Below, piece by piece: positions 1 to 60,237 of a DNA stretch of 60,237 nucleotides. Positions within the stretch are counted from its first letter, which is position 1. Every line of letters begins with the position of its first letter. The stretch covers positions 14,316 through 74,552 of the forward strand of contig JAAXJX010000001.1 of assembly GCA_012269595.1 (NCBI GenBank), in the 5' to 3' direction. The notes under the pieces are model-generated. The model was not told the origin of the DNA. It saw nothing but the letters and a program-made list of their open reading frames with translations, and did no database searches. Source of the DNA: Planctomycetia bacterium. Its GTDB lineage: Bacteria; Planctomycetota; UBA8108; UBA1146. The position numbers and the translations under genes are program-made.

Positions 1-990
1 CTCCCGAATCGTCAGGGCGGCGATTTCTCCGCCAACCAGCTGCGAGACTTTTTTCAACTGGGGCCACACGCCGAGGGGGTAGTCCGATTGGGCGGATTCA
101 TTGGCCAGAGCCAAGTGCAAGGCCGCTGAATCGGGGAGCCAGGTCAAGGCCTCGGCCAGTGATCCGTGTTCATTTTCAATCCATGCCAAAGTCAAGGCTG
201 ATCGGCAAAACGGCCATGAGCGGGTTGATCGTTGGAGGAGTTTTTCCAGAGTTTTTTGCAAGGCAGGGAAGTCCGAACGCTCAAGATACTTCAGTGCAGC
301 CAACCGTGATTGTTCTTCAAAAACTTTTAACCAGCTTTTGGATTCGGATGGATACCTGAGAGCCAACTCTTTCAGTTTGTCGATCACCTGCTCAGATTCT
401 CCCCGTTCGATGCATAACAGGATCTCTTTTTCCATTTGCAGGAGTTTCGACTGCTCCTTCAGGACCAGGGGACGAAGTTGGCTGACTTCGGGATCTGATC
501 CGGGAAGAGTGACGACCTCATTCCAGAGGGTCAGTGCGGTTTCGACCGATTCTTTTTCGAGTTCCAGTTTCAACTCTGCCACGAGGCACTCCCTGTAAAG
601 GGGGAGCAATCCCTTCAGATCGGGATGATGGATGTATTCCTTGCGCAGCCATGGCAATGCCGAGCCAGGGAATCCTCCCTGCAGTCTCCTGCGACATTCC
701 GCCAGCATGGAGTCATTGGCAGGCATCCTGACGACGTAGTCGACGAGGTGACGTTGGAGCCGGATCGTACCTTCCGGAACCTCGATAAGCAGGTGGTGAC
801 GACCGCTTTCACAGATCTTGCCGGTAATCTGGTGGCCATTTTTGAGCCAGATTTCGTCTCCATGGACCCGGACAGACCCTGGGGCACAAAGGCTGAATAC
901 AGCCAATGCAATGGCGAAAACGAAGCCCAATGCAGGTGCAGAGGCACTTCCCTCTCTTTTCCGGGAGCAGTTGACGAGGGGACTCACCAC
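1..990 (-). CDS. Exported protein with LKNG-type N-terminal domain, cut by the left edge
   Basis: The minus strand is open from a GTG at 990 to the window edge, giving about 330 residues with no stop. Tandem GTGs lie at 990 and 987; an AAGGA ribosome site ends nine bases before the first. A basic N-terminus is followed by the hydrophobic stretch GFVFAIALAVFSLCAPGS, a likely signal peptide or anchor. Next comes DEIWLKNGHQITGKI, a motif nearly repeated in the exported protein at 11607. The rest is helical, leucine- and glutamate-rich and resembles tetratricopeptide arrays, but no clean repeat register was fixed. It faces away from purB across a 162-base gap. The function is unknown. The plus-strand frames over this region are shadows. 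Confidence 0.7.
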   Translation of the reverse strand, partial: MVSPLVNCSRKREGSASAPALGFVFAIALAVFSLCAPGSVRVHGDEIWLKNGHQITGKICESGRHHLLIEVPEGTIRLQRHLVDYVVRMPANDSMLAECRRRLQGGFPGSALPWLRKEYIHHPDLKGLLPLYRECLVAELKLELEKESVETALTLWNEVVTLPGSDPEVSQLRPLVLKEQSKLLQMEKEILLCIERGESEQVIDKLKELALRYPSESKSWLKVFEEQSRLAALKYLERSDFPALQKTLEKLLQRSTRSWPFCRSALTLAWIENEHGSLAEALTWLPDSAALHLALANESAQSDYPLGVWPQLKKVSQLVGGEIAALTIRE

Positions 991-1152
991 GAGCGATGAT
1001 CCTTTCTTCCGGGGGATTTTCCCGGTACGTCACGCAAGGAGGGGCTGGCTGATCCGGGCCCGTACAGTGGCGACATCTGTTTATCGACCTTCCCGGAGGG
1101 GCTCTGAAGGCCAATTCCGGGATTTAAAAAATGCTCGAGAGGAAGGGTTGCG

Positions 1153-2571
1153 GTGTCTCAGGAACGATATGTCGATCCAGTCGCACAGCGGTATGCCTCA
1201 TCCGAAATGCAGGTTCTTTTTTCACCACTGGAGCGGGCCAAGACGTGGCGTGATGTCTGGATTGCCCTTGCCCGAGTGGAACAGAAGTCCGGGCTTCCCG
1301 TCTCCGAAAATCAGGTCATGGAGCTGGAGAAAGCAAGGGACCAGATCGATCTCGACAGAGTTGCTGAGATTGAACGTGAAACTCGCCATGACGTGATGGC
1401 GCACATACACCATTATGGAGAAATGGCGCCGGGTGCCGCCGGAATCATTCACCTTGGAGTGACTTCCTGCTTTGTGACCGACAACGCTGATCTGGTTCTC
1501 TTTCGACGTGCTTTGGAAATGATTGAAAATCGTTTGCTGTTGGCGATCCACGATCTCGGACGTTTCTGTCGTAAACAGGCAAATGTTCCCACACTTGGAT
1601 TGACCCACCTTCAGCCTGCCCAGTTGACCACAATAGGAAAACGCGCCTCATTGTGGTTGCAGGATCTGGTGGATGCCTACACGGATCTGGTCGAGTTCCG
1701 TGAAAGACTTCCACTGCGGGGCCTTAAGGGAACAACCGGAACGCAGGCAACTTTCCTTCACCTTTGTGGGGGGGATGGTGACAAGGTAGATCAACTTGAG
1801 TCCAATTTGGCCCGTGAGTTGGGCTTCGATCGGGTTTTTGATCTTTGTGGGCAAACATACCCGAGGATCTGGGATCACAAGCTGGCTTCTCGCCTGACGG
1901 ACGTGGCGATTGCGGTTCACAAGGCGGCCACCGATATCCGTTTGTTGCAATCCTGGGGTGAAGTCGAAGAGCCCTATGAATCAACTCAGGTAGGATCCTC
2001 TGCGATGCCCTACAAGCGGAATCCAATGAGATCCGAGCGATTGTGTGCCCTTTGTCGTCATGTGATGACTTTGGCACCGGGCCTTGGCCAGCTTGCAGCC
2101 AACCAATGGATGGAAAGAACCCTCGATGACAGTGCCCAGAGGAGAGTTCAGATTCCGGGGCTCTTCCTTGCTCTGGATGCCATCCTGATCATCTCCAGAA
2201 ATGTTTTTGCGGGATTGGGTGTTCATGATGATGTCCGTTTGAGGCGAATCGATGAGCACTTGCCGTTTATGGCCGCTGAAGAATTGTTAATGGAGGGAGT
2301 CTCCCGTGGGGGAGATCGCCAGCAGCTCCATGAACAGATTCGTAAACATGCATGGGCAGCACGGGAGGCAGTCGTCAGAGGAGAAAAAAATCCTCTGAGA
2401 AGTCTCCTCGAAGCGGATGAAATCCTCTCTCCGGTTGTCGCAGCATTGCCAGATTGGGATGCCCAGCGATTTACCGGAAGGGCTGGAGATCAGACTTTGC
2501 GATACCTCGATCAAATCGTCGCGAAATTACCCCAACCCAGTGAGGATCACCTCACGGATCTGAAGGTTTGA
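1153..2571 (+). CDS. purB: Adenylosuccinate lyase
   Basis: This is the fumarase/aspartase-superfamily lyase that removes fumarate from SAICAR and from adenylosuccinate in purine synthesis. The flexible catalytic-loop signature SSAMPYKRNPMRSE lies near residues 282-295. The helix with HDVMAHIHHYG near residue 79 and the GLTHLQPAQ segment near 149 supply the expected histidine region. At 472 residues it is in the longer range of the family. The start is GTG at 1153, with AGGAAGG a few bases upstream. It overlaps the rsgA start as TGATG, so the two are probably co-transcribed. The later purine genes purL and purQ are 54 kb away in this window, so the pathway is not clustered. Confidence 0.96.
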   Translation: MSQERYVDPVAQRYASSEMQVLFSPLERAKTWRDVWIALARVEQKSGLPVSENQVMELEKARDQIDLDRVAEIERETRHDVMAHIHHYGEMAPGAAGIIHLGVTSCFVTDNADLVLFRRALEMIENRLLLAIHDLGRFCRKQANVPTLGLTHLQPAQLTTIGKRASLWLQDLVDAYTDLVEFRERLPLRGLKGTTGTQATFLHLCGGDGDKVDQLESNLARELGFDRVFDLCGQTYPRIWDHKLASRLTDVAIAVHKAATDIRLLQSWGEVEEPYESTQVGSSAMPYKRNPMRSERLCALCRHVMTLAPGLGQLAANQWMERTLDDSAQRRVQIPGLFLALDAILIISRNVFAGLGVHDDVRLRRIDEHLPFMAAEELLMEGVSRGGDRQQLHEQIRKHAWAAREAVVRGEKNPLRSLLEADEILSPVVAALPDWDAQRFTGRAGDQTLRYLDQIVAKLPQPSEDHLTDLKV

Positions 2572-3497
2572 TGTCTGCCCTCCGAGGACAGGTCATCTTT
2601 CGATCAAGCAGGGAAGTCCGTGTTCTTCACGAAGGACAGGTTTTTCGGTGTGATCTCGCCGGCCGGCTGAGAAAAGCGGGGAGTAATCCCATCGTAGTCG
2701 GGGACTGGGTTGAGTTCGAGCGCAATGAGAACACGGACGTCGAATCGGATGGGCGTGTGCTTGCAGTTGAGGAACGAAAAGTCTGGCTATCACGCAGACG
2801 TGATGTGGGTAAAGCGCGGGAACTGATTCTCGCTGCAAATGTTGATCAGGTAGCTGGGGTTTTCTCCGTCAAAAAACCCCGAATCAAATTCGGTGCTCTG
2901 GACCGAATTTTGATGGCCAGTGAATATATGTCTCTTCCTGCTCTGGTGGTGATCAACAAGACTGATCTGGGCATCCCTGACGAAGTCGAGGAACGCCTCT
3001 CTGTTTACCCCGATCTGGGTTATGAGATCTTGCGCACTTCTGCAGAGACAGGTGAAGGCCTCGATTTGCTTGAGGAGAAACTGCGAGGAAAAGCGACGGT
3101 ACTTTCTGGTCCGAGTGGAGCGGGAAAATCTTCACTGATATCAAAGGTACTCGGTATTGACCTGAAGACGGGGGAAGTCAGTGAGCACAACGAAAAAGGA
3201 AAACATACGACCACGGCTGTGACCTGGCATCCGGGGGCTGCTGATTCTGCCATCGTCGACACACCGGGTTTTCGGGATTGGGCCCTGTGGGGCCTGGAGC
3301 CGAGAGAACTGGCCCATTGGATGCCTGATCTCAAAAAGCACCTTCACGACTGCAGGTTCAATGACTGCATGCACCGGGAGGAACCGGGTTGTGGAATTCT
3401 GGGGGCTGTTGAGAGTGGGGATCTGGACCCCCGCCGTTATCGATCTTACCTCGGAATACTGGATTCGGTATTGGAGAGAATCGAAAGGGATCGTTAA
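2571..3497 (+). CDS. rsgA: Ribosome small subunit-dependent GTPase A
   Basis: RsgA is a circularly permuted GTPase that helps late 30S maturation. The motifs appear in the permuted order: G4 NKTD near residue 129, G5-like TSAETGEG, then G1 GPSGAGKSS near 180 and G3 DTPGF near 230. A C-terminal zinc knuckle follows with CRFNDCMH and a later Cys in EEPGC. An OB-fold-like N-terminus precedes the GTPase. The ATG at 2571 overlaps the purB stop; a TTG one codon earlier is also in frame but lies inside the purB stop region. The length of 308 residues is normal. Confidence 0.95.
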   Translation: MSALRGQVIFRSSREVRVLHEGQVFRCDLAGRLRKAGSNPIVVGDWVEFERNENTDVESDGRVLAVEERKVWLSRRRDVGKARELILAANVDQVAGVFSVKKPRIKFGALDRILMASEYMSLPALVVINKTDLGIPDEVEERLSVYPDLGYEILRTSAETGEGLDLLEEKLRGKATVLSGPSGAGKSSLISKVLGIDLKTGEVSEHNEKGKHTTTAVTWHPGAADSAIVDTPGFRDWALWGLEPRELAHWMPDLKKHLHDCRFNDCMHREEPGCGILGAVESGDLDPRRYRSYLGILDSVLERIERDR

Positions 3498-3564
3498 TCC
3501 GATTTTTTTCAAGGGATCAGGCCATTTGCACTCGTCATACAAGCAAGAAAGTATCGGTTAGCCA

Positions 3565-4149
3565 TTGAATCGCCATGAATCGGAGTCAGTGGAAAAGTTG
3601 GTTCGCTGGGCAAAGTCCGGTGATCGGGAAGCTTTTCGCCAACTGGTTCTACAGCACCAGCAAATCGCAGGTGGCGTGGCATACGGAATATTGAGTGATA
3701 CTCATTTGGCTGCAGATGCGGTGCAGGATTCTTTTGTCCACGCATGGCAAAAAATAGGGCAGCTGAAGGAAGATCACAAATTCAAGAGCTGGTTTCTCAT
3801 GATCGTACGTTCCCGGGCAATTGACCTTCAAAGACAAAGGTTTGCCAAGATCAGGGAATCTTACAGCATCGATGAGTCGATCGATTCCAGTAATGAAAAG
3901 GGACCCGCTGAAGAATTGGAAAATAGGGAGAGATCTCATTTGATCCGCCAGATGTTTCGAGATCTTCCTGAAGAATATCGGGAGATCCTTTTGCTCAAGC
4001 ATCAGTTGAAGCACAGTTATCAGGAGATCGCAAAAATTCAGGGGACAACACCGAAGGCGGTGGAATCAAAATTGTCCAGAGCCCGGAAATTGCTGGCTGA
4101 GAAGTGGCAAAAAGTCCAGGACAGGGAGTCAGGAGATTCCAATGGTTGA
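3565..4149 (+). CDS. ECF-type RNA polymerase sigma factor
   Basis: This is a short sigma-70 family protein of about 194 residues with a region 2 (DREAFRQLVLQHQ, then DAVQDSFVHAWQ and FKSWFLMIVRSRAID) and a region 4 (LPEEYREILLLKH, then SYQEIAKIQGTTPKAVESKLSRA). There is no region 1.1 or 3, as expected of extracytoplasmic-function factors. An in-frame TAG ends directly before codon TTG 3565, so translation begins there or later. GTG 3589 is an alternative with CGGAG just upstream, and neither start has an ideal ribosome site. Its last eight bases overlap the anti-sigma gene, which strongly suggests a regulator pair. Confidence 0.9.
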   Translation: MNRHESESVEKLVRWAKSGDREAFRQLVLQHQQIAGGVAYGILSDTHLAADAVQDSFVHAWQKIGQLKEDHKFKSWFLMIVRSRAIDLQRQRFAKIRESYSIDESIDSSNEKGPAEELENRERSHLIRQMFRDLPEEYREILLLKHQLKHSYQEIAKIQGTTPKAVESKLSRARKLLAEKWQKVQDRESGDSNG

Positions 4150-5173
4150 AAACAGGGATTGCGAAAACATTCGTCATTTGATTTCTCTGGAGCTCGACAG
4201 CGAGATCCATGATCAGCAAAGAGCTCAGTTGGAATCACATCTGGATCACTGCAAGGAATGCAGGGAGTGGGAGCGATCGCTTCAATCCGGGTTGGAGAAC
4301 TTCGATTCAGATTTCAGTGAAGTTTCCGGTGAACTGGAAGATCTGATTCGGCAAAATTTGAAGACGGCTGACCTGTCTGATCCAGAACCTGAAGAGTCTG
4401 TTTCCCGTCATCGAGGTGGAGTTGCGGCCTCAAGGCTCTCTCTGGTGTTAACGTTGCTGTCCTTGACAGTGGTCGGATATCTCATGAGGTCTGAATCGTC
4501 CCCGGATCGATTTCCTGTGACGGCCGAAATCTCGGGAATCTCTCTCATTGAGGGACTGGAGGAGGCGACAAGGATCTCCGGTGCTGAGAGCGTTTCGCTA
4601 CCTTTGCAAGTCGGTGAAACCCTGACCTGCAAAGAAGGCAATGCCCGTCTGGCAGATGGAAAAGGGTTCGAAGCGGAAATCTCATTCGATTCGGTCGTGG
4701 CGCTACGATCTCCCAGGGAATTTCAGGTTCAGCGGGGGGAAGCGCGATTCATTTTGAATCCCGGAGAAGGGGAGCTGAAAGTCATTACCGAAGAAGTGCA
4801 GATCTCGGTAGTGGGGACAGAGTTCCTCGTCCGCCGCTGGGACGAAGTGGATCGAACCGAAGTCTTTGTTTTGGCTGGAGAAGTGATGGTCCAATGGGGA
4901 AAAAGAATCCCTCTACCGGTCAGAAAAAATGAATGGATTGAAGTTTCAAGCAGGGGGTTCATGTTTCACTCCAGTCGGGAGCCGGTTCAAACCCCGTCTG
5001 GCGATTCTGTTTCCCGCCCTGAAGCAGGTATTGGCGGAGAGCAACCTGACAGTGAGAGGCTCTTCAGGGATATTCCCAAGAGCGCGGTTGTGGCTGAGGA
5101 AGAACAGAAACCCCTCGACATGCCGGTGCTCGGTCCAAAGAAGGATTCGGATCCCGATGGAGAAAGTGACTGA
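4142..5173 (+). CDS. Transmembrane anti-sigma factor with FecR-like domain
   Basis: The 343-residue protein begins with a zinc-binding anti-sigma helix bundle: HLDHCKEC near residues 36-43 fits the HxxxCxxC motif. One membrane segment (LSLVLTLLSLTVVGYLM) lies near residue 100, followed by an extracytoplasmic FecR-like beta-rich domain (LRSPREFQVQRGEARFILN, then VVGTEFLVRRW and VFVLAGEVMVQWG). The ZAS half should hold the upstream sigma factor at the membrane, and the FecR half should sense an outside signal. The ATG overlaps the sigma gene by eight bases. The last 75 residues are acidic and probably disordered. The signal cannot be read from the sequence. Confidence 0.85.
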   Translation: MVENRDCENIRHLISLELDSEIHDQQRAQLESHLDHCKECREWERSLQSGLENFDSDFSEVSGELEDLIRQNLKTADLSDPEPEESVSRHRGGVAASRLSLVLTLLSLTVVGYLMRSESSPDRFPVTAEISGISLIEGLEEATRISGAESVSLPLQVGETLTCKEGNARLADGKGFEAEISFDSVVALRSPREFQVQRGEARFILNPGEGELKVITEEVQISVVGTEFLVRRWDEVDRTEVFVLAGEVMVQWGKRIPLPVRKNEWIEVSSRGFMFHSSREPVQTPSGDSVSRPEAGIGGEQPDSERLFRDIPKSAVVAEEEQKPLDMPVLGPKKDSDPDGESD

Positions 5174-5184
5174 ACTGGTTCAGT
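5169..5184. repeat. Inverted repeat between convergent genes
   Basis: ACTGAAC, two bases, then GTTCAGT form a perfect 7-bp inverted repeat. It spans the stop codon of the anti-sigma gene and the stop of the convergent minus-strand gene, which are only six bases apart. It has no T-tract of terminator quality on either side. Confidence 0.5.
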
Positions 5185-6100
5185 TTGACTTCAGTGAAAC
5201 TTCTGCCGACTTCTTCAGTTCATAGACACGACCATTGATCAGTCGTACATGTCGATCCTGATAGGTCCAGTGCTCGATCATGTGTTGATCAAATCGAACC
5301 CAATCCACCCTTTGAGGATCACCCCACGCTGCTCGAACGGATTTTCGCTGACTGCCAAGTCCAAAACCGGCGTTTGAGGATTTCCTGGATGCTTTGTCGA
5401 GCATCTCTCCCAATCCGTGTTTGGCCTGCTCCAACAACGTTGATCGACTCCTGGATACAAATCCATTGGGATTTGCAGTGAGGCCAAGTTGTTTCGCAAG
5501 GGCGTGCGTTGAAATCCAGGTGGATCTGAAGGGATGCAATCCTGCTTTGGAAGCGAGGTTCTCAAAGCCTGATTTCCGGATCAGGTCAGTCAGATCCTTT
5601 GATCCGGAAAAGAAATCGCCTCCAAGTTTCAACCATGCGGTTTGATGGATTGGATTCTCCGTACGGAGCGATTCCCACACGGCCCACCGTTCTGAAGAAC
5701 CGGACTCTCGTACGAGAAAGCGGTCGATGGAATAGACCTGTTGCCATTGAGAATCGTTGATGGCCCCGTCTCTGACAGACAATTGTTCTTCTATAACCGC
5801 GGAGAATTCAATTTCCCCGAGAAGATCAATGATCTCCAGATAATCGCCGTGGCTCATAAGGCGAAGGCTGAGACACTCATTACTTTTCTGATCACTGATG
5901 CGGGGTAATCGGATATGAGGCGAAACGATGACCTCTTGTTCGATACCCGATAAACGAACCGTGTTTCCAACACGCTCCATTATTCGGGTGTAGACCTTTG
6001 CATGTGAAGGAACGATTTGGTTGATCTGATCACTGACAAGATGCTGGTCTGGTTGCCCAATAAAACCCAGGGTGACCAGTAGTGTGAACTGAAAAATCAT
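5180..6100 (-). CDS. Exported protein with BamE-like C-terminal motif, unknown function
   Basis: The 306-residue product starts at ATG 6100, which overlaps the upstream 977-residue gene's stop as ATGA, so the two are translationally coupled. The N-terminus MIFQFTLLVTLGFIGQ looks like a signal peptide. The middle is mixed alpha/beta and unrecognised. The C-terminus reads VRAAWGDPQRVDW, then HWTYQDRHVRLINGRVYEL. That pattern (W-G-x-P, aromatic-x-Y, then a hydrophobic strand ending in N-G-x-V) is the one seen in SmpA/OmlA/BamE-like small folds. A longer start at 6124 exists but would put eight charged residues before the signal peptide. It probably works with its coupled membrane partner. Confidence 0.72.
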   Translation of the reverse strand: MIFQFTLLVTLGFIGQPDQHLVSDQINQIVPSHAKVYTRIMERVGNTVRLSGIEQEVIVSPHIRLPRISDQKSNECLSLRLMSHGDYLEIIDLLGEIEFSAVIEEQLSVRDGAINDSQWQQVYSIDRFLVRESGSSERWAVWESLRTENPIHQTAWLKLGGDFFSGSKDLTDLIRKSGFENLASKAGLHPFRSTWISTHALAKQLGLTANPNGFVSRSRSTLLEQAKHGLGEMLDKASRKSSNAGFGLGSQRKSVRAAWGDPQRVDWVRFDQHMIEHWTYQDRHVRLINGRVYELKKSAEVSLKSN

Positions 6101-9030
6101 TTTCCCTGCTCCTTTACGACGCAAAGCGTTCCATCGGAAAGGCTGACCAGTATTTCACCGGTTTGAATCACAGTCATATCGGTGGCCTCTGCACCCAAAG
6201 CCACTTCGCCCAATATTTCGCCCTCTAGATCAAACAGTCGAAGAATCCCATCTACTCCTGCGACCCAAACAAGACTGGAATCTGTTGAGTGACCAAGGGG
6301 AGAGCATGTGCTGGAAACCGAAAATATGTTTTCCTGCGCTTCATGGTTGGAGTAAATGACCCAACCTTTGGAGGTGTTGTAGAAATCGAGATTTCCTGAT
6401 GATCTTGGCAGGGATTTAGGAGCCGGGACCTGTTTGTGTTCTTCATGGGACCAGAGTGCACCCTCTGTGAATAACATGCTTCCGTCAGACAATGAACTGA
6501 AGTGATCACCTGGGATCCGGTAGGAAAGAGCGACCGGCTCACCTGCTGGGGTAAAGTGCTGACAGTTTCTCATGGCATCGATGGCGACGATCTCTCCTGA
6601 TTCTGCCAAGACGAGAGAGACAATCGGAGCAGGCATTTTGAACGACATTGTCAGCTGCCCTGTGGAGTCATGGAACGAAATGTTGCCATTCGCATCTCCG
6701 AGAGCCCAACCCTCTTCACCACATCCGATTGCGGTCGTCCAGGGGGCGCCGTTGACCTGACCAAGTTCCCGGGTCTTTCCGGTGTCGGAAATGGCAACCG
6801 GTTTACCTGCCAGCGGCAACGCCAGAATTTCCCCATTGGACTCAATCAACTTTGGAGCGGGGTGTCCCTCGATACCTACGGACAGGGTTTCTACAGGGCT
6901 CAGTAAATCCCGACTCAGGATACGTATTTTCCCGTCTCTTCCAGAGGTCAGCACCCATTCGCCCAATATCGCCATGTCATTAGCCGGTTCAGGGATTTTC
7001 ATGGTTCGCTCGGGGCTTCGAACCAGCGAAACCAGCAAATGGGGGACTGATCCCGCTGATATCGTCAGTTTCCTGGAACGGCAGCCTTTTTTCTCAAGAA
7101 CCATTTCGAACTGTTCTTCTTTGGAAAGGCTGATGGTTACGGGACTCGTTCCCAACAAATTCCGCGAGTTGTCAAAAACCAGTGCTCCTGCCGGGATGCT
7201 TTCGACCACGACAGGGTAGCGAATCGATTCGATGAGATCCGTTGGCAGAGAGGTCAGATCGAGCGTTGAGATTTTGTCGAGTACTGATCTGGCTTTCAAT
7301 GGCATTCCAGCTTCCAGAAACTGATTGGATTCCAGAATTGCTGAATCGACCCGATTCCGAAGACTTTGACGCTGGGCGCGTGCCTCTTCCCTGGATCGAT
7401 GGAGTTCGTCTTTTTCAGAACTGACTTCTCTGGAAATAAGGTTTCGCATCCGCAGTGCATTTTTTGATCCATGCCCGGCAGAAAAAGTCCAGGGGTGAAG
7501 TTGTTCTACCCGTTCATAGGCTTCAGCGGCTGTGATGAAATGGTGAATCGCATTGGCATTGCTCTCGATTTCCCGAGCCGCTGCCAGCATTCCTCCAGCT
7601 CTCCACTCTGAAGAGATTTGAAAAATCAGAATCATGCAGAATATCGACCCCAGAGAAATGGTGATCAGCTTCTTTCTTTGTTGCTGAGTCTCCAGTTCAT
7701 TCTGCCTCTGAAGGATTTCTTCCAATGATTTTTCATCCAGTCCCTGTTCTGGTGAGAGGGTCCGAAGGCTTTTCTCAGCTCTCAGTGCGATTTCAGGGGC
7801 GTCAAATTTGGAAATGGAGATCGCTTTTTTGAGACACTCATGAGCCCCTGGGTCTTTGGTTTTAGAGAGAGCCTCACCCAGTTGAAGCCAGTAGGCTCCT
7901 TCATTGCCGCGAAGATTCTCTGCTTCACGCAATACGGTAACCAGTTGTTGATGGTCGCCACACTTTCTCAAAGCCTTGCATAGATCTTCGTGGATCTGAG
8001 GGATCTTTTTTGTGGGAATGGAGTTCCGTATTTGCCAGCAGGTCAAAAGGTCTTCAAGCTGGCCGGGATTCAGAACCAAAAGACGCTGCAGTTTTTTCCA
8101 GGCTTCTTTTTCTTCTCCCTTGGCTAACAGGAGTGAGATGGTATTTCTCAGGAAATCTGCCTGAATCGCAGGGTTGGCGTGGCCTGCACAGTCGCTTGCT
8201 TCTTCGATCAACTCCATGGAAGCCTGCGATTTCTGATCTTCCAGAAGAGTTTCATAAAGAGACAGCGCAGACTCGGGGGTCTCCGAGGCTCTATCTCTCG
8301 CTCTACGGATCATCTCGGTTGTATCAGCTTCCCGAATAACCTCTTCCTCGAGAAATCTGTAAAGAATCGTGCATGTGTCAAACCTCGTGAGAGGAGAGAG
8401 GTCGAGAATCTCTTCAAGGGTACTGAATCCGTCGACGAGTTTATAGATCGCGTGATTTTCTGCGGGCTGGGGTCTTCCCTCTACAGGGATGAGAATCCAT
8501 TTGAAGTTATGGATTCTCTGACGGATAACAGTCCATTCGTCCGCTTGGCGAAGTCCCTCGATAATGACACTCATCGGATCAACTTGAATTCGGGTGACGT
8601 GGTAAACGTCATCTTCATGTGTTGATTTCAGTTGCTCTGGAAAAAATTCAAAGTTTCCATTGGTCCATAGAAAAAGATCAAAAAGTTCTTCTTCGATTTT
8701 TTTCCGTAATGCTTTTTCAAGAGATTTTTCAGCAATGAATCCACGATCAATCAGTGCACGTCCGAGAAGGATGCCTGTTTCCTCGTGATCTTTTCCTGCC
8801 TGCTCGAGTTCTTCTGCTGAGACCAGGCCTTCCCGAAGAAGGATGCTTCGCAATCGGAGTTGCCTGGAAGAACCGGTTCTTACGAGTGTGATATGTCCCG
8901 TTTCGAAGACGATTGACACCTTTTCATCGTCACGACTGATTTCAAGAGTTCCCGAGCGAGCCCCCTGTGAGAGGGTTTGCAGGAGTTCTTGTAATCCGAA
9001 GTGTTCAAGGTGTCCTTTTAAGATGCTCAT
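6097..9030 (-). CDS. DUF4388 / membrane / PEGA / beta-propeller protein
   Basis: This 977-residue protein opens with a PatA-type DUF4388 domain: LEHFGLQELLQTLSQGARSG, then IVFETGHITLVR and a long LREG...LGRALIDRGFI helical segment. A TPR-like helical region follows to about residue 430. One hydrophobic segment (TISLGSIFCMILIFQI) lies near residues 454-474. After a coiled coil comes a PEGA-like module (ESIPAGALVFDNSRNLLG) near 605-645, then from about 670 a series of four-strand WD40/PQQ-type blades. The DUF4388 half should be cytoplasmic and the PEGA and propeller parts outside. The start at 9030 is the first Met and fits the conserved domain border. It is the first gene of a two-gene minus-strand unit, divergent from hemW. 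The function is unknown. Confidence 0.82.
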   Translation of the reverse strand: MSILKGHLEHFGLQELLQTLSQGARSGTLEISRDDEKVSIVFETGHITLVRTGSSRQLRLRSILLREGLVSAEELEQAGKDHEETGILLGRALIDRGFIAEKSLEKALRKKIEEELFDLFLWTNGNFEFFPEQLKSTHEDDVYHVTRIQVDPMSVIIEGLRQADEWTVIRQRIHNFKWILIPVEGRPQPAENHAIYKLVDGFSTLEEILDLSPLTRFDTCTILYRFLEEEVIREADTTEMIRRARDRASETPESALSLYETLLEDQKSQASMELIEEASDCAGHANPAIQADFLRNTISLLLAKGEEKEAWKKLQRLLVLNPGQLEDLLTCWQIRNSIPTKKIPQIHEDLCKALRKCGDHQQLVTVLREAENLRGNEGAYWLQLGEALSKTKDPGAHECLKKAISISKFDAPEIALRAEKSLRTLSPEQGLDEKSLEEILQRQNELETQQQRKKLITISLGSIFCMILIFQISSEWRAGGMLAAAREIESNANAIHHFITAAEAYERVEQLHPWTFSAGHGSKNALRMRNLISREVSSEKDELHRSREEARAQRQSLRNRVDSAILESNQFLEAGMPLKARSVLDKISTLDLTSLPTDLIESIRYPVVVESIPAGALVFDNSRNLLGTSPVTISLSKEEQFEMVLEKKGCRSRKLTISAGSVPHLLVSLVRSPERTMKIPEPANDMAILGEWVLTSGRDGKIRILSRDLLSPVETLSVGIEGHPAPKLIESNGEILALPLAGKPVAISDTGKTRELGQVNGAPWTTAIGCGEEGWALGDANGNISFHDSTGQLTMSFKMPAPIVSLVLAESGEIVAIDAMRNCQHFTPAGEPVALSYRIPGDHFSSLSDGSMLFTEGALWSHEEHKQVPAPKSLPRSSGNLDFYNTSKGWVIYSNHEAQENIFSVSSTCSPLGHSTDSSLVWVAGVDGILRLFDLEGEILGEVALGAEATDMTVIQTGEILVSLSDGTLCVVKEQGK

Positions 9031-9145
9031 CCTTCAACTCCCGTTTCGGTACCGCTGGTACACTGATCTGGAGGTCGAAAGGTGCTGTATCCCGGCTGGA
9101 GAAGAGCGGGTAGCATCTTTAGTGGACCTCGAATAAGGATACAGA

Positions 9146-10354
9146 ATGGATGCCAGATCAACCAATCGGCGGGATAGCGGCGGGAACGGGAGTTGCCATT
9201 TGAACGCTTCTCCGGGCCTCTACGTGCATGTCCCGTTTTGTCGCAGCAGGTGTACCTATTGCGACTTCCACGTGGCAGCTTTGCGTCCGACCGTGATGGT
9301 CGACTATGTGGAGGCACTGAAATCTGAAATCGATCAGGTCGCCAAATCCGGTTTCACACCGAGAACAATCTTTATCGGTGGCGGAACTCCAAGTGCTCTT
9401 CCCCAGGAGCAATGGGAGCAACTGCTGGCAGCTCTGGCCGAGCCTTTTTCCGGTTCCCTGATTGAATGGACTGTCGAGGCAAATCCTGAATCGATCAATC
9501 CTCAAAAGATCGAAGCGGCATTGAAAGCGGGGGTGGACCGATTCAGCACTGGCGCCCAGACTTTTTCCGAAAAGGGACTGTCATTGATGGGGCGCAGGCA
9601 CGATGCACAGAGGGTTGAGGAAGTGCACCGGTGGTTCGAAGAATTGGAAGTGCCGCGCACGAGTCTGGATTTGATTGTGGGCTGGCCCGGGCAAGACCGG
9701 GAATCGATCGATAATGATCTGGCAGCAGTTGAGCGAATCGATCCTGATCACATCAGCCTTTATCACCTGAGTTATGAGTCCGGTACATGGTTGTATGCAA
9801 TGAGGGAACGTGGCGGATTGAAACCGTTGATGGACGAAACCTGCATCGAATTTTCCAATGCATTTCTGACTGGTTTGAGTCAACAGGGTTTTCGACGGTA
9901 TGAAGTTTCCAATCTGGAGAAGCGTGGAGGAGTTTCCTGGCACAATCTGAACTATTGGCAACGGGGTGAGTACTTGGGGATAGGTAGCGGCGCCGCTTCG
10001 TTTTTTAACGGAACGAGATGGAAAAACCGGCCCGATGTAGCGGCCTATATCTCTGCCAATGGATCACCAGAGAGAATTGATATGGAAAAGTCGGGGGAAT
10101 TGGACGTCATCGTTGAATTGATCATGTTGCAGTTGAGATTGTCTTCAGGATTGGATCTCAATCATTTTCGGAATCTCACCAAATATGAGTTTTACGACCT
10201 CTGTTCGGAAAGTTTGCGCAACTTCAAAGAAAAAGGTTTTCTTGTAGAGGAAGCGGGCCATGTGCGCGCGACTCAAAAAGGATTCGACGTTCTTGATACG
10301 ATGATCCTTCAGTTTGTGGAAGACGCCGAAAAGAGATTGAATGCGCGAACGTGA
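9146..10354 (+). CDS. hemW: HemW-like radical SAM protein (haem chaperone)
   Basis: The iron-sulfur cluster motif CRSRCTYC (CxxxCxxC) lies near residues 33-40 after GLYVHVPF. GGGTPS and the later HNLNYW segment are typical of the coproporphyrinogen III oxidase-like HemW branch. HemW proteins bind haem and SAM and are thought to deliver haem; true HemN activity should not be assumed. The 402-residue length is normal, with about 25 extra residues before the conserved core. ATG 9146 is preceded by AAGGA at suitable spacing. The gene is divergent from the DUF4388 gene (115-base gap) and overlaps the next gene by 14 bases. Confidence 0.92.
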   Translation: MDARSTNRRDSGGNGSCHLNASPGLYVHVPFCRSRCTYCDFHVAALRPTVMVDYVEALKSEIDQVAKSGFTPRTIFIGGGTPSALPQEQWEQLLAALAEPFSGSLIEWTVEANPESINPQKIEAALKAGVDRFSTGAQTFSEKGLSLMGRRHDAQRVEEVHRWFEELEVPRTSLDLIVGWPGQDRESIDNDLAAVERIDPDHISLYHLSYESGTWLYAMRERGGLKPLMDETCIEFSNAFLTGLSQQGFRRYEVSNLEKRGGVSWHNLNYWQRGEYLGIGSGAASFFNGTRWKNRPDVAAYISANGSPERIDMEKSGELDVIVELIMLQLRLSSGLDLNHFRNLTKYEFYDLCSESLRNFKEKGFLVEEAGHVRATQKGFDVLDTMILQFVEDAEKRLNART

Positions 10355-10886
10355 TATTCCGTTGGTGGAAATCAGCCTGGCGGTGAGATTTCTGCGGCAA
10401 CGAGACTGGCTCGACAGCGAAGCATTCGCCCGTTTGCTGACTCTCAAGGAGTCCAAATACGGGTTGGACGGGTTTGTGGGGGTGATTCAAAAAGAAAGCC
10501 TCCTTTGCCCAGAAAAAGTCGAATCGCTGGTCAAGAGAGTTCGTAATCAGATGCGCAGAATCCATGCAGAGCTACCCGAAACCCGTGTTATCGACGGTAG
10601 ATTCGGCCGTATCGCAGTTTCTGCAGGGTGGATCTCCTCTCAAGACCTGGAAAACGCTCTTCTGGAGCAATCCCGCTTGAGGCGAATAGGCCTCAAATTC
10701 CGATTGGGTGAAGTTCTGTTCAAAATGGACCTTCTCAGTCGTCAGCAAGTGGAGTCAGTTCTCGAGAAACAGGGGCAAAGATCCAAAGCATGCCCGGATT
10801 GCCAGGCGTTAGCGCCATATACGGCAGAATTGTGTTCTTGCGGGCGAATTTTGCAGTCTGCTCCTCTTTTGTGCCCTGTCGTCTAG
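10341..10886 (+). CDS. Small MshEN-like helical protein with zinc-ribbon tail
   Basis: The 181-residue product has two segments of the kind 'GRIAVSAGWISSQDLENAL' and 'GEVLFKMDLLSRQQVESVL'. Both resemble the helical MshEN/GspE N-terminal repeat (LG-x-hh-G-hh-x5-L-x2-hL-x2-Q). The C-terminus carries CPDCQALAPYTAELCSCG, a likely four-cysteine zinc ribbon. It overlaps the end of hemW by 14 bases, so it is probably co-transcribed. MshEN domains bind c-di-GMP in some ATPases, but the key residues were not checked here. The function is unknown. The region between this gene and 11017 holds no other gene. Confidence 0.65.
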   Translation: MRERDIPLVEISLAVRFLRQRDWLDSEAFARLLTLKESKYGLDGFVGVIQKESLLCPEKVESLVKRVRNQMRRIHAELPETRVIDGRFGRIAVSAGWISSQDLENALLEQSRLRRIGLKFRLGEVLFKMDLLSRQQVESVLEKQGQRSKACPDCQALAPYTAELCSCGRILQSAPLLCPVV

Positions 10887-11016
10887 GCACTCGATCCCGA
10901 ACATCCGGTGGTGATCGACAATTTCGCCATTTGCCAGTTTTCGATTCCCCATCCTAGTCTTCTCTGAGGTACCGGCACCCATTGTGCTGGCATTGCGTGA
11001 CAGGTAGGGGAAACAG

Positions 11017-11607
11017 ATGAAGGACGATAATTTGAAGTCCAATCCTGAAGATTCCTCCGCAAACAGCGGAGAATTGCCGGAAGTGAAGGCGGTCCCTTTG
11101 GATTCTCCTCCACAACCGGAAATCATCTCTCATGAAGAGCTCAATGAAGATGACGTCATCGTCTACCTGGACGACGATGTTGAAGTCTGTAATCCGGAGA
11201 ATGCACCGGATTTGCTTTCTCATCGTCCTGGTGAGGAAGACGTGCTGACGGAGTTTGAGAGACTTCCCGAAGTTCAGGCTGAACTGGTGGAGGATATTCC
11301 AGAAGTGTTGAGTGTGGATGATGTCACCGCTCTCGTTTCTGAAGAGGTCGACACCGACTGGTCCGAGTTCTTTGCAGACCAAGCATTGGTTCTGGAGAGA
11401 GTCAGGGAATATGTCACCTTGCATGGCAAATGGTTTGCTGGTGCAGCGGCGGTATTCCTGTTGGTTGTTGTCGCAAGTCTGTTCTCAGGCGGAAGTGATT
11501 CCAACGGAGCTTCCGCCACCTCGGAAGTCAATGCTACTGCGGAAGCCTACGATCAATGGGTTGATCAGGCTTTGAGTGGGCATTTGACCGAGATCGGAGA
11601 AAACTAA
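11017..11607 (+). CDS. Acidic single-pass membrane protein, unknown
   Basis: The 196-residue product is strongly acidic and Ser/Pro-rich for its first 130 residues (for example LNEDDVIVYLDDDVEV). One membrane segment follows (WFAGAAAVFLLVVVASLF, about residues 138-155) and then a short outside tail. No domain was recognised. ATG 11017 has AGGGG six bases upstream. Its stop overlaps the next ATG as TAATG, so it is coupled to the exported LKNG protein downstream. It may act as a membrane partner of that protein, but this is inference from position only. Confidence 0.68.
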   Translation: MKDDNLKSNPEDSSANSGELPEVKAVPLDSPPQPEIISHEELNEDDVIVYLDDDVEVCNPENAPDLLSHRPGEEDVLTEFERLPEVQAELVEDIPEVLSVDDVTALVSEEVDTDWSEFFADQALVLERVREYVTLHGKWFAGAAAVFLLVVVASLFSGGSDSNGASATSEVNATAEAYDQWVDQALSGHLTEIGEN

Positions 11608-12467
11608 TGAGCAGAGCACTGAGCATTATCATGATCGTCTGCCTGGTGCTTGCACCGGGAGTGGTTCAGTCTGGAACCATCATTCTCAAAAATGGTCACG
11701 TCATAAACGGCAAGGTTATCGTCAGTGATGACGAGAAAGTGATCATGAGCTGGGGTAATGGAAGGACAACCATTTACCACCGGTTCATCGAATCGATTTC
11801 TTTGACAGAAGAAGAGGAATTGGCCGTTCGCAGATACAACACTGCGAAATCCGATTCTGTTTCCAGAGAGGTGACTCAGGCAATTCAGTTGCCAGAGTTC
11901 AGCGAGCTTCATGGTGAAGTCGCTGCGGAAGTTCTGGCCGAAGAAAATGATGTTGCTCCGAATCAAGGTGAGCATATTGCTGATCTCAATGGAGAAGTTT
12001 CTTCAGAAGCAGCAGAATTCTCGATGCCGCTGCTGGAGGAAAGAAGCTTCCAGAGATTTGGGTTTTCGCTGAACTTGCCAGATTCCTGGTCCGTTCAGGA
12101 GTTCAAAGACTCTCTCAGTATTCGCTCTGAATGTGGCGGAATCATGTTGGCCTTTGATCGGTATCAGGGGGGGGCTCTGACTGCCGGCAGGGCAGCCGTC
12201 GGGCTTCAGGGAATGTTGAATGATCAGGGATTCCAGCAGGTGCAAAATGGATTGAGCAAATTCATGGAGGGTTTGGATGCAGGTTTTCAGGTGGAGAGCC
12301 TCTCGCCCGGTCAAAACCATCACTCCGTTCATGCCCTCGTGAGTCTTGAATCGAGTGGGAATCAGCAGCTTTTCTCGCTCTACAGATCATTGGATTGCCA
12401 GGAAGAAACGCGCAATGTCCTGAAGTCTGTTATGGATTCAATGGAGTTTGTCGGTTTGAATCGCTGA
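11607..12467 (+). CDS. Exported LKNG-domain protein
   Basis: The 286-residue product has a signal peptide (SIIMIVCLVLAPGVVQS) and, directly after it, GTIILKNGHVINGKVI. This closely matches the N-terminal motif of the protein at the left edge of the window. A charged linker leads to a C-terminal domain (RFGFSLNLPDSWSVQEF ... IMLAFDRYQGG) with the look of PsbP/DcrB-type small outside domains. ATG 11607 overlaps the preceding stop by one base. A strong terminator follows at 12496, so this ends the hemW operon. No enzyme motif was seen. Confidence 0.72.
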   Translation: MSRALSIIMIVCLVLAPGVVQSGTIILKNGHVINGKVIVSDDEKVIMSWGNGRTTIYHRFIESISLTEEEELAVRRYNTAKSDSVSREVTQAIQLPEFSELHGEVAAEVLAEENDVAPNQGEHIADLNGEVSSEAAEFSMPLLEERSFQRFGFSLNLPDSWSVQEFKDSLSIRSECGGIMLAFDRYQGGALTAGRAAVGLQGMLNDQGFQQVQNGLSKFMEGLDAGFQVESLSPGQNHHSVHALVSLESSGNQQLFSLYRSLDCQEETRNVLKSVMDSMEFVGLNR

Positions 12468-12495
12468 CGAGAATCTTGTTGTCGTCGGCAGAAGA

Positions 12496-12530
12496 AGTGC
12501 AGAGCGAGAAATCGCTCTGCACTTTTTTTT
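12496..12530 (+). terminator. Rho-independent terminator after the hemW operon
   Basis: AGTGCAGAGCGA pairs perfectly with TCGCTCTGCACT across a GAAA tetraloop, giving a 12-bp stem. It is followed by a run of T to 12530. It lies 29 bases past the stop of the LKNG protein. Confidence 0.93.
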
Positions 12531-13172
12531 GTGGTTGGCAGAAAAAAAAGTTGAACTGGCAGAAAAAATCCCGTTACCATGTCCTCAAGGTTAGGGGAAA
12601 GCGGAGACGAGGTGGCCGGAGGGGGATCCGGTGATCGGCCTGAAAAGGGCAGTTTCCGAAACAGCGAAGAGTCACACAGCGAAATCATTTTGGAAGTCAT
12701 TTTGGTTTCATGCCGGTTGATGTGTCGTTGTTCCGAACTTTCTTTTTGCAGGCTGGGTACACCTGTTTCTTTACGAACGACTTGGTTTGAGTCGTCTCGG
12801 TTTTCCATTTGTTTGAGTTGCAACAACTGTTGAGGAGATCTTGTGTCCCTCGCAAAGACGGAGTCTTTGCGTGTTGACATGGGGCCCCAAAAGTTGTGCC
12901 GCTGTGATTGTGTTTCTCGGGGACACAGGTTCAGCGCACGGTTGTTTTCGGATTGGGTTTTGAAATCCGGAGATTCGACGGTGACTCGTTGGGGGAAATC
13001 GGATGAAAGATGTTTCTTGCATCTTTAACGTCTTTTCCTTCATACTCTTGGAGATTTCTATCGGCGAGCGGTCCTGGGCAGTGGTTGTCCTGTTCCCGTT
13101 CACCGATCGCTCCCTCGGAGGGGAGCGGATGCATCAGGGTTGAGGGGCACTGCCCCCGATAGGAGTTGGCTC
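12531..13172 (+). other. Structured 640-base spacer before the histone-like gene
   Basis: No convincing gene was found here. It contains direct repeats of TGGCAGAAAAAA near 12537 and 12557. A TGTGTCCC (12842-12849) / GGGACACA (12920-12927) pair encloses a 9-bp hairpin CGCAAAGAC-GGA-GTCTTTGCG (12851-12871) and a GGGGCCCC palindrome. Close to the next start are two more hairpins, CGCTCCC/GGGAGCG near 13110-13130 and GGGGCA-C-TGCCCC at about 13144-13156. This could be a long 5' leader or a separate small RNA. Confidence 0.5.
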
Positions 13173-13562
13173 ATGGCCAAGAAGAAAGCGGCGAAGAAAA
13201 AGGTCGCCAAAAAGAAGGCAGCTAAGAAAAAAGTTGCCAAGAAGAAGGTAGCGAAGAAGAAAGCCGCCAAGAAAAAGGTGGCTAAGAAGAAGACTGCCAA
13301 GAAAAAGGTAGCCAAGAAGAAGACTGCCAAGAAGAAGGCAGCCAAGAAGAAGACTGCCAAGAAAAAGGTAGCCAAGAAGAAGACGACGAAGAAGAAGACG
13401 GCTAAGAAGAAGACGGCTAAGAAGAAGACCGCCAAGAAGAAGACGGCGAAGAAGAAAACCGCCAAGAAGAAGACGGCGAAAAAGAAAGTAGCCAAGAAGA
13501 AGGCGAAGAAAAAAGTAGCCAAGAAGAAGACTGCCAAGAAGAAGACCGCACGTAGAAAAAAG
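13173..13562 (+). repeat. 15-bp tandem repeat array inside the histone-like gene
   Basis: The gene is an imperfect tandem array of a 15-base unit of the form GCCAAGAAGAAG plus one codon (GCN, GTN or ACN). Units differ by synonymous AAA/AAG changes and in the fifth codon. Such an array can change length by slippage or recombination. Confidence 0.9.
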
Positions 13563-13565
13563 TAG
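13173..13565 (+). CDS. Histone H1-like lysine/alanine-repeat protein
   Basis: The 130-residue product is almost entirely pentapeptides AKKK followed by A, V or T, repeated about 25 times, and it ends in a short Arg/Lys tail. Such proteins resemble the C-terminal tails of histone H1, chlamydial Hc2 and AlgP, and they bind and condense DNA. Direct evidence here is only composition and repetition. ATG 13173 is chosen because GGAG lies seven bases upstream; an earlier ATG at 13140 adds eleven unrelated residues. There is no globular domain, membrane segment or signal peptide. It is flanked by hairpin-rich DNA on both sides and ends at a strong terminator. Confidence 0.85.
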
Positions 13566-13734
13566 CGGCGCCTTCAGGTCAGTCACGCCCGTGGCGAAAG
13601 GGAACCCAGCGTTCCAGGTCTACACCTGATACGAGTCCCAAGTACAGTTACTGGGACTGAGAATGCGAGGATCCCGGCTAAAGCCGGGCGTACCCTGGGG
13701 GCGAATCTTCCCCCTGCTTTCTCCGGGGCAACTT

Positions 13735-13777
13735 GCGCGGAGATACGGAATCATTTCCGTATCTCCGCGCTTTTTTT
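13735..13777 (+). terminator. Rho-independent terminator after the histone-like gene
   Basis: GCGCGGAGATACGGAA (13735-13750) pairs perfectly with TTCCGTATCTCCGCGC (13755-13770) across a four-base loop, and seven T follow. Smaller hairpins upstream (GTCCCA/TGGGAC near 13636-13658 and CCCGGCT/AGCCGGG near 13673-13688) may extend the 3' structure. Confidence 0.94.
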
Positions 13778-13827
13778 GTGAAATGATTCTGAGCGATTCA
13801 TTCAGTTCGTTTGGAAGGAGTCCGACG

Positions 13828-14529
13828 TTGTCGACTGAAATCGAAGCTGTGCGCGGGATGCTTCAATCCGTCGGAAAGGTAACGGTATTTACCGGTGCCG
13901 GAATGAGTGCAGAAAGCGGCATTCCGACTTTTCGGGGAGATGGGGGCTTGTGGAGAGGAAGAAAGCCTGAGGAGTGGGCGACACCGGAAGCGTTTATGCA
14001 ATCGCCTGAAGAAGTCAGGGAGTTTTATCAATGGAGGCGGGGGATTGTCGAAGAGGCTCAACCCCATGCAGGGCACCTGGCGCTGGGTAGATGGTCTAGT
14101 GGGGATTCCCATCATGTTGAGATCGTGACCCAAAATGTGGATGGACTTCATCAAAGGAGTGGTTGTTCCCGGGTCTGGGAGCTTCACGGCAGTCTTTGGG
14201 CACAGCACTGTCATGATTGCGGTACTCCGGAAAGTGATCTCGGAAAAACTCACTGCCCCTGTGGGGGGAGATTGCGGCCCTCAGTCGTCTGGTTTGGCGA
14301 GGGCTTGCCGTCAGATGTCTGGGCAGAGTCGGAACGGGCCATGCGGGAGTCAGAGCTCGTCCTGGTCATTGGAACTTCTGCAGTGGTTTATCCTGCTGCA
14401 GGGCTTGTGGGTATGGCTGCCGGAGTGGGAATTCCCGTAGTTGAAATCAACCCGCAGCCAGCTCTGGACAGTCAGACCATCTGTATCACGGGAACTGCTG
14501 CACAGGTCCTCCCCATTCTTCTCGAATAA
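13828..14529 (+). CDS. cobB: NAD-dependent protein deacylase (sirtuin)
   Basis: Sirtuins remove acyl groups from lysines using NAD. The NAD-binding motif FTGAGMSAESGIPTFRG lies near residues 23-39. TQNVDGLHQRSG, then WELHGSL with the catalytic His, are present. The zinc site has two cysteine pairs: CHDC and CPC (H-C-P-C-G). The end has IGTSAVVYPA and VEINPQP. TTG 13828 is chosen because GGAAGGAG lies seven bases upstream; the frame stays open to 13663 but would read through the preceding terminator. The protein is 233 residues, a typical bacterial length. Its nearness to the lysine-rich histone-like gene invites the idea of a substrate pair, but that is speculation. Confidence 0.93.
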   Translation: MSTEIEAVRGMLQSVGKVTVFTGAGMSAESGIPTFRGDGGLWRGRKPEEWATPEAFMQSPEEVREFYQWRRGIVEEAQPHAGHLALGRWSSGDSHHVEIVTQNVDGLHQRSGCSRVWELHGSLWAQHCHDCGTPESDLGKTHCPCGGRLRPSVVWFGEGLPSDVWAESERAMRESELVLVIGTSAVVYPAAGLVGMAAGVGIPVVEINPQPALDSQTICITGTAAQVLPILLE

Positions 14530-14747
14530 ACGGGGTTGAATCTGATCTGCCAAAAGGTGCAGCCTGATCGGAGTTCAGGAATCTTGGGCTGACTTGAAAA
14601 GGAAGCGGGGAGGTTTGCTCGGGGGAGACGGGCAAACTGCATGCACCGATACGGACGACCCACATGAATAGGGCTGCAAGATCAGCAATTCATTCATGGA
14701 GGAGGCTTGATCCAAAGGGATGCCATGTGGATCAGAAAAGAAAAGAG
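14530..14747. other. Non-coding stretch between the sirtuin gene and tRNA-Leu
   Basis: No gene was found. Two loose inverted repeats are visible: GTTTGC ... GCAAAC near 14612-14638 and TGATCC ... GGATCA near 14708-14734. Confidence 0.4.
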
Positions 14748-14831
14748 TGCCGAGGGGGGGACTCGAACCCCCATGAGCCGAAGCTCATCAGATCCTTAGT
14801 CTGACGCGTCTGCCAGTTCCGCCACCTCGGC
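14748..14831 (-). tRNA. tRNA-Leu (anticodon UAA)
   Basis: The minus strand gives an 84-base class II tRNA. The acceptor GCCGAGG pairs with CCTCGGC, the D-arm follows, and the anticodon stem TCAGA/TCTGA holds the loop CTAAGGA with anticodon TAA. A long variable arm (GATGAGC...GCTCATG) and a T-arm with GGTTCGAGTCC complete it. The CCA end is not encoded; the bases after the discriminator A are CTC, so a CCA-adding enzyme is needed. Confidence 0.96.
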
Positions 14832-14920
14832 AATGATCGGAAACACGAAGTTTAGGTGGCAATAATCCTGTGTCAAGTTTGACCGGAATATTGCCACCCA
14901 ACTTCTTCAAAAACGCTGAT

Positions 14921-15742
14921 TTAGGGCGCTGCTCCCTGATCGATCCAATCTTTGACCAATTGGATCTGAGCCGGGGTCAGACAGCAGAAGCCGCCGATGG
15001 GCATCTGTGAGCCGGCCGCGGCAGTAGAACAGCCTGCAGCCTGAGCCGCAGCCACATGGGTTCCCTCGATTTTACGGAAGAGCCAACTGGCGGAGGAGTC
15101 GCCAGGCTCGACGAAGTCGTAAGAACCGCACTCAGCTGAAGGCTGATTCACCAAAGTGGCGTAGGAGTCATTGGTCGCACTGTCCTCAAGGTTCAAGCCC
15201 CCAAAGTTTGAGGGGGGAGCATGGCAAACGGTGCAATCGGTCTGGATCACCTGCGGGTAAACATCTCCAAAATAGGAAACAGTGGAAGGCAGGCATACCG
15301 GGTCTGTCGCACAGTCTGTATCCGCGCAGTCGATGGCTCCATCGAGGTCGTCGTCGATGTTATTGTCGCAAACTTCCGCAGAGGGAGCACTGCAACCGCT
15401 GCTTGCGGTAGGGCAGTCGAGTCCATCCGGAGTGGGATCCTGGCCACAGGTGATGGGTTCAGGCGGAGGACCGGCGTTGGAAAACAGAATGGAAAGCAAT
15501 GACACCGGGTCACTGATATCGGTGCTTCCATCGTCGTTGACGTCGCAGGCATCCGGGCAGAGTGCCGGGCCAGCTCCCGAAAAGAGAATGCTCAGGGACA
15601 GGACTGCATCGGCGATATTGATCTGGTCATCCAGATTGCAATCACCACGGCTGAAATTCTCCTGGCCCGAAACCGGGGCAGAAACCAGAAGGAAGGAGAA
15701 CAGCACCGCCAGAAGGGGGCTGCCAAAACGTAATAGACTCAT
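14921..15742 (-). CDS. Exported dockerin-like protein with cytochrome c (PSCyt1-like) tail
   Basis: The 273-residue product has a signal peptide (LLAVLFSFLLVSAPVSG). Two dockerin-type calcium loops follow (GDCNLDDQINIADAV, then CDVNDDGSTDISDPV), then a Cys- and Asp-rich segment (CDNNIDDDLDGAIDCADTDC). The tail has one haem-binding CxxCH (DCTVCH) and the closing pattern LTPAQIQLVKDWIDQGA, typical of planctomycete cytochrome c domains. ATG 15742 is chosen because GAGGA lies eight bases upstream; the frame is open to 15862. It should act outside the cytoplasmic membrane. No hydrolase domain is attached, so the role of the calcium loops is unclear. Confidence 0.8.
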   Translation of the reverse strand: MSLLRFGSPLLAVLFSFLLVSAPVSGQENFSRGDCNLDDQINIADAVLSLSILFSGAGPALCPDACDVNDDGSTDISDPVSLLSILFSNAGPPPEPITCGQDPTPDGLDCPTASSGCSAPSAEVCDNNIDDDLDGAIDCADTDCATDPVCLPSTVSYFGDVYPQVIQTDCTVCHAPPSNFGGLNLEDSATNDSYATLVNQPSAECGSYDFVEPGDSSASWLFRKIEGTHVAAAQAAGCSTAAAGSQMPIGGFCCLTPAQIQLVKDWIDQGAAP

Positions 15743-15960
15743 GTGTTCAATCCTCAACTGCGGGACAGGTTTTGCTGTCTGCGGCCTTTGAGCCGCTTCA
15801 GATGTATAGGCCAGAGCCCATTTTATCGCTTTCAAGGCGGCCCGCAACTTCACCGTTACCAATGTTGTAAGGCTGTTCGTCTCGATTCATCGACTCCAGA
15901 GGGCTAAGATCCGGCCTGAGCAGCCGGGAAATACAGCCGGAATAGTCGAGAGAAGGATGC

Positions 15961-17142
15961 ATGATCAGCCAAAGAGTCCGAACCATTACCCCATCCGCAA
16001 CCCTGTCCCTGAATGCAAGACTTCAGGAGATGAGGGCTCAGGGGACAGAGATCATCAATCTCAGTGTCGGAGAACCTGATTTCGAGACGCCCAAGTTCAT
16101 TCGGGACGTTGCCCACGAAGCGATGGAATCTGGTTGGACTCGATACACACCAACCAGTGGTCATCCCGAAGCTCGGGAAGCAGTGTGCCGTCACGTTCTT
16201 CGGACTCGCAATGTCGAAGTCAAACCTGAGCAGGTCATTCTGTCATCCGGAGTGAAGCATTCCCTCTCTCAGACATTGTTGTCTCTGGTGAACCCTGGAG
16301 ACGAAGTGATGATCGGCGCGCCTTATTGGGTTTCCTATCCTGAATTGATTCGCCTGGCGGATGGTATTCCGGTAGTCGTCGAAACTCGTATCGAAGATGG
16401 TTTCCGGTTGACCCGTGAGGCTCTCGAAGCCCAGCTGACTCCGAGGACGATGGGAATCATTCTCAATGAGCCTGGCAACCCGACCGGTGTTGTCAGCAGT
16501 GCGTCAGAAGTCTTGGAGATCATCGAGTTTGCCCGTGATAACGATTTGTGGGTGATCAGTGATGAGATCTACGAGGCGATGGTCCATGAGGGCAGACTCA
16601 ATAGTCCATTCAGCATCGACCCGGAACGGGTCAGTTACATCTCGGGCCTGTCCAAGTCTTTTGCCATGACGGGCTGGAGACTCGGGTGGAGTGTCAGTGA
16701 GCCCGAGCGAGCGAATGCCATTGGAAGATTGCAAAGTCACAACGCGGCCAATCCCTGCAGTATCTCTCAGGCAACGGTGGCAGCAGCACTGGATGGAATG
16801 GACCACCCGGAGCTACAGGAGATGTATGCCGCTTTCCGTGATCGAAAAGATCTTGTGGTTGAAAAACTGAATGCCATGGACGGTGTCCAGTTCGTCGCTC
16901 CCAAGGGGGCGTTCTATGTCTTCGTTGACGTCTCAAATTTCCTGGGGAAGGACAAGCGGGTTGCTGATGCCAATCAGTTTTGCCTGGGCCTTCTTGAAGA
17001 GATGGGAGTGGCTGCTGTTCCCGGAGATGCCTTTGGAAGTCCCGGTTGCCTGCGACTCTCCTACGCCAGACCCAATGCGGAAATCGCCGATGCTCTCGAT
17101 CGGTTGGACCAGTTTCTGAAGAAAACCTCTGAAACTTCCTGA
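15961..17142 (+). CDS. Pyridoxal-phosphate aminotransferase, class I (aspartate type)
   Basis: This is a 393-residue fold-type I aminotransferase. The N-terminal NLSVGEPDFETPKFI, the NEPGNPTG motif, SDEIYEAM, and the PLP-lysine motif SGLSKSFAMTGWR (around residues 224-236) are all present, as is the C-terminal RLSYA with the substrate-carboxylate arginine. This matches the Igamma aspartate aminotransferase group found in many bacteria. The exact substrate (aspartate, or a broader set including prephenate) cannot be fixed from motifs. It is a single gene, divergent from the dockerin/cytochrome gene across 218 bases. Confidence 0.9.
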   Translation: MISQRVRTITPSATLSLNARLQEMRAQGTEIINLSVGEPDFETPKFIRDVAHEAMESGWTRYTPTSGHPEAREAVCRHVLRTRNVEVKPEQVILSSGVKHSLSQTLLSLVNPGDEVMIGAPYWVSYPELIRLADGIPVVVETRIEDGFRLTREALEAQLTPRTMGIILNEPGNPTGVVSSASEVLEIIEFARDNDLWVISDEIYEAMVHEGRLNSPFSIDPERVSYISGLSKSFAMTGWRLGWSVSEPERANAIGRLQSHNAANPCSISQATVAAALDGMDHPELQEMYAAFRDRKDLVVEKLNAMDGVQFVAPKGAFYVFVDVSNFLGKDKRVADANQFCLGLLEEMGVAAVPGDAFGSPGCLRLSYARPNAEIADALDRLDQFLKKTSETS

Positions 17143-17250
17143 AATCCGCCTTCAAAGGTGTCTTTTTGGCCTTTGGAACGCTTTCGGGTTGTTGATGGAG
17201 TGCTTTTTCTGAGACAGAATCAAAATGTCCTGAATATATGTGCGGGGAAA

Positions 17251-17269
17251 ATGAATGGTCTTCATTCAT
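17251..17269. promoter_or_regulatory. Operator-like inverted repeat upstream of the five-PDZ gene
   Basis: ATGAATG, five bases, CATTCAT form a perfect 7-bp inverted repeat 97 bases before the start at 17366. Its size and spacing fit a dimeric repressor site, but it could equally be a small hairpin. Confidence 0.35.
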
Positions 17270-17365
17270 GCACTTCAGGGCCGGGGGAAACAGACTCGCA
17301 TCTTTTGACCGCATCACCGGTCCCCCGACATGGCTGAAATTGAATCAAGGGAAGGGACCTGAATC

Positions 17366-19570
17366 ATGGCCCAATCCAAAGTGACTCCTCTTGTGATCTT
17401 TCTTTCGATGCTACTGGCATTCTGCCCAGCAGTTCCGGCGGGCGCCGTCGTTGATCCGGGTCTGCTCTCCATCGAAGACGATGTGAAAGCGATCAAGGAA
17501 AAGTTTCAAAAGCAGATGGAAGAACTCCGTGGAGATTTTTCACGTCAACTCGAGGGACGTACCCAGGATTTCGAGAACCGGCTTTCACAGATTCGGGCGA
17601 TGGCTGCTGAGGAACTCGACAAGACCCGGGCCGAAGCACGAAAGCAAATGGAGCTTCTCCAGAATCGTGCTGCCGAGGAGCTGGTCTCAATTGGACTCCA
17701 ATTCGAGAAGCAGCTGGAAGAGTTGAAAAACCTCGCAGATGAGAAGTTGGCGAAGGCTCAGGCTGAGATCGAGCGTCTCACTCGTGAAAATGAAACCCTG
17801 AAACAGGTGGTGGAAGATCTGAAAGCGATGGCGGCACAAATGTCCGCTCAGAAACCGAATGAACCGAAAGCACCTGAAGTGATCGATACCAGCGCGCAGG
17901 ACAATCGTCCCAGAGCCCGGATGGGGATGTCGGTTCTTCCTGGCGATCCGACTGTCGCAGCTTGGGTGGGCAGTGCTGCTGAGTTGCTGACCATCGTTGC
18001 CGAGGTTTCCCCTGGAGGAAGTGCCGATCGACTCGGGCTGAAACAGGGAGACGTCATCATTCAAGTGGATGGAGAATCGGCTTCCATCGAAACGATGCGA
18101 CGAATCGTCATGAACAAAAAAGAGGGCGACGAGATTACTCTGATCTGGGCTCGACGGGGAGCCGATGGGGTTATGCGCACTCAGGTCCGTGGCATTCTTG
18201 CCTCGGGCGGAAACGTTCCCGCTCCGGTCAGCGCCGCTGTTGACAACGAAATGGCAGAGCCTGCAGCACAGGTCAGTGAGTCGACCACCGCTGACCCCGA
18301 GCCTCCAGTTGCAAATACTCCTGTTACTGACGCTCGGGGAGTTTCATTGGGAATCAGCGTGATCCAGGAAGACGACTTTGGAATTCGAGTGACGGAAGTC
18401 GATGCCGGATCTAATGCCGCAATTCTGGGCCTGATTGTCGGGGACGTAATCACCGGAATGGGGGATGCACGTATCCGCACCATCGACGGCCTTCGGGATA
18501 TTCTCATGCGGACCATGCCCGGAGCCCCTGTGGAACTGCATTTTCAGCGTGACGGCAGAGCCTGGATCGCCAAGGGCACGCTGGCTCAGGCTTCCGGCGA
18601 TGGAGCGGCCCGGGATTCATTGGAGCGGGCTTCCAGTGTCCGAGGATTCCTGGGCATTGTACCCGCAGAATTTGAGGGTGGGCTGATCATCGATGAGGTG
18701 ATTGAGGGGTCCTGCGCTGCAGAGATGGGACTCACCAAGGGAGATCGTCTCGTATCTGTGGGAGGAAAAACGGTCTCTGACCTGACCTCCCTGCGAGCCA
18801 GTCTTCAGGATCTCCGCCAGGGTGATTCCCTGAAAATCGGTTTCTCCCGTGACGGAGAGGCGATGGAACGAAGAGGCACCCTCGGAGCGTTCCCGGAGGA
18901 GCAGTCCTCTCGTACGGTGCAAAGAGTAACTGAGGTGGCGAGAAACCTGCCTGCCCCGGTGAAGCAACAGAGAAACCGTGCCCCTGCGTCGACTGCTGAC
19001 AAGGGAGATCCGGTTTTGGGAATTGCAGTGGTCTGGAGTGAAGCGGGCGTGACCATTGAAAGGGTGTTCCCTGGATCGCTGGCAGAGGAAGCGGGTCTTG
19101 AGCTTGGTGATCGCCTGATCCGTATCGAGAGCACAGCCATCGACTCTCTCGACTCGATTCAGGCTGCATTGGAGAACCGCGAAGAGTACGGAGTGGTTTT
19201 TGAGGTCCAGCGGGGGCTCGATCAGGTCGTTCTTATGACCCGGCCCAGAGAAGCCATCGCTATCGTTGAAGAGAAGCCAACCCCGGTTCCTGCAGCTGCG
19301 TCCCTCGAATTGGAGGAGACGCCGATTCTGGGCCTCGATATCGAGGAGAACAGTTGGGGGATCCTCGTCACGGGTACCGTTGAGGGAATGCCTGCCCATG
19401 AAGGTGGATTGCGTGCCGGAGACTGGATCATGTCCATCTGTGATTCTGGCGTCGACACGATCGAAGACGTGACAACCGCACTCCAGTTTCAGGGACTCGA
19501 CACCATTTCAGTCAAGGTTCGCAGAGGAATCGAAACTCTGGAGCTCTCCATTCCCTTGCTGCTTCCCTGA
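17366..19570 (+). CDS. Exported coiled-coil protein with five PDZ domains
   Basis: The 734-residue protein has a signal peptide (VIFLSMLLAFCPAVPAGA) and a long charged coiled coil at residues 35-150. Five PDZ domains follow, at about 186-277, 325-408, 425-505, 548-632 and 651-733. Each shows the GhxV...GSxAxxxGLxxGDxIhxh pattern, for example GSAADRLGLKQ-type turns and LELGDRLIRIES. No serine-protease triad or other catalytic domain is present, so this looks like a scaffold or adaptor rather than a DegP-type protease. It is 26 bases upstream of aroK. Partner proteins cannot be named from the sequence. Confidence 0.85.
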   Translation: MAQSKVTPLVIFLSMLLAFCPAVPAGAVVDPGLLSIEDDVKAIKEKFQKQMEELRGDFSRQLEGRTQDFENRLSQIRAMAAEELDKTRAEARKQMELLQNRAAEELVSIGLQFEKQLEELKNLADEKLAKAQAEIERLTRENETLKQVVEDLKAMAAQMSAQKPNEPKAPEVIDTSAQDNRPRARMGMSVLPGDPTVAAWVGSAAELLTIVAEVSPGGSADRLGLKQGDVIIQVDGESASIETMRRIVMNKKEGDEITLIWARRGADGVMRTQVRGILASGGNVPAPVSAAVDNEMAEPAAQVSESTTADPEPPVANTPVTDARGVSLGISVIQEDDFGIRVTEVDAGSNAAILGLIVGDVITGMGDARIRTIDGLRDILMRTMPGAPVELHFQRDGRAWIAKGTLAQASGDGAARDSLERASSVRGFLGIVPAEFEGGLIIDEVIEGSCAAEMGLTKGDRLVSVGGKTVSDLTSLRASLQDLRQGDSLKIGFSRDGEAMERRGTLGAFPEEQSSRTVQRVTEVARNLPAPVKQQRNRAPASTADKGDPVLGIAVVWSEAGVTIERVFPGSLAEEAGLELGDRLIRIESTAIDSLDSIQAALENREEYGVVFEVQRGLDQVVLMTRPREAIAIVEEKPTPVPAAASLELEETPILGLDIEENSWGILVTGTVEGMPAHEGGLRAGDWIMSICDSGVDTIEDVTTALQFQGLDTISVKVRRGIETLELSIPLLLP

Positions 19571-19596
19571 CCCCTGAGCGGAAAAGGAACCCGCCT

Positions 19597-20112
19597 TTGG
19601 CTCGTGTTGCCCTGATCGGTCTCCCCGGAAGTGGGAAAAGTACCGTCGGACCTCTCCTCGGAGAAGCCCTTCACGCTGCCTTTGTCGATGTGGACCAGAT
19701 TCTGGAAGAGTCTTCAGGGTGGTCCCCCGGAGAGTGGGTTGAAAACCGGGGATGGGATTCCTTTCGATCTGCAGAATCGGTCACACTCGAGTCACTCCAT
19801 AAAAGTCTCCAATCTCAATCGGATGTCATACTGGGATGTGGTGGTGGGGTTGTTGAAGTCCCCGGCAATCGCGAGATTCTCAGGCAATGGGTCTGCGTTT
19901 GGTTGGATGCCGCAGATGAAGTATTGCTCGAACGAACCCGTGATTCAGTACGCCCCCTTCAGCCGGGCATGACTCATGCTGAGTCTGCCCGCCAGCTGCG
20001 CTCCCGCCGTGAACAGTGGTACAGGGAACTCGGAGTTGAGGCGGTGGATACTTCCGACCTCGAACCCGGTGAGGTGGTGGCTGAGGTTTTGAAACACCTG
20101 GAGAGGTATTGA
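19597..20112 (+). CDS. aroK: Shikimate kinase
   Basis: The 171-residue P-loop kinase phosphorylates shikimate in aromatic amino-acid synthesis. Walker A is GLPGSGKSTV near residues 8-17. The substrate-binding DVDQILEE, the FRSAES segment and the GCGGGVV glycine-rich strand follow the family pattern, and RPLQPG occupies the lid region. The start is TTG 19597 with AAAGGAA upstream; no ATG fits. Its stop overlaps the prepilin peptidase start as TTGA. No other shikimate-pathway gene is nearby. Confidence 0.9.
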   Translation: MARVALIGLPGSGKSTVGPLLGEALHAAFVDVDQILEESSGWSPGEWVENRGWDSFRSAESVTLESLHKSLQSQSDVILGCGGGVVEVPGNREILRQWVCVWLDAADEVLLERTRDSVRPLQPGMTHAESARQLRSRREQWYRELGVEAVDTSDLEPGEVVAEVLKHLERY

Positions 20113-21191
20113 GCCCTGTGGAAATGACTCCGGTGAACTTTGCATCGCCCATTCCCGAAATCGTTCAGGTATTTGCATTCATGATCGGGGCCGCGGTGGG
20201 CTCATTCCTCAATGTTTGTATCTACCGAATCCCCATCGAGGGGCTGAGCGTGAACTCTCCCAGGGGCTCCTTTTGTCCAGGTTGCAAGACACCTCTGCGC
20301 TGGTTTGAAAACCTGCCCATTATCGGGTGGTTGTGGTTGAGAGGGAAATGCAGGACCTGTTCGATTCCCATCAGTTTCCGTTACCCGTTTGTCGAAATCT
20401 TGACCGCGGTTCTGTTTCTTCTCGTTTTGAAACTGGTCGGGGTATCCAACTTGCTTGTGAATCCGTTCGGAATGGCGGGAGGATTCTTACTGACAGCATG
20501 GTTGTGGATCTCCTGTGTCATCGTCGTCAGTGGGATTGATCTGGATCACCGAATCATTCCGGACCGTTTCTCGATTCCGATGACCTGTCTGGTGCTGTTG
20601 TTCGCTGGATTCAATCCAATATTTGAGTTGGCCCCCTTGCCGGAGGCGTCATCCGTGGTGGAGGGCTGGTTGTGGGCCATCGGAGTCGGATCGATTCTTG
20701 GTTATGCCTTTCAACGCTGGATTCCAAACTGGTCCGGGAATCGAAGGGGTTTTTCCGAGAGTGTTCTGGCGTATGTTTTCGGGTTTCAACTCGGCGGAAT
20801 CCTCTGCTTATGGATCTCCGATTCTTTGCCAGGGTCTCAGCTGTTGGCCAGCCGCGAGGGAGAGGCCCTGCTCGGGGCAATGGTGGGGGCGGGATTGATC
20901 TGGGGAATCGGTCTCATCGGCCAGTGGATCTTTCGCAAACCTGCCATGGGATTCGGTGATGTGAAGTGGATGGGGATGCTGGGGGCGACGGTGGGTGCCG
21001 TTCCCGTGGTGATCTCTTTTTTCCTCGCCTGTCTTCTGGGATCCGTGATCGGGCTTTACCTGCGGCTTCGAAAGGGACAACAGTATATTCCCTTCGGCCC
21101 CTTTCTCAGTTCGGGAGCAATCCTCTGGATCTTTGCCAGGCCCCAGCTGGAACAGCTCTGGGCGGCCTATATGGGGCTTTTTCAGGGCTGA
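20109..21191 (+). CDS. pilD: Type IV prepilin leader peptidase / N-methyltransferase
   Basis: The 360-residue polytopic membrane protein cleaves and N-methylates prepilins at the cytoplasmic face. The methyltransferase domain has the four-cysteine pattern CPGC near residue 55 and CRTC near 82, around WFENLPIIGW. The aspartate-protease signature residues are in GIDLDHRIIPD and in GFGDVKWMG. An N-terminal VGSFLNVCIYRIP matches the family. TTG 20109 overlaps the aroK stop; GTG 20118 and ATG 20124 are possible starts in the same frame. It lies about 1.3 kb upstream of the pilTBC-pilSR operon and surely serves it. Confidence 0.93.
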   Translation: MSPVEMTPVNFASPIPEIVQVFAFMIGAAVGSFLNVCIYRIPIEGLSVNSPRGSFCPGCKTPLRWFENLPIIGWLWLRGKCRTCSIPISFRYPFVEILTAVLFLLVLKLVGVSNLLVNPFGMAGGFLLTAWLWISCVIVVSGIDLDHRIIPDRFSIPMTCLVLLFAGFNPIFELAPLPEASSVVEGWLWAIGVGSILGYAFQRWIPNWSGNRRGFSESVLAYVFGFQLGGILCLWISDSLPGSQLLASREGEALLGAMVGAGLIWGIGLIGQWIFRKPAMGFGDVKWMGMLGATVGAVPVVISFFLACLLGSVIGLYLRLRKGQQYIPFGPFLSSGAILWIFARPQLEQLWAAYMGLFQG

Positions 21192-21421
21192 TATGGGGAA
21201 GCCCCTGTGCCACCTGCGGAAGTTGTCAGGAGGGCGTTTCTCTGCCTCTTCCGGGAGGGTATCCTTCACACCGTTCAGGGGGGAATAGAGACGTCTTCGC
21301 AGGAAAACTGTGGTCGTCCGGTCTGATCAGGGCCGATATTGTTCTTGCCCCTTTGTCATAAAATTTTACGCCGCCGTGGGCTTCCCGTCGGGAGTCTGCG
21401 TGTTTGAAAGGGGACGTCTTC

Positions 21422-22156
21422 ATGTCGTGGAAACGCATGATCTGCTTCATTGGAATTCTGACTTTGATTTCCGGTTGTCAGACTACGAGTCTTGAACGGC
21501 AATTGAGTTACAACAAAAGCAAGTTGCAGGAAGTTGAGCAGGAGCGAGATCGCCTGCAGTTCCAGTTGGCAACCTGCGAGGGTCAGCAAAGAGTGGCCAC
21601 TGATGAGTTGTCTGCGCTTCAGAAAAGATTCGCAGATCTGAGTGCTGCAAAGATCGCTCTCGAATCAGAAGTCAATGAACTGCTGGCGAGACCAGAGCCC
21701 GCTTCAGTCAAGCTGGAGGAATTCGTCGAGGAGGATCTTGGAAGTTTCGATGGAATCGAAGGGTTGACTGCCACTTCCGATGAGAGCGGTGTGCGTTTGA
21801 CCCTGGATCAATCGGTGCTCTTCAGTTCAGGCAGTGCGGAAGTGACTCGCAAGGGCCAGGAAACCCTGAAGAAGATGGCAGCGATTATTCGAAGTGAGTA
21901 TGCCAATCGCAAAATTCGGGTGGAGGGGCACACCGATTCCACTCCCATCGTAAAGACCAAAAGTCGCTGGGCCAGCAACTGGGAGTTGAGCTCTTATCGT
22001 GCGTGTGCAGTGCTCCGTGGATTGCTGAAAGAAAATGCAGTCAAGAGCTCCCATGTTACGGCGATCGGATTTGCAGATCAGAGGCCAGTCGGTGACAATC
22101 AGACCAAGGCGGGTCGCAAGCTGAATCGCCGGGTCGAGATTATCGTCGAGAATTAA
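21422..22156 (+). CDS. OmpA-family lipoprotein with coiled coil
   Basis: The 244-residue product has a lipoprotein signal (CFIGILTLISGC, lipobox LISGC), then a coiled coil to about residue 95. A C-terminal OmpA/MotB-type peptidoglycan-binding domain follows, with VLFSSGSAEV, VEGHTDSTPI and NRRVEIIV. It should be anchored in a membrane and grip the cell wall. ATG 21422 is chosen because AAAGGGGA lies seven bases upstream; an in-frame TTG at 21404 overlaps that site. It sits between pilD and the pilus operon and is closed by a terminator at 22174. A link with pilus anchoring is possible but not shown. Confidence 0.86.
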   Translation: MSWKRMICFIGILTLISGCQTTSLERQLSYNKSKLQEVEQERDRLQFQLATCEGQQRVATDELSALQKRFADLSAAKIALESEVNELLARPEPASVKLEEFVEEDLGSFDGIEGLTATSDESGVRLTLDQSVLFSSGSAEVTRKGQETLKKMAAIIRSEYANRKIRVEGHTDSTPIVKTKSRWASNWELSSYRACAVLRGLLKENAVKSSHVTAIGFADQRPVGDNQTKAGRKLNRRVEIIVEN

Positions 22157-22173
22157 GTTCATTCTGTATTTTG

Positions 22174-22228
22174 AAACCGCCCTGTTGTCACTCCTGACGG
22201 GAGTGTTGAACGGGGCGGTTTTTTTTGA
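22174..22228 (+). terminator. Rho-independent terminator after the OmpA-like lipoprotein gene
   Basis: AAACCGCCC pairs with GGGGCGGTTT around an inner hairpin CACTCC-TGAC-GGGAGTG, followed by eight T. The stop codon lies 18 bases upstream. Confidence 0.9.
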
Positions 22229-22486
22229 TTTTCGGCCCTTGAGTCGGCAGTTATTCCATCCCTGATTCCTCTCGAAGGCGTCTTTCTCTTCTCCTTCAAT
22301 TATAGCCCTGAAATACCTCCTGAAGGCGGTTTAAGGGGATTCCCACATTCTGTCCCTGGTCTCACTTGGCCCGATGTACAGCCCCGATGCTACTCTTCAG
22401 CGTGAATCCATCCGTCCACCGAATTGGCTGTGCGGATGGCCATTCATCTTTGGGGAGAGCCCCCGGAAATCGAAGGAGATATGGCG
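22229..22486 (+). other. Leader region of the pilus operon
   Basis: No gene and no clear promoter or sigma-54 TGGCAY-N5-TTGC box was found by eye. It must carry the signals that start the pilT operon. Confidence 0.35.
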
Positions 22487-23551
22487 ATGACCATCGAGGA
22501 TCTGGTGCAGCAATTAGTTGAAAGGGAGGGCTCTGACCTCCACCTGGGCGCAGGCACCGCTCCCATGATTCGAATTCACGGACGTCTCGTTGCAGCGGGG
22601 GATTCAGTCCTCGATGCAGAGGATGTCCGAAAAATCGTGTACTCGATTTTGGACAATGATCAGATCCGATCCTTTGAACGGGATCAGGAATTGGACATGG
22701 CATTTGGTATCAGCGGGCTGGGGCGATTCCGAACCAACGTTTTTTACCAACGGGGATCTGTCGGCGCGATCTTGCGTGTCATCCCTACTCAGGTTCCTGA
22801 TTTGAGTGACCTTGGACTCCCTGTGGATGTCTGTGAAGGTCTCGCTATGAAAAAGAAGGGCCTGGTGCTCGTCACTGGTGCGACGGGAAGCGGTAAGTCC
22901 ACTTCATTGGCATCCATGGTCGATTTCATCAACAGGGGCCGAAATGATCACATCGTCACCATCGAAGATCCCATCGAGTTTGTTCACCGAAATCAGAACT
23001 GTCGTGTCACGCAGAGGGAAGTGGGAACAGATACTCCTTCCTTTGCCAGTGCCTTGCGTCGGGTTCTTCGACAAGACCCGGATGTGATCATGGTGGGTGA
23101 GCTTCGAGATCTGGAAAGTATCGGTTCAGCACTGACTTGTGCAGAAACCGGTCACCTGACCTTTGGAACCCTGCATACCAATGACGCAGTGCAAACCCTG
23201 AATCGTCTGATAGACGTCTTCCCGTCCCATCAGCAACAGCAGGTTCGTACCCAGTTGTCCTTCGTCCTCGAAGGCATCGTTTGTCAGCAGCTGGTTACCC
23301 GCTCCGACGGTCGTGGGCGGGTTCTTGCTAGCGAGATCCTTCTTGCAACCCCTGCGGTTCGCGCGCTGATCCGTGACGACAAGGCTCACCAGATTCCCTC
23401 TGCGATCCAGACCGGAGGAAAACTGGGAATGCGAACCATGAATCAATCCCTGTATGAACTGTATCGAACGCGTCAGATCACCTACGAAGAGGCGATCTCA
23501 CGTTCGACGGATACCGAAGAACTCAAAAGAATCTTCCAGAGGCAGAGCTGA
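22487..23551 (+). CDS. pilT: Type IV pilus retraction ATPase
   Basis: PilT hexamers power pilus retraction. The 354-residue product has Walker A GATGSGKST near residues 131-139, the Asp-box region with EDPIEFVH, Walker B LRQDPDVIMVGELRD, and the His-box GHLTFGTLHTND. The C-terminus lacks the PilB zinc cysteines, and the size and the E-x-x-T-N-D order fit PilT. ATG 22487 is chosen because AAGGAG lies eight bases upstream; ATG 22481 sits too close to it. It heads a tight operon, two bases before pilB. Confidence 0.94.
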   Translation: MTIEDLVQQLVEREGSDLHLGAGTAPMIRIHGRLVAAGDSVLDAEDVRKIVYSILDNDQIRSFERDQELDMAFGISGLGRFRTNVFYQRGSVGAILRVIPTQVPDLSDLGLPVDVCEGLAMKKKGLVLVTGATGSGKSTSLASMVDFINRGRNDHIVTIEDPIEFVHRNQNCRVTQREVGTDTPSFASALRRVLRQDPDVIMVGELRDLESIGSALTCAETGHLTFGTLHTNDAVQTLNRLIDVFPSHQQQQVRTQLSFVLEGIVCQQLVTRSDGRGRVLASEILLATPAVRALIRDDKAHQIPSAIQTGGKLGMRTMNQSLYELYRTRQITYEEAISRSTDTEELKRIFQRQS

Positions 23552-23553
23552 AC

Positions 23554-25272
23554 ATGTCCCAAGCCATCGTTCGTTTCAATCGCAGATTGGGGAAAATCCT
23601 CTCTCGCCATCGTTTGGTAGAGGATCAGGACATCGATGAAGCCATCCAGAAATCGGGTGACGATGGATCGGTGATGCGCATCCTTATCGAAGACGGAAAA
23701 GTGGCCGAGGAGGAGTTCCTTGGAATTTTGGCCATGGAAACGGGTGTGGCACCCATCGATTTGAACCGATTGTCGCTGGATGAAAATCCTTGTGAAGATT
23801 TCAAGGAGAGGATTGCCCGTTCCTGCCGAGTGCTTCCGGTTTCCAAGGCTTCCGGAGTGTTGACGGTTGCGGTATCTGATCCCCAGGACATTTTGTTGCT
23901 GGATGAGTTGCGCAATCTTACTCGTTGTCAGGTGCAACCGGTTCTGGCCTGTGATTTCCGTATCGAAGAAGCCATCGATCGCCTTTATGGCGATGGTAGC
24001 AAGGAGATAGAGGAAGTCCTCGAGGATTACGGGAACCTTGACCTCGAACTTCGTGAGGGGCACGACGATTCCGATGAGGGAGTCCAGGAGCTTTCCTTTG
24101 AGGGAGATGAGTCTCCAGTTGTCAAAATCGTCAATCACATCATTTATCAGGCATTGCGAGAGCGTGCCTCGGATATCCATGTCGAGCCCCAGGAGCGGTC
24201 GATTCGTGTCCGTTACCGCTGTGATGGAGTGTTGGGAGAGGCCCAGCAGCCTCCGGCTCAATTGCGCGCTTCGATCGTCAGTCGTCTGAAGATCATGGCT
24301 GGACTCGATATCGCCGAGCGGAGAATCCCTCAAGACGGCAAGTTCCAGTTGCGTGTTGAGGGGCGTCAGGTCGACTTCAGGGTTTCAACCTTGCCGACGG
24401 TTCATGGCGAAAAAGTCGTGTTGAGAATCCTCGATTCCTCAAATCTTGCCCTCAATCTTGAAACTCTGGGCTTCGAAGACAAAGCCCTCAGCGACATCCG
24501 AAACGCGATTTCCAGTTCTTACGGAATGATGTTGGTCACAGGTCCGACTGGATCGGGAAAATCGACTTCCCTGTATTCATGCGTCAATGAAGTTCTTTCC
24601 CCTACTGAGAACATCACCACTGTCGAGGATCCTGTGGAGTATCAGTTGGATGGAGTGGTTCAGGTTCCGGTCAATGCCAAACGAGGATTGACCTTTTCCA
24701 AGGCGCTTCGTTCGATTCTCCGTCAGGACCCGGACACGGTCATGATCGGAGAGATCCGGGACCTTGAAACCGCAGAAATTGCTGTCAAAGCCGCGTTGAC
24801 CGGACACAGGGTCTTTTCAACCCTGCATACCAATGATGCCCCTTCGACGGTCACAAGGATGGTCGATATGGGGATTGATCCCTTCCTCGTTGCTTCAGCA
24901 ACTCAATGCATCGCTGCACAGAGGCTGTGCAGAAGACTTTGTGAAGATTGCAAACAGGATGCCGGTGAGCTTCCCGCAGAACGTCTTGTTGCACTCGGTT
25001 TCACACCGGAAGAAGCGGCGCAGGCCCGTTTGTATGAGCCCGGCGGCTGCTCCCGTTGTCAGGGAGGCTATCGGGGTCGATTTGCACTCCTCGAAACGAT
25101 GCCCATGGATGAAGAAGTTCGCCGTGTTGTCGTCGGGGGAGGATCAGCTCTGGAGATCAGAGATACCGCTTTGGCCAATGGGATGCTGACTCTGAGAAGA
25201 GTCGGAATCCTCAACGTATTGCGTGGAAAAACCTCTCTTGAGGAGGTTCTGCGCGTCACCCAGGGCGATTGA
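23554..25272 (+). CDS. pilB: Type IV pilus assembly ATPase (PilB/GspE family)
   Basis: The 572-residue protein has an N-terminal MshEN-like domain (GKILSRHRLVEDQDIDEAI and following). The ASDIHVEP segment, Walker A GPTGSGKSTSLYS near residue 330, and QDPDTVMIGEIRD near 392 follow. A zinc site with two cysteine pairs is present: CRRLCEDC near 460 and CSRC near 499. This is the extension ATPase that polymerises pilins, or the GspE of a type II secretion system. The neighbours pilT and pilC favour the pilus. It is two bases after pilT and overlaps the pilC frame by a few bases only if the earlier TTG is used. Confidence 0.92.
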   Translation: MSQAIVRFNRRLGKILSRHRLVEDQDIDEAIQKSGDDGSVMRILIEDGKVAEEEFLGILAMETGVAPIDLNRLSLDENPCEDFKERIARSCRVLPVSKASGVLTVAVSDPQDILLLDELRNLTRCQVQPVLACDFRIEEAIDRLYGDGSKEIEEVLEDYGNLDLELREGHDDSDEGVQELSFEGDESPVVKIVNHIIYQALRERASDIHVEPQERSIRVRYRCDGVLGEAQQPPAQLRASIVSRLKIMAGLDIAERRIPQDGKFQLRVEGRQVDFRVSTLPTVHGEKVVLRILDSSNLALNLETLGFEDKALSDIRNAISSSYGMMLVTGPTGSGKSTSLYSCVNEVLSPTENITTVEDPVEYQLDGVVQVPVNAKRGLTFSKALRSILRQDPDTVMIGEIRDLETAEIAVKAALTGHRVFSTLHTNDAPSTVTRMVDMGIDPFLVASATQCIAAQRLCRRLCEDCKQDAGELPAERLVALGFTPEEAAQARLYEPGGCSRCQGGYRGRFALLETMPMDEEVRRVVVGGGSALEIRDTALANGMLTLRRVGILNVLRGKTSLEEVLRVTQGD

Positions 25273-25286
25273 GAGCAGGAGATAAC

Positions 25287-26537
25287 ATGAAAAATTATGA
25301 CTACAAATCAAGAAATCCCCAGGGCAAGGCGGTCACGGGTGTGATCGAGGCAGAAACCGAATCGGAAGCGATTCAGGAGCTGCGTCGCCGTGGATTGACC
25401 GTTACCTCCATCAGGGGCCAGAAGAGTGGTGGCAGTGGGAAAAGATTTTCCCTGTCGTTGCCGGCTTTCTCCAATTCCAAGGGGGCACTCGGTAAAAGAG
25501 TTCCGCGCAAGGAACTGGTACCGATGGCTCGTCAGCTGGCCACGATGTTCGAGTCAGGGATTCCACTCGTAGAGTCGCTGGAAGTGATTGAAGAGCAGTG
25601 TGACAACGAAAACCTGAAACTGGTTCTGGCGGACATCGCTTCAGAAGTACGTCAGGGTAAAGATTTTTCCAACGCCCTCTCCCGGCACCCGAAAGTATTC
25701 GACGATATTTTCATCAATATGGTTCGTGCCGGTGAGGCGAGTGGTCAGCTTGACGACGTTCTCGATCGTCTGGCAACCCATATGGAGGAGTCAGAAGAAC
25801 TCAAGGGAGAGATCAAATCGGCGATGACTTACCCAGTGGTGAGTCTCGTGATGATCGGTGTCATCAGTCTTGGATTGCTGGTATTCGTTCTTCCCCAGTT
25901 CAGGGACATCTTTGAAGGACTTAATCAGGAAATGCCTGCGCTGACTGCAGCAGTCATGGGTTTGAGTGAGTTGGCACAAAACAATTTCGGCCTGATCCTG
26001 TTGTCATTGGCAGCATCTGTCGCAGGAATGAAATTGCTTTTGGGTACCCAGCGGGGAAGACGCATTTGGGACATGGTAATTTTGAGAATCCCTGTCTTTG
26101 GTCCCCTGATCCGCAAGACCATCGTCAGCCGTTTCAGCGGTACTTTTTCAACTCTCATCAAGAGTGGAGTGCCGATTCTGGGTGCTCTGGAAATCGTTGG
26201 GCAGACGACCGGTAACACCCTCTACGCAGAAGCGATTGAATCTTCTGCGGATTCGGTTCGACAAGGTGAAAGCCTGGGACAGCCGTTGGCGAGAACTCGC
26301 CGATTCCCGCCGATGGTTTGCCGGATGATTACTATCGGTGAACGATCTGGTTCCCTGGAACAACTGTTGGAAAAAGTCTCCCAATTCTATGACGCCGAAG
26401 TCCGCAGCACTGTCAAGCAGCTGACTTCTCTCATCGAACCATTCCTCATCGTCATTATGGGTGCAGTGGTCGGCACGATGGTGCTGGCCATGTTCCTTCC
26501 GCTTCTGGCGATGCTTGGAAACATGGGATCACACTAG
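25287..26537 (+). CDS. pilC: Type IV pilus inner-membrane platform protein
   Basis: The 416-residue GspF/PilC protein has the start YDYKSRNPQGKAVTGVIEAE, then two copies of the GspF domain (RQLATMFESGIPLVESLEVI and SGTFSTLIKSGVPILGALEI). Membrane segments lie near residues 185 and at the C-terminus (FLIVIMGAVVGTMVLAMFLP). ATG 25287 has AGGAG six bases upstream; a TTG at 25269 is in frame but overlaps pilB. It forms the platform under the PilB/PilT motors. Confidence 0.93.
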   Translation: MKNYDYKSRNPQGKAVTGVIEAETESEAIQELRRRGLTVTSIRGQKSGGSGKRFSLSLPAFSNSKGALGKRVPRKELVPMARQLATMFESGIPLVESLEVIEEQCDNENLKLVLADIASEVRQGKDFSNALSRHPKVFDDIFINMVRAGEASGQLDDVLDRLATHMEESEELKGEIKSAMTYPVVSLVMIGVISLGLLVFVLPQFRDIFEGLNQEMPALTAAVMGLSELAQNNFGLILLSLAASVAGMKLLLGTQRGRRIWDMVILRIPVFGPLIRKTIVSRFSGTFSTLIKSGVPILGALEIVGQTTGNTLYAEAIESSADSVRQGESLGQPLARTRRFPPMVCRMITIGERSGSLEQLLEKVSQFYDAEVRSTVKQLTSLIEPFLIVIMGAVVGTMVLAMFLPLLAMLGNMGSH

Positions 26538-26554
26538 GGGGCAGGGCGGGAGTC

Positions 26555-28072
26555 ATGAGACAGGTCACCATGACAAAACTGTTATTGAGCCTGAGCATGC
26601 CATGGGTGGCATTTTGCCTCATGGGTGTGCTCGGCCTTGAGACCGTTTCCAAAACGGCCATGGTGGCTTTGTGGATTTGGGTCAGTGCTTCGTTGGGATC
26701 CCTGGCAATCCCGTCCTCGATCAATGGCCGTGGAATCACGGACCTTGCGGGGGCTCTGGTATTGACTTCCTTGTCCGGTTGGACGAGTTCCCCTTTCGTT
26801 CCTGTTCTTTTGCTCGTCATCGCCCTTTCCGGTGCTCTCCATGGTGGTGGTCGTGCCAAATGGCAAGCGAGCATTGCGATACTGGTATTGGTCGCCGGAT
26901 CCCAGCTGACCGCAGAAGTTTCTTCACAGGCTTTCCCATGGTTTCAGCCATTGGCGTTGGCCTTGGCCCTCTATGGGCTGGCGTGGCTGGGTGGCTGTCT
27001 CAAGGGCAGCTGGCTCGACCTGGAAGAGCAGCATGAACAGATCCTCAAGGCGCTGGAGGAAGGGATCATCGTCTGTGACGCCACTGGGCGTGTGGTGCAG
27101 GCGAATCCCGCCGCAAGACAGTTTTTGAGGTTTCCTGAAAGCCGCCAGTGGACCGGGTTTCCCCTTGAACAGATTCTTCGCAGGGAAACAGATGCTGAAT
27201 TCCGCGAGGCTCTCACCAATCCCTCAATGCATGTTGAAGATGTGCGGTGGTCCGACCGTGAAGGTGTTGAGAGAAGTTTCCGCGTTAAAACTACTGCGCT
27301 TGATTCGGGCCTGATTCTTTCGGTCTTTACGGATCGAACTGCAGAACGCCGTGTCATTGAAGCAGAAGCTCGACTCGTTCATCTCGAAGAGTTGGATGAA
27401 CTTTCTCTCGGATTGGCTCACGAAATCCGCAATCCTCTCGCTTCCCTGAGAGGGGCCGCCGAAGAACTTTCTGGTGGTCGTTTGAATACAAAACAAACTG
27501 AGTTGATGTCGCGCATCGTCAATCGGGAGTCCGACCGTCTCGATCGAACGGTCAACCGCTTCCTGGAGTACTCCTCGAGAAGAAATCGTGACCAATTCGA
27601 AATTTGCGATGCGTCCACAGGAGTGTTTGAGGTGCTGGAGATGATCCAGCAACGATCCGATTGCGATGAGATGTGTATTCAGGATTCCATCGAATCACCG
27701 ATTCACATCGGAATCGAGCGGGATGCCTGGAACAGCATCGTCAGCAATCTGGTGATCAATGCTGTGGAAGCATGTCAGGGACAGGGCCGACTGGAATTGT
27801 CTCTCACAGCCATAGACGGAATGGCCCATTTCTTCATTACCGATGACGGTCCTGGTATCTCAGAAGATTTGCAAAACAAAGTATTTCATCCTTTTGTCAC
27901 GACCAAATCCCGTGAAGGGGGCCTTGGACTCGCAATTGTGCGCAAGGCGATCGAAGAGTCAGGCGGAAGAATCGAACTGGATTCTCAAGAGAATGAAGGC
28001 ACGACGATTCGGGTTTCTGTTCCTCTGGTGCAGACCCGTGATTTCGTGAAAGCGAAGGCAGGTTCAGCATGA
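26555..28072 (+). CDS. pilS: PilS-like sensor histidine kinase
   Basis: The 505-residue membrane kinase has several hydrophobic segments in the first 150 residues. A PAS-like domain follows (EEGIIVCDATGRVVQANPA), then the phospho-acceptor helix LAHEIRNPLASLRGA with His near 289. The ATP-binding domain has NLVINAVEAC (N box), DDGPGI (G1) and GGLGLAIV (G2). It lies 17 bases after pilC and overlaps the response-regulator gene by four bases (ATGA). The arrangement matches PilS-PilR, where the kinase monitors pilin in the membrane, although no pilin gene is in this window. Confidence 0.88.
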   Translation: MRQVTMTKLLLSLSMPWVAFCLMGVLGLETVSKTAMVALWIWVSASLGSLAIPSSINGRGITDLAGALVLTSLSGWTSSPFVPVLLLVIALSGALHGGGRAKWQASIAILVLVAGSQLTAEVSSQAFPWFQPLALALALYGLAWLGGCLKGSWLDLEEQHEQILKALEEGIIVCDATGRVVQANPAARQFLRFPESRQWTGFPLEQILRRETDAEFREALTNPSMHVEDVRWSDREGVERSFRVKTTALDSGLILSVFTDRTAERRVIEAEARLVHLEELDELSLGLAHEIRNPLASLRGAAEELSGGRLNTKQTELMSRIVNRESDRLDRTVNRFLEYSSRRNRDQFEICDASTGVFEVLEMIQQRSDCDEMCIQDSIESPIHIGIERDAWNSIVSNLVINAVEACQGQGRLELSLTAIDGMAHFFITDDGPGISEDLQNKVFHPFVTTKSREGGLGLAIVRKAIEESGGRIELDSQENEGTTIRVSVPLVQTRDFVKAKAGSA

Positions 28073-29514
28073 GTCAAAAGGCATACGACATCCTTCTCGT
28101 TGACGATGAACAGAGTATGCGCGAATTCCTCGAGATCGTTCTCGTAAACGAGGGATACTCTGTCTGTTGTGCGGAGTCCGGTGAGGAAGCGCTGGAAATT
28201 CTGTCTGATCAGGGAGCCCGTGTTTTTCTTCAGGATCTGCGCATGGGTGGACTCGATGGCATGGAGCTTCTCCAGCAGGCACGCAAGATTGCCCCGGAAA
28301 CTCCTGTATTGGTCATGACGGCTTACTCCACTTCGGATGTCGCCATGGAAGCGATGCGTCAGGGGGGCTTTGATTTCCTGCGCAAGCCGTTCCAGAACGA
28401 TGAGGTCAAGGGAGCCGTCAGCCGTGCTTTGGCTTCGACCACAAGAGATGAAAACCGAACTCACAACCTTCGTCAGAGAATGGTGGGTAACACCCCTGTG
28501 ATGCGAGACCTCTTCGAAATGGTTGAGAGCGTTGCTCCCACAGACTCCACCGTTCTTGTAACTGGAGAGAGTGGCTGCGGAAAAGAGCTGATCGCTCGAG
28601 CGATTCATGATGGATCTGTGCGAAACCAGCAACAATTTATTGCGGTGAACTGCAGTGCATTCACTGAAGGTCTTCTTGAGAGTGAGCTCTTTGGTCATGT
28701 CAAAGGTGCCTTCACCGGTGCTGTCGAGGAGCGCAAAGGCGTCTTCCTCAGTGCCAACGGAGGGACACTGTTCCTCGATGAAGTTGCAGATATGAGCCTT
28801 TCCACGCAAGTACGAATCCTCAGGGCACTGGAAGATCGCAGGGTTATTCCTGTAGGTGGCGATCGGGAGGTCGAAACCGATGTCCGTATCATCGCTGCTA
28901 CAAACAAGGATCTCGCAGAAGAAGTCCGCGAAGGGCGTTTTCGTGAGGACCTTTTTTACCGATTGAATGTTATCCCAATGCATCTCCCGCCTCTGAGAGA
29001 ACGGAAGCAGGATCTGCCATTGCTGGCAGGTCATTTCATCCGTCGTCATGCCGAAGCGATGGGCAAGGCGGTCAGTGGGATGACAGAATCCGCTTACGAG
29101 GTACTCAATCAACACGATTGGCCTGGAAATGTTCGTGAGCTGGAGAATGTGATCCAGCGTCAGGTCGCCCTTTGTCAGGGGGACTTGATCGATCAATTTT
29201 CCATTTCTTCTTCGAGATCTTCAAGCAGCGGTGTCGTTTCCGTTACTCCTGACGCTCCAGCGGCGAGTGAATCTTCCCGGCAGGAAACTCGGGAAACTGG
29301 GCATGAGTTCGAAAAGAAACAGACCTTTGATGAGTCTTTGGGGCTCGAAGAGCAGATGGCGCTTTTTGAAAGCCGTCTGATTCAGCAGGCCCTTGGCAGG
29401 TGTCAGGGGAACCAGACACGAGCTGCGCAAATGCTCGGGATTTCCTACCGTCAATTCCGCTATAAAGTTGCCAAGCTTGATTTACAGGTGAAATCGGTGG
29501 AGTTCGCTGAATGA
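28069..29514 (+). CDS. pilR: PilR-like sigma-54-dependent response regulator
   Basis: The 481-residue NtrC-family regulator has a receiver domain (ILLVDDEQSMREF, with the likely phospho-acceptor Asp in FLQDLRM and Lys in LRKPF). The AAA+ domain has Walker A GESGCGKE, the sigma-54 contact loop GAFTGA near residue 214, and FLDEV. The C-terminal Fis-type helix-turn-helix has QGNQTRAAQMLGISYRQFRYK. It should activate sigma-54 promoters in response to PilS. It overlaps pilS and the following gene by four bases each. Confidence 0.92.
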   Translation: MSQKAYDILLVDDEQSMREFLEIVLVNEGYSVCCAESGEEALEILSDQGARVFLQDLRMGGLDGMELLQQARKIAPETPVLVMTAYSTSDVAMEAMRQGGFDFLRKPFQNDEVKGAVSRALASTTRDENRTHNLRQRMVGNTPVMRDLFEMVESVAPTDSTVLVTGESGCGKELIARAIHDGSVRNQQQFIAVNCSAFTEGLLESELFGHVKGAFTGAVEERKGVFLSANGGTLFLDEVADMSLSTQVRILRALEDRRVIPVGGDREVETDVRIIAATNKDLAEEVREGRFREDLFYRLNVIPMHLPPLRERKQDLPLLAGHFIRRHAEAMGKAVSGMTESAYEVLNQHDWPGNVRELENVIQRQVALCQGDLIDQFSISSSRSSSSGVVSVTPDAPAASESSRQETRETGHEFEKKQTFDESLGLEEQMALFESRLIQQALGRCQGNQTRAAQMLGISYRQFRYKVAKLDLQVKSVEFAE

Positions 29515-31334
29515 GCGTATCTCTGGTGAGTTTTCCACAGAGGCATGCAGGTTTGATCCTCGGCTCAATCATGGCGTTGGGATTACTGCTCTGTCTCGGT
29601 TCCGGGGGGGATCCGAGTGTCCATTGGGGGGTCTCCCAAATCTACCCTGAGATAGGTGTTGAGCCCTTTGCAGAAGCAAGGGGTCTTCATCTGGGGATTG
29701 ATTCCGGATTGGATCAGAAGGATCAACAACCATTTTTGACCACTCTCACTTTGTGGGTCTATCATTTCTTCGGTCATGGCAGTGAGAGTCACCACCTCTT
29801 TTCAGTGATCCCATACATGTTGTGCATTTTTTCGGTCACTCTTCTGATTGCGAAGAAACGTGGCCGAATCTTCGGATTGATCGGAGGAGGTTGGCTTGCG
29901 TTGCAACCTACCTTCATGGCGTGGTCCAGTGTTCCCACAACAGTGCCACTTGCTTCCCTCAGCATTCTTCTTCTGGTTGCGATTGCCGGTCAACCACAGC
30001 GTTGGGCTCCATGGTTCTCCTTCGTGGCCGGACTGATTTTGAGTTGGGGTCTCAATCCCATGATCACCATGGTGATACCGATCTGTTGGATTGAAGGCCT
30101 TCGACGGGAAGTTTCAAAGCGCTGGCAGCCTCATGGGTGGGTTCTTTTCGTCTTTGCGACGTTGGTGCTTGTCGGATTACAAGTGGCCGGTATGGACCCA
30201 TTGACATTGGCAATGGCCCAAAGTGGCTTGTTGCACCTCAACAGTATGGAAGCTGGAGTGTCCTTGGCATCGGTGGATCCGGGCCTGGTTTTGATTCTGA
30301 CTCTGGCTCTTTTCGTGGGCTTCAGATCTCCACAACCAAAGTTGCGGCCCTTGACCGGACTGATTGTCACTTCCACCCTTCCCTGGGTCCTTGCTGGAGA
30401 ATTGCCCGTTTTTCCATTGGTTGTCTTGCTGCCAGTTATGGTATGGCTGGTCATCGAGACTTTTGCTGATCGCAGCAGGGTCAAAATTCGGAATATGGAT
30501 GACAGTGGAAGAGGTATTCGGGAGTCGCTGTTGATCTTCCTGATCGGCTGTATCGGTCTGGCAGTCTTGTTGATCAGTCAGGAGAAGGTCGCTGAAGCTG
30601 CGATGTTGGCTTCCATTTGCCTTGCGATTTGTGTCGTTGGAGCTCTGCTCGGATTGCGTGCCGGATTTCGAAGCTCATTGGTGGCTTGGGTCGGTGTCCT
30701 TTGCATGGTCAGCCTTCTTGTCCCGGTCAATCTCAACAGGGTGGCTCATTCGACCGATCGTTGGAAAGTGGCTCGCAGCAGTCTCGATCGCCTGATTCCT
30801 CCGGGTGAAGCGGTCGCTGGACATTGGGCTCACATGCTGGTGATGGGAACCGATCGACCCGCATTCCAGAATCTTGATCAGGCGCAACTCCGATTGGTCG
30901 AGGGACTGGAAAGTGAACCGAACACGCTGGAACAGTATCAATGGGGAAACCAATCGATTTCCCTTTACCGGGAAGCTGGAAAACCGGGCTGTCTCTTTGA
31001 AGAGGCTGTTCAGCAACAGGCTACTGGTGACATGGAGCAGGCTCGTCACAGCCTGTCACTGATTTTACGCAAAACTCCGGAGTGTAGTTCTGCCTGGGAG
31101 AGACTCGGTTTGATCCTGCTTCAGGATGGCCATGAAGATATCGCTTCCGAATGTTTCTTCTTTGCTTTGCAGGACGACGTCTGGAGACCGGTTTCACACC
31201 AGCAACTGGCACGTCTCTACAGTAAATACGGACTATTCAGAGAAGCCCGATACCATCTTGAGATGAGCCGCGGTCCTGACTCAGGGTCGCTTCCCTCCGC
31301 AGTAGCCAACGTTTCACTTCAAGGTCCCCGGTAA
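29511..31334 (+). CDS. Polytopic membrane protein (GT-C-like) with TPR tail
   Basis: The 607-residue product has roughly ten to twelve membrane segments. Its first outside loop is followed by QPFLTTLTLWVYHFFGHG, which resembles the ArnT/PMT-type GT-C glycosyltransferase pattern (Pxl...f-x-lFG). About 100 C-terminal residues form TPR-like helices (AWERLGLILLQDGHEDIA). The clear catalytic acidic pair of GT39 enzymes was not confirmed, so enzyme activity is only possible. ATG 29511 overlaps the pilR stop as ATGA, which ties it to the pilus operon; pilin or surface-protein glycosylation is an attractive guess. Its 3' end overlaps the convergent ogt gene by 98 bases. Confidence 0.68.
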   Translation: MSVSLVSFPQRHAGLILGSIMALGLLLCLGSGGDPSVHWGVSQIYPEIGVEPFAEARGLHLGIDSGLDQKDQQPFLTTLTLWVYHFFGHGSESHHLFSVIPYMLCIFSVTLLIAKKRGRIFGLIGGGWLALQPTFMAWSSVPTTVPLASLSILLLVAIAGQPQRWAPWFSFVAGLILSWGLNPMITMVIPICWIEGLRREVSKRWQPHGWVLFVFATLVLVGLQVAGMDPLTLAMAQSGLLHLNSMEAGVSLASVDPGLVLILTLALFVGFRSPQPKLRPLTGLIVTSTLPWVLAGELPVFPLVVLLPVMVWLVIETFADRSRVKIRNMDDSGRGIRESLLIFLIGCIGLAVLLISQEKVAEAAMLASICLAICVVGALLGLRAGFRSSLVAWVGVLCMVSLLVPVNLNRVAHSTDRWKVARSSLDRLIPPGEAVAGHWAHMLVMGTDRPAFQNLDQAQLRLVEGLESEPNTLEQYQWGNQSISLYREAGKPGCLFEEAVQQQATGDMEQARHSLSLILRKTPECSSAWERLGLILLQDGHEDIASECFFFALQDDVWRPVSHQQLARLYSKYGLFREARYHLEMSRGPDSGSLPSAVANVSLQGPR

Positions 31335-31788
31335 ATCCTCCCAGGCTTCCGTTCGCTGCAATGATGCGGTGACAGGGAACTCTGAGGGGGTAAGGATTGC
31401 GACCACACGCATTGCCCACCGCTCGTGATGCACCGTTTTGTCCCAGTCTCTTGGCCAGAGTTGAATAACTCCAGGTTTCGCCATGGGGGCAATGCAACAG
31501 TTCTCGCCAGACACTCTCCTGGAAAACAGTTCCTGTTTCCATTCGCGGGAACCACGTCCAACTGACGTCTTCACCGTGCAGGGCTGCACGCAACTCATTG
31601 AGAAGGTCCACGGGATAAGAAGACTCTGAAAGCCGAGTTTGATGGGTGGTTTTCTGGGCGTTGGCTCGGGCCACTTCACCATCGGGGTTGAGGGATACAG
31701 CATGCAGGGATCCGTTTTCATCCCATGCAGCCCCCAAGCCTGCCACGAGGTTCCCCAGATCAACTACTTCGTGTGCCCAGTGAATCAC
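31237..31788 (-). CDS. ogt: Methylated-DNA--protein-cysteine methyltransferase
   Basis: The product repairs O6-alkylguanine by moving the alkyl group to its own cysteine. It has VWRELLHCPHGETWSYSTLA, GASRAVGNACGRNP, the active-site PCHRII and the closing GGFTGDLEVKRWLL. About 20 extra residues follow the usual end, and this tail overlaps the convergent membrane-protein gene by 98 bases. The start is unsure: GTG 31788 has AAAGGG about ten bases upstream and gives 183 residues; ATG 31851 gives 204 but has no visible ribosome site. The frame stays open far upstream into the HD gene's antisense strand, which is not meaningful. Confidence 0.88.
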   Translation of the reverse strand: MIHWAHEVVDLGNLVAGLGAAWDENGSLHAVSLNPDGEVARANAQKTTHQTRLSESSYPVDLLNELRAALHGEDVSWTWFPRMETGTVFQESVWRELLHCPHGETWSYSTLAKRLGQNGASRAVGNACGRNPYPLRVPCHRIIAANGSLGGFTGDLEVKRWLLRREATLSQDRGSSQDGIGLL

Positions 31789-31926
31789 AGTTCCGCTACC
31801 CTTTGCAGATTTGCTCCCGAGGGAGGCCCTGCCTGCAGTTTCCCCAATCATGCAGACGGCGCAAGAGACGGGAATGACAGCGACCCGGTCTTCAGGGGGT
31901 TGCCTCCGAATGGGGTGAGTATCAAG

Positions 31927-33180
31927 ATGAAACGAACCTTCTTGAAAGCAGGCGTTTTGAACTTTTCTGAAGCTGTCCGAGATCCGGTCCATGGGATGAT
32001 CCGCCTTGAGCGGTGCGATCTGGATATCGTCGACAGTGCCCCTGTTCAGCGCTTGCGAAATATTCGTCAGTTGGGATTGACGGATCGGGTTTACCCCGGT
32101 GCTTGCCACAGCCGATTTGAACATGCACTGGGAACCATGGAGGTGACTACACGACTGGTTGAAGAGATGAAATCCCGGTTGGGACTGGATGAGTTGTTGC
32201 GATCTCTCGGGAGCCCTGTCTCGGAGCAGTCTTACGTAAACCTCCTGAGGATTTCCCGCATGGTGGCCCTGCTTCATGACCTCGGGCATCCGCCCTTCTC
32301 CCATGTGACCGAAAGACTGTTGCCACGGGGTATGCACGAGGAAATGTCCCTGGCTCTTCTGGAACATCCGCAGATTCGAAATGGTCTGAAATCACTGGGG
32401 GAGGAGATCTGGCAATCGGTGGTTCAGGTGATGGATCCTGCTCTCGAGGATTTACCCAGTCATTTGCGATTTATTCGCTCTCTGGTCTGTGGTGAATTCG
32501 GTTCAGATCGGATGGATTACCTTCTTCGCGATGCACACCACGTAGGTGTTGAGTATGGAGCGTTTGATCTGCCCCGAATCCAGCACACCCTGAGGCCTCT
32601 TGAAACAGATCAGGGAGTTCAGCTGGGGATTGAGCATGGTGGACTCCTTGCTGCAGAGGGTTTGCAGTGGGCCCGATTTTCGATGTTCACTCAGGTCTAT
32701 TTTCATCGAACCCGCAGAATCCTTGATTTGCACCTCGTTGATTTTTTGGTTCGAACTCTGGAGCAACGACGATACCCGGAAGAGCCCGACGAATATCTGC
32801 GTTGGGATGATATTCGGGTGTTACAGATGCTTCGCGAGGCTGATCTGGACCCATCTCACCCTGCCCATGCCTCTGCCCGCAGAATCATTCGTCGACAGCA
32901 GCACCGGCCACTTCCAGAAGTGGTCGAAGGAGAAGATGTGGAGGATGTGGCAGATCGCCTCGCTGCCCGTGTCCGCGAAATCCGTGACCACGAACCCCTG
33001 AAAGATCCGGTGGCCGATGTGGTTTCACCTCCTCCTGCCTTGTCGCGGGGAGGAGATTTGCCGGTCCTGCTCGAGAATGGTGAAATCCGCCGACTTTCAC
33101 AGTTGAGTTCTCTGGTGGGACGATTGCGAGTGAACCCCCATGGGCGTATCTATTGCGCTCAGGTGGCCGTCCAACAATAA
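31927..33180 (+). CDS. HD-domain phosphohydrolase
   Basis: The 417-residue product begins VRDPVHGMIRLERCDLDIVD, followed by PVQRLRNIRQLG. This is the hallmark of the dNTPase-like HD family (YdhJ, SAMHD1-type). The metal ligands are in HSRFEHALGT and ALLHDLGHPPFSHVTE, and a later Asp in GSDRMDYLLRDA. The protein may hydrolyse deoxynucleotides or another phosphate ester; the substrate is not fixed by motifs. ATG 31927 fits the family start; the frame extends to 31639 but overlaps ogt and lacks family sequence. It is divergent from ogt. Confidence 0.88.
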   Translation: MKRTFLKAGVLNFSEAVRDPVHGMIRLERCDLDIVDSAPVQRLRNIRQLGLTDRVYPGACHSRFEHALGTMEVTTRLVEEMKSRLGLDELLRSLGSPVSEQSYVNLLRISRMVALLHDLGHPPFSHVTERLLPRGMHEEMSLALLEHPQIRNGLKSLGEEIWQSVVQVMDPALEDLPSHLRFIRSLVCGEFGSDRMDYLLRDAHHVGVEYGAFDLPRIQHTLRPLETDQGVQLGIEHGGLLAAEGLQWARFSMFTQVYFHRTRRILDLHLVDFLVRTLEQRRYPEEPDEYLRWDDIRVLQMLREADLDPSHPAHASARRIIRRQQHRPLPEVVEGEDVEDVADRLAARVREIRDHEPLKDPVADVVSPPPALSRGGDLPVLLENGEIRRLSQLSSLVGRLRVNPHGRIYCAQVAVQQ

Positions 33181-33206
33181 AGCATTATCTGGGTTTGGGT
33201 GATTGC

Positions 33207-33815
33207 TCAGTCCATGAGTTCTGACTGCCAATAGGCGTCACTGACAAACTTCTCCCATGAAGACCAGATCGGACGCAGGGGCAACCTGTGGATCTGGGAC
33301 CAGCGTGGACGAACCGGTTTGACCTTGAGTTTCATCGAAGCCTCTTCGGGAGTTCGATTGGCTTTGCGTTTATTGCATTTGACACATGCGAGGACGCAGT
33401 TTTCCCAACTCAATTCGCCTCCTCGACTGCGCGGCATGACATGGTCTATGGTCAGCTCTCGGGTCCCTGGCTGAATTCCACAATACTGACATGTGTTCTT
33501 GTCACGACGATAGAGATTGAGCCTTGAGAAAGAAACCCGGCGGTCACCGACCCCGGAGTATCCGGAGAGAACAACGATTTCCAGAGGTGCGAGACACAGT
33601 GATTCTGATCGAATCGCTTGTTTCCTGTTTTTGGTCTTCAACTCTGAAAGATCATGCCATGATTGAAGATCATGGGCTTCGTAGGTCTCGGGGTCGATAA
33701 TACGTGCGGCCCCTCGGGCGACGAGACCGATGGCCAGTCTGGCAGGCAAGGTATGGGTCGGGACCCAGGATCGATTCAAAACCAGAGTTGGTGTCTCGAG
33801 CAGATTCGACATCAT
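33207..33815 (-). CDS. HNH endonuclease family protein
   Basis: The 202-residue product has a treble-clef HNH nuclease fold. CQYCG and CVKCNKRK are the two zinc pairs. TIDHVMPRSRGGELSWENCV holds the HNH core with His, Asp and Asn. The N-terminal half (TLVLNRSWVPTHTLPARLAI) is the conserved companion region of a widespread chromosomal HNH family found in many phyla. It is not a homing enzyme by context: there is no intron, intein or repeat. Two adjacent ATGs follow GGGAGGA, and the second (33812) has better spacing. It is convergent with the HD gene and followed upstream by a long non-coding region. Confidence 0.88.
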   Translation of the reverse strand: MMSNLLETPTLVLNRSWVPTHTLPARLAIGLVARGAARIIDPETYEAHDLQSWHDLSELKTKNRKQAIRSESLCLAPLEIVVLSGYSGVGDRRVSFSRLNLYRRDKNTCQYCGIQPGTRELTIDHVMPRSRGGELSWENCVLACVKCNKRKANRTPEEASMKLKVKPVRPRWSQIHRLPLRPIWSSWEKFVSDAYWQSELMD

Positions 33816-34007
33816 GTCCTCCCTTGATTTATCACGTTCGTGTCGTGATCACGTCACCGGGAGAGCGGCAGCCCATGTCCAAAGTACGCCTCTACACGCC
33901 TGTGATCCAGCCCCGATTTTGAAGGAAAGCTGCTGGCCAACAGAACGGAATCCCGCGATGAAACACATCGACGAAACAAAACTGTGGGGGAGAAATCTGA
34001 AGCGCAG
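33816..34007. other. Non-coding stretch upstream of the HNH gene
   Basis: No supported gene was found. It should hold the HNH gene's promoter. Confidence 0.35.
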
Positions 34008-34084
34008 AAAAAAATAAGACCCCGGCTCTCCTCATCGAGGGGAAGCCATCCCTGTCCTCCCGCCATTTGCGGAGGAGCCGGGGT
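34008..34084 (-). terminator. Strong minus-strand terminator or structured RNA 3' end
   Basis: On the minus strand ACCCCGGCTC (34084-34075) pairs perfectly with GAGCCGGGGT (34028-34019). Inside are further paired segments (CTC/GAG and a GGGA..TTCCC loop). It is followed by CTTATTTTTTT down to 34008. No annotated minus-strand gene lies close upstream, so it implies an independent minus-strand transcript. Confidence 0.7.
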
Positions 34085-34164
34085 GATCGCGCATATTAGG
34101 TCGCGCGCTGGATAACAAGAACTCGAATATGTCGTCCGGTGTTCCAGCGTCCCAAGTGGGGGAC

Positions 34165-34344
34165 TTAGTACACCTCATCGTTAAATAAACGCATGGGCAC
34201 TTTTTGTAATGCAATGATCATGCCAACCGGAGAAACGTTCATTTCAAAGGACTTACGTTCTTGAAGTAAAAAAGTGTGGCCAAATCTGGCCTTTTGCAGC
34301 GGCCAAAGTGGCCGAAAACAGCCTCCAAGTTGCTGTAAAAGCAT
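34165..34344 (-). CDS. Possible small ORF within an intergenic minus-strand transcript
   Basis: On the minus strand an ATG at 34344 opens 59 codons, ending at TAA 34167-34165. The inner ATG at 34242 would give 25 residues, MNVSPVGMIIALQKVP and onward to NDEVY. No ribosome site is visible for either, and the first ATG lies only a few bases after the expected transcription start of the promoter at 34384-34355. It could be a leaderless small protein, a leader peptide, or chance coding within a structured RNA. No family is recognised. Confidence 0.3.
   Translation of the reverse strand: MLLQQLGGCFRPLWPLQKARFGHTFLLQERKSFEMNVSPVGMIIALQKVPMRLFNDEVY
34277..34314. promoter_or_regulatory. Twin TGGCC palindromes
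   Basis: Two near-identical palindromes, GGCCA-AATC-TGGCC (34278-34291) and CGGCCA-AAG-TGGCCG (34300-34314), lie eight bases apart. Four TGGCC/GGCCA half-sites in 38 bases could be a repressor site for the flanking transcripts or paired RNA hairpins. Confidence 0.4.
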
Positions 34345-34354
34345 GATTGGGTTT

Positions 34355-34384
34355 GTTTTATGACCAAACTGACTTACCTGTCAA
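34355..34384 (-). promoter_or_regulatory. Consensus sigma-70-type promoter on the minus strand
   Basis: A perfect TTGACA (34384-34379) is followed after 18 bases by TAAAAC (34360-34355), or after 17 bases by ATAAAA. It points away from phhB and toward the structured region ending at 34008. Confidence 0.55.
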
Positions 34385-34462
34385 ATGTCATCGTTTTCAA
34401 GGGTGGAATCCGTCGACATCATCCGCCAAGGTGATTTTTGTCCCAGGGAAGGAAACACGAAA

Positions 34463-34822
34463 ATGACGGAAGAAAACAATGCTCCCCTCCTCGAAAGAAG
34501 TTGTAAAGCCTGCAGGGGAGACATGCCTGCACTGGTGGGTGCGGAACTCGAAAAGTGGGCTGCTCAAACCCCAGCGTGGGAGGTGATCGACAGTCATCAT
34601 TTGCAACAGCAGTGGAAGTTTGCCAACTTTCTTGAAGCACTCTCATTTGTAAACAGGATCTCACAGGTTGCAGAGGATCAGGGGCACCACCCGGACATCT
34701 CTTTCAGTTGGGGTTGGGTCAAGGTGTGTATCTGGACCCACAAAATTGATGCACTGACCGAATCAGATTTCATTCTTGCGGCCCATATCGATCATTGTGC
34801 ACTCTCAGGAGAGAACTCATGA
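34463..34822 (+). CDS. phhB: Pterin-4a-carbinolamine dehydratase
   Basis: The 119-residue enzyme dehydrates 4a-hydroxytetrahydropterin for recycling of tetrahydrobiopterin-type cofactors. It has LERSCKACRG at the start, WKFANFLEALSFVNRIS, and the active-site HHPDISFSWGWVKVCIWTH. ATG 34463 has AAGGA upstream; an ATG at 34385 adds 26 unrelated residues. No aromatic amino-acid hydroxylase gene is in the window, so a partner enzyme is not evident, and some such proteins instead support molybdopterin chemistry. It overlaps the next gene by four bases. Confidence 0.9.
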   Translation: MTEENNAPLLERSCKACRGDMPALVGAELEKWAAQTPAWEVIDSHHLQQQWKFANFLEALSFVNRISQVAEDQGHHPDISFSWGWVKVCIWTHKIDALTESDFILAAHIDHCALSGENS

Positions 34823-36135
34823 GACTCGCTGAAGAGGGACTGTCTATCCTTCTGGTGACGATCAGCCTTCTGTTTCCGGGGATGGCCGGGATTCAGGCCT
34901 CTGAGCCGATACCTCCAGCGACTGAACTGCAGCAGCGCAGGGCCCAAATCGGTTTGGCAGAGAGCAGTGAGATCCTACTGGTGGCTGCCGGGGGAACCGA
35001 GGGCGAAGAGGTTATTCGTGATTATGAGTATCTCACAGGCCTGCGTTCATGGGGGGGAGTCCTGATCCTGAGGAGGGAATCAGGGACAGTGGTGTCGACC
35101 CTGTTTTTGCCCGCAAAGGATCCCGGTTTCGAAATGTGGAATGGTCCGCGTGCTTTCCCCGGGGAGGGATCTCGCAAACTCACGGGAATCGATACGATCC
35201 TTCCTTTTGCGAGCCTGATGGACTGGGCCTTGAAGAACAGGGATCAGATCAAGACGGTCTACCTGGCCAAGCCCCGCTCTCAAAAGGAATCACTGTGGTC
35301 CAACATGTTTGCAGAGGATACAGAGTTCCTCTCCGCTTCCCGTCTGATTCATTCCCATCGTCAAATCAAGAGTGATTGGGAAGTGAGTCAACTGAAGCGT
35401 GCAATTGATCGAACCCATCAGGGTTTGAAAGCGGGTGCCGTCAACGCGAAGAATTCATTTTATGAATATGAAGTGGAAGCGGCGATCGAAGGTCAGTTTC
35501 GTACGCAGGGATCACCTGCTCCCGGGTTTCCCTCCATCGTCGGAAGTGGGCCGCGCAGTTGTATTTTGCATTGGCAAGAGAACAATGGCGAGCTGGATCG
35601 TGACGGAGTGTTGTTGATGGATGTGGGGGCCCGCAGTGGTGCCTATACGGCGGACATCACGCGCACGATTCCGGTCTCCGGAAAGTGGAGTGAACGCCAG
35701 TTGCAAATCTATGCGGTGGTTCTCGAAGCGCAGCGTCAGGGCATTGCTGCAGTCAAGCCAGGGGCGACCCAGAGAGAAATCGACTCTGCGGCGAGAAGAG
35801 TGATTCGGAAAGCAGGGTTTGGCAATTACTTTCCCCACGGGACCTCTCATCATGTGGGCATGAATGTCCATGACGTCGGACCGGGTCGTGCCCTTCAGCC
35901 TGGAATGGTGATCACTGTCGAACCGGGGATCTACATTCCTGAAGAGAACATCGGTATTCGAATCGAGGACATGGTCCTGGTGACAGAGGACGGCTGCGAG
36001 GTGCTGTCGGCGGCCATTCCGAAGAGTGCGGAAGAGATGGAGGCATGGTGCAAAGGCGCAGAAGTGTTGAGACCGGAGCTGAAAAAACCGACTCCCAAGA
36101 ACTCGGACTCAGATTCACCCCAACGTTTGCGGTGA
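34819..36135 (+). CDS. pepP: Exported Xaa-Pro aminopeptidase (M24 family)
   Basis: The 438-residue protein has a hydrophobic N-terminal segment (LSILLVTISLLFPGMAGI) ending near ASEP, a likely signal peptide, so it probably acts outside the cytoplasm. The creatinase-like N-domain leads to the pita-bread catalytic domain. The metal ligands are in LLMDVGARSGAYTADITRT (two Asp), FPHGTSHHVG (His), VEPGIYIP (Glu) and RIEDMVLV (Glu). It cleaves N-terminal residues before proline. ATG 34819 overlaps phhB by four bases. The C-terminal 30 residues are polar and probably disordered. Confidence 0.88.
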   Translation: MRLAEEGLSILLVTISLLFPGMAGIQASEPIPPATELQQRRAQIGLAESSEILLVAAGGTEGEEVIRDYEYLTGLRSWGGVLILRRESGTVVSTLFLPAKDPGFEMWNGPRAFPGEGSRKLTGIDTILPFASLMDWALKNRDQIKTVYLAKPRSQKESLWSNMFAEDTEFLSASRLIHSHRQIKSDWEVSQLKRAIDRTHQGLKAGAVNAKNSFYEYEVEAAIEGQFRTQGSPAPGFPSIVGSGPRSCILHWQENNGELDRDGVLLMDVGARSGAYTADITRTIPVSGKWSERQLQIYAVVLEAQRQGIAAVKPGATQREIDSAARRVIRKAGFGNYFPHGTSHHVGMNVHDVGPGRALQPGMVITVEPGIYIPEENIGIRIEDMVLVTEDGCEVLSAAIPKSAEEMEAWCKGAEVLRPELKKPTPKNSDSDSPQRLR

Positions 36136-36528
36136 AGAATCAACGGATGGGCTGAAGCGTTCAGGCAAAAAAAACGCCGAGAGAGGAATACTCTCTCGGC
36201 ACATCAGGATCGAGGGGGCCAAGCCCCTCCGGAGTTTGATTTCTGATAGTCTCGGTTTCGGGCTGAGGGAAACCGTCCGCAACAGACACACCATAGCGAA
36301 AATGCTCTTCGACTTCCAGAAGAACGGTAAACCGATTTATTAAGGCCATAAAATAGCCGCTTTGGGTTTAGCCTTCTGGAGGCTCAGGGCTGATTATGAC
36401 CCATTCCGACCCAGAGTCATGAATTGTAACGGTCTTCAGCACTGATTTGACCGATGTTGGGCTGGGTCAGGTTCGGCCAAGACTGCCAATTGTGAGGGGA
36501 GTCGGAGGGGTGTCGGGAATTGTTACGG
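36136..36528. other. Non-coding region between pepP and pyrK
   Basis: It holds the minus-strand terminator at 36167-36200 and small hairpins (GGGG-CCAAG-CCCC near 36215-36227, GGTTTC...GAAACC near 36251-36271, AGCCT/AGGCT near 36371-36385). Two near-identical copies of GAATTGTAACGG are at 36421-36432 and 36517-36528. A 62-codon minus-strand frame runs through the terminator and is not credited. Confidence 0.45.
36167..36200 (-). terminator. Rho-independent terminator of the ctpA-tsaD-larB-pyrK operon
   Basis: On the minus strand GCCGAGAGAG pairs perfectly with CTCTCTCGGC across a five-base loop, followed by C or G and eight T (36174-36167). It lies about 330 bases past the pyrK stop and also meets the end of the convergent pepP gene. 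Confidence 0.9.
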
Positions 36529-37371
36529 CTAGAATTGGCTCGGAAGTTCGTCCACCGAGAAGCAGGGCCCCTCGACGCAGACACGCCGATAACGTAAGGG
36601 GCCGTCTTCAGGACCGGCGATGACGCACCCAAAACAGGCGCCAAATCCACACGGCATGTAGTTTTCCAGGGAGATCCAGAACTTCAGCTTTTTCTCCAGG
36701 GCTGTATCGCGGAGAGCGACATTCATGCCGTGGGGGCCGCAGCCGATCCCTGCTATGTCTGCACCTTCCGGCAGGCAACTCAACTCCTGATCCAGAAGTT
36801 CGATCACGTTACCGTGGTGACCCGCACTGCCGTCGTCAGTGGCGAGTCCGGTATCAACTCCGAGATCGATAAAGCCCTGCTGACCGATCAACAGGGACTC
36901 ACGGCGGGCACCGAGCAGTACCTTCAGCGGCAGGTTTGAGTTTTCACTCTTTCGTTCGCGGCAGTAAAGGTAGAGGGGGGCAACCCCAATACCGCCGCCG
37001 ACGAGAAACAGCGCTCCCTCAGAATTGATCTCAGGGACCGGCATCGGGTTCCCGAGGGGCCCCATCAAACGGATGGAGTCTCCTGAATCCAGTTGTGAAA
37101 TCGCCCGCGTTCCAGGGCCGACCTTCTGAATCAGCAGTCGCACTTCTGTGGCGTTTTCACCCGGTTCAGGTCCGACGTCGTAAACACTGAAGGGGCGTCG
37201 GATCAGGGGATCGTCTTCGGGGCCAATACGGACCTGCACAAACTGTCCGGCGCGGGTGGCACGGGCGATTTCAGGGGCTTCGATATCGAGACGGAACCAG
37301 CCTTCACCGAGATCTTCGGTGCGCAACACCGGATATTCATCCACATGGCATTTCTCGACAGGCATCTTCAT
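36529..37371 (-). CDS. pyrK: Dihydroorotate dehydrogenase electron-transfer subunit (PyrK family)
   Basis: The 280-residue flavoprotein has a ferredoxin-reductase FAD domain (GQFVQVRI, then RRPFSVYDV) and an NAD domain (FLVGGGIGVAPL). A C-terminal 2Fe-2S site has cysteines in MPCGFGACFGCVIAG and VCVEGPCF. It passes electrons from NADH to PyrD in type 1B dihydroorotate dehydrogenase. No pyrD is next to it here, so it may serve another oxidoreductase. ATG 37371 overlaps the larB stop by four bases. It is the last gene of a four-gene coupled operon. Confidence 0.9.
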   Translation of the reverse strand: MKMPVEKCHVDEYPVLRTEDLGEGWFRLDIEAPEIARATRAGQFVQVRIGPEDDPLIRRPFSVYDVGPEPGENATEVRLLIQKVGPGTRAISQLDSGDSIRLMGPLGNPMPVPEINSEGALFLVGGGIGVAPLYLYCRERKSENSNLPLKVLLGARRESLLIGQQGFIDLGVDTGLATDDGSAGHHGNVIELLDQELSCLPEGADIAGIGCGPHGMNVALRDTALEKKLKFWISLENYMPCGFGACFGCVIAGPEDGPLRYRRVCVEGPCFSVDELPSQF

Positions 37372-38135
37372 TGAATCTGTTCCCCTTCAAGATCCGGGAG
37401 TTCCTGATCTTCTACCTGCTCCTGTTTCGCATCCCCGAGACGACTGGGCAAGTCATCTGTCGAATCCCGTCGATTTCCATGACAAGCCAGGCGATTGATC
37501 CGGGCGGCAATCAACCCGGCACCGAAACCGTTGTCGATATTGACGACTGAAATCCCCGGAGAACAGGAGTTGAGCATTCCCAGAAGCGCGGTGACTCCAT
37601 TGAATGAGGCTCCGTAGCCGATACTGGTGGGCACGGCGATCACTGGAACGCTGACCAGGCCTGCCACCACAGAGGGCAAAGCTCCCTCCATGCCGGCAAC
37701 GACGACGATGGCACAACTCTCTTGCAGAGTCTCCCGATGGGCGAGGATCCGATGCAATCCGGCGACACCGACATCGACGATCAGTTGGGCGTCAGCTCCC
37801 GCCATTTGGGCGGTCAGCAGCGCTTCCTGTGCGACCGGAAGATCACTGGTACCGGCACAGACGATGGCGACCGACCCCTCCGGAGCTGCTTTCGTCCGAT
37901 CGACGGCAATGCAACGACAGCGGGGGTGCCACTCTGCGTCCTCGATCTGTTGGGCGATGGACTCGCCGACCTTTTCATCCACCCGGGTCGCCAGTGCCTT
38001 GCCGGAACGCTCGGCGATCTCAGAGACCGCACGACGAATCTCTTCGGCGGTTTTACCTTGGCCAAACACGACCTCGGGGAAACCGGTCCGCTCTTCACGT
38101 CCGTGATCGAGATCGAGGGGGTCATAGTTCATCAT
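37368..38135 (-). CDS. larB: LarB-type nicotinate-mononucleotide carboxylase family protein
   Basis: The 255-residue product has the PurE-like core of LarB: IVCAGTSDLPVAQEA, VDVGVAGLHRIL, VVVAGMEGALPSVVAG and VPTSIGYGASFNG, then VNIDNGFGAG. LarB carboxylates and hydrolyses NaAD in making the nickel-pincer cofactor of lactate racemase. The partner genes larC and larE are not in this window, so a full pathway cannot be claimed. Two adjacent ATGs (38135, 38132) overlap the tsaD stop. It lies between tsaD and pyrK with four-base overlaps on both sides. Confidence 0.9.
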   Translation of the reverse strand: MMNYDPLDLDHGREERTGFPEVVFGQGKTAEEIRRAVSEIAERSGKALATRVDEKVGESIAQQIEDAEWHPRCRCIAVDRTKAAPEGSVAIVCAGTSDLPVAQEALLTAQMAGADAQLIVDVGVAGLHRILAHRETLQESCAIVVVAGMEGALPSVVAGLVSVPVIAVPTSIGYGASFNGVTALLGMLNSCSPGISVVNIDNGFGAGLIAARINRLACHGNRRDSTDDLPSRLGDAKQEQVEDQELPDLEGEQIQ

Positions 38136-39139
38136 GGTTGAGCCTGCGCCATCAGTTCCAGATCCGCGACGTCGCCCCGGGCCAGCTGACGGAGCGCACG
38201 GGCTCCGATCATGGCCGCATTGTCGGTAGTGAATCGGGGTGGGGGGAAGACCAGCTTGTAATCGGGTCCGAGGCGATCTGCCAATCCCTGACGCAGGGTT
38301 TTGTTGGCGGTCACACCGCCTCCAAGAACCACAGTGTAAAGATCTTCCTGTCGGCTGGCCCGGCGAATTTTTTCTGCGAGAACGTCAAAGACTGCAGCCT
38401 GAAAAGATGCACACAGATCCTCGGGAGAGGGTGCATCCGGAGCCTTGTCTTCATGGACCGCATTCATGCCACGCCACTTGTAGAGGACAGCGGTCTTGAT
38501 GCCGGAGAAGGAAAAATCGAGTGAGTCTTCACCGAGGAGTGTCCGCGGCAGTTTGACCGCAGTGGGATCGCCTTCGAGGGCGGTCTTTTCGACGATGGGT
38601 CCCCCCGGGTAACCGAGGCCCATGACAGCGGCAACCTTGTCGAAGGCTTCGCCCAGGGCGTCGTCCCGGGTTCCTCCGAGCCAGCGAGTCTCGCCTTCCC
38701 CATCGACCCGGTGCATGTCGGTATGGCCACCGGAGATCACGACGCCCAGGTAGGGGTGTTCGATTTCCTCACCGGCCAGGAAGGCGGCTTCCAGATGAGC
38801 TTCGAGGTGGTGTACGCCGATCAGGGGCAGGTTCCAGGCCCAGGCCAGAGCCTTGGCGGTGGTGACGCCCACGAGGAGTGCTCCGATCAATCCCGGGCGG
38901 TGGGCGACTGCCACAGCGTCGAGGTCTGCCGGAGTCAGATCTGCCTTCTGCAGGGCATCCTCGATGACACAGGTCAACTGTTCGAGATGACTGCGGCTGG
39001 CGATCTCGGGAACGACTCCGCCATACGGCTCATGTTCCTTGATCTGTGAGTAAACGATGTCCGAGAGCACTTCAGGACCGGAAGTGACCACCGCGGCTGC
39101 GGTTTCATCACAGGTGGTCTCAATGGCAAGGATTTTCAT
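38132..39139 (-). CDS. tsaD: tRNA N6-threonylcarbamoyladenosine transferase
   Basis: The 335-residue ASKHA-fold protein transfers the threonylcarbamoyl group to A37 of ANN-decoding tRNAs. It starts MKILAIETTCDETAAAVV. The iron-binding HHLEAH lies near residues 109-114, GVVISGGHTDMHR follows, and the end has VLGGGVTANKTLR and TTDNAAMIGA. TsaB, TsaE and TsaC are not in the window. It overlaps ctpA upstream and larB downstream by four bases each. Confidence 0.96.
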   Translation of the reverse strand: MKILAIETTCDETAAAVVTSGPEVLSDIVYSQIKEHEPYGGVVPEIASRSHLEQLTCVIEDALQKADLTPADLDAVAVAHRPGLIGALLVGVTTAKALAWAWNLPLIGVHHLEAHLEAAFLAGEEIEHPYLGVVISGGHTDMHRVDGEGETRWLGGTRDDALGEAFDKVAAVMGLGYPGGPIVEKTALEGDPTAVKLPRTLLGEDSLDFSFSGIKTAVLYKWRGMNAVHEDKAPDAPSPEDLCASFQAAVFDVLAEKIRRASRQEDLYTVVLGGGVTANKTLRQGLADRLGPDYKLVFPPPRFTTDNAAMIGARALRQLARGDVADLELMAQAQP

Positions 39140-40554
39140 CGCGGGCTCCGTGGATTCAGTGTGGGGGCTTCCAGCAGTTGCTGATACCTGTCCTGATCTT
39201 CCAGAAGTTCGAGAGCGGTCTCAAGGGCTTCATCGGTCCCTTCACCGGGAAGCATGATCGCTTCAGCCCGGGTGCTGCGGGTCCAGCCCCGCTCCGGTCT
39301 GGAGAGTTCAGAGTAGAAACGTTCACTCCAGAAGTCGTAGAGGGCCCGTTTTTTGTCATCCCCGGTACCGACCTCCACATCCGGAACCAATCCATCGGGG
39401 AGTCCCCGGTCGTCGTAACTGAGACGTTCTCCGGTGGGGGGGAAAAAGAAATCGGTGGTCAACTTGAGCAGTGCCGGAGTTTCGCTGTTGTCCAGGTGAT
39501 AAACACCCTGAACAGTCCACTTGCCGAAGGAGGGCTCACCGACAAGAACTGCACGTCCGTGATCCCGAAGGGCGGCAGAGACGGTTTCGGAAGCGCTGGC
39601 ACTGTTCCCGTCGATCAGAATCACCAGAGGCAGATCGAGCCAGTCTCCGGTTTCTTCGGCGAATTGTGTAAATGAGTCGTCATTTTCATCGCGAAGGTTT
39701 CGGGTACTGACGATTTTTTGACCCTCCTCAAGAAAGAGGGAGCAAAAGCTGACCGCTTCTTCGAGGACTCCACCCGGATTGTTGCGCAGGTCGATCACGA
39801 GCCCGGCAAGAAGAGGTTGTCCCTCCGCATTCAATGCGGTCCTGAGCTCCTCTGTGGTTCCCGGCTGAAATTGTTGCAGGCGAACGAGACCCCATGAGGA
39901 TGGGTCCGAAGATTCAATTCGTTCCAGCAGGGTCAGGCTGGGAATCGAGACTTCATCACGGATGGGAGTGTGAGTGGAAGTCGTGCCTGCGGCTTCGACC
40001 ACCAGTGTGACGGAGGTTCCTCTTTCTCCCTTGATCGACGAGGAAATTTCGGACAGGTCCCAATCTTCACACGGCTCCCCATCGATGGAGATCAAACGGG
40101 CATCTGCGGGAATCCCGCTCTGGTCTGCAGGACCTCCAGCCAGAACATGGGTGATTCGGGGGGCCTCATCCGAGACTTGAAGAATCACTCCGATACCGAA
40201 GAGGGTGCCGTTCATCTCGTTTTGGAACTCTTCAGCCCTGCGTGGAGGGTAGTAGACGCTGTTGCGATCCAGTTCGGAAAGCATCCGGTTCATTCCATTG
40301 GTGAGCAGCTCGTCCTGATCGACTTCTTCAACGTACTTGGCGTCGATGATTTCCAGTATGCGCCCTGTCAGTGCGATTCCCGTCAGAGGTTCCGGAGCTG
40401 ATCGGGGCCAAATCGCTGCCACAACCAGTAGCCCGCCCAGAAGGAAGGGAAGAAGGGTGTTTCTCGGGCTTGAATCCGCCAATGGAGCTGCTTTCCCGTC
40501 ATGAAGTCTCAGAAGAAGCTCATGATGCCATGCCTTTTTCCTCAAAAAAAACAA
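39136..40554 (-). CDS. ctpA: C-terminal processing peptidase (S41)
   Basis: The 472-residue protease has one N-terminal membrane anchor (NTLLPFLLGGLLVVAAIW), a short helical domain and a PDZ domain (GIGVILQVSDEAPRITHV, then GGPADQSGIPADARLISIDG). The S41 catalytic core has DLRNNPGGVLEEAV, the catalytic Ser in GNSASASETVSAAL near 319 and the general-base Lys in GEPSFGKWTVQG near 344. It trims exported proteins. The start is TTG 40554 or the TTG three codons later; both lie around an unusual eight-T run, with GGAGGG upstream. It heads the operon ending with pyrK. Confidence 0.9.
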   Translation of the reverse strand: MFFLRKKAWHHELLLRLHDGKAAPLADSSPRNTLLPFLLGGLLVVAAIWPRSAPEPLTGIALTGRILEIIDAKYVEEVDQDELLTNGMNRMLSELDRNSVYYPPRRAEEFQNEMNGTLFGIGVILQVSDEAPRITHVLAGGPADQSGIPADARLISIDGEPCEDWDLSEISSSIKGERGTSVTLVVEAAGTTSTHTPIRDEVSIPSLTLLERIESSDPSSWGLVRLQQFQPGTTEELRTALNAEGQPLLAGLVIDLRNNPGGVLEEAVSFCSLFLEEGQKIVSTRNLRDENDDSFTQFAEETGDWLDLPLVILIDGNSASASETVSAALRDHGRAVLVGEPSFGKWTVQGVYHLDNSETPALLKLTTDFFFPPTGERLSYDDRGLPDGLVPDVEVGTGDDKKRALYDFWSERFYSELSRPERGWTRSTRAEAIMLPGEGTDEALETALELLEDQDRYQQLLEAPTLNPRSPR

Positions 40555-40659
40555 AACCCTCCGGATTTCCGGTCCTGCAGACGGAATGAGACGGATCTAT
40601 CCCTCCTGGCCACCCGACGTTGAAGGTGGTCGCCAAACCTGCCCTGGAAGGGGGTCGAG

Positions 40660-41751
40660 ATGACGAAGTTCAAGAGTGTGATCGCAGTGGCCATGTTGTT
40701 CGTGTTGGTGGGCTCCCCGCTGGGGTATGCCGGGGATGACGAAACACCTTTCAGTTCGATGCTGCCCGAAAGCATGGGGGAGGTGATCGAAGACACGGAA
40801 GCGGTTCTGGAACGAATGGATGGGGCGGTTTACATCGAGGCGGAGACTGAGGGCCTGCAGCCCGGTCATGCCTACACCGTCTGGGCGATCGTCTACAACA
40901 ATCCTGCAGACTGTATCGGTCGCTGCAGCATGGATGATGACCTGTTCCACGCCAGTACCAGTGTGATGTGGTCAGGGGTCGGATTTATCGCCGATGACGA
41001 TGGTGAAGCAGAGTTTGAAGCGATCCTGGTTGAGGGAGAAGCGGCCGGAGAGATTCTGCTCGGTAGCGGAATGACAGATGCGGCCAATGCGGAAGTACAA
41101 CTGGTCGTCAGGGGACATGGGCCCGCTTCGACAGATCCGCTGGTAAGGGCGGATCAGCTTTCCCTGTTCATGGGTGGCTGCGACCTGAACGACTGTATCG
41201 ATGAGCAAATGGTGTCACTGGGTGGACCGGTGATTCTGGATGAAGACAGTGCGCGCTTCATGGACCGAGACCCGGAAAACTTCGGGGCGTTGATTCCAAA
41301 GTCACGTATGCGTGTCGAGCGCGAAGATGACCGTATCGAGGTCAACGGAAAAACCCGTCAACTGACTCCAGGATATGCGTACACCATCTGGGCCATCGTT
41401 TACAACGACCCCTTCGCCTGCAACGGTCCCTGCGACGGTGACGACAGCGGAGTATACGGGCGCTCCGTCTTCTGGTCCGGAATCGGCTTCATCGCCAACA
41501 ACAAGGGGCGTGCCAGTTTCGAAACGGAACTGATCGAAGGCTATCTTCCTGGAGAAGTGCGTACCGGTTCTGGCCTTACCGATGCCAGCATGGCAGAGGT
41601 TCACTTCGTGATCCGTTGCCATGGGCCTGCGGCCACCGACGACCCTGAGCTTCTTGAAGCCCAGCTCACCACCTTCGACGGTGGCTGTGATCTCTTCGGT
41701 TGCGTCAATGTTCAGTCAGTGATGCTCTGCCGCCTGGGAATGATGCAGTAA
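40660..41751 (+). CDS. Secreted two-repeat cysteine-rich protein, unknown
   Basis: The 363-residue product has a signal peptide (SVIAVAMLFVLVGSPLGYAG), then two similar halves of about 150 residues. Each contains the pattern G-x-A-Y-T-h-W-A-I-V-Y-N-x-P-x-x-C and FWSG-h-G-F-I-A, then GEhxxGSGhTDA and hxVRxHGPA, and each ends with FxGGCDLxxC. The copies lie at about residues 48-180 and 225-357. The conserved cysteine pairs suggest disulfides outside the cell. The family resembles uncharacterised CHRD-like secreted domains, but this is tentative. ATG 40660 follows AAGGGGG. It is divergent from ctpA and closed by the terminator at 41774. Confidence 0.8.
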   Translation: MTKFKSVIAVAMLFVLVGSPLGYAGDDETPFSSMLPESMGEVIEDTEAVLERMDGAVYIEAETEGLQPGHAYTVWAIVYNNPADCIGRCSMDDDLFHASTSVMWSGVGFIADDDGEAEFEAILVEGEAAGEILLGSGMTDAANAEVQLVVRGHGPASTDPLVRADQLSLFMGGCDLNDCIDEQMVSLGGPVILDEDSARFMDRDPENFGALIPKSRMRVEREDDRIEVNGKTRQLTPGYAYTIWAIVYNDPFACNGPCDGDDSGVYGRSVFWSGIGFIANNKGRASFETELIEGYLPGEVRTGSGLTDASMAEVHFVIRCHGPAATDDPELLEAQLTTFDGGCDLFGCVNVQSVMLCRLGMMQ

Positions 41752-41773
41752 GGACTTCAGGAAACCAGAAGAA

Positions 41774-41808
41774 GGCCCGTGGGAGAAACCTCCCGCGGGC
41801 CTTTTTTT
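41774..41808 (+). terminator. Rho-independent terminator after the two-repeat secreted protein
   Basis: GGCCCGTGGGAG pairs with CTCCCGCGGGCC (one G-T pair) around AAAC, followed by seven T. Confidence 0.93.
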
Positions 41809-41880
41809 AATCTGGTGAATCGGTCCGAACCGTGACCGAAATCGGATGAAGTAGTAAAGGCTTTGAATGAAGGGAGCCCC

Positions 41881-42003
41881 ATGTCTGTTCAAGGGTTGGT
41901 CAAAAAGTTTGGTGTTTACGGTCTGATCTTTTTTACGGTCAAAGGTCTTCTTTGGCTGATTGTTCCGGCAGTGCTCGTTTACTTCGGAACTGGCAACGGC
42001 TGA
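41881..42003 (+). CDS. 40-residue single-pass membrane protein
   Basis: A small gene reads MSVQGLVKKFGVYGLIFF and then TVKGLLWLIVPAVLVYFGTG, ending NG. It has one membrane helix after a short basic start. ATG 41881 is preceded by AAGGGAG four bases upstream, and a perfect terminator begins 30 bases after the stop, so it forms a complete small transcription unit. The 'KKFGxxGhhFFxxKGhhWL' pattern suggests a real conserved small protein, but no function is known to me. It lies just upstream of the haem oxygenase gene, separated by the terminator. Confidence 0.72.
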   Translation: MSVQGLVKKFGVYGLIFFTVKGLLWLIVPAVLVYFGTGNG

Positions 42004-42032
42004 TCGGACCGCCTTGAGACTGATTTTCAATA

Positions 42033-42071
42033 AGCAGCCTCCGGAACCCAAGGTTCCGGAGGCTGCTTTTT
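42033..42071 (+). terminator. Rho-independent terminator after the 40-residue gene
   Basis: AGCAGCCTCCGGAACC pairs perfectly with GGTTCCGGAGGCTGCT around CAA, followed by a T run. It separates the small gene from the haem oxygenase gene. Confidence 0.93.
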
Positions 42072-42171
42072 CGTATCAGTGCAGGAGCCGGATTCATGGG
42101 ATTTGTCGGTCCGGAGAGGCGGTCATTCCTGATGAAGGGGTATGGGAACGGGAACCGGGAAGGAATCCACC

Positions 42172-42981
42172 ATGAAGAATTACGAACACAGCAACACGGA
42201 GCCTGTCGTGGTCATGCAGGGAGCAGTCACGGTGAGCATCGATCCGCAGAGTTCGAAGAAAGAAGTGGCTCGTGAAAAAACGGAAGCCGTGGAAGCGATG
42301 CCCTTCGCCAAGCGGATTCGCAAGGAGACCGCCCAGGCTCATCGCCTGGCGGAATCGACGAACTTCGTCAAAGGAATCCTTCGCGGTGTCATGGATATGG
42401 ATAGTTTCGCCAACATGCAGGCGGGGATGTATCTCGTTTACGAAGCGATGGAAGCCGAGCTGGAACGCCACAGGGATCATCCGGTGGTTAGCCAGGTTTA
42501 CTTCGCTGAGCTGCGCCGCAGGGAAGTTCTCGAGCAGGACATGCAATTCCTTTACGGCGACGACTGGCGCGAACAGGTGCGCATGACTCCCATGCGCAGA
42601 AAGTACATCGACCGTATTCGTGAGGTGAGCGAGAAGGATCCCGAGTTGTTGGTGGCCCACAGTTACACCCGATACCTGGGTGATCTCTCCGGAGGGCAGG
42701 TCATCGCCAAGATTGCCCGCAGATCTCTCGGTTTGAGTGGGCCCGATGGCTTGCGTTTCTTCGAGTTCGAGCAGATTGAAGATGGCAAGGCCTTCAAGGA
42801 GGAGTACCGCAGCCGTCTCAATCAGCTGGAGTTGGACGAGATCCGCTCCCAGGCCATCGTCGAGGAAGCCAAACAGGTTTTCGCTCTCAATCAGAGCCTG
42901 TTTGAAGAACTGGAAGGAAGCTGGATCCGCGCGATCGCCAACTGCCTTCCCCGAATTTTCAACCGAAACCAGCGGGCCTAG
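42172..42981 (+). CDS. Haem oxygenase (biliverdin-producing family)
   Basis: The 269-residue product carries the helical haem oxygenase domain from about residue 45. ETAQAHRLAEST supplies the proximal His, and VAHSYTRYLGDLSGGQ is the distal-helix family signature. It opens the haem ring with oxygen to biliverdin, iron and carbon monoxide. The N-terminal 45 residues are extra and charged. ATG 42172 follows GGAAGGA; an earlier in-frame GTG/ATG region near 42142 adds ten residues without a better site. It is the first gene of a three-gene cassette, 22 bases before the DUF1838-like gene. Confidence 0.92.
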   Translation: MKNYEHSNTEPVVVMQGAVTVSIDPQSSKKEVAREKTEAVEAMPFAKRIRKETAQAHRLAESTNFVKGILRGVMDMDSFANMQAGMYLVYEAMEAELERHRDHPVVSQVYFAELRRREVLEQDMQFLYGDDWREQVRMTPMRRKYIDRIREVSEKDPELLVAHSYTRYLGDLSGGQVIAKIARRSLGLSGPDGLRFFEFEQIEDGKAFKEEYRSRLNQLELDEIRSQAIVEEAKQVFALNQSLFEELEGSWIRAIANCLPRIFNRNQRA

Positions 42982-43003
42982 GCCCGGAATCAGGAGGAAC
43001 GTC

Positions 43004-44188
43004 ATGGAAACCGTCAAACTGGGTGGGCAGACCGCCGCCATCGATGCCGATCACGGGTTCGATCGAGAAACCTTCAAGCAGTTCATTTCTTTCGATGTGG
43101 GTGAGGGTGCACCGATTTACTACCACAGTGTTGGCAAGCTGTATCGTCAACCGGGGGGTGAAGTGATCGCCGCCGTGGAGGCGTTGGTCAGTAATCGTCT
43201 GGTGCAGCAGGACGAGGATTCCGCAGAAGCCATCTGCCGGACCATCGTCATCTACCGTGATCCGGAGACGAATGAGATCCTCCAGGAAGATGACGGCCGC
43301 CACATCATTCGTGAATATCCGTACATCAAGGCCCAGTTCGAACTCAAGGATCGTCATGTGGTGATCCACACCGAAGGATTGAGTGGACCGCACCAGAATG
43401 GCCACTATGGCCTGGCCACCGTCAGTAATGACAAGGTCTACGCCCAGCGTTCAGGAGATCGGACCTTCTTCTACTGGACCCTCTACGGAGAGGTGGACAC
43501 TCCCATCGGCAAGGTCTGGTTCAATGAGGCCTACAACGGCTCCACCGACCCCGATGTCATGGTCATGAACCGTTACGGAACCCTGCCCGCGTTCGCGGGT
43601 ATGGGGGACGGTTTCATGCAGACCACCGCGGCTCGTATCGATTCTTACGAGGCACTCCCGGTGCACCTGCGTGAGTACGTGGAAGAGTACGCTCCCTCCC
43701 ATGTAGGACCTCCCGTCGATGATGCGGAGATCGAAGCACTGAAGGAGCAGTACCTGGGGGATCAGCCACCTTTGGCCCCCAAATCTGCGGCCCCCGAAAA
43801 GCTGAGCCGTGAGGAGATCGCCGAGATTGCCGGGCAGTACTTCTCCTGCCTGCGCAACATGGAGGTCGATGCGCTGCTGGATCTCTTCAGCGAGGACGCC
43901 CTCAGCTGGGATCCGGTGGGAACTCCGCCGCTGCTGGTGAAGGACAAGTCGACGAACTACTTCCGCGCGCTTTCCAGTTTCTTCGAGAAGATGGCCCTGA
44001 CCGAAGATGACATCTTTGTCGCCGGAAACGAGGCGGCGATTCGCTGGACCGGAGTCGCCAAACTGCGTTCGAAGGAGCGGGAATTGACCTTCGAGGGCAT
44101 CTCGGTGTTCACCGTCAATGACGACGGCCTGATCTCCAGCGTACGCTCTTACTGGGACAAAAAAGGCCTGATGGCGAGCCTCAAGTAG
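43004..44188 (+). CDS. DUF1838-like protein fused to an NTF2/SnoaL-like domain
   Basis: The 394-residue product has an N-terminal domain with IYYHSVGKLYRQPGGEVIA, TIVIYRDPETNEILQ and FFYWTLYGEVDTPIGKVWF, which fits the DUF1838 pattern moderately. From about residue 265 there is a second domain (REEIAEIAGQYFSCLRNMEVDALLDLF, written in parts, and GISVFTVNDDGLISSVRSYWD) of the NTF2/SnoaL ketosteroid-isomerase-like cone fold. Both parts could bind a small hydrophobic or tetrapyrrole ligand. ATG 43004 has AGGAGG six bases upstream. Its place between haem oxygenase and hemerythrin suggests a role in haem or bilin handling, but this is inference. Confidence 0.7.
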   Translation: METVKLGGQTAAIDADHGFDRETFKQFISFDVGEGAPIYYHSVGKLYRQPGGEVIAAVEALVSNRLVQQDEDSAEAICRTIVIYRDPETNEILQEDDGRHIIREYPYIKAQFELKDRHVVIHTEGLSGPHQNGHYGLATVSNDKVYAQRSGDRTFFYWTLYGEVDTPIGKVWFNEAYNGSTDPDVMVMNRYGTLPAFAGMGDGFMQTTAARIDSYEALPVHLREYVEEYAPSHVGPPVDDAEIEALKEQYLGDQPPLAPKSAAPEKLSREEIAEIAGQYFSCLRNMEVDALLDLFSEDALSWDPVGTPPLLVKDKSTNYFRALSSFFEKMALTEDDIFVAGNEAAIRWTGVAKLRSKERELTFEGISVFTVNDDGLISSVRSYWDKKGLMASLK

Positions 44189-44210
44189 TCCGCCGCGGAA
44201 GGATTTGAAA

Positions 44211-44858
44211 ATGACAGATTTGCAGAAGGTCGACCCTGAGAAGTATGCCGCAGTCGCTGACAATTTTGTTTACGTTCACCGGGCACTGCGACGCGACCTG
44301 GATCGGATCATCGAAGGGGGGGAAGAACTCTTCCAGAGTGACTTCCCCCGCTTTGCACGGATTCTGGAGAAGCATTCCGAGTTGGAGGATCAACTCTTCT
44401 TTCCGGCCCTGGAGGAGCGAGTACCCGGGGTGACGCAGGAAAGCGAGGATCAGCACCAACAAGTGGAAACTCTGGTTGCAGATTTGGCGACAGGAAAGTG
44501 CAGCGATACTGCCAAGAGCCTCTTGCAGTTGCGTGAACTTCTTCACTCTCACCTGGAGGAGGAGGAGCAAAAGGTGATGCCTGCGATGATGGATCACTTT
44601 GAAGCAGCTGAGATCTGGGCCCTCGACGGGCGAATCATGGAGTTCTGTTCACCGGAATTCATGCAGGAGATGTTGCCCTGGTGGTTTGAGCACATCGATG
44701 TCGAGGATCGTGTCTGCGTTGCACAGAATATGGCGGTCGGGGTCCCGGCAGATTTTCTTCCGGTGCTGTGCCAGTGGATTGCTGCAGGTCTTGCGGAGTC
44801 GGAATGGGCAGAATTAATGGAGAAAGTTCCTGCACTGAAGATTCCAACCCCTTCCTGA
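44211..44858 (+). CDS. Hemerythrin-like HHE domain protein
   Basis: The 215-residue product has the two-part HHE cation-binding pattern: VYVHRALRRDLD, then KHSELEDQLFFPAL, then DQHQQVETL and LHSHLEEEEQKVMPAM. These His and Glu residues fit a di-iron centre. The C-terminal 70 residues (MLPWWFEHIDVEDRVCVAQN) are a conserved-looking helical extension. Such proteins bind oxygen, nitric oxide or iron. ATG 44211 follows AAGGA; a TTG at 44205 is also in frame. It ends the haem oxygenase cassette. Confidence 0.85.
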   Translation: MTDLQKVDPEKYAAVADNFVYVHRALRRDLDRIIEGGEELFQSDFPRFARILEKHSELEDQLFFPALEERVPGVTQESEDQHQQVETLVADLATGKCSDTAKSLLQLRELLHSHLEEEEQKVMPAMMDHFEAAEIWALDGRIMEFCSPEFMQEMLPWWFEHIDVEDRVCVAQNMAVGVPADFLPVLCQWIAAGLAESEWAELMEKVPALKIPTPS

Positions 44859-44999
44859 AGCACCTCCAACCCTTTTGGACAGGGGAGCCCAACTGCGACC
44901 TTGATCCCTCCTCCCTGAGAGGCCACTATCGGTTCGGGCTTATTTGCAACGAACAGATTTTGGACTTTATGACGTCTTCTCTGTCGAGGGGGGTGGTGG

Positions 45000-45719
45000 A
45001 TGCTGCATGCATTGAAAATTGCGGTTTGGGTGAGTGGGTTTGTTCTTCTGAATGCCGTCACAACATTGCTGTTTGTGCAGAGTGCGGCTCCAGTGGCTGC
45101 GGGTCCCAATAACTGTGTGGATGGAGATGTCAATGGTGACTCAGTCGTCGACATCACCGACCCGATTCACCTCCTGGGTTACATCTTTGAAGGGACACCG
45201 TTGCCAGTGGCCTGTGCCCAGCAACCACCCTTTGGAGACATCTTCAAATTGAGTGGTTCGCCCGAGCTGGAGTTGTCACCGCAAACCACTTTCGGTTGTA
45301 ACACGGACAATCCTTCTCCTTTGGTTCCGGATTGCATGGCATATCCGATTTATTTCGGTACCGACGAGTTTGAAAGTGGAGTGCTCTCTGCTTCTCAATC
45401 GGATGTGGTCATTCAGGAAGAAGGCGTTTACTACCTCAAGTTCCAGCTCGACATGCAGATGTTGAGTGGGACCGGGGACCATGCGAGTGTGAGAATCTTG
45501 CGCAACGGCGTGGTCATCGAGGAAGAAATTGTCGGTGATCTTGTCGGACGCAAACAGGCCCAGGTGGAAACCATGGAGTTTTTCAACGCCGGAGATGTCC
45601 TCGAGTTCTCCTTCTTGCCCAGCTTTCAAGATCAGGAAGTCACTCCCGTCAACGGTGTCTACCCACGTACCCTCCACAGCAACGGGACCTGGGTCATCGG
45701 CTATCGGATGATGCATTAG
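45000..45719 (+). CDS. Exported protein with one dockerin-like calcium loop
   Basis: The 239-residue product has a signal peptide (VWVSGFVLLNAVTTLLFV), then one dockerin-like half-repeat (DGDVNGDSVVDITDPIHLLG). After a Cys- and Pro-rich linker comes a beta-rich domain (YYLKFQLDMQML, VRILRNGVVIEEEIVGD, GDVLEFSFLPSF) that looks like a carbohydrate-binding or C1q-like jelly roll. ATG 45000 follows GAGGGG with seven-base spacing. It shares the dockerin style with the gene at 14921-15742. No enzyme motif was seen. Confidence 0.72.
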   Translation: MLHALKIAVWVSGFVLLNAVTTLLFVQSAAPVAAGPNNCVDGDVNGDSVVDITDPIHLLGYIFEGTPLPVACAQQPPFGDIFKLSGSPELELSPQTTFGCNTDNPSPLVPDCMAYPIYFGTDEFESGVLSASQSDVVIQEEGVYYLKFQLDMQMLSGTGDHASVRILRNGVVIEEEIVGDLVGRKQAQVETMEFFNAGDVLEFSFLPSFQDQEVTPVNGVYPRTLHSNGTWVIGYRMMH

Positions 45720-45756
45720 GGGAGAGGGCTCCTCATTGGGGGGAGCCTGCAAATGG

Positions 45757-45788
45757 AAAACCCCGCTGAGCCGTAAAGCCTAGCGGGG
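45757..45788 (-). terminator. Minus-strand terminator after tRNA-Phe
   Basis: On the minus strand CCCCGCT pairs with AGCGGGG around 14 bases, followed by TTTT. It lies 17 bases past the tRNA 3' end and also meets the convergent dockerin-like gene. Confidence 0.7.
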
Positions 45789-45804
45789 CAAGGATCTCTA
45801 AATG

Positions 45805-45877
45805 TGGCCAGGGGCGGATTCGAACCGCCGACACCTGCATTTTCAGTGCAGTGCTCTACCAACTGAGCTACCTGGCC
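45805..45877 (-). tRNA. tRNA-Phe (anticodon GAA)
   Basis: The minus strand gives a 73-base tRNA. The acceptor GGCCAGG pairs with CCTGGCC, the D-arm has AGCTCAGTTGGTAGAGC, and the anticodon stem CTGCA/TGCAG holds loop CTGAAAA with anticodon GAA. The T-arm has GGTTCGAATCC. CCA is not encoded. It lies 17 bases downstream of rpsT and may be co-transcribed with it. Confidence 0.97.
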
Positions 45878-45893
45878 CGGTCGAGCAAAGAAC

Positions 45894-46166
45894 TTACTGA
45901 GTCTTGAGGAATGCCGCAAGTCTTCTCTGGATAGAAGATTTTCTTCTGCCTGCGGTGTTCTTGTGCATGGTGCTCTTCTTGGCCGCACGGTCCAGCTTGA
46001 TCTGGACGGCACGGGTCAGGGAAGTGGCTTTTTCCTTGTCCCCATCCTCCATCGCCTGAAGGGCGCTCTTGGTCAGGGTCTTGATCTCAGATTTGGCCAT
46101 CCGGTTACGCAGGTTACGCTTGGCATCCTGACGAATTCGCTTCTTGGCCTGATTGTTATTCGGCAT
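45894..46166 (-). CDS. rpsT: 30S ribosomal protein S20
   Basis: The 90-residue basic helical protein begins MPNNNQAKKRIRQDAKRN and has MHKNTAGRRKSSIQRRL near the end, both typical of S20. GAGGA lies just upstream of the ATG. It binds 16S rRNA in the small subunit. It follows the TPR gene by 22 bases on the same strand. Confidence 0.97.
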   Translation of the reverse strand: MPNNNQAKKRIRQDAKRNLRNRMAKSEIKTLTKSALQAMEDGDKEKATSLTRAVQIKLDRAAKKSTMHKNTAGRRKSSIQRRLAAFLKTQ

Positions 46167-46188
46167 GGTCCTCTTTCCCCACAGACGC

Positions 46189-47562
46189 CTACATGGCGCT
46201 GCGGATCTCGGTCACTTTCTGGGAGACGTCGCGGAAACTGATATCCACTGACATGATCTCCTCCAGGTATTCGAGAGCCTTGTCGCTCTCACCCTTGGTT
46301 TGATGGGCGATAGCCAAATCATAGCGTACAGATTTGGCCAGGTCGCTGTCCGGTTCACTCAATCCTTCCAAAGCAGAGCCGTACTCCTTGATCGCCAGAT
46401 CGTGGAGGGACTTGTTGAAGAAGGCTTTTCCAATGTTGTAGGTCGATCCCGTGACAAACTTGGGATCTTTGCGGGCGTTCTGGAACTGGGCGATGGCCTC
46501 GTCCCACTGTCCGTCCGTCAGCAGCAGCTCCCCGTACTGGAACTTGAGGGCAAAATCGGTCGGGTGCTCCTGCACGCGACGGGCGTAATCCTCGACGCGG
46601 AAGGCGTGCAGTTCCTTCTCGGCCTGCTCGATGGCGGCCGCATTACCCTCGGCATCCTCCATGCGCAGCGTCTCGATCTTGTCGACGTAGATCTGCTCGT
46701 TGAGGTTACCCAACTTGTCGGAGGCGTACATGTCCTGCGGGTTGACTTCGAGAGCCTTCTCGTAGGAGGTACGGGCGCCATCGAAATCGCGGGCCTTGAG
46801 CTGGATATCGCCCAGATCCCTCCAGAGACGGGAGTTCTCCGGATCTGCCTCCGCCTTTTCGCGGGCGACCTCGGCGGCACTCTTGGCGTCATCCGCCGAG
46901 CGAATGATGGTGGCGGCCTGCTCCAGTTTCTTCGATTCGTCCTCGTCCTTGAGGAGATCGCGGAAGGAGCCGTCGCCCTCTTTCTTGCGCTCTTCGGTCT
47001 TCGCCATCATTTGAGCGGCGGAGAGGTTACGGATCGCCTTGCCCGCTTCTCCGTCGGAGGGGGAGGCGGCACGAACCCGCTCCCAGCAGGCGATGGCCTC
47101 ATCCAGTTCCTTGTCTTTTTCATGGAGACGGCCCAGATTCTTCCAGGCATCCATGTTGTTGGGATCCGCCTCGGTCGCTTCCAGATACGCCTGCTTGGCG
47201 GAAGCCATGCGGTCGGTGGCGAGGAAGGCTTCGGCGAGCTGGAAAAGTTCACCGGCACTCTGGGGCGCCACGCAGAGGAACTTTTCGATCTCGATGATCT
47301 GTTCCTCATACTTTTTCTGCATGCCCAGTTTCTTGATGGAACCGAGCAGCAGGGCGTTTTTCATTTTGACGAGACCGCCTCCGGTGGTGCTGCCACCGTT
47401 GGTCATGATGCGGGCGATCTGTGCCTGACGAAGACGCTTGCGCTCTTCCATGCGATCGGCATCGATCTGCAATCCCTGCTGGTAGAGTTCGATGGCGTAA
47501 TCGAAGTTCTTTTTCTTGAGAGCCTGATCCGCCTTCGTGAAGAAGTTATCCGCTGCGGCCAT
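46189..47562 (-). CDS. Tetratricopeptide-repeat protein
   Basis: The 457-residue product is made of TPR units (for example NFFTKADQALKKKNFDYAIE, NMDAWKNLGRLHEKDKELDE and SRLWRDLGDIQLKARDFDGA). There is a charged middle and no signal peptide or membrane segment. It probably acts as a cytoplasmic scaffold. It is the first gene of a unit with rpsT and tRNA-Phe and is divergent from def across a hairpin-rich region. A 506-codon frame on the opposite strand is a codon-bias shadow. Confidence 0.85.
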   Translation of the reverse strand: MAAADNFFTKADQALKKKNFDYAIELYQQGLQIDADRMEERKRLRQAQIARIMTNGGSTTGGGLVKMKNALLLGSIKKLGMQKKYEEQIIEIEKFLCVAPQSAGELFQLAEAFLATDRMASAKQAYLEATEADPNNMDAWKNLGRLHEKDKELDEAIACWERVRAASPSDGEAGKAIRNLSAAQMMAKTEERKKEGDGSFRDLLKDEDESKKLEQAATIIRSADDAKSAAEVAREKAEADPENSRLWRDLGDIQLKARDFDGARTSYEKALEVNPQDMYASDKLGNLNEQIYVDKIETLRMEDAEGNAAAIEQAEKELHAFRVEDYARRVQEHPTDFALKFQYGELLLTDGQWDEAIAQFQNARKDPKFVTGSTYNIGKAFFNKSLHDLAIKEYGSALEGLSEPDSDLAKSVRYDLAIAHQTKGESDKALEYLEEIMSVDISFRDVSQKVTEIRSAM

Positions 47563-47938
47563 ATCCTCTTCTCTCCTGCTTCATCATGTGGTTTCCCCAA
47601 TGGGGGAACCGATGGTTGGGCATGCCGGGGTCCTGAGATTTCTCACGGACTAAACCCGGGGACAAACCCAGATCAAAAAAAACCGGGGAATGCCGGGGGT
47701 CTGCGGGATTCTGAACCCTGTGATTCCGAACCCTCGGATACTGATACCTGGGTTCGGGATCGGCGGACCGACGGCGAAACAAGACTCCGGAAACCCCGGA
47801 GAGTACCCGTGGAGCCTTAAATGGTCAACAACTCCGGACCAGATTGGTACTTGGGTACTCTGGCCGATATCGGCCGTTACTGCTAGGATCAGGGCGTTCC
47901 CGGGGAGGATCCCGGGAGGATTCCCATTCGGAGGCCCC
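47563..47938. other. Hairpin-rich region between the TPR gene and def
   Basis: No gene was found. Inverted repeats are dense: GAT-TCCGAACCC (47722-47733) with GGGTTCGG-GATC (47750-47761), CTCCGG/CCGGAG near 47785-47801, a GGCCGATATCGGCC palindrome near 47862-47875 and CCCGGG-GAGGAT-CCCGGG near 47899-47916. GTAC-containing repeats (AGTACCC, GGTACTTGGGTACT) are also present. It should hold the divergent promoters. Confidence 0.5.
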
Positions 47939-48553
47939 TTGAGCACACCTTCAGGACCCGGCAGAAAATCTTCCAATCCCTCGGAGGGGGATTCTGGGGC
48001 CCGTCAGGGGCATTTGAGGCCCTCTCCAGAAGATCTGCGACTGCGAGTCTACCCCGACCCGGTACTGCGCCAGAGGTGCCGACCTGTGGAGGTGGTGGAC
48101 GATCGGGTGCAGGCCTGCATCGATCGCATGTTTGAGTTGATGTACGAGCATCAGGGGATTGGTCTGGCCGCTCCGCAGGCGGGGTGGGACGCCCGTGTCT
48201 TTGTGATCAATGTCGTGGGTTCCGAGGAGGAGCCGGATGGCCAGATGGCGTTCGTCAATCCTCAGGTGGAATTGATCGACCGGGACGAGCGCGATTCCTT
48301 TGAAGAAGGTTGCCTGAGTCTTCCGGGGATCCGCCTCGATGTCGAGCGTCCGATGAAGGTGAGAGTGCAGGCCCTTGATCGGGAGGGGAATCCCTTCACC
48401 CTCGAGGCGGAGGATCTCTTCGGCCGTTGTATTCAGCATGAAAATGATCACCTCGATGGAATCCTGATTCCATCACGGGTCTCGACCCTGCGACGGATGG
48501 CTGTTCGCGGAAAACTGCGCGAACTGGAAGAGGAATGGGATCCGAACTCTTGA
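47939..48553 (+). CDS. def: Peptide deformylase
   Basis: The 204-residue metalloenzyme removes the N-terminal formyl group from new proteins. Its three motifs are present: GIGLAAPQAG near residue 77, EEGCLSLPG with the metal Cys, and QHENDHLDG with two metal His and the catalytic Glu. About 30 polar residues precede the usual start. TTG 47939 is chosen because GGAGG lies four bases upstream. It overlaps ribF. Confidence 0.95.
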   Translation: MSTPSGPGRKSSNPSEGDSGARQGHLRPSPEDLRLRVYPDPVLRQRCRPVEVVDDRVQACIDRMFELMYEHQGIGLAAPQAGWDARVFVINVVGSEEEPDGQMAFVNPQVELIDRDERDSFEEGCLSLPGIRLDVERPMKVRVQALDREGNPFTLEAEDLFGRCIQHENDHLDGILIPSRVSTLRRMAVRGKLRELEEEWDPNS

Positions 48554-49560
48554 ACATCATTCGCGGTCTGTCCGAACTGAAGAACACCGACTTTTCTGAA
48601 TCCGGAGTGCAGATTCCGGTGTGCACCATCGGATTTTTCGATGGGGTTCATCGGGGGCACGCCTCTCTGGTCAAGGATCTTTCCCGTTGGGCTCAGCAGT
48701 TGGGTGGGACACCGATGGTGATCACCTTCGCCAATCATCCGAAAGAGATCACTCTCGGTCATGCTCCGGCGATGTTGACTCCGGTCAGTACCCGATTGCA
48801 GCAACTGGAAGAGTTGGGCATCGAGTGGGTGATCCTGCTCGAGTTTGACGAAGATCTGGCTTCCTGGTCTGCGGAACGATTTGTCGATGAGGTGATTCAG
48901 GAATGCGTGCAGTGTCGTCACCTGTTGATGGGTTTCGATTCCGCTTTTGGGCAGGGAGCCCGCGGGACCTTTGACTATCTTCAGCAGTTGAATCTTGCTG
49001 ATCTCGAACTGCGATCCTCACCACCCCTGTTGGTGGAAGGGGAGGCGGTCAGTTCCTCCGCAGTGCGAGCGTGCCTTCAGGAGGGGGATCTGCGGCGGGT
49101 GACCCTGATGCTGGATCGTCCCTATTCCCTTTCGGGGCCGGTGATTACCGGAGATCAGCGGGGAAGGACCATCGGTTTCCCGACCGCCAATCTCGATCCG
49201 GGCAAGGTCCTGGTCCCACCGGTGGGGGTATACGTCGGTCGAGCCATTCTGCTCGAAGAGGGTGGGTCACCGGGGGAGATTTGGCCGACTGCCATCAACA
49301 TCGGCCGTCGTCCGACCTTCGGTACTCCGGAAGCTCCGGAGGGAACCCCTTTTGATCCCGCCCTTGATCGTCTGGAAGCTCATCTGGATGGGTTTTCAGG
49401 AGATCTTTACGGTCGCACCCTTGCGATCGAATTCCATCGACGCCTGCGGGGGGAGCGCAAGTTTTCATCCCTGGACTCCCTCAAGCAGCAGATCGTTCGC
49501 GATGTGGAATCGTTGCGGGATTGGTGGCGCGGTTTCGACGGGGGGGCTGCTGCGATCTAG
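48535..49560 (+). CDS. ribF: Bifunctional riboflavin kinase / FAD synthetase
   Basis: The 341-residue enzyme makes FMN and FAD. The N-terminal adenylyltransferase has CTIGFFDGVHRGHASLV and SSSAVRACLQEGDL; the C-terminal kinase has GRTIGFPTANL, with NIGRRPTFG following. ATG 48535 lies inside def (19-base overlap) with GGAAG upstream; TTG 48550 with a four-base overlap is the alternative. No FMN riboswitch was seen. It overlaps the convergent lipoate ligase gene by four bases at the stops. Confidence 0.93.
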   Translation: MGSELLNIIRGLSELKNTDFSESGVQIPVCTIGFFDGVHRGHASLVKDLSRWAQQLGGTPMVITFANHPKEITLGHAPAMLTPVSTRLQQLEELGIEWVILLEFDEDLASWSAERFVDEVIQECVQCRHLLMGFDSAFGQGARGTFDYLQQLNLADLELRSSPPLLVEGEAVSSSAVRACLQEGDLRRVTLMLDRPYSLSGPVITGDQRGRTIGFPTANLDPGKVLVPPVGVYVGRAILLEEGGSPGEIWPTAINIGRRPTFGTPEAPEGTPFDPALDRLEAHLDGFSGDLYGRTLAIEFHRRLRGERKFSSLDSLKQQIVRDVESLRDWWRGFDGGAAAI

Positions 49561-50354
49561 CGGCGATTCCACTCGACAGTGCCGAAACGATTCTCGACCG
49601 CTTCAGAAACACGCTCGGCTTGCTCCTCAGTGAGATCGGTCTGCCACTTTTCAGCGGTCTCGCCTTCTATTCCCAACCACTTCTGCATCAGCAATTCCAT
49701 CCACGACTGATCTTCTTCGACGGGGCGTGAGGCGGGGCCGCGGTGGAGGCTGCCCTCGATCAGAACCCGCCCCGGTCGGAAGGCGAGAGCGAGACCACCG
49801 GCCTTGACTGTTTCGCCATCAACTTCCAGCACCAGATCACTGGGTGATCGGCGCTGGAAGCAATCGACGACGTCGACCATCTCCTTTTCCCGATCCTCTC
49901 CTCCCCGGGTGTGAATCCCGGGAGAAAGCAAGCTACCCAAGACCTTTGAGATTTGGGTGGCCACCTTGCCAGGACTGCGATCGGGGAAGTGCGGTGAGGG
50001 GCAGGGGCCTGCGATGGCGATGGTCAGATCTTCGCCGTGAAGGATAGATCCACCACCGGTAACCCGGCGAACCGCTGGCAAACTATCCGCTTTATCACCG
50101 GGGCTGGACGTGGGGGAGGGCTGCGTTCCACTCAAGGATTGGGAACTGAAGGGATGAATCTGCGGGAACGATTCGTCGGAGGAGTTCTGTGGCCAGGATT
50201 GGAAGCGGCCGAGGGTCACGCAGGGGCGATCCCAGCGCGTCAGCCTCAACCACCAGCCTTCACTTTCGAGGAGCACCTCGTCGAGGGCCATGTTGGAGGC
50301 AGGATCGAGGGGACCCGGGTCGAGGAGGTGAATCTTTGCGGGTTTCAGAATCAC
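49557..50354 (-). CDS. Lipoate-protein ligase family protein
   Basis: The 265-residue product belongs to the LplA/LipB/BirA fold. It has NMALDEVLLE, the lipoyl-binding RRVTGGGSILHGEDL, and DGETVKAGGLAL with the catalytic Lys. It has no C-terminal LplA accessory domain, so it resembles LipM-type octanoyltransferases or the large subunit of a two-part ligase. It lies 30 bases after gcvH on the same strand, so GcvH is its likely target. A Ser/Pro-rich insertion lies near residues 60-90. Confidence 0.87.
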   Translation of the reverse strand: MILKPAKIHLLDPGPLDPASNMALDEVLLESEGWWLRLTRWDRPCVTLGRFQSWPQNSSDESFPQIHPFSSQSLSGTQPSPTSSPGDKADSLPAVRRVTGGGSILHGEDLTIAIAGPCPSPHFPDRSPGKVATQISKVLGSLLSPGIHTRGGEDREKEMVDVVDCFQRRSPSDLVLEVDGETVKAGGLALAFRPGRVLIEGSLHRGPASRPVEEDQSWMELLMQKWLGIEGETAEKWQTDLTEEQAERVSEAVENRFGTVEWNRR

Positions 50355-50384
50355 CTCCCGGACCGGTCTTCTTCAGATGGGAGA

Positions 50385-50774
50385 TCAGCTGTTGTTGAGC
50401 TGACTCTCGTAGTCGGCGGGGTTCATCAACTGGTCTTTCCAGGAATCGTCCGCAGGTTTGATCTTCAGCATCCAGCCTTCTTCGAAGGGGGAGTCGGTAA
50501 TCGGCTCCTGGCTATCTAGGAGAGAGGCATTCGACTCGATGACCTGACCACTGATGGGCGAGTTCAGGGCGCTCACGGCTTTCACCGATTCGATTTCACC
50601 GAACTGCTGTTCAAAGTGAACGTCTTCACCCTCGCCGGGGAGTTCGATGTAAACCAGTTCACCCAGCTCACTGGCGGCAAACTCGGTGATGCCGATGGTG
50701 ACGACACCGTCGTCCCCTTCCTGGGCCCACTCATGGCTGGAGAGGTAAAAACGATCAGCGGGTACTTCAGACAT
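50385..50774 (-). CDS. gcvH: Glycine cleavage system H protein
   Basis: The 129-residue carrier has FYLSSHEWAQ, GITEFAASELGELVYIELP and the lipoyl-lysine motif GEIESVKAVSALNSP with Lys near 63. It shuttles the aminomethyl group between GcvP and GcvT on its lipoyl arm. ATG 50774 follows GGGAGA; the frame extends upstream but without family sequence. It lies between gcvT (181-base gap) and the lipoate ligase. No gcvP is in the window. Confidence 0.95.
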   Translation of the reverse strand: MSEVPADRFYLSSHEWAQEGDDGVVTIGITEFAASELGELVYIELPGEGEDVHFEQQFGEIESVKAVSALNSPISGQVIESNASLLDSQEPITDSPFEEGWMLKIKPADDSWKDQLMNPADYESQLNNS

Positions 50775-50955
50775 GCTCTGTCTCCCTCGTCTTTCGGTCC
50801 CGTTTTCCCGCGAAGATTTCTCGCGAAGAAAGGGACTCTCTTCCCTTTGGATCCTGGTCGGAAAGATCCCGATTCTTCCCCGACTCTGGTCCGGGGAAAA
50901 TATGATTGAGACGCCCCCTGAATGCAAGGATTTGCCCAGAGGGATCTCGACGTCT

Positions 50956-52062
50956 TTAAACCTTTTCTGTCTCTCTGCGGTAGAAAGGCAGTGGATGCGG
51001 CTTCAGGTCGGGAGTTTGGCGTCCGAGATCAACCTGAAGGGATGCGTCTTCGGGAATCCCGGAATCGACATATCCACAGGCGATCGCCACTCCCAGTGTC
51101 GGTGAGGGGGAGCCACTGGTCACCTCTCCCACGACTTTGCCCTCATGAAGGATCGCTGCACCCTGACGAGCCGGACGACGACCATCCACCGTGAATCCCC
51201 TCATGCGCCTCTGGGGGCCGCGGGACTCGATCTCCTGCAGGGCGGACTGACCGATGAAGGGAGTGGTCTTGTGGAGGCCCACTCCGAACTCGAGTCCGGC
51301 AGAGATGGGATCGATCTGTTCCGAAAGCTCATGGCCGTAGAGCGGCATTCCCGCTTCCAGACGCAGGGTGTCGCGGCACCCGAGACCACAGGGGTGTACG
51401 TCCTCCGACAGGTCGACGAGGGCGTCGAAGACCGCTTCCGCATGCTCCGAGTCGACGTAGATTTCAAATCCATCCTCGCCGGTGTAGCCGGTCCTCGAGA
51501 TCCAACCCTGAAGAGGGGTTCCCGTGAGGTTGACCGTTGCTGCACCGACCCTGTAGTAGCCGAGTGTTTCAAGGCTTCGCCCTTTGGGACGCTCGATGTG
51601 GGGGGCGAGGAGGCCCACCGCCAACGGACCCTGAAGTGCCACCATCGCCAGACTTTCACTGTGGTCGACGATATGGGCACCTTCGAGTTTCTCTTCAAAC
51701 CAGGGCAACAACTTGTCGCGATTGCCGGCATTGACCACCAGCCACCAGCGATCGGGGAGGCGGTAGACAAGGATGTCATCCAGGATGCCGCCGTCCTCCT
51801 GGCACACCAGTGAGTAACAGACCTGACCCTTTTTCATCGACGAGACGTCGCGGGTCAAAACCTTGTCGAGGGCGGTGACGGGATCATCTCCAACCACCTC
51901 GAAGCGGCCCATGTGGCACAGGTCAAAGACTCCAGCCTGCTTGCGCACGGTGTGGTGTTCCTCCGTCAATGCGGAGTACCACACCGGCATTTCAAAGCCG
52001 CCGAATTCGACCAGGCGAGCACCATGTCGCTGGTGTGCGGAGTTGAGAACGGTTTTCTTCAT
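50956..52062 (-). CDS. gcvT: Glycine cleavage system T protein (aminomethyltransferase)
   Basis: The 368-residue tetrahydrofolate-dependent enzyme has LVEFGGFEMPVWYSAL, VFDLCHMGRFEV, RTGYTGEDGFEIYV and the folate-binding CRDTLRLEAGMPLYGHEL. It moves the methylene group from GcvH to folate, releasing ammonia. It heads a unit with gcvH and the lipoate ligase. No glycine riboswitch was seen upstream of it by eye. Confidence 0.95.
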   Translation of the reverse strand: MKKTVLNSAHQRHGARLVEFGGFEMPVWYSALTEEHHTVRKQAGVFDLCHMGRFEVVGDDPVTALDKVLTRDVSSMKKGQVCYSLVCQEDGGILDDILVYRLPDRWWLVVNAGNRDKLLPWFEEKLEGAHIVDHSESLAMVALQGPLAVGLLAPHIERPKGRSLETLGYYRVGAATVNLTGTPLQGWISRTGYTGEDGFEIYVDSEHAEAVFDALVDLSEDVHPCGLGCRDTLRLEAGMPLYGHELSEQIDPISAGLEFGVGLHKTTPFIGQSALQEIESRGPQRRMRGFTVDGRRPARQGAAILHEGKVVGEVTSGSPSPTLGVAIACGYVDSGIPEDASLQVDLGRQTPDLKPHPLPFYRRETEKV

Positions 52063-52102
52063 CTTGGTCGGCTACTTTCCATTGGGCCTGGAACCGTTGT
52101 GA

Positions 52103-53818
52103 CTAGAAGTCAAAGTCGTCGTCACCGCCACCGGAACTTTCCTCCGGAGATTTGTTCAGTTCCTTCTTTGCCCACTCTTCATCCACGAGTCCACGAACTT
52201 CCAGTTCCTGAACGATGAACTTGGTGTCATTCCAACGGAAGCCGGCAAAGCCCTTGCGGTATTTGTCGGTGGTCAGTTTGACGGTGGTCTCCCCATTGAT
52301 TTTTGCCTCGAGGACACCCTTTTCGTCCTCGGAGCGCTTGAAGTAACGGACCTCAAAATCGTAGGGCTCACGCTTCTGGACCCAGTCCTTGGGGCTCTTG
52401 CGGTACATCTTGATCGGGCTGACGACGGTAGCGGTCTTCAGGCCGTCGTTGTAGACGCGGGCATTGGCTCCATAGGAGACGGCATAGAAGTCGCCGCCAC
52501 CATCGGACATGAGAACGAGCTCGAACTCGGGCTTGTTGATCAACAGCTGGAACTGGACCTTGGCCCGAATCACCACGCCGTCTTCAAAACCGGCATTGAC
52601 GATGTGATAACCCGCAGTATTTCCTGCCAAGACGTAGTTGCCGTCCTGACCGGTTCCGACACCCTCATCGCCTTCAAAGATGGCGTTGGCGGGATCTCCG
52701 GAGAGGCGCTTCATGTCCTGCTGAAGTTCGGTTCCGGCGGACCAGTTGAGGCTCAGACTGCCCTTGGCGGAGTTGTACTCGGCCACACCGCTGAAGAGGC
52801 CGGGGAGTCCGCTGGAGAGATCGCTGTTGTCGCCACCGACACCGATGTCGGGAATGTCGATGTCATCGATTCCGGGGACTTCGTCCCCGCCTCCGTAACC
52901 TCCGCCGTTTCCATTGTCGTCACTGTATCCGCTGTTGTTGCCACCACTGTTGTTGTTATTGGCAGCCAGTTCACTGCGTTTGGCAGTCTCAAGGGCTCCC
53001 ACGTATCCGGTTTTGGCATCGCGGTAACTGCGGGCTGCACCATCGAAGTCACCGGACTCGTAAGACTGGTCACCCAGGCGCTCACGGTCACGGGCGTACT
53101 CAAGGTCACGCAGCGCTTTTTCCTCTGCCCCGGCATCCATCGCGAGCTGCTTCTTCTCCTCCATCAGGACTTTTTCCTGATCCGCCTTGACCTTCTCCTG
53201 CGACTTGCGACCGACCTCTTCGAGGGCACGGTCAAGGTCACCGATGGCGTAGCCGATGTACTTCTTGGCACTCTTGGCCTTGCCGTCCTTGATGTACTTC
53301 AGTGCTTTTTCATAGCTTCGTTTGGCACCGTCGATCTCAGAGGAGGCGAGCTTTTCAGCACCAGCGGCCTTCGCTGCTTCCAGTTTGTCGGCGTAGGCTT
53401 TCTTCTGGCCCTCGATCTCTTCCATCTCCCCGGCGATCTTGGTCACATCCTTGAGGATCGTGTCGAACTTCCTCTTGGCGGAACGGATCTGGGTGCGGGC
53501 TTTTTTGCCTTCACCGTCATCGAGGTATTCCTTGGCGCGGTTGAGCACCTTGGTGGCCGCTTCAAAATCGGAGGCCATGTACTTCTCGGCTTCAGCCGCA
53601 GAGGCTTCCGACATCAGCGCTTCCGTCTCGGAGATCAACTCTTCAACCTGGGAAATCAGGTCATCGGAGGCGCCTCCGGATTCACCTTCAGGATCAGAAG
53701 AAGCATCTCCTCCTCCGCAACCGGAGATGGAGAAGGCGAAGACGGAAACCAGCAACAGGGCCAACAGTTTCCGCAGGGGGTGAAGAGTGCCATCATGGGC
53801 CTGGGCAGCGAGGGACAT
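52103..53818 (-). CDS. Lipoprotein with coiled-coil repeats and LamG/DUF1080-like domain
   Basis: The 571-residue product has a lipoprotein signal (LLALLLVSVFAFSISGC, lipobox SISGC). Helical, Ala/Lys/Glu-rich TPR-like repeats follow to about residue 300 (SYEKALKYIKDGKAKSAKKY). A Asn/Gly-rich linker leads to a C-terminal beta domain (DFYAVSYGANARVYND, YDFEVRYFKRSEDE, GFAGFRWNDTKFIVQELEV) that resembles the concanavalin-like DUF1080/LamG fold. ATG 53818 follows GGGAGGAA. It lies 117 bases downstream of exbD on the same strand, so it may be the outer partner of the ExbBD motor. It ends in an acidic DDDFDF. Confidence 0.8.
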   Translation of the reverse strand: MSLAAQAHDGTLHPLRKLLALLLVSVFAFSISGCGGGDASSDPEGESGGASDDLISQVEELISETEALMSEASAAEAEKYMASDFEAATKVLNRAKEYLDDGEGKKARTQIRSAKRKFDTILKDVTKIAGEMEEIEGQKKAYADKLEAAKAAGAEKLASSEIDGAKRSYEKALKYIKDGKAKSAKKYIGYAIGDLDRALEEVGRKSQEKVKADQEKVLMEEKKQLAMDAGAEEKALRDLEYARDRERLGDQSYESGDFDGAARSYRDAKTGYVGALETAKRSELAANNNNSGGNNSGYSDDNGNGGGYGGGDEVPGIDDIDIPDIGVGGDNSDLSSGLPGLFSGVAEYNSAKGSLSLNWSAGTELQQDMKRLSGDPANAIFEGDEGVGTGQDGNYVLAGNTAGYHIVNAGFEDGVVIRAKVQFQLLINKPEFELVLMSDGGGDFYAVSYGANARVYNDGLKTATVVSPIKMYRKSPKDWVQKREPYDFEVRYFKRSEDEKGVLEAKINGETTVKLTTDKYRKGFAGFRWNDTKFIVQELEVRGLVDEEWAKKELNKSPEESSGGGDDDFDF

Positions 53819-53935
53819 CGCTTTCCTCCCGACATTCAGTTGGAGTCTGCAGGACAGACCGGAACAGGTTCTCGGCAATTCGGGAAACTCCCGATCCGTC
53901 GAACCGGAGAAAATGTTTACAAATGATTCTGGATC

Positions 53936-54412
53936 TTAGCCTTCACCGTCAGTGGGCTCAAGGTCAGCGGCGGGTCTGGAAGGCGGAGAAACCTCGAAAT
54001 TGGCCGAACTCCAGCCCAGCAACTTCAACTCTCCGAGGAGTTGCAGGCCCGCTTCCATGGAAACTTCCTGATCCGCCTGAATTGTGAAGGAGTTCAGACG
54101 GGTTTCTTCCGGTAACTGAGCAAGAAGAGGGGTCAGATCCTCGAGAGTGAAGACGTTGTCCTGCCAACGGATCGAACCGTCTTTGAGAAGCACCAGAATC
54201 AGACCTGAATCTTCTTTCTCCAGAGGGGCGGCGGAGGAATCCCCGCGGGCCTGGGGGAGTTGGACATCGATCAACTGGCGATCATCGAAACTGGCAGTCA
54301 CCAGCAGAAAGATGACGAGCAGAAAGATGACATCAAGCAGGGGAGCCAGAACATCTCCCCATTTGGGTGCGGCCCCCTTGCGTCGAAGTTTGCGCGCCTT
54401 GAGGGTCGACAT
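53936..54412 (-). CDS. exbD: ExbD/TolR-family biopolymer transport protein
   Basis: The 158-residue product has one N-terminal membrane helix with the functional Asp (APLLDVIFLLVIFLLVTA), then a small outside domain with IQADQEVSMEAGLQLL. ExbD works with ExbB in a proton-driven motor. It starts inside the exbB stop (TGATG). No tonB or tolA gene is near, so the energised partner is unknown. Confidence 0.9.
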   Translation of the reverse strand: MSTLKARKLRRKGAAPKWGDVLAPLLDVIFLLVIFLLVTASFDDRQLIDVQLPQARGDSSAAPLEKEDSGLILVLLKDGSIRWQDNVFTLEDLTPLLAQLPEETRLNSFTIQADQEVSMEAGLQLLGELKLLGWSSANFEVSPPSRPAADLEPTDGEG

Positions 54413-55086
54413 CAGGAGGCCTTTTCGGAGGTCTGGACCGGTGCAGCCTTCTTTGCGGTCTTGCGCGGAGTGACCTGATTGAGAAGGTCGACCAGATCCG
54501 CTCTGGAACGTTCGATGTCATCGGTGAACAGATCCACTTTGTGGCTGAACCAGTGATAGAGAAGTGTGGCCGGAATTGCCACGGCCAAACCTGCAGCGGT
54601 GGTGGTCAGTGCGCGTCCGATACCGTCGGCGATAATTTCACCGTTAACTCCGACTCCAGTGGCGAGCCCGCCCGCCATTCCGTCGAAGGCATCGATCATT
54701 CCCCAGACGGTACCGAGGATGCCGATCAACGGAGCGACCTGAGCGACGACGCTGACCACAGGCAGATATCTCTCGAGGCGCTGGATCTCAGCGATGGCCA
54801 CGCTGTCCATCCGGTCGCGAAGGATTTGCAAAGGTTGGCGTGCAGATTGAAGTCCCGCGGTCCATGTCGCGGCCACGGGGCCGGGAACCTGTTCTGCCAA
54901 CTCGATTCCACCAGCGATGCCATCCTCGGCAACCGTGGTTTTCATCTCTTCGAGAAAGTCTTCATAGTTGACCGTGGCAGCCTGAAAACTGCGGAAACGA
55001 ACGATGGCGATGGTCACGACTGCAATGCTGGCGAGCAGCAGGGGCAGCATGAAAAAGGGACCGCCGATCCAGAAGAGTTCGATCAT
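54412..55086 (-). CDS. exbB: ExbB/TolQ/MotA-family proton channel protein
   Basis: The 224-residue product has three membrane segments: an N-terminal one (FFMLPLLLASIAVVTIAIV) and two in the MotA_ExbB domain (VVAQVAPLIGILGTVWGMI and ALTTTAAGLAVAIPATLLYH). The pore residues fit the family. It overlaps the accA stop by four bases and exbD by one, so accA-exbB-exbD are coupled. Confidence 0.9.
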   Translation of the reverse strand: MIELFWIGGPFFMLPLLLASIAVVTIAIVRFRSFQAATVNYEDFLEEMKTTVAEDGIAGGIELAEQVPGPVAATWTAGLQSARQPLQILRDRMDSVAIAEIQRLERYLPVVSVVAQVAPLIGILGTVWGMIDAFDGMAGGLATGVGVNGEIIADGIGRALTTTAAGLAVAIPATLLYHWFSHKVDLFTDDIERSRADLVDLLNQVTPRKTAKKAAPVQTSEKAS

Positions 55087-56081
55087 CCCTGGTCACCGAT
55101 GGTCTGTTGCTGTTCTTCTGCGTAACGACCAATCGACATGTACTTCTCGAAACGAGTCTGCTTGCGTGCCTCGGGATCCTGATCACTGATTTCATCGAGG
55201 TGGCGGAGGATGGTTTCTTCCAGGCGACGGATCGTTTCATGGGGCTCCCGATGAGCTCCCCCGACCGGTTCTTCAACCACTTCGTCGACGATGCCAAAGG
55301 AAGAGAGATCGGAACTGGTCAACTTGAGAATCTCTGCTGCTCGCGGTGCGTGGGCGGCATCTTTCCAGAGAATGGCGGCGCAACCCTCTGGTGAGATAAC
55401 GGAGTAGTAAGAGTTCTCGAGCATGAGAATGCGATCCGCCACTCCGATACCGATGGCGCCGCCACTTCCACCCTCGCCGATGACGATGGCGATCACCGGA
55501 ACCTTGAGAGAGGCCATCTCCTGCAGATTTTTGGCGATGACAAACGCCTGTCCGCGCTCTTCTGCCTGGATACCCGGGAAAGCTCCCGCAGTATTGATGA
55601 AGGAGACGATGGGAATCCCGAACTTTTCCGCCAGGCGCATCTTCTTGATGGCCTTGCGGTATCCCTCCGGATGGGGCATGCCAAAGTTGCAGGCCACTTT
55701 CTCGGGATTGGTCTTACCCTTGCGGTGGCCGACGATCATCACCTTGCGGCCGCGGATACGGCCGAGCCCAGTGACGATGGCAGGGTCATCCCGGTAGGCC
55801 CCATCTCCGTACAACTCGAAGAAGTCGGTGACGAAACCCTTGATGTAATCGCTGGTCAATGGGCGTTGGGGGTGGCGGGCGATCTGAACGCGCTGCCACG
55901 GATTCAGGTGGGAGTAAATGGCGCGCTTTTTCTCCTCACACTTGCGTTCCAGCTCTTCCAGCTGGCCCGAAAGGTCGATTTCGGAACTCTCGGAAAAGGA
56001 CCGCAACTCGGCGATGCGGTTCTCCAGTTCCACGATCGGAGCCTCGAAATCGAGGCCGTGTGCGCTGGACTCATTCTCCAT
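55083..56081 (-). CDS. accA: Acetyl-CoA carboxylase carboxyltransferase subunit alpha
   Basis: The 332-residue crotonase-fold subunit has LDFEAPIVELENRI near the start, then GHRKGKTNPEKVACNFGM, INTAGAFPGIQAEERGQA and VIGEGGSGGAIGIGV. It makes malonyl-CoA with AccD. No accD is in the window. ATG 56081 follows GGGAAG with nine-base spacing; the open frame reaches 56285 without family sequence. Its stop overlaps exbB by four bases. Confidence 0.95.
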   Translation of the reverse strand: MENESSAHGLDFEAPIVELENRIAELRSFSESSEIDLSGQLEELERKCEEKKRAIYSHLNPWQRVQIARHPQRPLTSDYIKGFVTDFFELYGDGAYRDDPAIVTGLGRIRGRKVMIVGHRKGKTNPEKVACNFGMPHPEGYRKAIKKMRLAEKFGIPIVSFINTAGAFPGIQAEERGQAFVIAKNLQEMASLKVPVIAIVIGEGGSGGAIGIGVADRILMLENSYYSVISPEGCAAILWKDAAHAPRAAEILKLTSSDLSSFGIVDEVVEEPVGGAHREPHETIRRLEETILRHLDEISDQDPEARKQTRFEKYMSIGRYAEEQQQTIGDQG

Positions 56082-56274
56082 CGATGATTCTTCCCATTCT
56101 GCGGGGGGTCTACTCCCGCACCGTGTTCGGTGAAGCGGACATGGTACGGCGGGAAAAGGGGGGAGGCCAGCGCTCCGGTGCGCTTGCCCGGAGCGCCGGC
56201 GGAGTCCACAATCGGCGTTCTTGCCGGGGGGGCCCCGGCGAACCCCGGCAGATCTCCCTGATTCAGGAGTTTCG
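56082..56274. other. Divergent accA/purL control region with strong hairpins
   Basis: GCGCTCCGG (56170-56178) pairs with CCGGAGCGC (56188-56196), and GCCGGGG (56223-56229) pairs with CCCCGGC (56233-56239). They lie in the likely 5' leader of purL. No known purine riboswitch core was recognised. Confidence 0.45.
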
Positions 56275-59178
56275 ATGTCCGTCACCTATACCGTTACGGT
56301 GATCCATGACAAGGATCCCCAGCCTTCGCCCCAGACCGAACTTCGGGAGGCTCTGCAGAGAGTGCAGCCGGAGGTCACCATCCTTCGTCCGCCCGCCTCC
56401 GATCCGGTCTACTACCTTCAGGTTCCGGATGAGGATGCAGACAAAGTGGCCGTCCTCGCCCAGGAGTTCCTCGCCGGTTCACCGGCGTGCAGCGCCATCG
56501 TCCAGAAAGGACTCGATCTTCCCGCAAGGGCAGAGGATGAAGCGGCGATCATCGTCCAGCGCAAGCCGGGGGTGATGGATCCTGTTTCGCAAAGTGTGCT
56601 GCATGCGATGAATGAATCGGGATTCCAGAAAGACGCCTGTCAGGTGCGCACCGGTTGGCGTTACCGTGTGGCGGCAACCCCCGTCTCGAAGGACAACCTC
56701 AGTGAAGTTGCGGGAGAACTGGGTAACGAAATCGTCGACGAATGGTTTACCTATGCCAAGGGGGAAGCGGAACAGATCAGCGATCCCTTCCGAACCTTCC
56801 CCGCGGAAACCGGAGGCCGGGTCGAGATCGAGTTGCTCGACGTCTCCGACGAAAGACTTCAGCAGATCAGCGACGAAGGCGGACTCAGTCTCGATCTTCG
56901 TGAGATGCAGACGATTCGTGATCACTATCAGGGACTCGGTCGCAACCCGAGTGAAATCGAATTGGAAACCATTGCTCAGACCTGGTCAGAGCACTGTTGT
57001 CACAAGACCCTGACCGGTCGCATCCGCCATGGTGATCTCGTTTACGGCAACATGCTCAAGGAAACGATCTTTGCGGTCACCCGCGAGTTGGACAAGCCGT
57101 GGTGCTGGTCCGTTTTCAAGGACAACGCCGGAGTCATCGCCATCGATGACGAGTGGGGGGTGTCCTTCAAGGTGGAGACCCACAACCACCCCAGTGCCCT
57201 GGAGCCCTATGGAGGCGCAGGCACCGGGATCGGCGGTGTGATCCGCGATACCCTGGGCACCGGACTCGGGGCTCGTCCGGTTCTGAATACGGATGTCTTC
57301 TGCTTCGCTCCGCTTGATACGGCGGAGGAGGATCTGCCCGCAGGAACCCTGCACCCGCGCCGCCTGCTCAGGGGTGTGGTTTCCGGAGTGCGCGATTACG
57401 GCAACCGCATGGGAATCCCCACTGCCAATGGTGCCATCCATTTCCACCCCGACTTCGCCGGCAATCCTCTCGTCTTCTGTGGCTCCGTCGGACTGATCCG
57501 CAAGGAGCATGTCGACAAGGAGGTCAAGCCCGGCGATTGCATCGTCGCCATCGGTGGTCGCACCGGCCGCGATGGCATCCACGGAGCGACCTTCTCCTCA
57601 CGAGAGTTGACGGAAGAATCGGAAGTGGTCTCCTCCGGTGCCGTACAGATTGGCAACCCCATCGAAGAGAAAAAGGTTCTCGATGCCATCCTGCGTCTGC
57701 GAGATGAAAATCTGTGCCGGGCGGTGACCGACTGCGGGGCCGGTGGCTTCTCCAGTGCGGTCGGTGAAATGGGTGAGGAAACCGGAGCGGACGTCTATCT
57801 CGAGAGAGCTCCGCTGAAGTACGACGGTCTCGGTCCCACGGAAGTGTGGATCAGTGAGGCCCAGGAGCGCATGGTGATGGCGGTCGACCCGGAGAAGATG
57901 GATCGACTGCGTGAGATCCTCGCCGAAGAAGAAGTGGAATGCGCCGTTTTGGGTGAGTTCCGCGGAGACGGAAAACTGCGCCTGCACCACAACGGAGAAC
58001 TGATGGGGGAGATGGACGTTCATTTCCTTCATGAGGGACGCCCCGATTATGAGCGTGTCTCCGAAGTTCCGACGGTTCCCGCAGAAGTGCCGGTGAACCC
58101 GCATGGGGTGAATGTCGCTGATCTCCTCTCGATCCTTCTGGCGGATGGCAATGTCGCCTCCAAGGAAGCGGTGATCCGTCAATACGATCACGAGGTTCAG
58201 GGTCGTATGACCCTGCGACCGCTGGCGGGAGCGGATCGGGATGCACCAATGGACGGTTGCGCCCTCGATCCACTGCGCAATGGTGCCCATCAGGTGGTGG
58301 TGGCCAATGGTCTCGCCATCGGTATCGGTGCCGTCGACACCTATCAGATGGCGTGTCACGCCGTCGACGAATCGCTGCGTAATGTGGTCGCCTCCGGCGG
58401 AACCCTCGACCGGGCCGCCCTCCTCGACAACTTCGCCTGGGGTGATGTGCGCGATCCGAAGATCCTCGGGGAACTGGTCGAGTGCTCCCGGGGCGCTGCC
58501 GATGCGGCACGGATCTATGGCACTCCTTTCGTCTCCGGCAAGGATTCGCTGCACAACACTTTCCGCTCCGGAGGGGTTTCCAAATCGATACCGCCGGTAC
58601 TGCTCGTTTCGGCCATCTCCATCGTTCCGGGAGCACCGCAAACGGTCGGCAGTGATCTGAAGGCCAGTGATTCGGTAATGGTTCTCGTCGGACCGGACGC
58701 GGCCCTGCCGGGAAGCCTGTGTCAACCGTACCTCGGGGGAAGTGGAGGAGCACCCGCCGCCTTTGATGGTGAGTTGGGACTGAAGATCCTCAACACCATT
58801 GCCGCAGGGATGAAAGAGCGCCGCTTCCGTGCGGTCCACGACCTCAGTGAAGGGGGACTGGCGGTCGCCGCCGCCGAGATGACCTTCGGTGGCGGGGGCA
58901 TCGGTATGGTCCTCAATGTTCCCGAGGGTGCGGAGAAGTGGAACTTCCTCTTTGGTGAGGGACCGCACCGCTTCTTCCTGGAAATGAACGTCGATCAGTG
59001 GGAGTCCTTCCAGCCCGAGTGTGAGGCTGCGGGAATCCCGGTGATGCCCATCGGACACACCACCGATCAGGGGCATTTTTCGATCCAGCATACGGGGGGA
59101 ACCCTCGTCGATGCTCCGGTGAACCAACTCAAGAAACAGTGGCAAAAGACTCTGGAGGCAGCATGGCCGGTGGAGTAG
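56275..59178 (+). CDS. purL: Phosphoribosylformylglycinamidine synthase, PurS-PurL fusion
   Basis: The 967-residue enzyme makes FGAM with glutamine nitrogen from PurQ. It is longer than small PurL (about 740) and shorter than the large PurL that includes glutaminase. The first 170 residues look PurS-like: the second half has QRKPGVMDPVSQSVLHAM and VRTGWRYRV, as in PurS, and the first half (YTVTVIHDKDPQPSPQTEL) may be a degenerate copy. The PurL core follows with TWSEHCCHKTL, VETHNHPSALEPYGGAGTG and TDCGAGGFSSAVGEMGE. ATG 56275 follows CAGGAG. It overlaps purQ by 16 bases. Confidence 0.9.
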   Translation: MSVTYTVTVIHDKDPQPSPQTELREALQRVQPEVTILRPPASDPVYYLQVPDEDADKVAVLAQEFLAGSPACSAIVQKGLDLPARAEDEAAIIVQRKPGVMDPVSQSVLHAMNESGFQKDACQVRTGWRYRVAATPVSKDNLSEVAGELGNEIVDEWFTYAKGEAEQISDPFRTFPAETGGRVEIELLDVSDERLQQISDEGGLSLDLREMQTIRDHYQGLGRNPSEIELETIAQTWSEHCCHKTLTGRIRHGDLVYGNMLKETIFAVTRELDKPWCWSVFKDNAGVIAIDDEWGVSFKVETHNHPSALEPYGGAGTGIGGVIRDTLGTGLGARPVLNTDVFCFAPLDTAEEDLPAGTLHPRRLLRGVVSGVRDYGNRMGIPTANGAIHFHPDFAGNPLVFCGSVGLIRKEHVDKEVKPGDCIVAIGGRTGRDGIHGATFSSRELTEESEVVSSGAVQIGNPIEEKKVLDAILRLRDENLCRAVTDCGAGGFSSAVGEMGEETGADVYLERAPLKYDGLGPTEVWISEAQERMVMAVDPEKMDRLREILAEEEVECAVLGEFRGDGKLRLHHNGELMGEMDVHFLHEGRPDYERVSEVPTVPAEVPVNPHGVNVADLLSILLADGNVASKEAVIRQYDHEVQGRMTLRPLAGADRDAPMDGCALDPLRNGAHQVVVANGLAIGIGAVDTYQMACHAVDESLRNVVASGGTLDRAALLDNFAWGDVRDPKILGELVECSRGAADAARIYGTPFVSGKDSLHNTFRSGGVSKSIPPVLLVSAISIVPGAPQTVGSDLKASDSVMVLVGPDAALPGSLCQPYLGGSGGAPAAFDGELGLKILNTIAAGMKERRFRAVHDLSEGGLAVAAAEMTFGGGGIGMVLNVPEGAEKWNFLFGEGPHRFFLEMNVDQWESFQPECEAAGIPVMPIGHTTDQGHFSIQHTGGTLVDAPVNQLKKQWQKTLEAAWPVE

Positions 59179-60005
59179 ATCAGGGAGCGCCGAAGGCGCT
59201 GGTCCTGCGTGCAGCGGGAACCAATTGTGATGAAGAAACGGTCCACGCCCTCGAGTTGGCCGGGGCATCCGTCCAGCTGATGCACGTCAACGCCCTCAGT
59301 GAATCTCCCGAGGTTCTCGAAGAGGTGGGCCTGCTGGCGATCCCCGGTGGCTTCACCTTTGGGGATGACGTCGCCAGTGGTGCAGTCCTCGCCCACATTC
59401 TGGAAAAGCGTCTCTCCAGAGAGTTGCACGCCTTTGTGGAACGGGGTGGACTGGTTGTGGGAATCTGCAACGGTTTCCAGGTACTTGTACGCCTCGGACT
59501 TCTTCCAGGAGGGGAAGATCGGGGAGCATTGCTGTGGAACAACTCGGCACGCTTTGAAGATCGCTGGGTGCACCTGCAGGCCGGCGACGCCGACTGCCCG
59601 TGGTTTGTTCCCGGAGAGCGTTACTTCATTCCGGTTGCCCACGCCGAAGGTCGCTTCGAGTGGTTCCCCAAAGAGGGAGCGGCGCCTCTGGAAGAGAACC
59701 GGATTGCATTCCATTACACCGATGAGAACGGCAACAAGGCCGAGTATCCGCAGGATCCCAATGGATCGCACCGCGCCATCGCCGGCCTGATCTCTGCTAA
59801 CGGCAACGTCCTTGGAATGATGCCGCACCCGGAACGCTTCGTGCGTCCGGAGCACCACCCGTCGTGGATGCGGTTGCGCGCCGATGGCGGAGTGCCCTCT
59901 GAAGAGGAGCTGCCGGTTCCTTTGGGGCTTTCGATCTTCCGTCGGGCAGTGGAGATGCTGCGTCACCGATCCGGTGAACTGGTGGGAGAGAGCGAGGCCT
60001 CTTGA
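59163..60005 (+). CDS. purQ: Phosphoribosylformylglycinamidine synthase, glutaminase subunit
   Basis: The 280-residue class I glutamine amidotransferase supplies ammonia to PurL. The nucleophile is in GICNGFQVLV, and the catalytic His-Glu is in MMPHPERF. IPGGFTFGDDVASGAV is the family's oxyanion-side loop. ATG 59163 follows GGAGG and overlaps the purL end by 16 bases; the frame extends to 59139 inside purL. Its stop overlaps the recJ start as TTGA. Confidence 0.95.
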   Translation: MAGGVDQGAPKALVLRAAGTNCDEETVHALELAGASVQLMHVNALSESPEVLEEVGLLAIPGGFTFGDDVASGAVLAHILEKRLSRELHAFVERGGLVVGICNGFQVLVRLGLLPGGEDRGALLWNNSARFEDRWVHLQAGDADCPWFVPGERYFIPVAHAEGRFEWFPKEGAAPLEENRIAFHYTDENGNKAEYPQDPNGSHRAIAGLISANGNVLGMMPHPERFVRPEHHPSWMRLRADGGVPSEEELPVPLGLSIFRRAVEMLRHRSGELVGESEAS

Positions 60006-60237
60006 GTTCGGGTTCTTCCGCAATTCGCCGACCCTGGATCTGTCGCGAAGTCGATGAAACCATCGCTTCCGAATTGGCACGTCAGTTGGGGACGCCGGAA
60101 GTGGTCTCCCGTTTACTGGTCGACCGTGGTCTGACCACGCTGGAGGAGGCCCGCGCCTTCCTCGAACCCAAATGGAATGGCCTTCACGATCCTTCCGAGC
60201 TGCCCGATCTGGAGGAAGCGGTCGACATGATCCTTGC
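60002..60237 (+). CDS. recJ: Single-stranded-DNA exonuclease RecJ, N-terminal fragment
   Basis: From TTG 60002 the frame stays open to the window edge, giving 78 residues. It has RRPWICREVDE, VVSRLLVDRGLTTLEEARAF and LHDPSELPDLEEAVDMIL, which match the RecJ N-terminal pattern (RG-hT-x-eeA-x-x-FL then L-x-DP). The catalytic DHH domain lies beyond the window. It overlaps purQ by four bases. Confidence 0.82.
   Translation, partial: MSSGSSAIRRPWICREVDETIASELARQLGTPEVVSRLLVDRGLTTLEEARAFLEPKWNGLHDPSELPDLEEAVDMIL

Follow-up and report, generated by a model that had tools for sequence, protein, structure and literature searches.

Sequence comparison indicates that a minus-strand locus of a Planctomycetia bacterium is a genuine gene for a small regulatory RNA, one not catalogued before, which occurs in marine Planctomycetota and represents a new RNA family. 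The window, i.e. the whole stretch of DNA analysed, comprises 60,237 nt of the forward strand (GCA_012269595.1, contig JAAXJX010000001.1, positions 14,316–74,552). The gene quite probably produces a trans-acting small RNA (sRNA) of ~190 nt, whose transcription would be driven by sigma-54 and an NtrC-type activator at GGCC dyads, ended by an intrinsic terminator, and coordinated with that of another RNA, designated sRNA-2, in a two-member regulon. The features present in the sequences are the structure and conservation of the RNA, the lack of a conserved open reading frame (ORF), a sigma-54 element, the dyads and the second locus. An earlier note had described an orphan transcription unit here; the unit is real and its RNA gene is borne out, but its ORF had been misassigned, as probably had its start and promoter type.

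Structure and Conservation of the RNA

The 351-nt stretch folds more stably than shuffled sequences (z −3.6), as does its 198-nt 3′ part (z −3.2). It is conserved in all seven genus genomes examined (73–97% identity), which form about three clades, so that the counts are not independent; the genomes compared are mostly metagenome-assembled. The carriers are marine Planctomycetota genomes (e.g. Planctomycetia bacterium TMED53). The comparison was extended to the family by following the downstream HNH endonuclease gene (33207–33815, minus strand, Pfam HNH) to other genera and inspecting the sequence upstream of it. The RNA precedes the same HNH gene in 16 of 16 family genomes examined, 14 of which belong to genera g1–g4 and two (G010, G012) to g5.

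The conserved core is the terminator hairpin (34019–34084, minus strand). In the family alignment 96.8% of its pairs are kept, 12 of 21 pairs have undergone compensatory change, and 51 cells are double-changed; these figures were reached neither by 500 shuffles nor by a sliding partner, the two controls used. Such stem covariation in relatives is what a structured non-coding RNA would be expected to display. The apical loop (34046–34055, minus strand) reads ACAGGGAUGG identically in 14 of the 16 genomes and takes the GU variant GUAGGGAUGG in both g5 genomes, giving the consensus RYAGGGAUGG over the family. Ahead of the terminator stands another hairpin, CGCGCG-loop-TGCGCG (34088–34107, minus strand), whose place is taken in g2–g4 by a hairpin of different sequence at about the same position. 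The hairpins and the GC-rich terminator with its T7 tail (34014–34008, minus strand) are present as the earlier note had reported.

A covariance model of the terminal domain recovers 16 of 16 family genomes (E ~1e-14 to 1e-21). Neither the 13 other class genomes nor 392 sampled from the phylum, the latter searched under stricter filters, yielded a credible member, and the RNA was not found upstream of HNH orthologues at 23 other loci outside the family. This restriction to one family counts against the reading of a regulatory sRNA gene given above. Weak matches of the model outside the family proved to be plain terminators or a repeat. Matches of 18 bases in other genomes were attributed to chance, since they fall within a glutamine synthetase gene and one other coding gene, and exact 20-mer matches in Verrucomicrobia and Chloroflexi contigs are without surrounding similarity. 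The Rfam search gave no match, RNase P, tmRNA, SRP and 6S RNA models included, and ARAGORN detected no tmRNA anywhere in the window; as far as Rfam goes, RNase P, tmRNA and SRP are excluded, in line with the earlier note, which had not seen their signatures. The proposal of a new small RNA agrees with the family-wide conservation, the covariation and the stable fold.

The Invariant Loop

The CsrA/RsmE consensus is ACA-N-GGA-N-G in a hairpin loop. Since ACAGGGAUGG fits it as (A/U)CANGGANG and is invariant on covarying stems, the RNA could be regarded as a sponge of the CsrB/RsmZ type titrating CsrA. This is highly improbable, because csrA (PF02599) is absent from the genus: it is missing in 14 of 14 g1–g4 genomes, whereas the controls E. 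coli, B. subtilis and Thermotoga all give a hit in the same search. Unlike CsrB/RsmZ, the RNA also offers one invariant site only. For CsrA itself the sponge is refuted in this genus. Within the family csrA occurs in the two g5 genomes (G010, G012), that is, only in the genus with loop GUAGGGAUGG and without the sigma-54 element. The invariant CAGGGAUGG loop is almost identical to the hairpin recognised by CsrA/RsmE; that another RNA-binding protein binds it in Planctomycetota genera devoid of csrA, the sRNA pair then acting as a Csr-like titration switch, is to be considered very unlikely as well.

The Open Reading Frame

An ATG at 34344 opens 59 codons to 34165 on the minus strand, as had been described. 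In a relative of 97% identity (L002) this frame stops after codon 6; in L004–L007 it is missing or unrelated, and other species lack the start. By this comparison the ORF is not a gene and the RNA encodes no small protein, because the frame is broken in so close a relative and missing or unrelated in L004–L007. No kept reading frame, as expected of a small protein or a leader peptide, was found in the relatives, and both the leaderless small protein and the leader-peptide system once suggested fail on this point. The comparison with related genomes proposed earlier thus came out in two ways: stems are conserved with covariation, and the ORF is not.

Probable Sigma-54 Promoter and Predicted Transcript

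The promoter is likely the sigma-54 element TTGGCATGATCATTGCA (34226–34210, minus strand), TTGGCAT-GATCA-TTGCA, with GG at −24 and GC at −12. It lies inside the presumed 340-nt transcript and had been missed. No other site in the window matches TTGGCAYN5TTGCW, even when one mismatch is tolerated; a single match is not significant in itself, because at that tolerance chance alone should yield about one. Its significance comes from conservation in all 14 g1–g4 genomes, where exact pattern and alignment give it positions between −170 and −201 relative to the loop. Genus g2 retains it though most of its upstream sequence has changed. In both g5 genomes the hairpin is kept, but the sigma-54 element is missing from where it would be expected. 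A −24/−12 element (GG-N10-GC) at a fixed place and the presence of rpoN, in two copies in the genome, are the features expected of a sigma-54-dependent sRNA gene.

From these features we infer that the element and the upstream dyads are used and that the RNA starts near 34199, 12 bases past the GC at −12. The predicted small RNA (34008–34199, minus strand), delimited by the element and the terminator, conserved in the genus and covered by the more stable 3′ fold, would be ~190 nt long rather than 340 nt, because the sigma-54 element would set the start near 34199. The earlier figure of about 340 bases probably misplaced the start, the element and enhancer-like dyads lying downstream of TTGACA. 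A long-range helix and a pseudoknot of the 340-nt version were dropped, as a sigma-54 start puts their 5′ side outside the RNA.

Upstream Dyads

Two conserved enhancer-like dyads lie upstream of the promoter on the minus strand: dyad 1, GGCTGTTTTCGGCCA (34309–34323), and dyad 2, GGCCAGATTTGGCCA (34277–34291), the latter recurring in the same form upstream of sRNA-2. They follow the patterns GGCT-N6-GGCCA and then GGCC-N6-GGCCA and are about 31 bp apart. Dyad 2 is situated 51 bases upstream of the sigma-54 promoter in both L001 and L048. Two GGCC dyads with conserved spacing, common to sRNA-2, are what upstream activator sites would look like, and they are putatively assigned as such.

A Probable Second Small RNA

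Among the 25 loose sigma-54 matches of the whole genome, dyads of this kind occur within 300 bp at just two, the present locus and G000:C4:28256-28272, with two dyads each. Both lie outside long ORFs and run to a T-tailed hairpin. The second locus, sRNA-2 (L139, G000:C4:28103-28472, minus strand), carries a sigma-54 element, an invariant CTCTTCCTCGCTGT and the same GGCC dyads. Its conservation extends to 12 of the 16 family genomes. Their alignment displays the dyads and a terminator hairpin, together with an invariant ACTCTTCCTCGCTGT and a sigma-54 element that is degenerate in some of the g4 genomes. ACTCTTCCTCGCTGT is pyrimidine-rich and complementary to the Shine-Dalgarno-like GAGGAAGAG, and so it would have the usual look of a base-pairing seed. 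Rfam gave no match for sRNA-2 either. Direct pairing of the two sRNAs was rejected, since the energies are no better than those of shuffles. The two RNAs, with different neighbours, are apparently under common control, as far as their promoter regions suggest.

The TTGACA Block

Upstream of the dyads and the sigma-54 promoter stands a conserved block, TGACAGGTnnGACAGTnTAGTCATAA (34356–34390, minus strand), with GAC repeats at 9-bp spacing; it contains the TTGACA/TAAAAC signals of the earlier note. The motifs exist, with TTGACA at 34384–34379 and CATAAA at 34362–34357 on the minus strand (spacer 16, or 17 for ATAAAA), but the TTGACA/CATAAA pair is not scored as a sigma-70 promoter, the scanner finding 0 where 1.4 are expected by chance. 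Transcription from TTGACA by sigma-70, giving ~340 nt of RNA that codes for a small protein or acts as a long sRNA, would be in keeping with the conservation of the TGACAG and CATAA blocks in g1, g3 and g4. It is quite unlikely in view of the unconserved ORF and the unscored promoter. Besides, spaced palindromes occur in the 150 bases preceding the sigma-54 element and recur before sRNA-2 at another distance, which fits DNA sites better than RNA. The block could be regulatory DNA or a secondary sigma-70-type promoter giving a longer form; a sigma-70 start at this place may exist alongside the sigma-54 start. These GAC repeats, which read TGACAAGTATGACAGGTATGAC in L006, lie at the distal end of the regulatory region and are conserved between genera.

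Neighbouring Genes

An HNH protein is encoded in every family genome, syntenic where checked, and its nuclease domain is nearest to the Cas9d/IscB HNH profiles. The RNA might be a cis-acting leader or attenuator of the HNH gene, with a conditional terminator and nuclease expression upon read-through, since it adjoins this gene in all 16 genomes, even in g2 and g5 with their different gene on the other side. This possibility is unlikely. The adjacency is expected, because the whole block is syntenic (PilR-like, TPR, HD, HNH, PCD or M24). Moreover, a gap of ~120–200 bases with its own conserved CTGGATC-like motif, recognised by eye, separates the terminator from the gene, no conserved anti-terminator pairing was recognised, and the co-regulated sRNA-2 has a different neighbour.

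The position upstream of an HNH gene whose best profile relatives include Cas9d and IscB recalls OMEGA systems, where the wRNA lies upstream of iscB, and the RNA would then serve the HNH protein as its guide or scaffold. Such a role is extremely improbable: the profile matches span the HNH domain only and fall far below the model cut-offs, RuvC is lacking, the RNA terminates before the gene, and HNH orthologues across the phylum occur without the RNA. Membership in the wRNA family of IscB (HEARO) was rejected, as Rfam gave no HEARO match and only an HNH domain is matched downstream, where a RuvC/PLMP protein would be expected.

On the other side of the locus lies a divergent pterin-4a-carbinolamine dehydratase gene (34463–34822, plus strand), which the neighbourhood comparison identified as the neighbour in g1, g3 and g4. 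Further away, PilT-, PilB-, PilC-, PilS- and PilR-like genes stand in a row (22424–29514, plus strand; the pil names are a reading of the translations), and they probably encode a type IV pilus or type II secretion motor with a sigma-54 two-component pair. The PilS/PilR-like pair (26555–29514) lies ~5 kb from the RNA in the conserved block, and its response regulator is a sigma-54 activator according to Pfam and NCBIfam. By proximity only, this pair is a candidate activator of the sRNA gene.

Proposed Mechanism and Known Systems

For the sigma-54-dependent sRNA proposed here, the following course could be assumed. An NtrC-type activator would bind the two GGCC dyads at 34323–34277, whereupon sigma-54 RNA polymerase would transcribe from the element at 34226–34210. 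Transcription would end at the intrinsic terminator (34084–34008), giving the ~190-nt trans-acting sRNA, and sRNA-2 would be under the same activator via the same dyads and promoter type. Most likely, this RNA would act through its invariant loop ACAGGGAUGG by target pairing or protein binding, and sRNA-2 through its invariant unstructured CUCUUCCUCGCUGU, pairing with Shine-Dalgarno regions.

Several known sRNAs have a comparable promoter. CrcZ and CrcY of Pseudomonas (CbrB) are sigma-54-driven, and the qrr genes are sigma-54-dependent. Unlike CrcZ/CrcY, which belong to a different phylum, the RNA displays no CA-rich Hfq-binding repeats. In Vibrio, several Qrr sRNA genes are controlled by one NtrC-type response regulator, LuxO, and the RNAs have a conserved core (PMC4211561), as the present RNA does; however, there is no sequence match, and one invariant loop stands here against the 32-nt Qrr core. 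In E. coli glmY has QseF, a UAS TGTN12ACA and a sigma-54 promoter (PMC6075780). Common to GlmY/GlmZ of Enterobacteria and the present pair would be a sigma-54 sRNA gene, upstream activator sites, two sRNAs sharing control and possibly an extra sigma-70-type promoter, which glmY has (PMC6075780), whereas the dyad here is of the GGCC type and not TGTN12ACA, and the two RNAs are not homologous to each other and have no Rfam match. The best reading is that the RNA would be one of two co-regulated sigma-54 sRNAs with an architecture like that of GlmY/GlmZ or Qrr.

No description of sigma-54-driven sRNAs in Planctomycetota was found in the literature searched. If the reading is true, two new RNA families would be added, together with an enhancer motif that they share and a compact regulon of two sRNAs, in a marine group about whose RNA-based regulation very little is known. 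Promoter, activator sites and seed are predicted specifically enough to be tested.

Sigma-54-like elements also occur elsewhere. At G000:C10:124759 and G000:C44:65078 (L143, L147) they stand upstream of genes for an ECF-type sigma factor and a small cysteine-rich protein, and similar elements are found before similar genes in G005 and G009 (L138, L144). At G008:C31:17322-17338 (L142) a sigma-54-like element is followed by a strong terminator within ~110 bases, which could possibly represent a third sRNA in g3.
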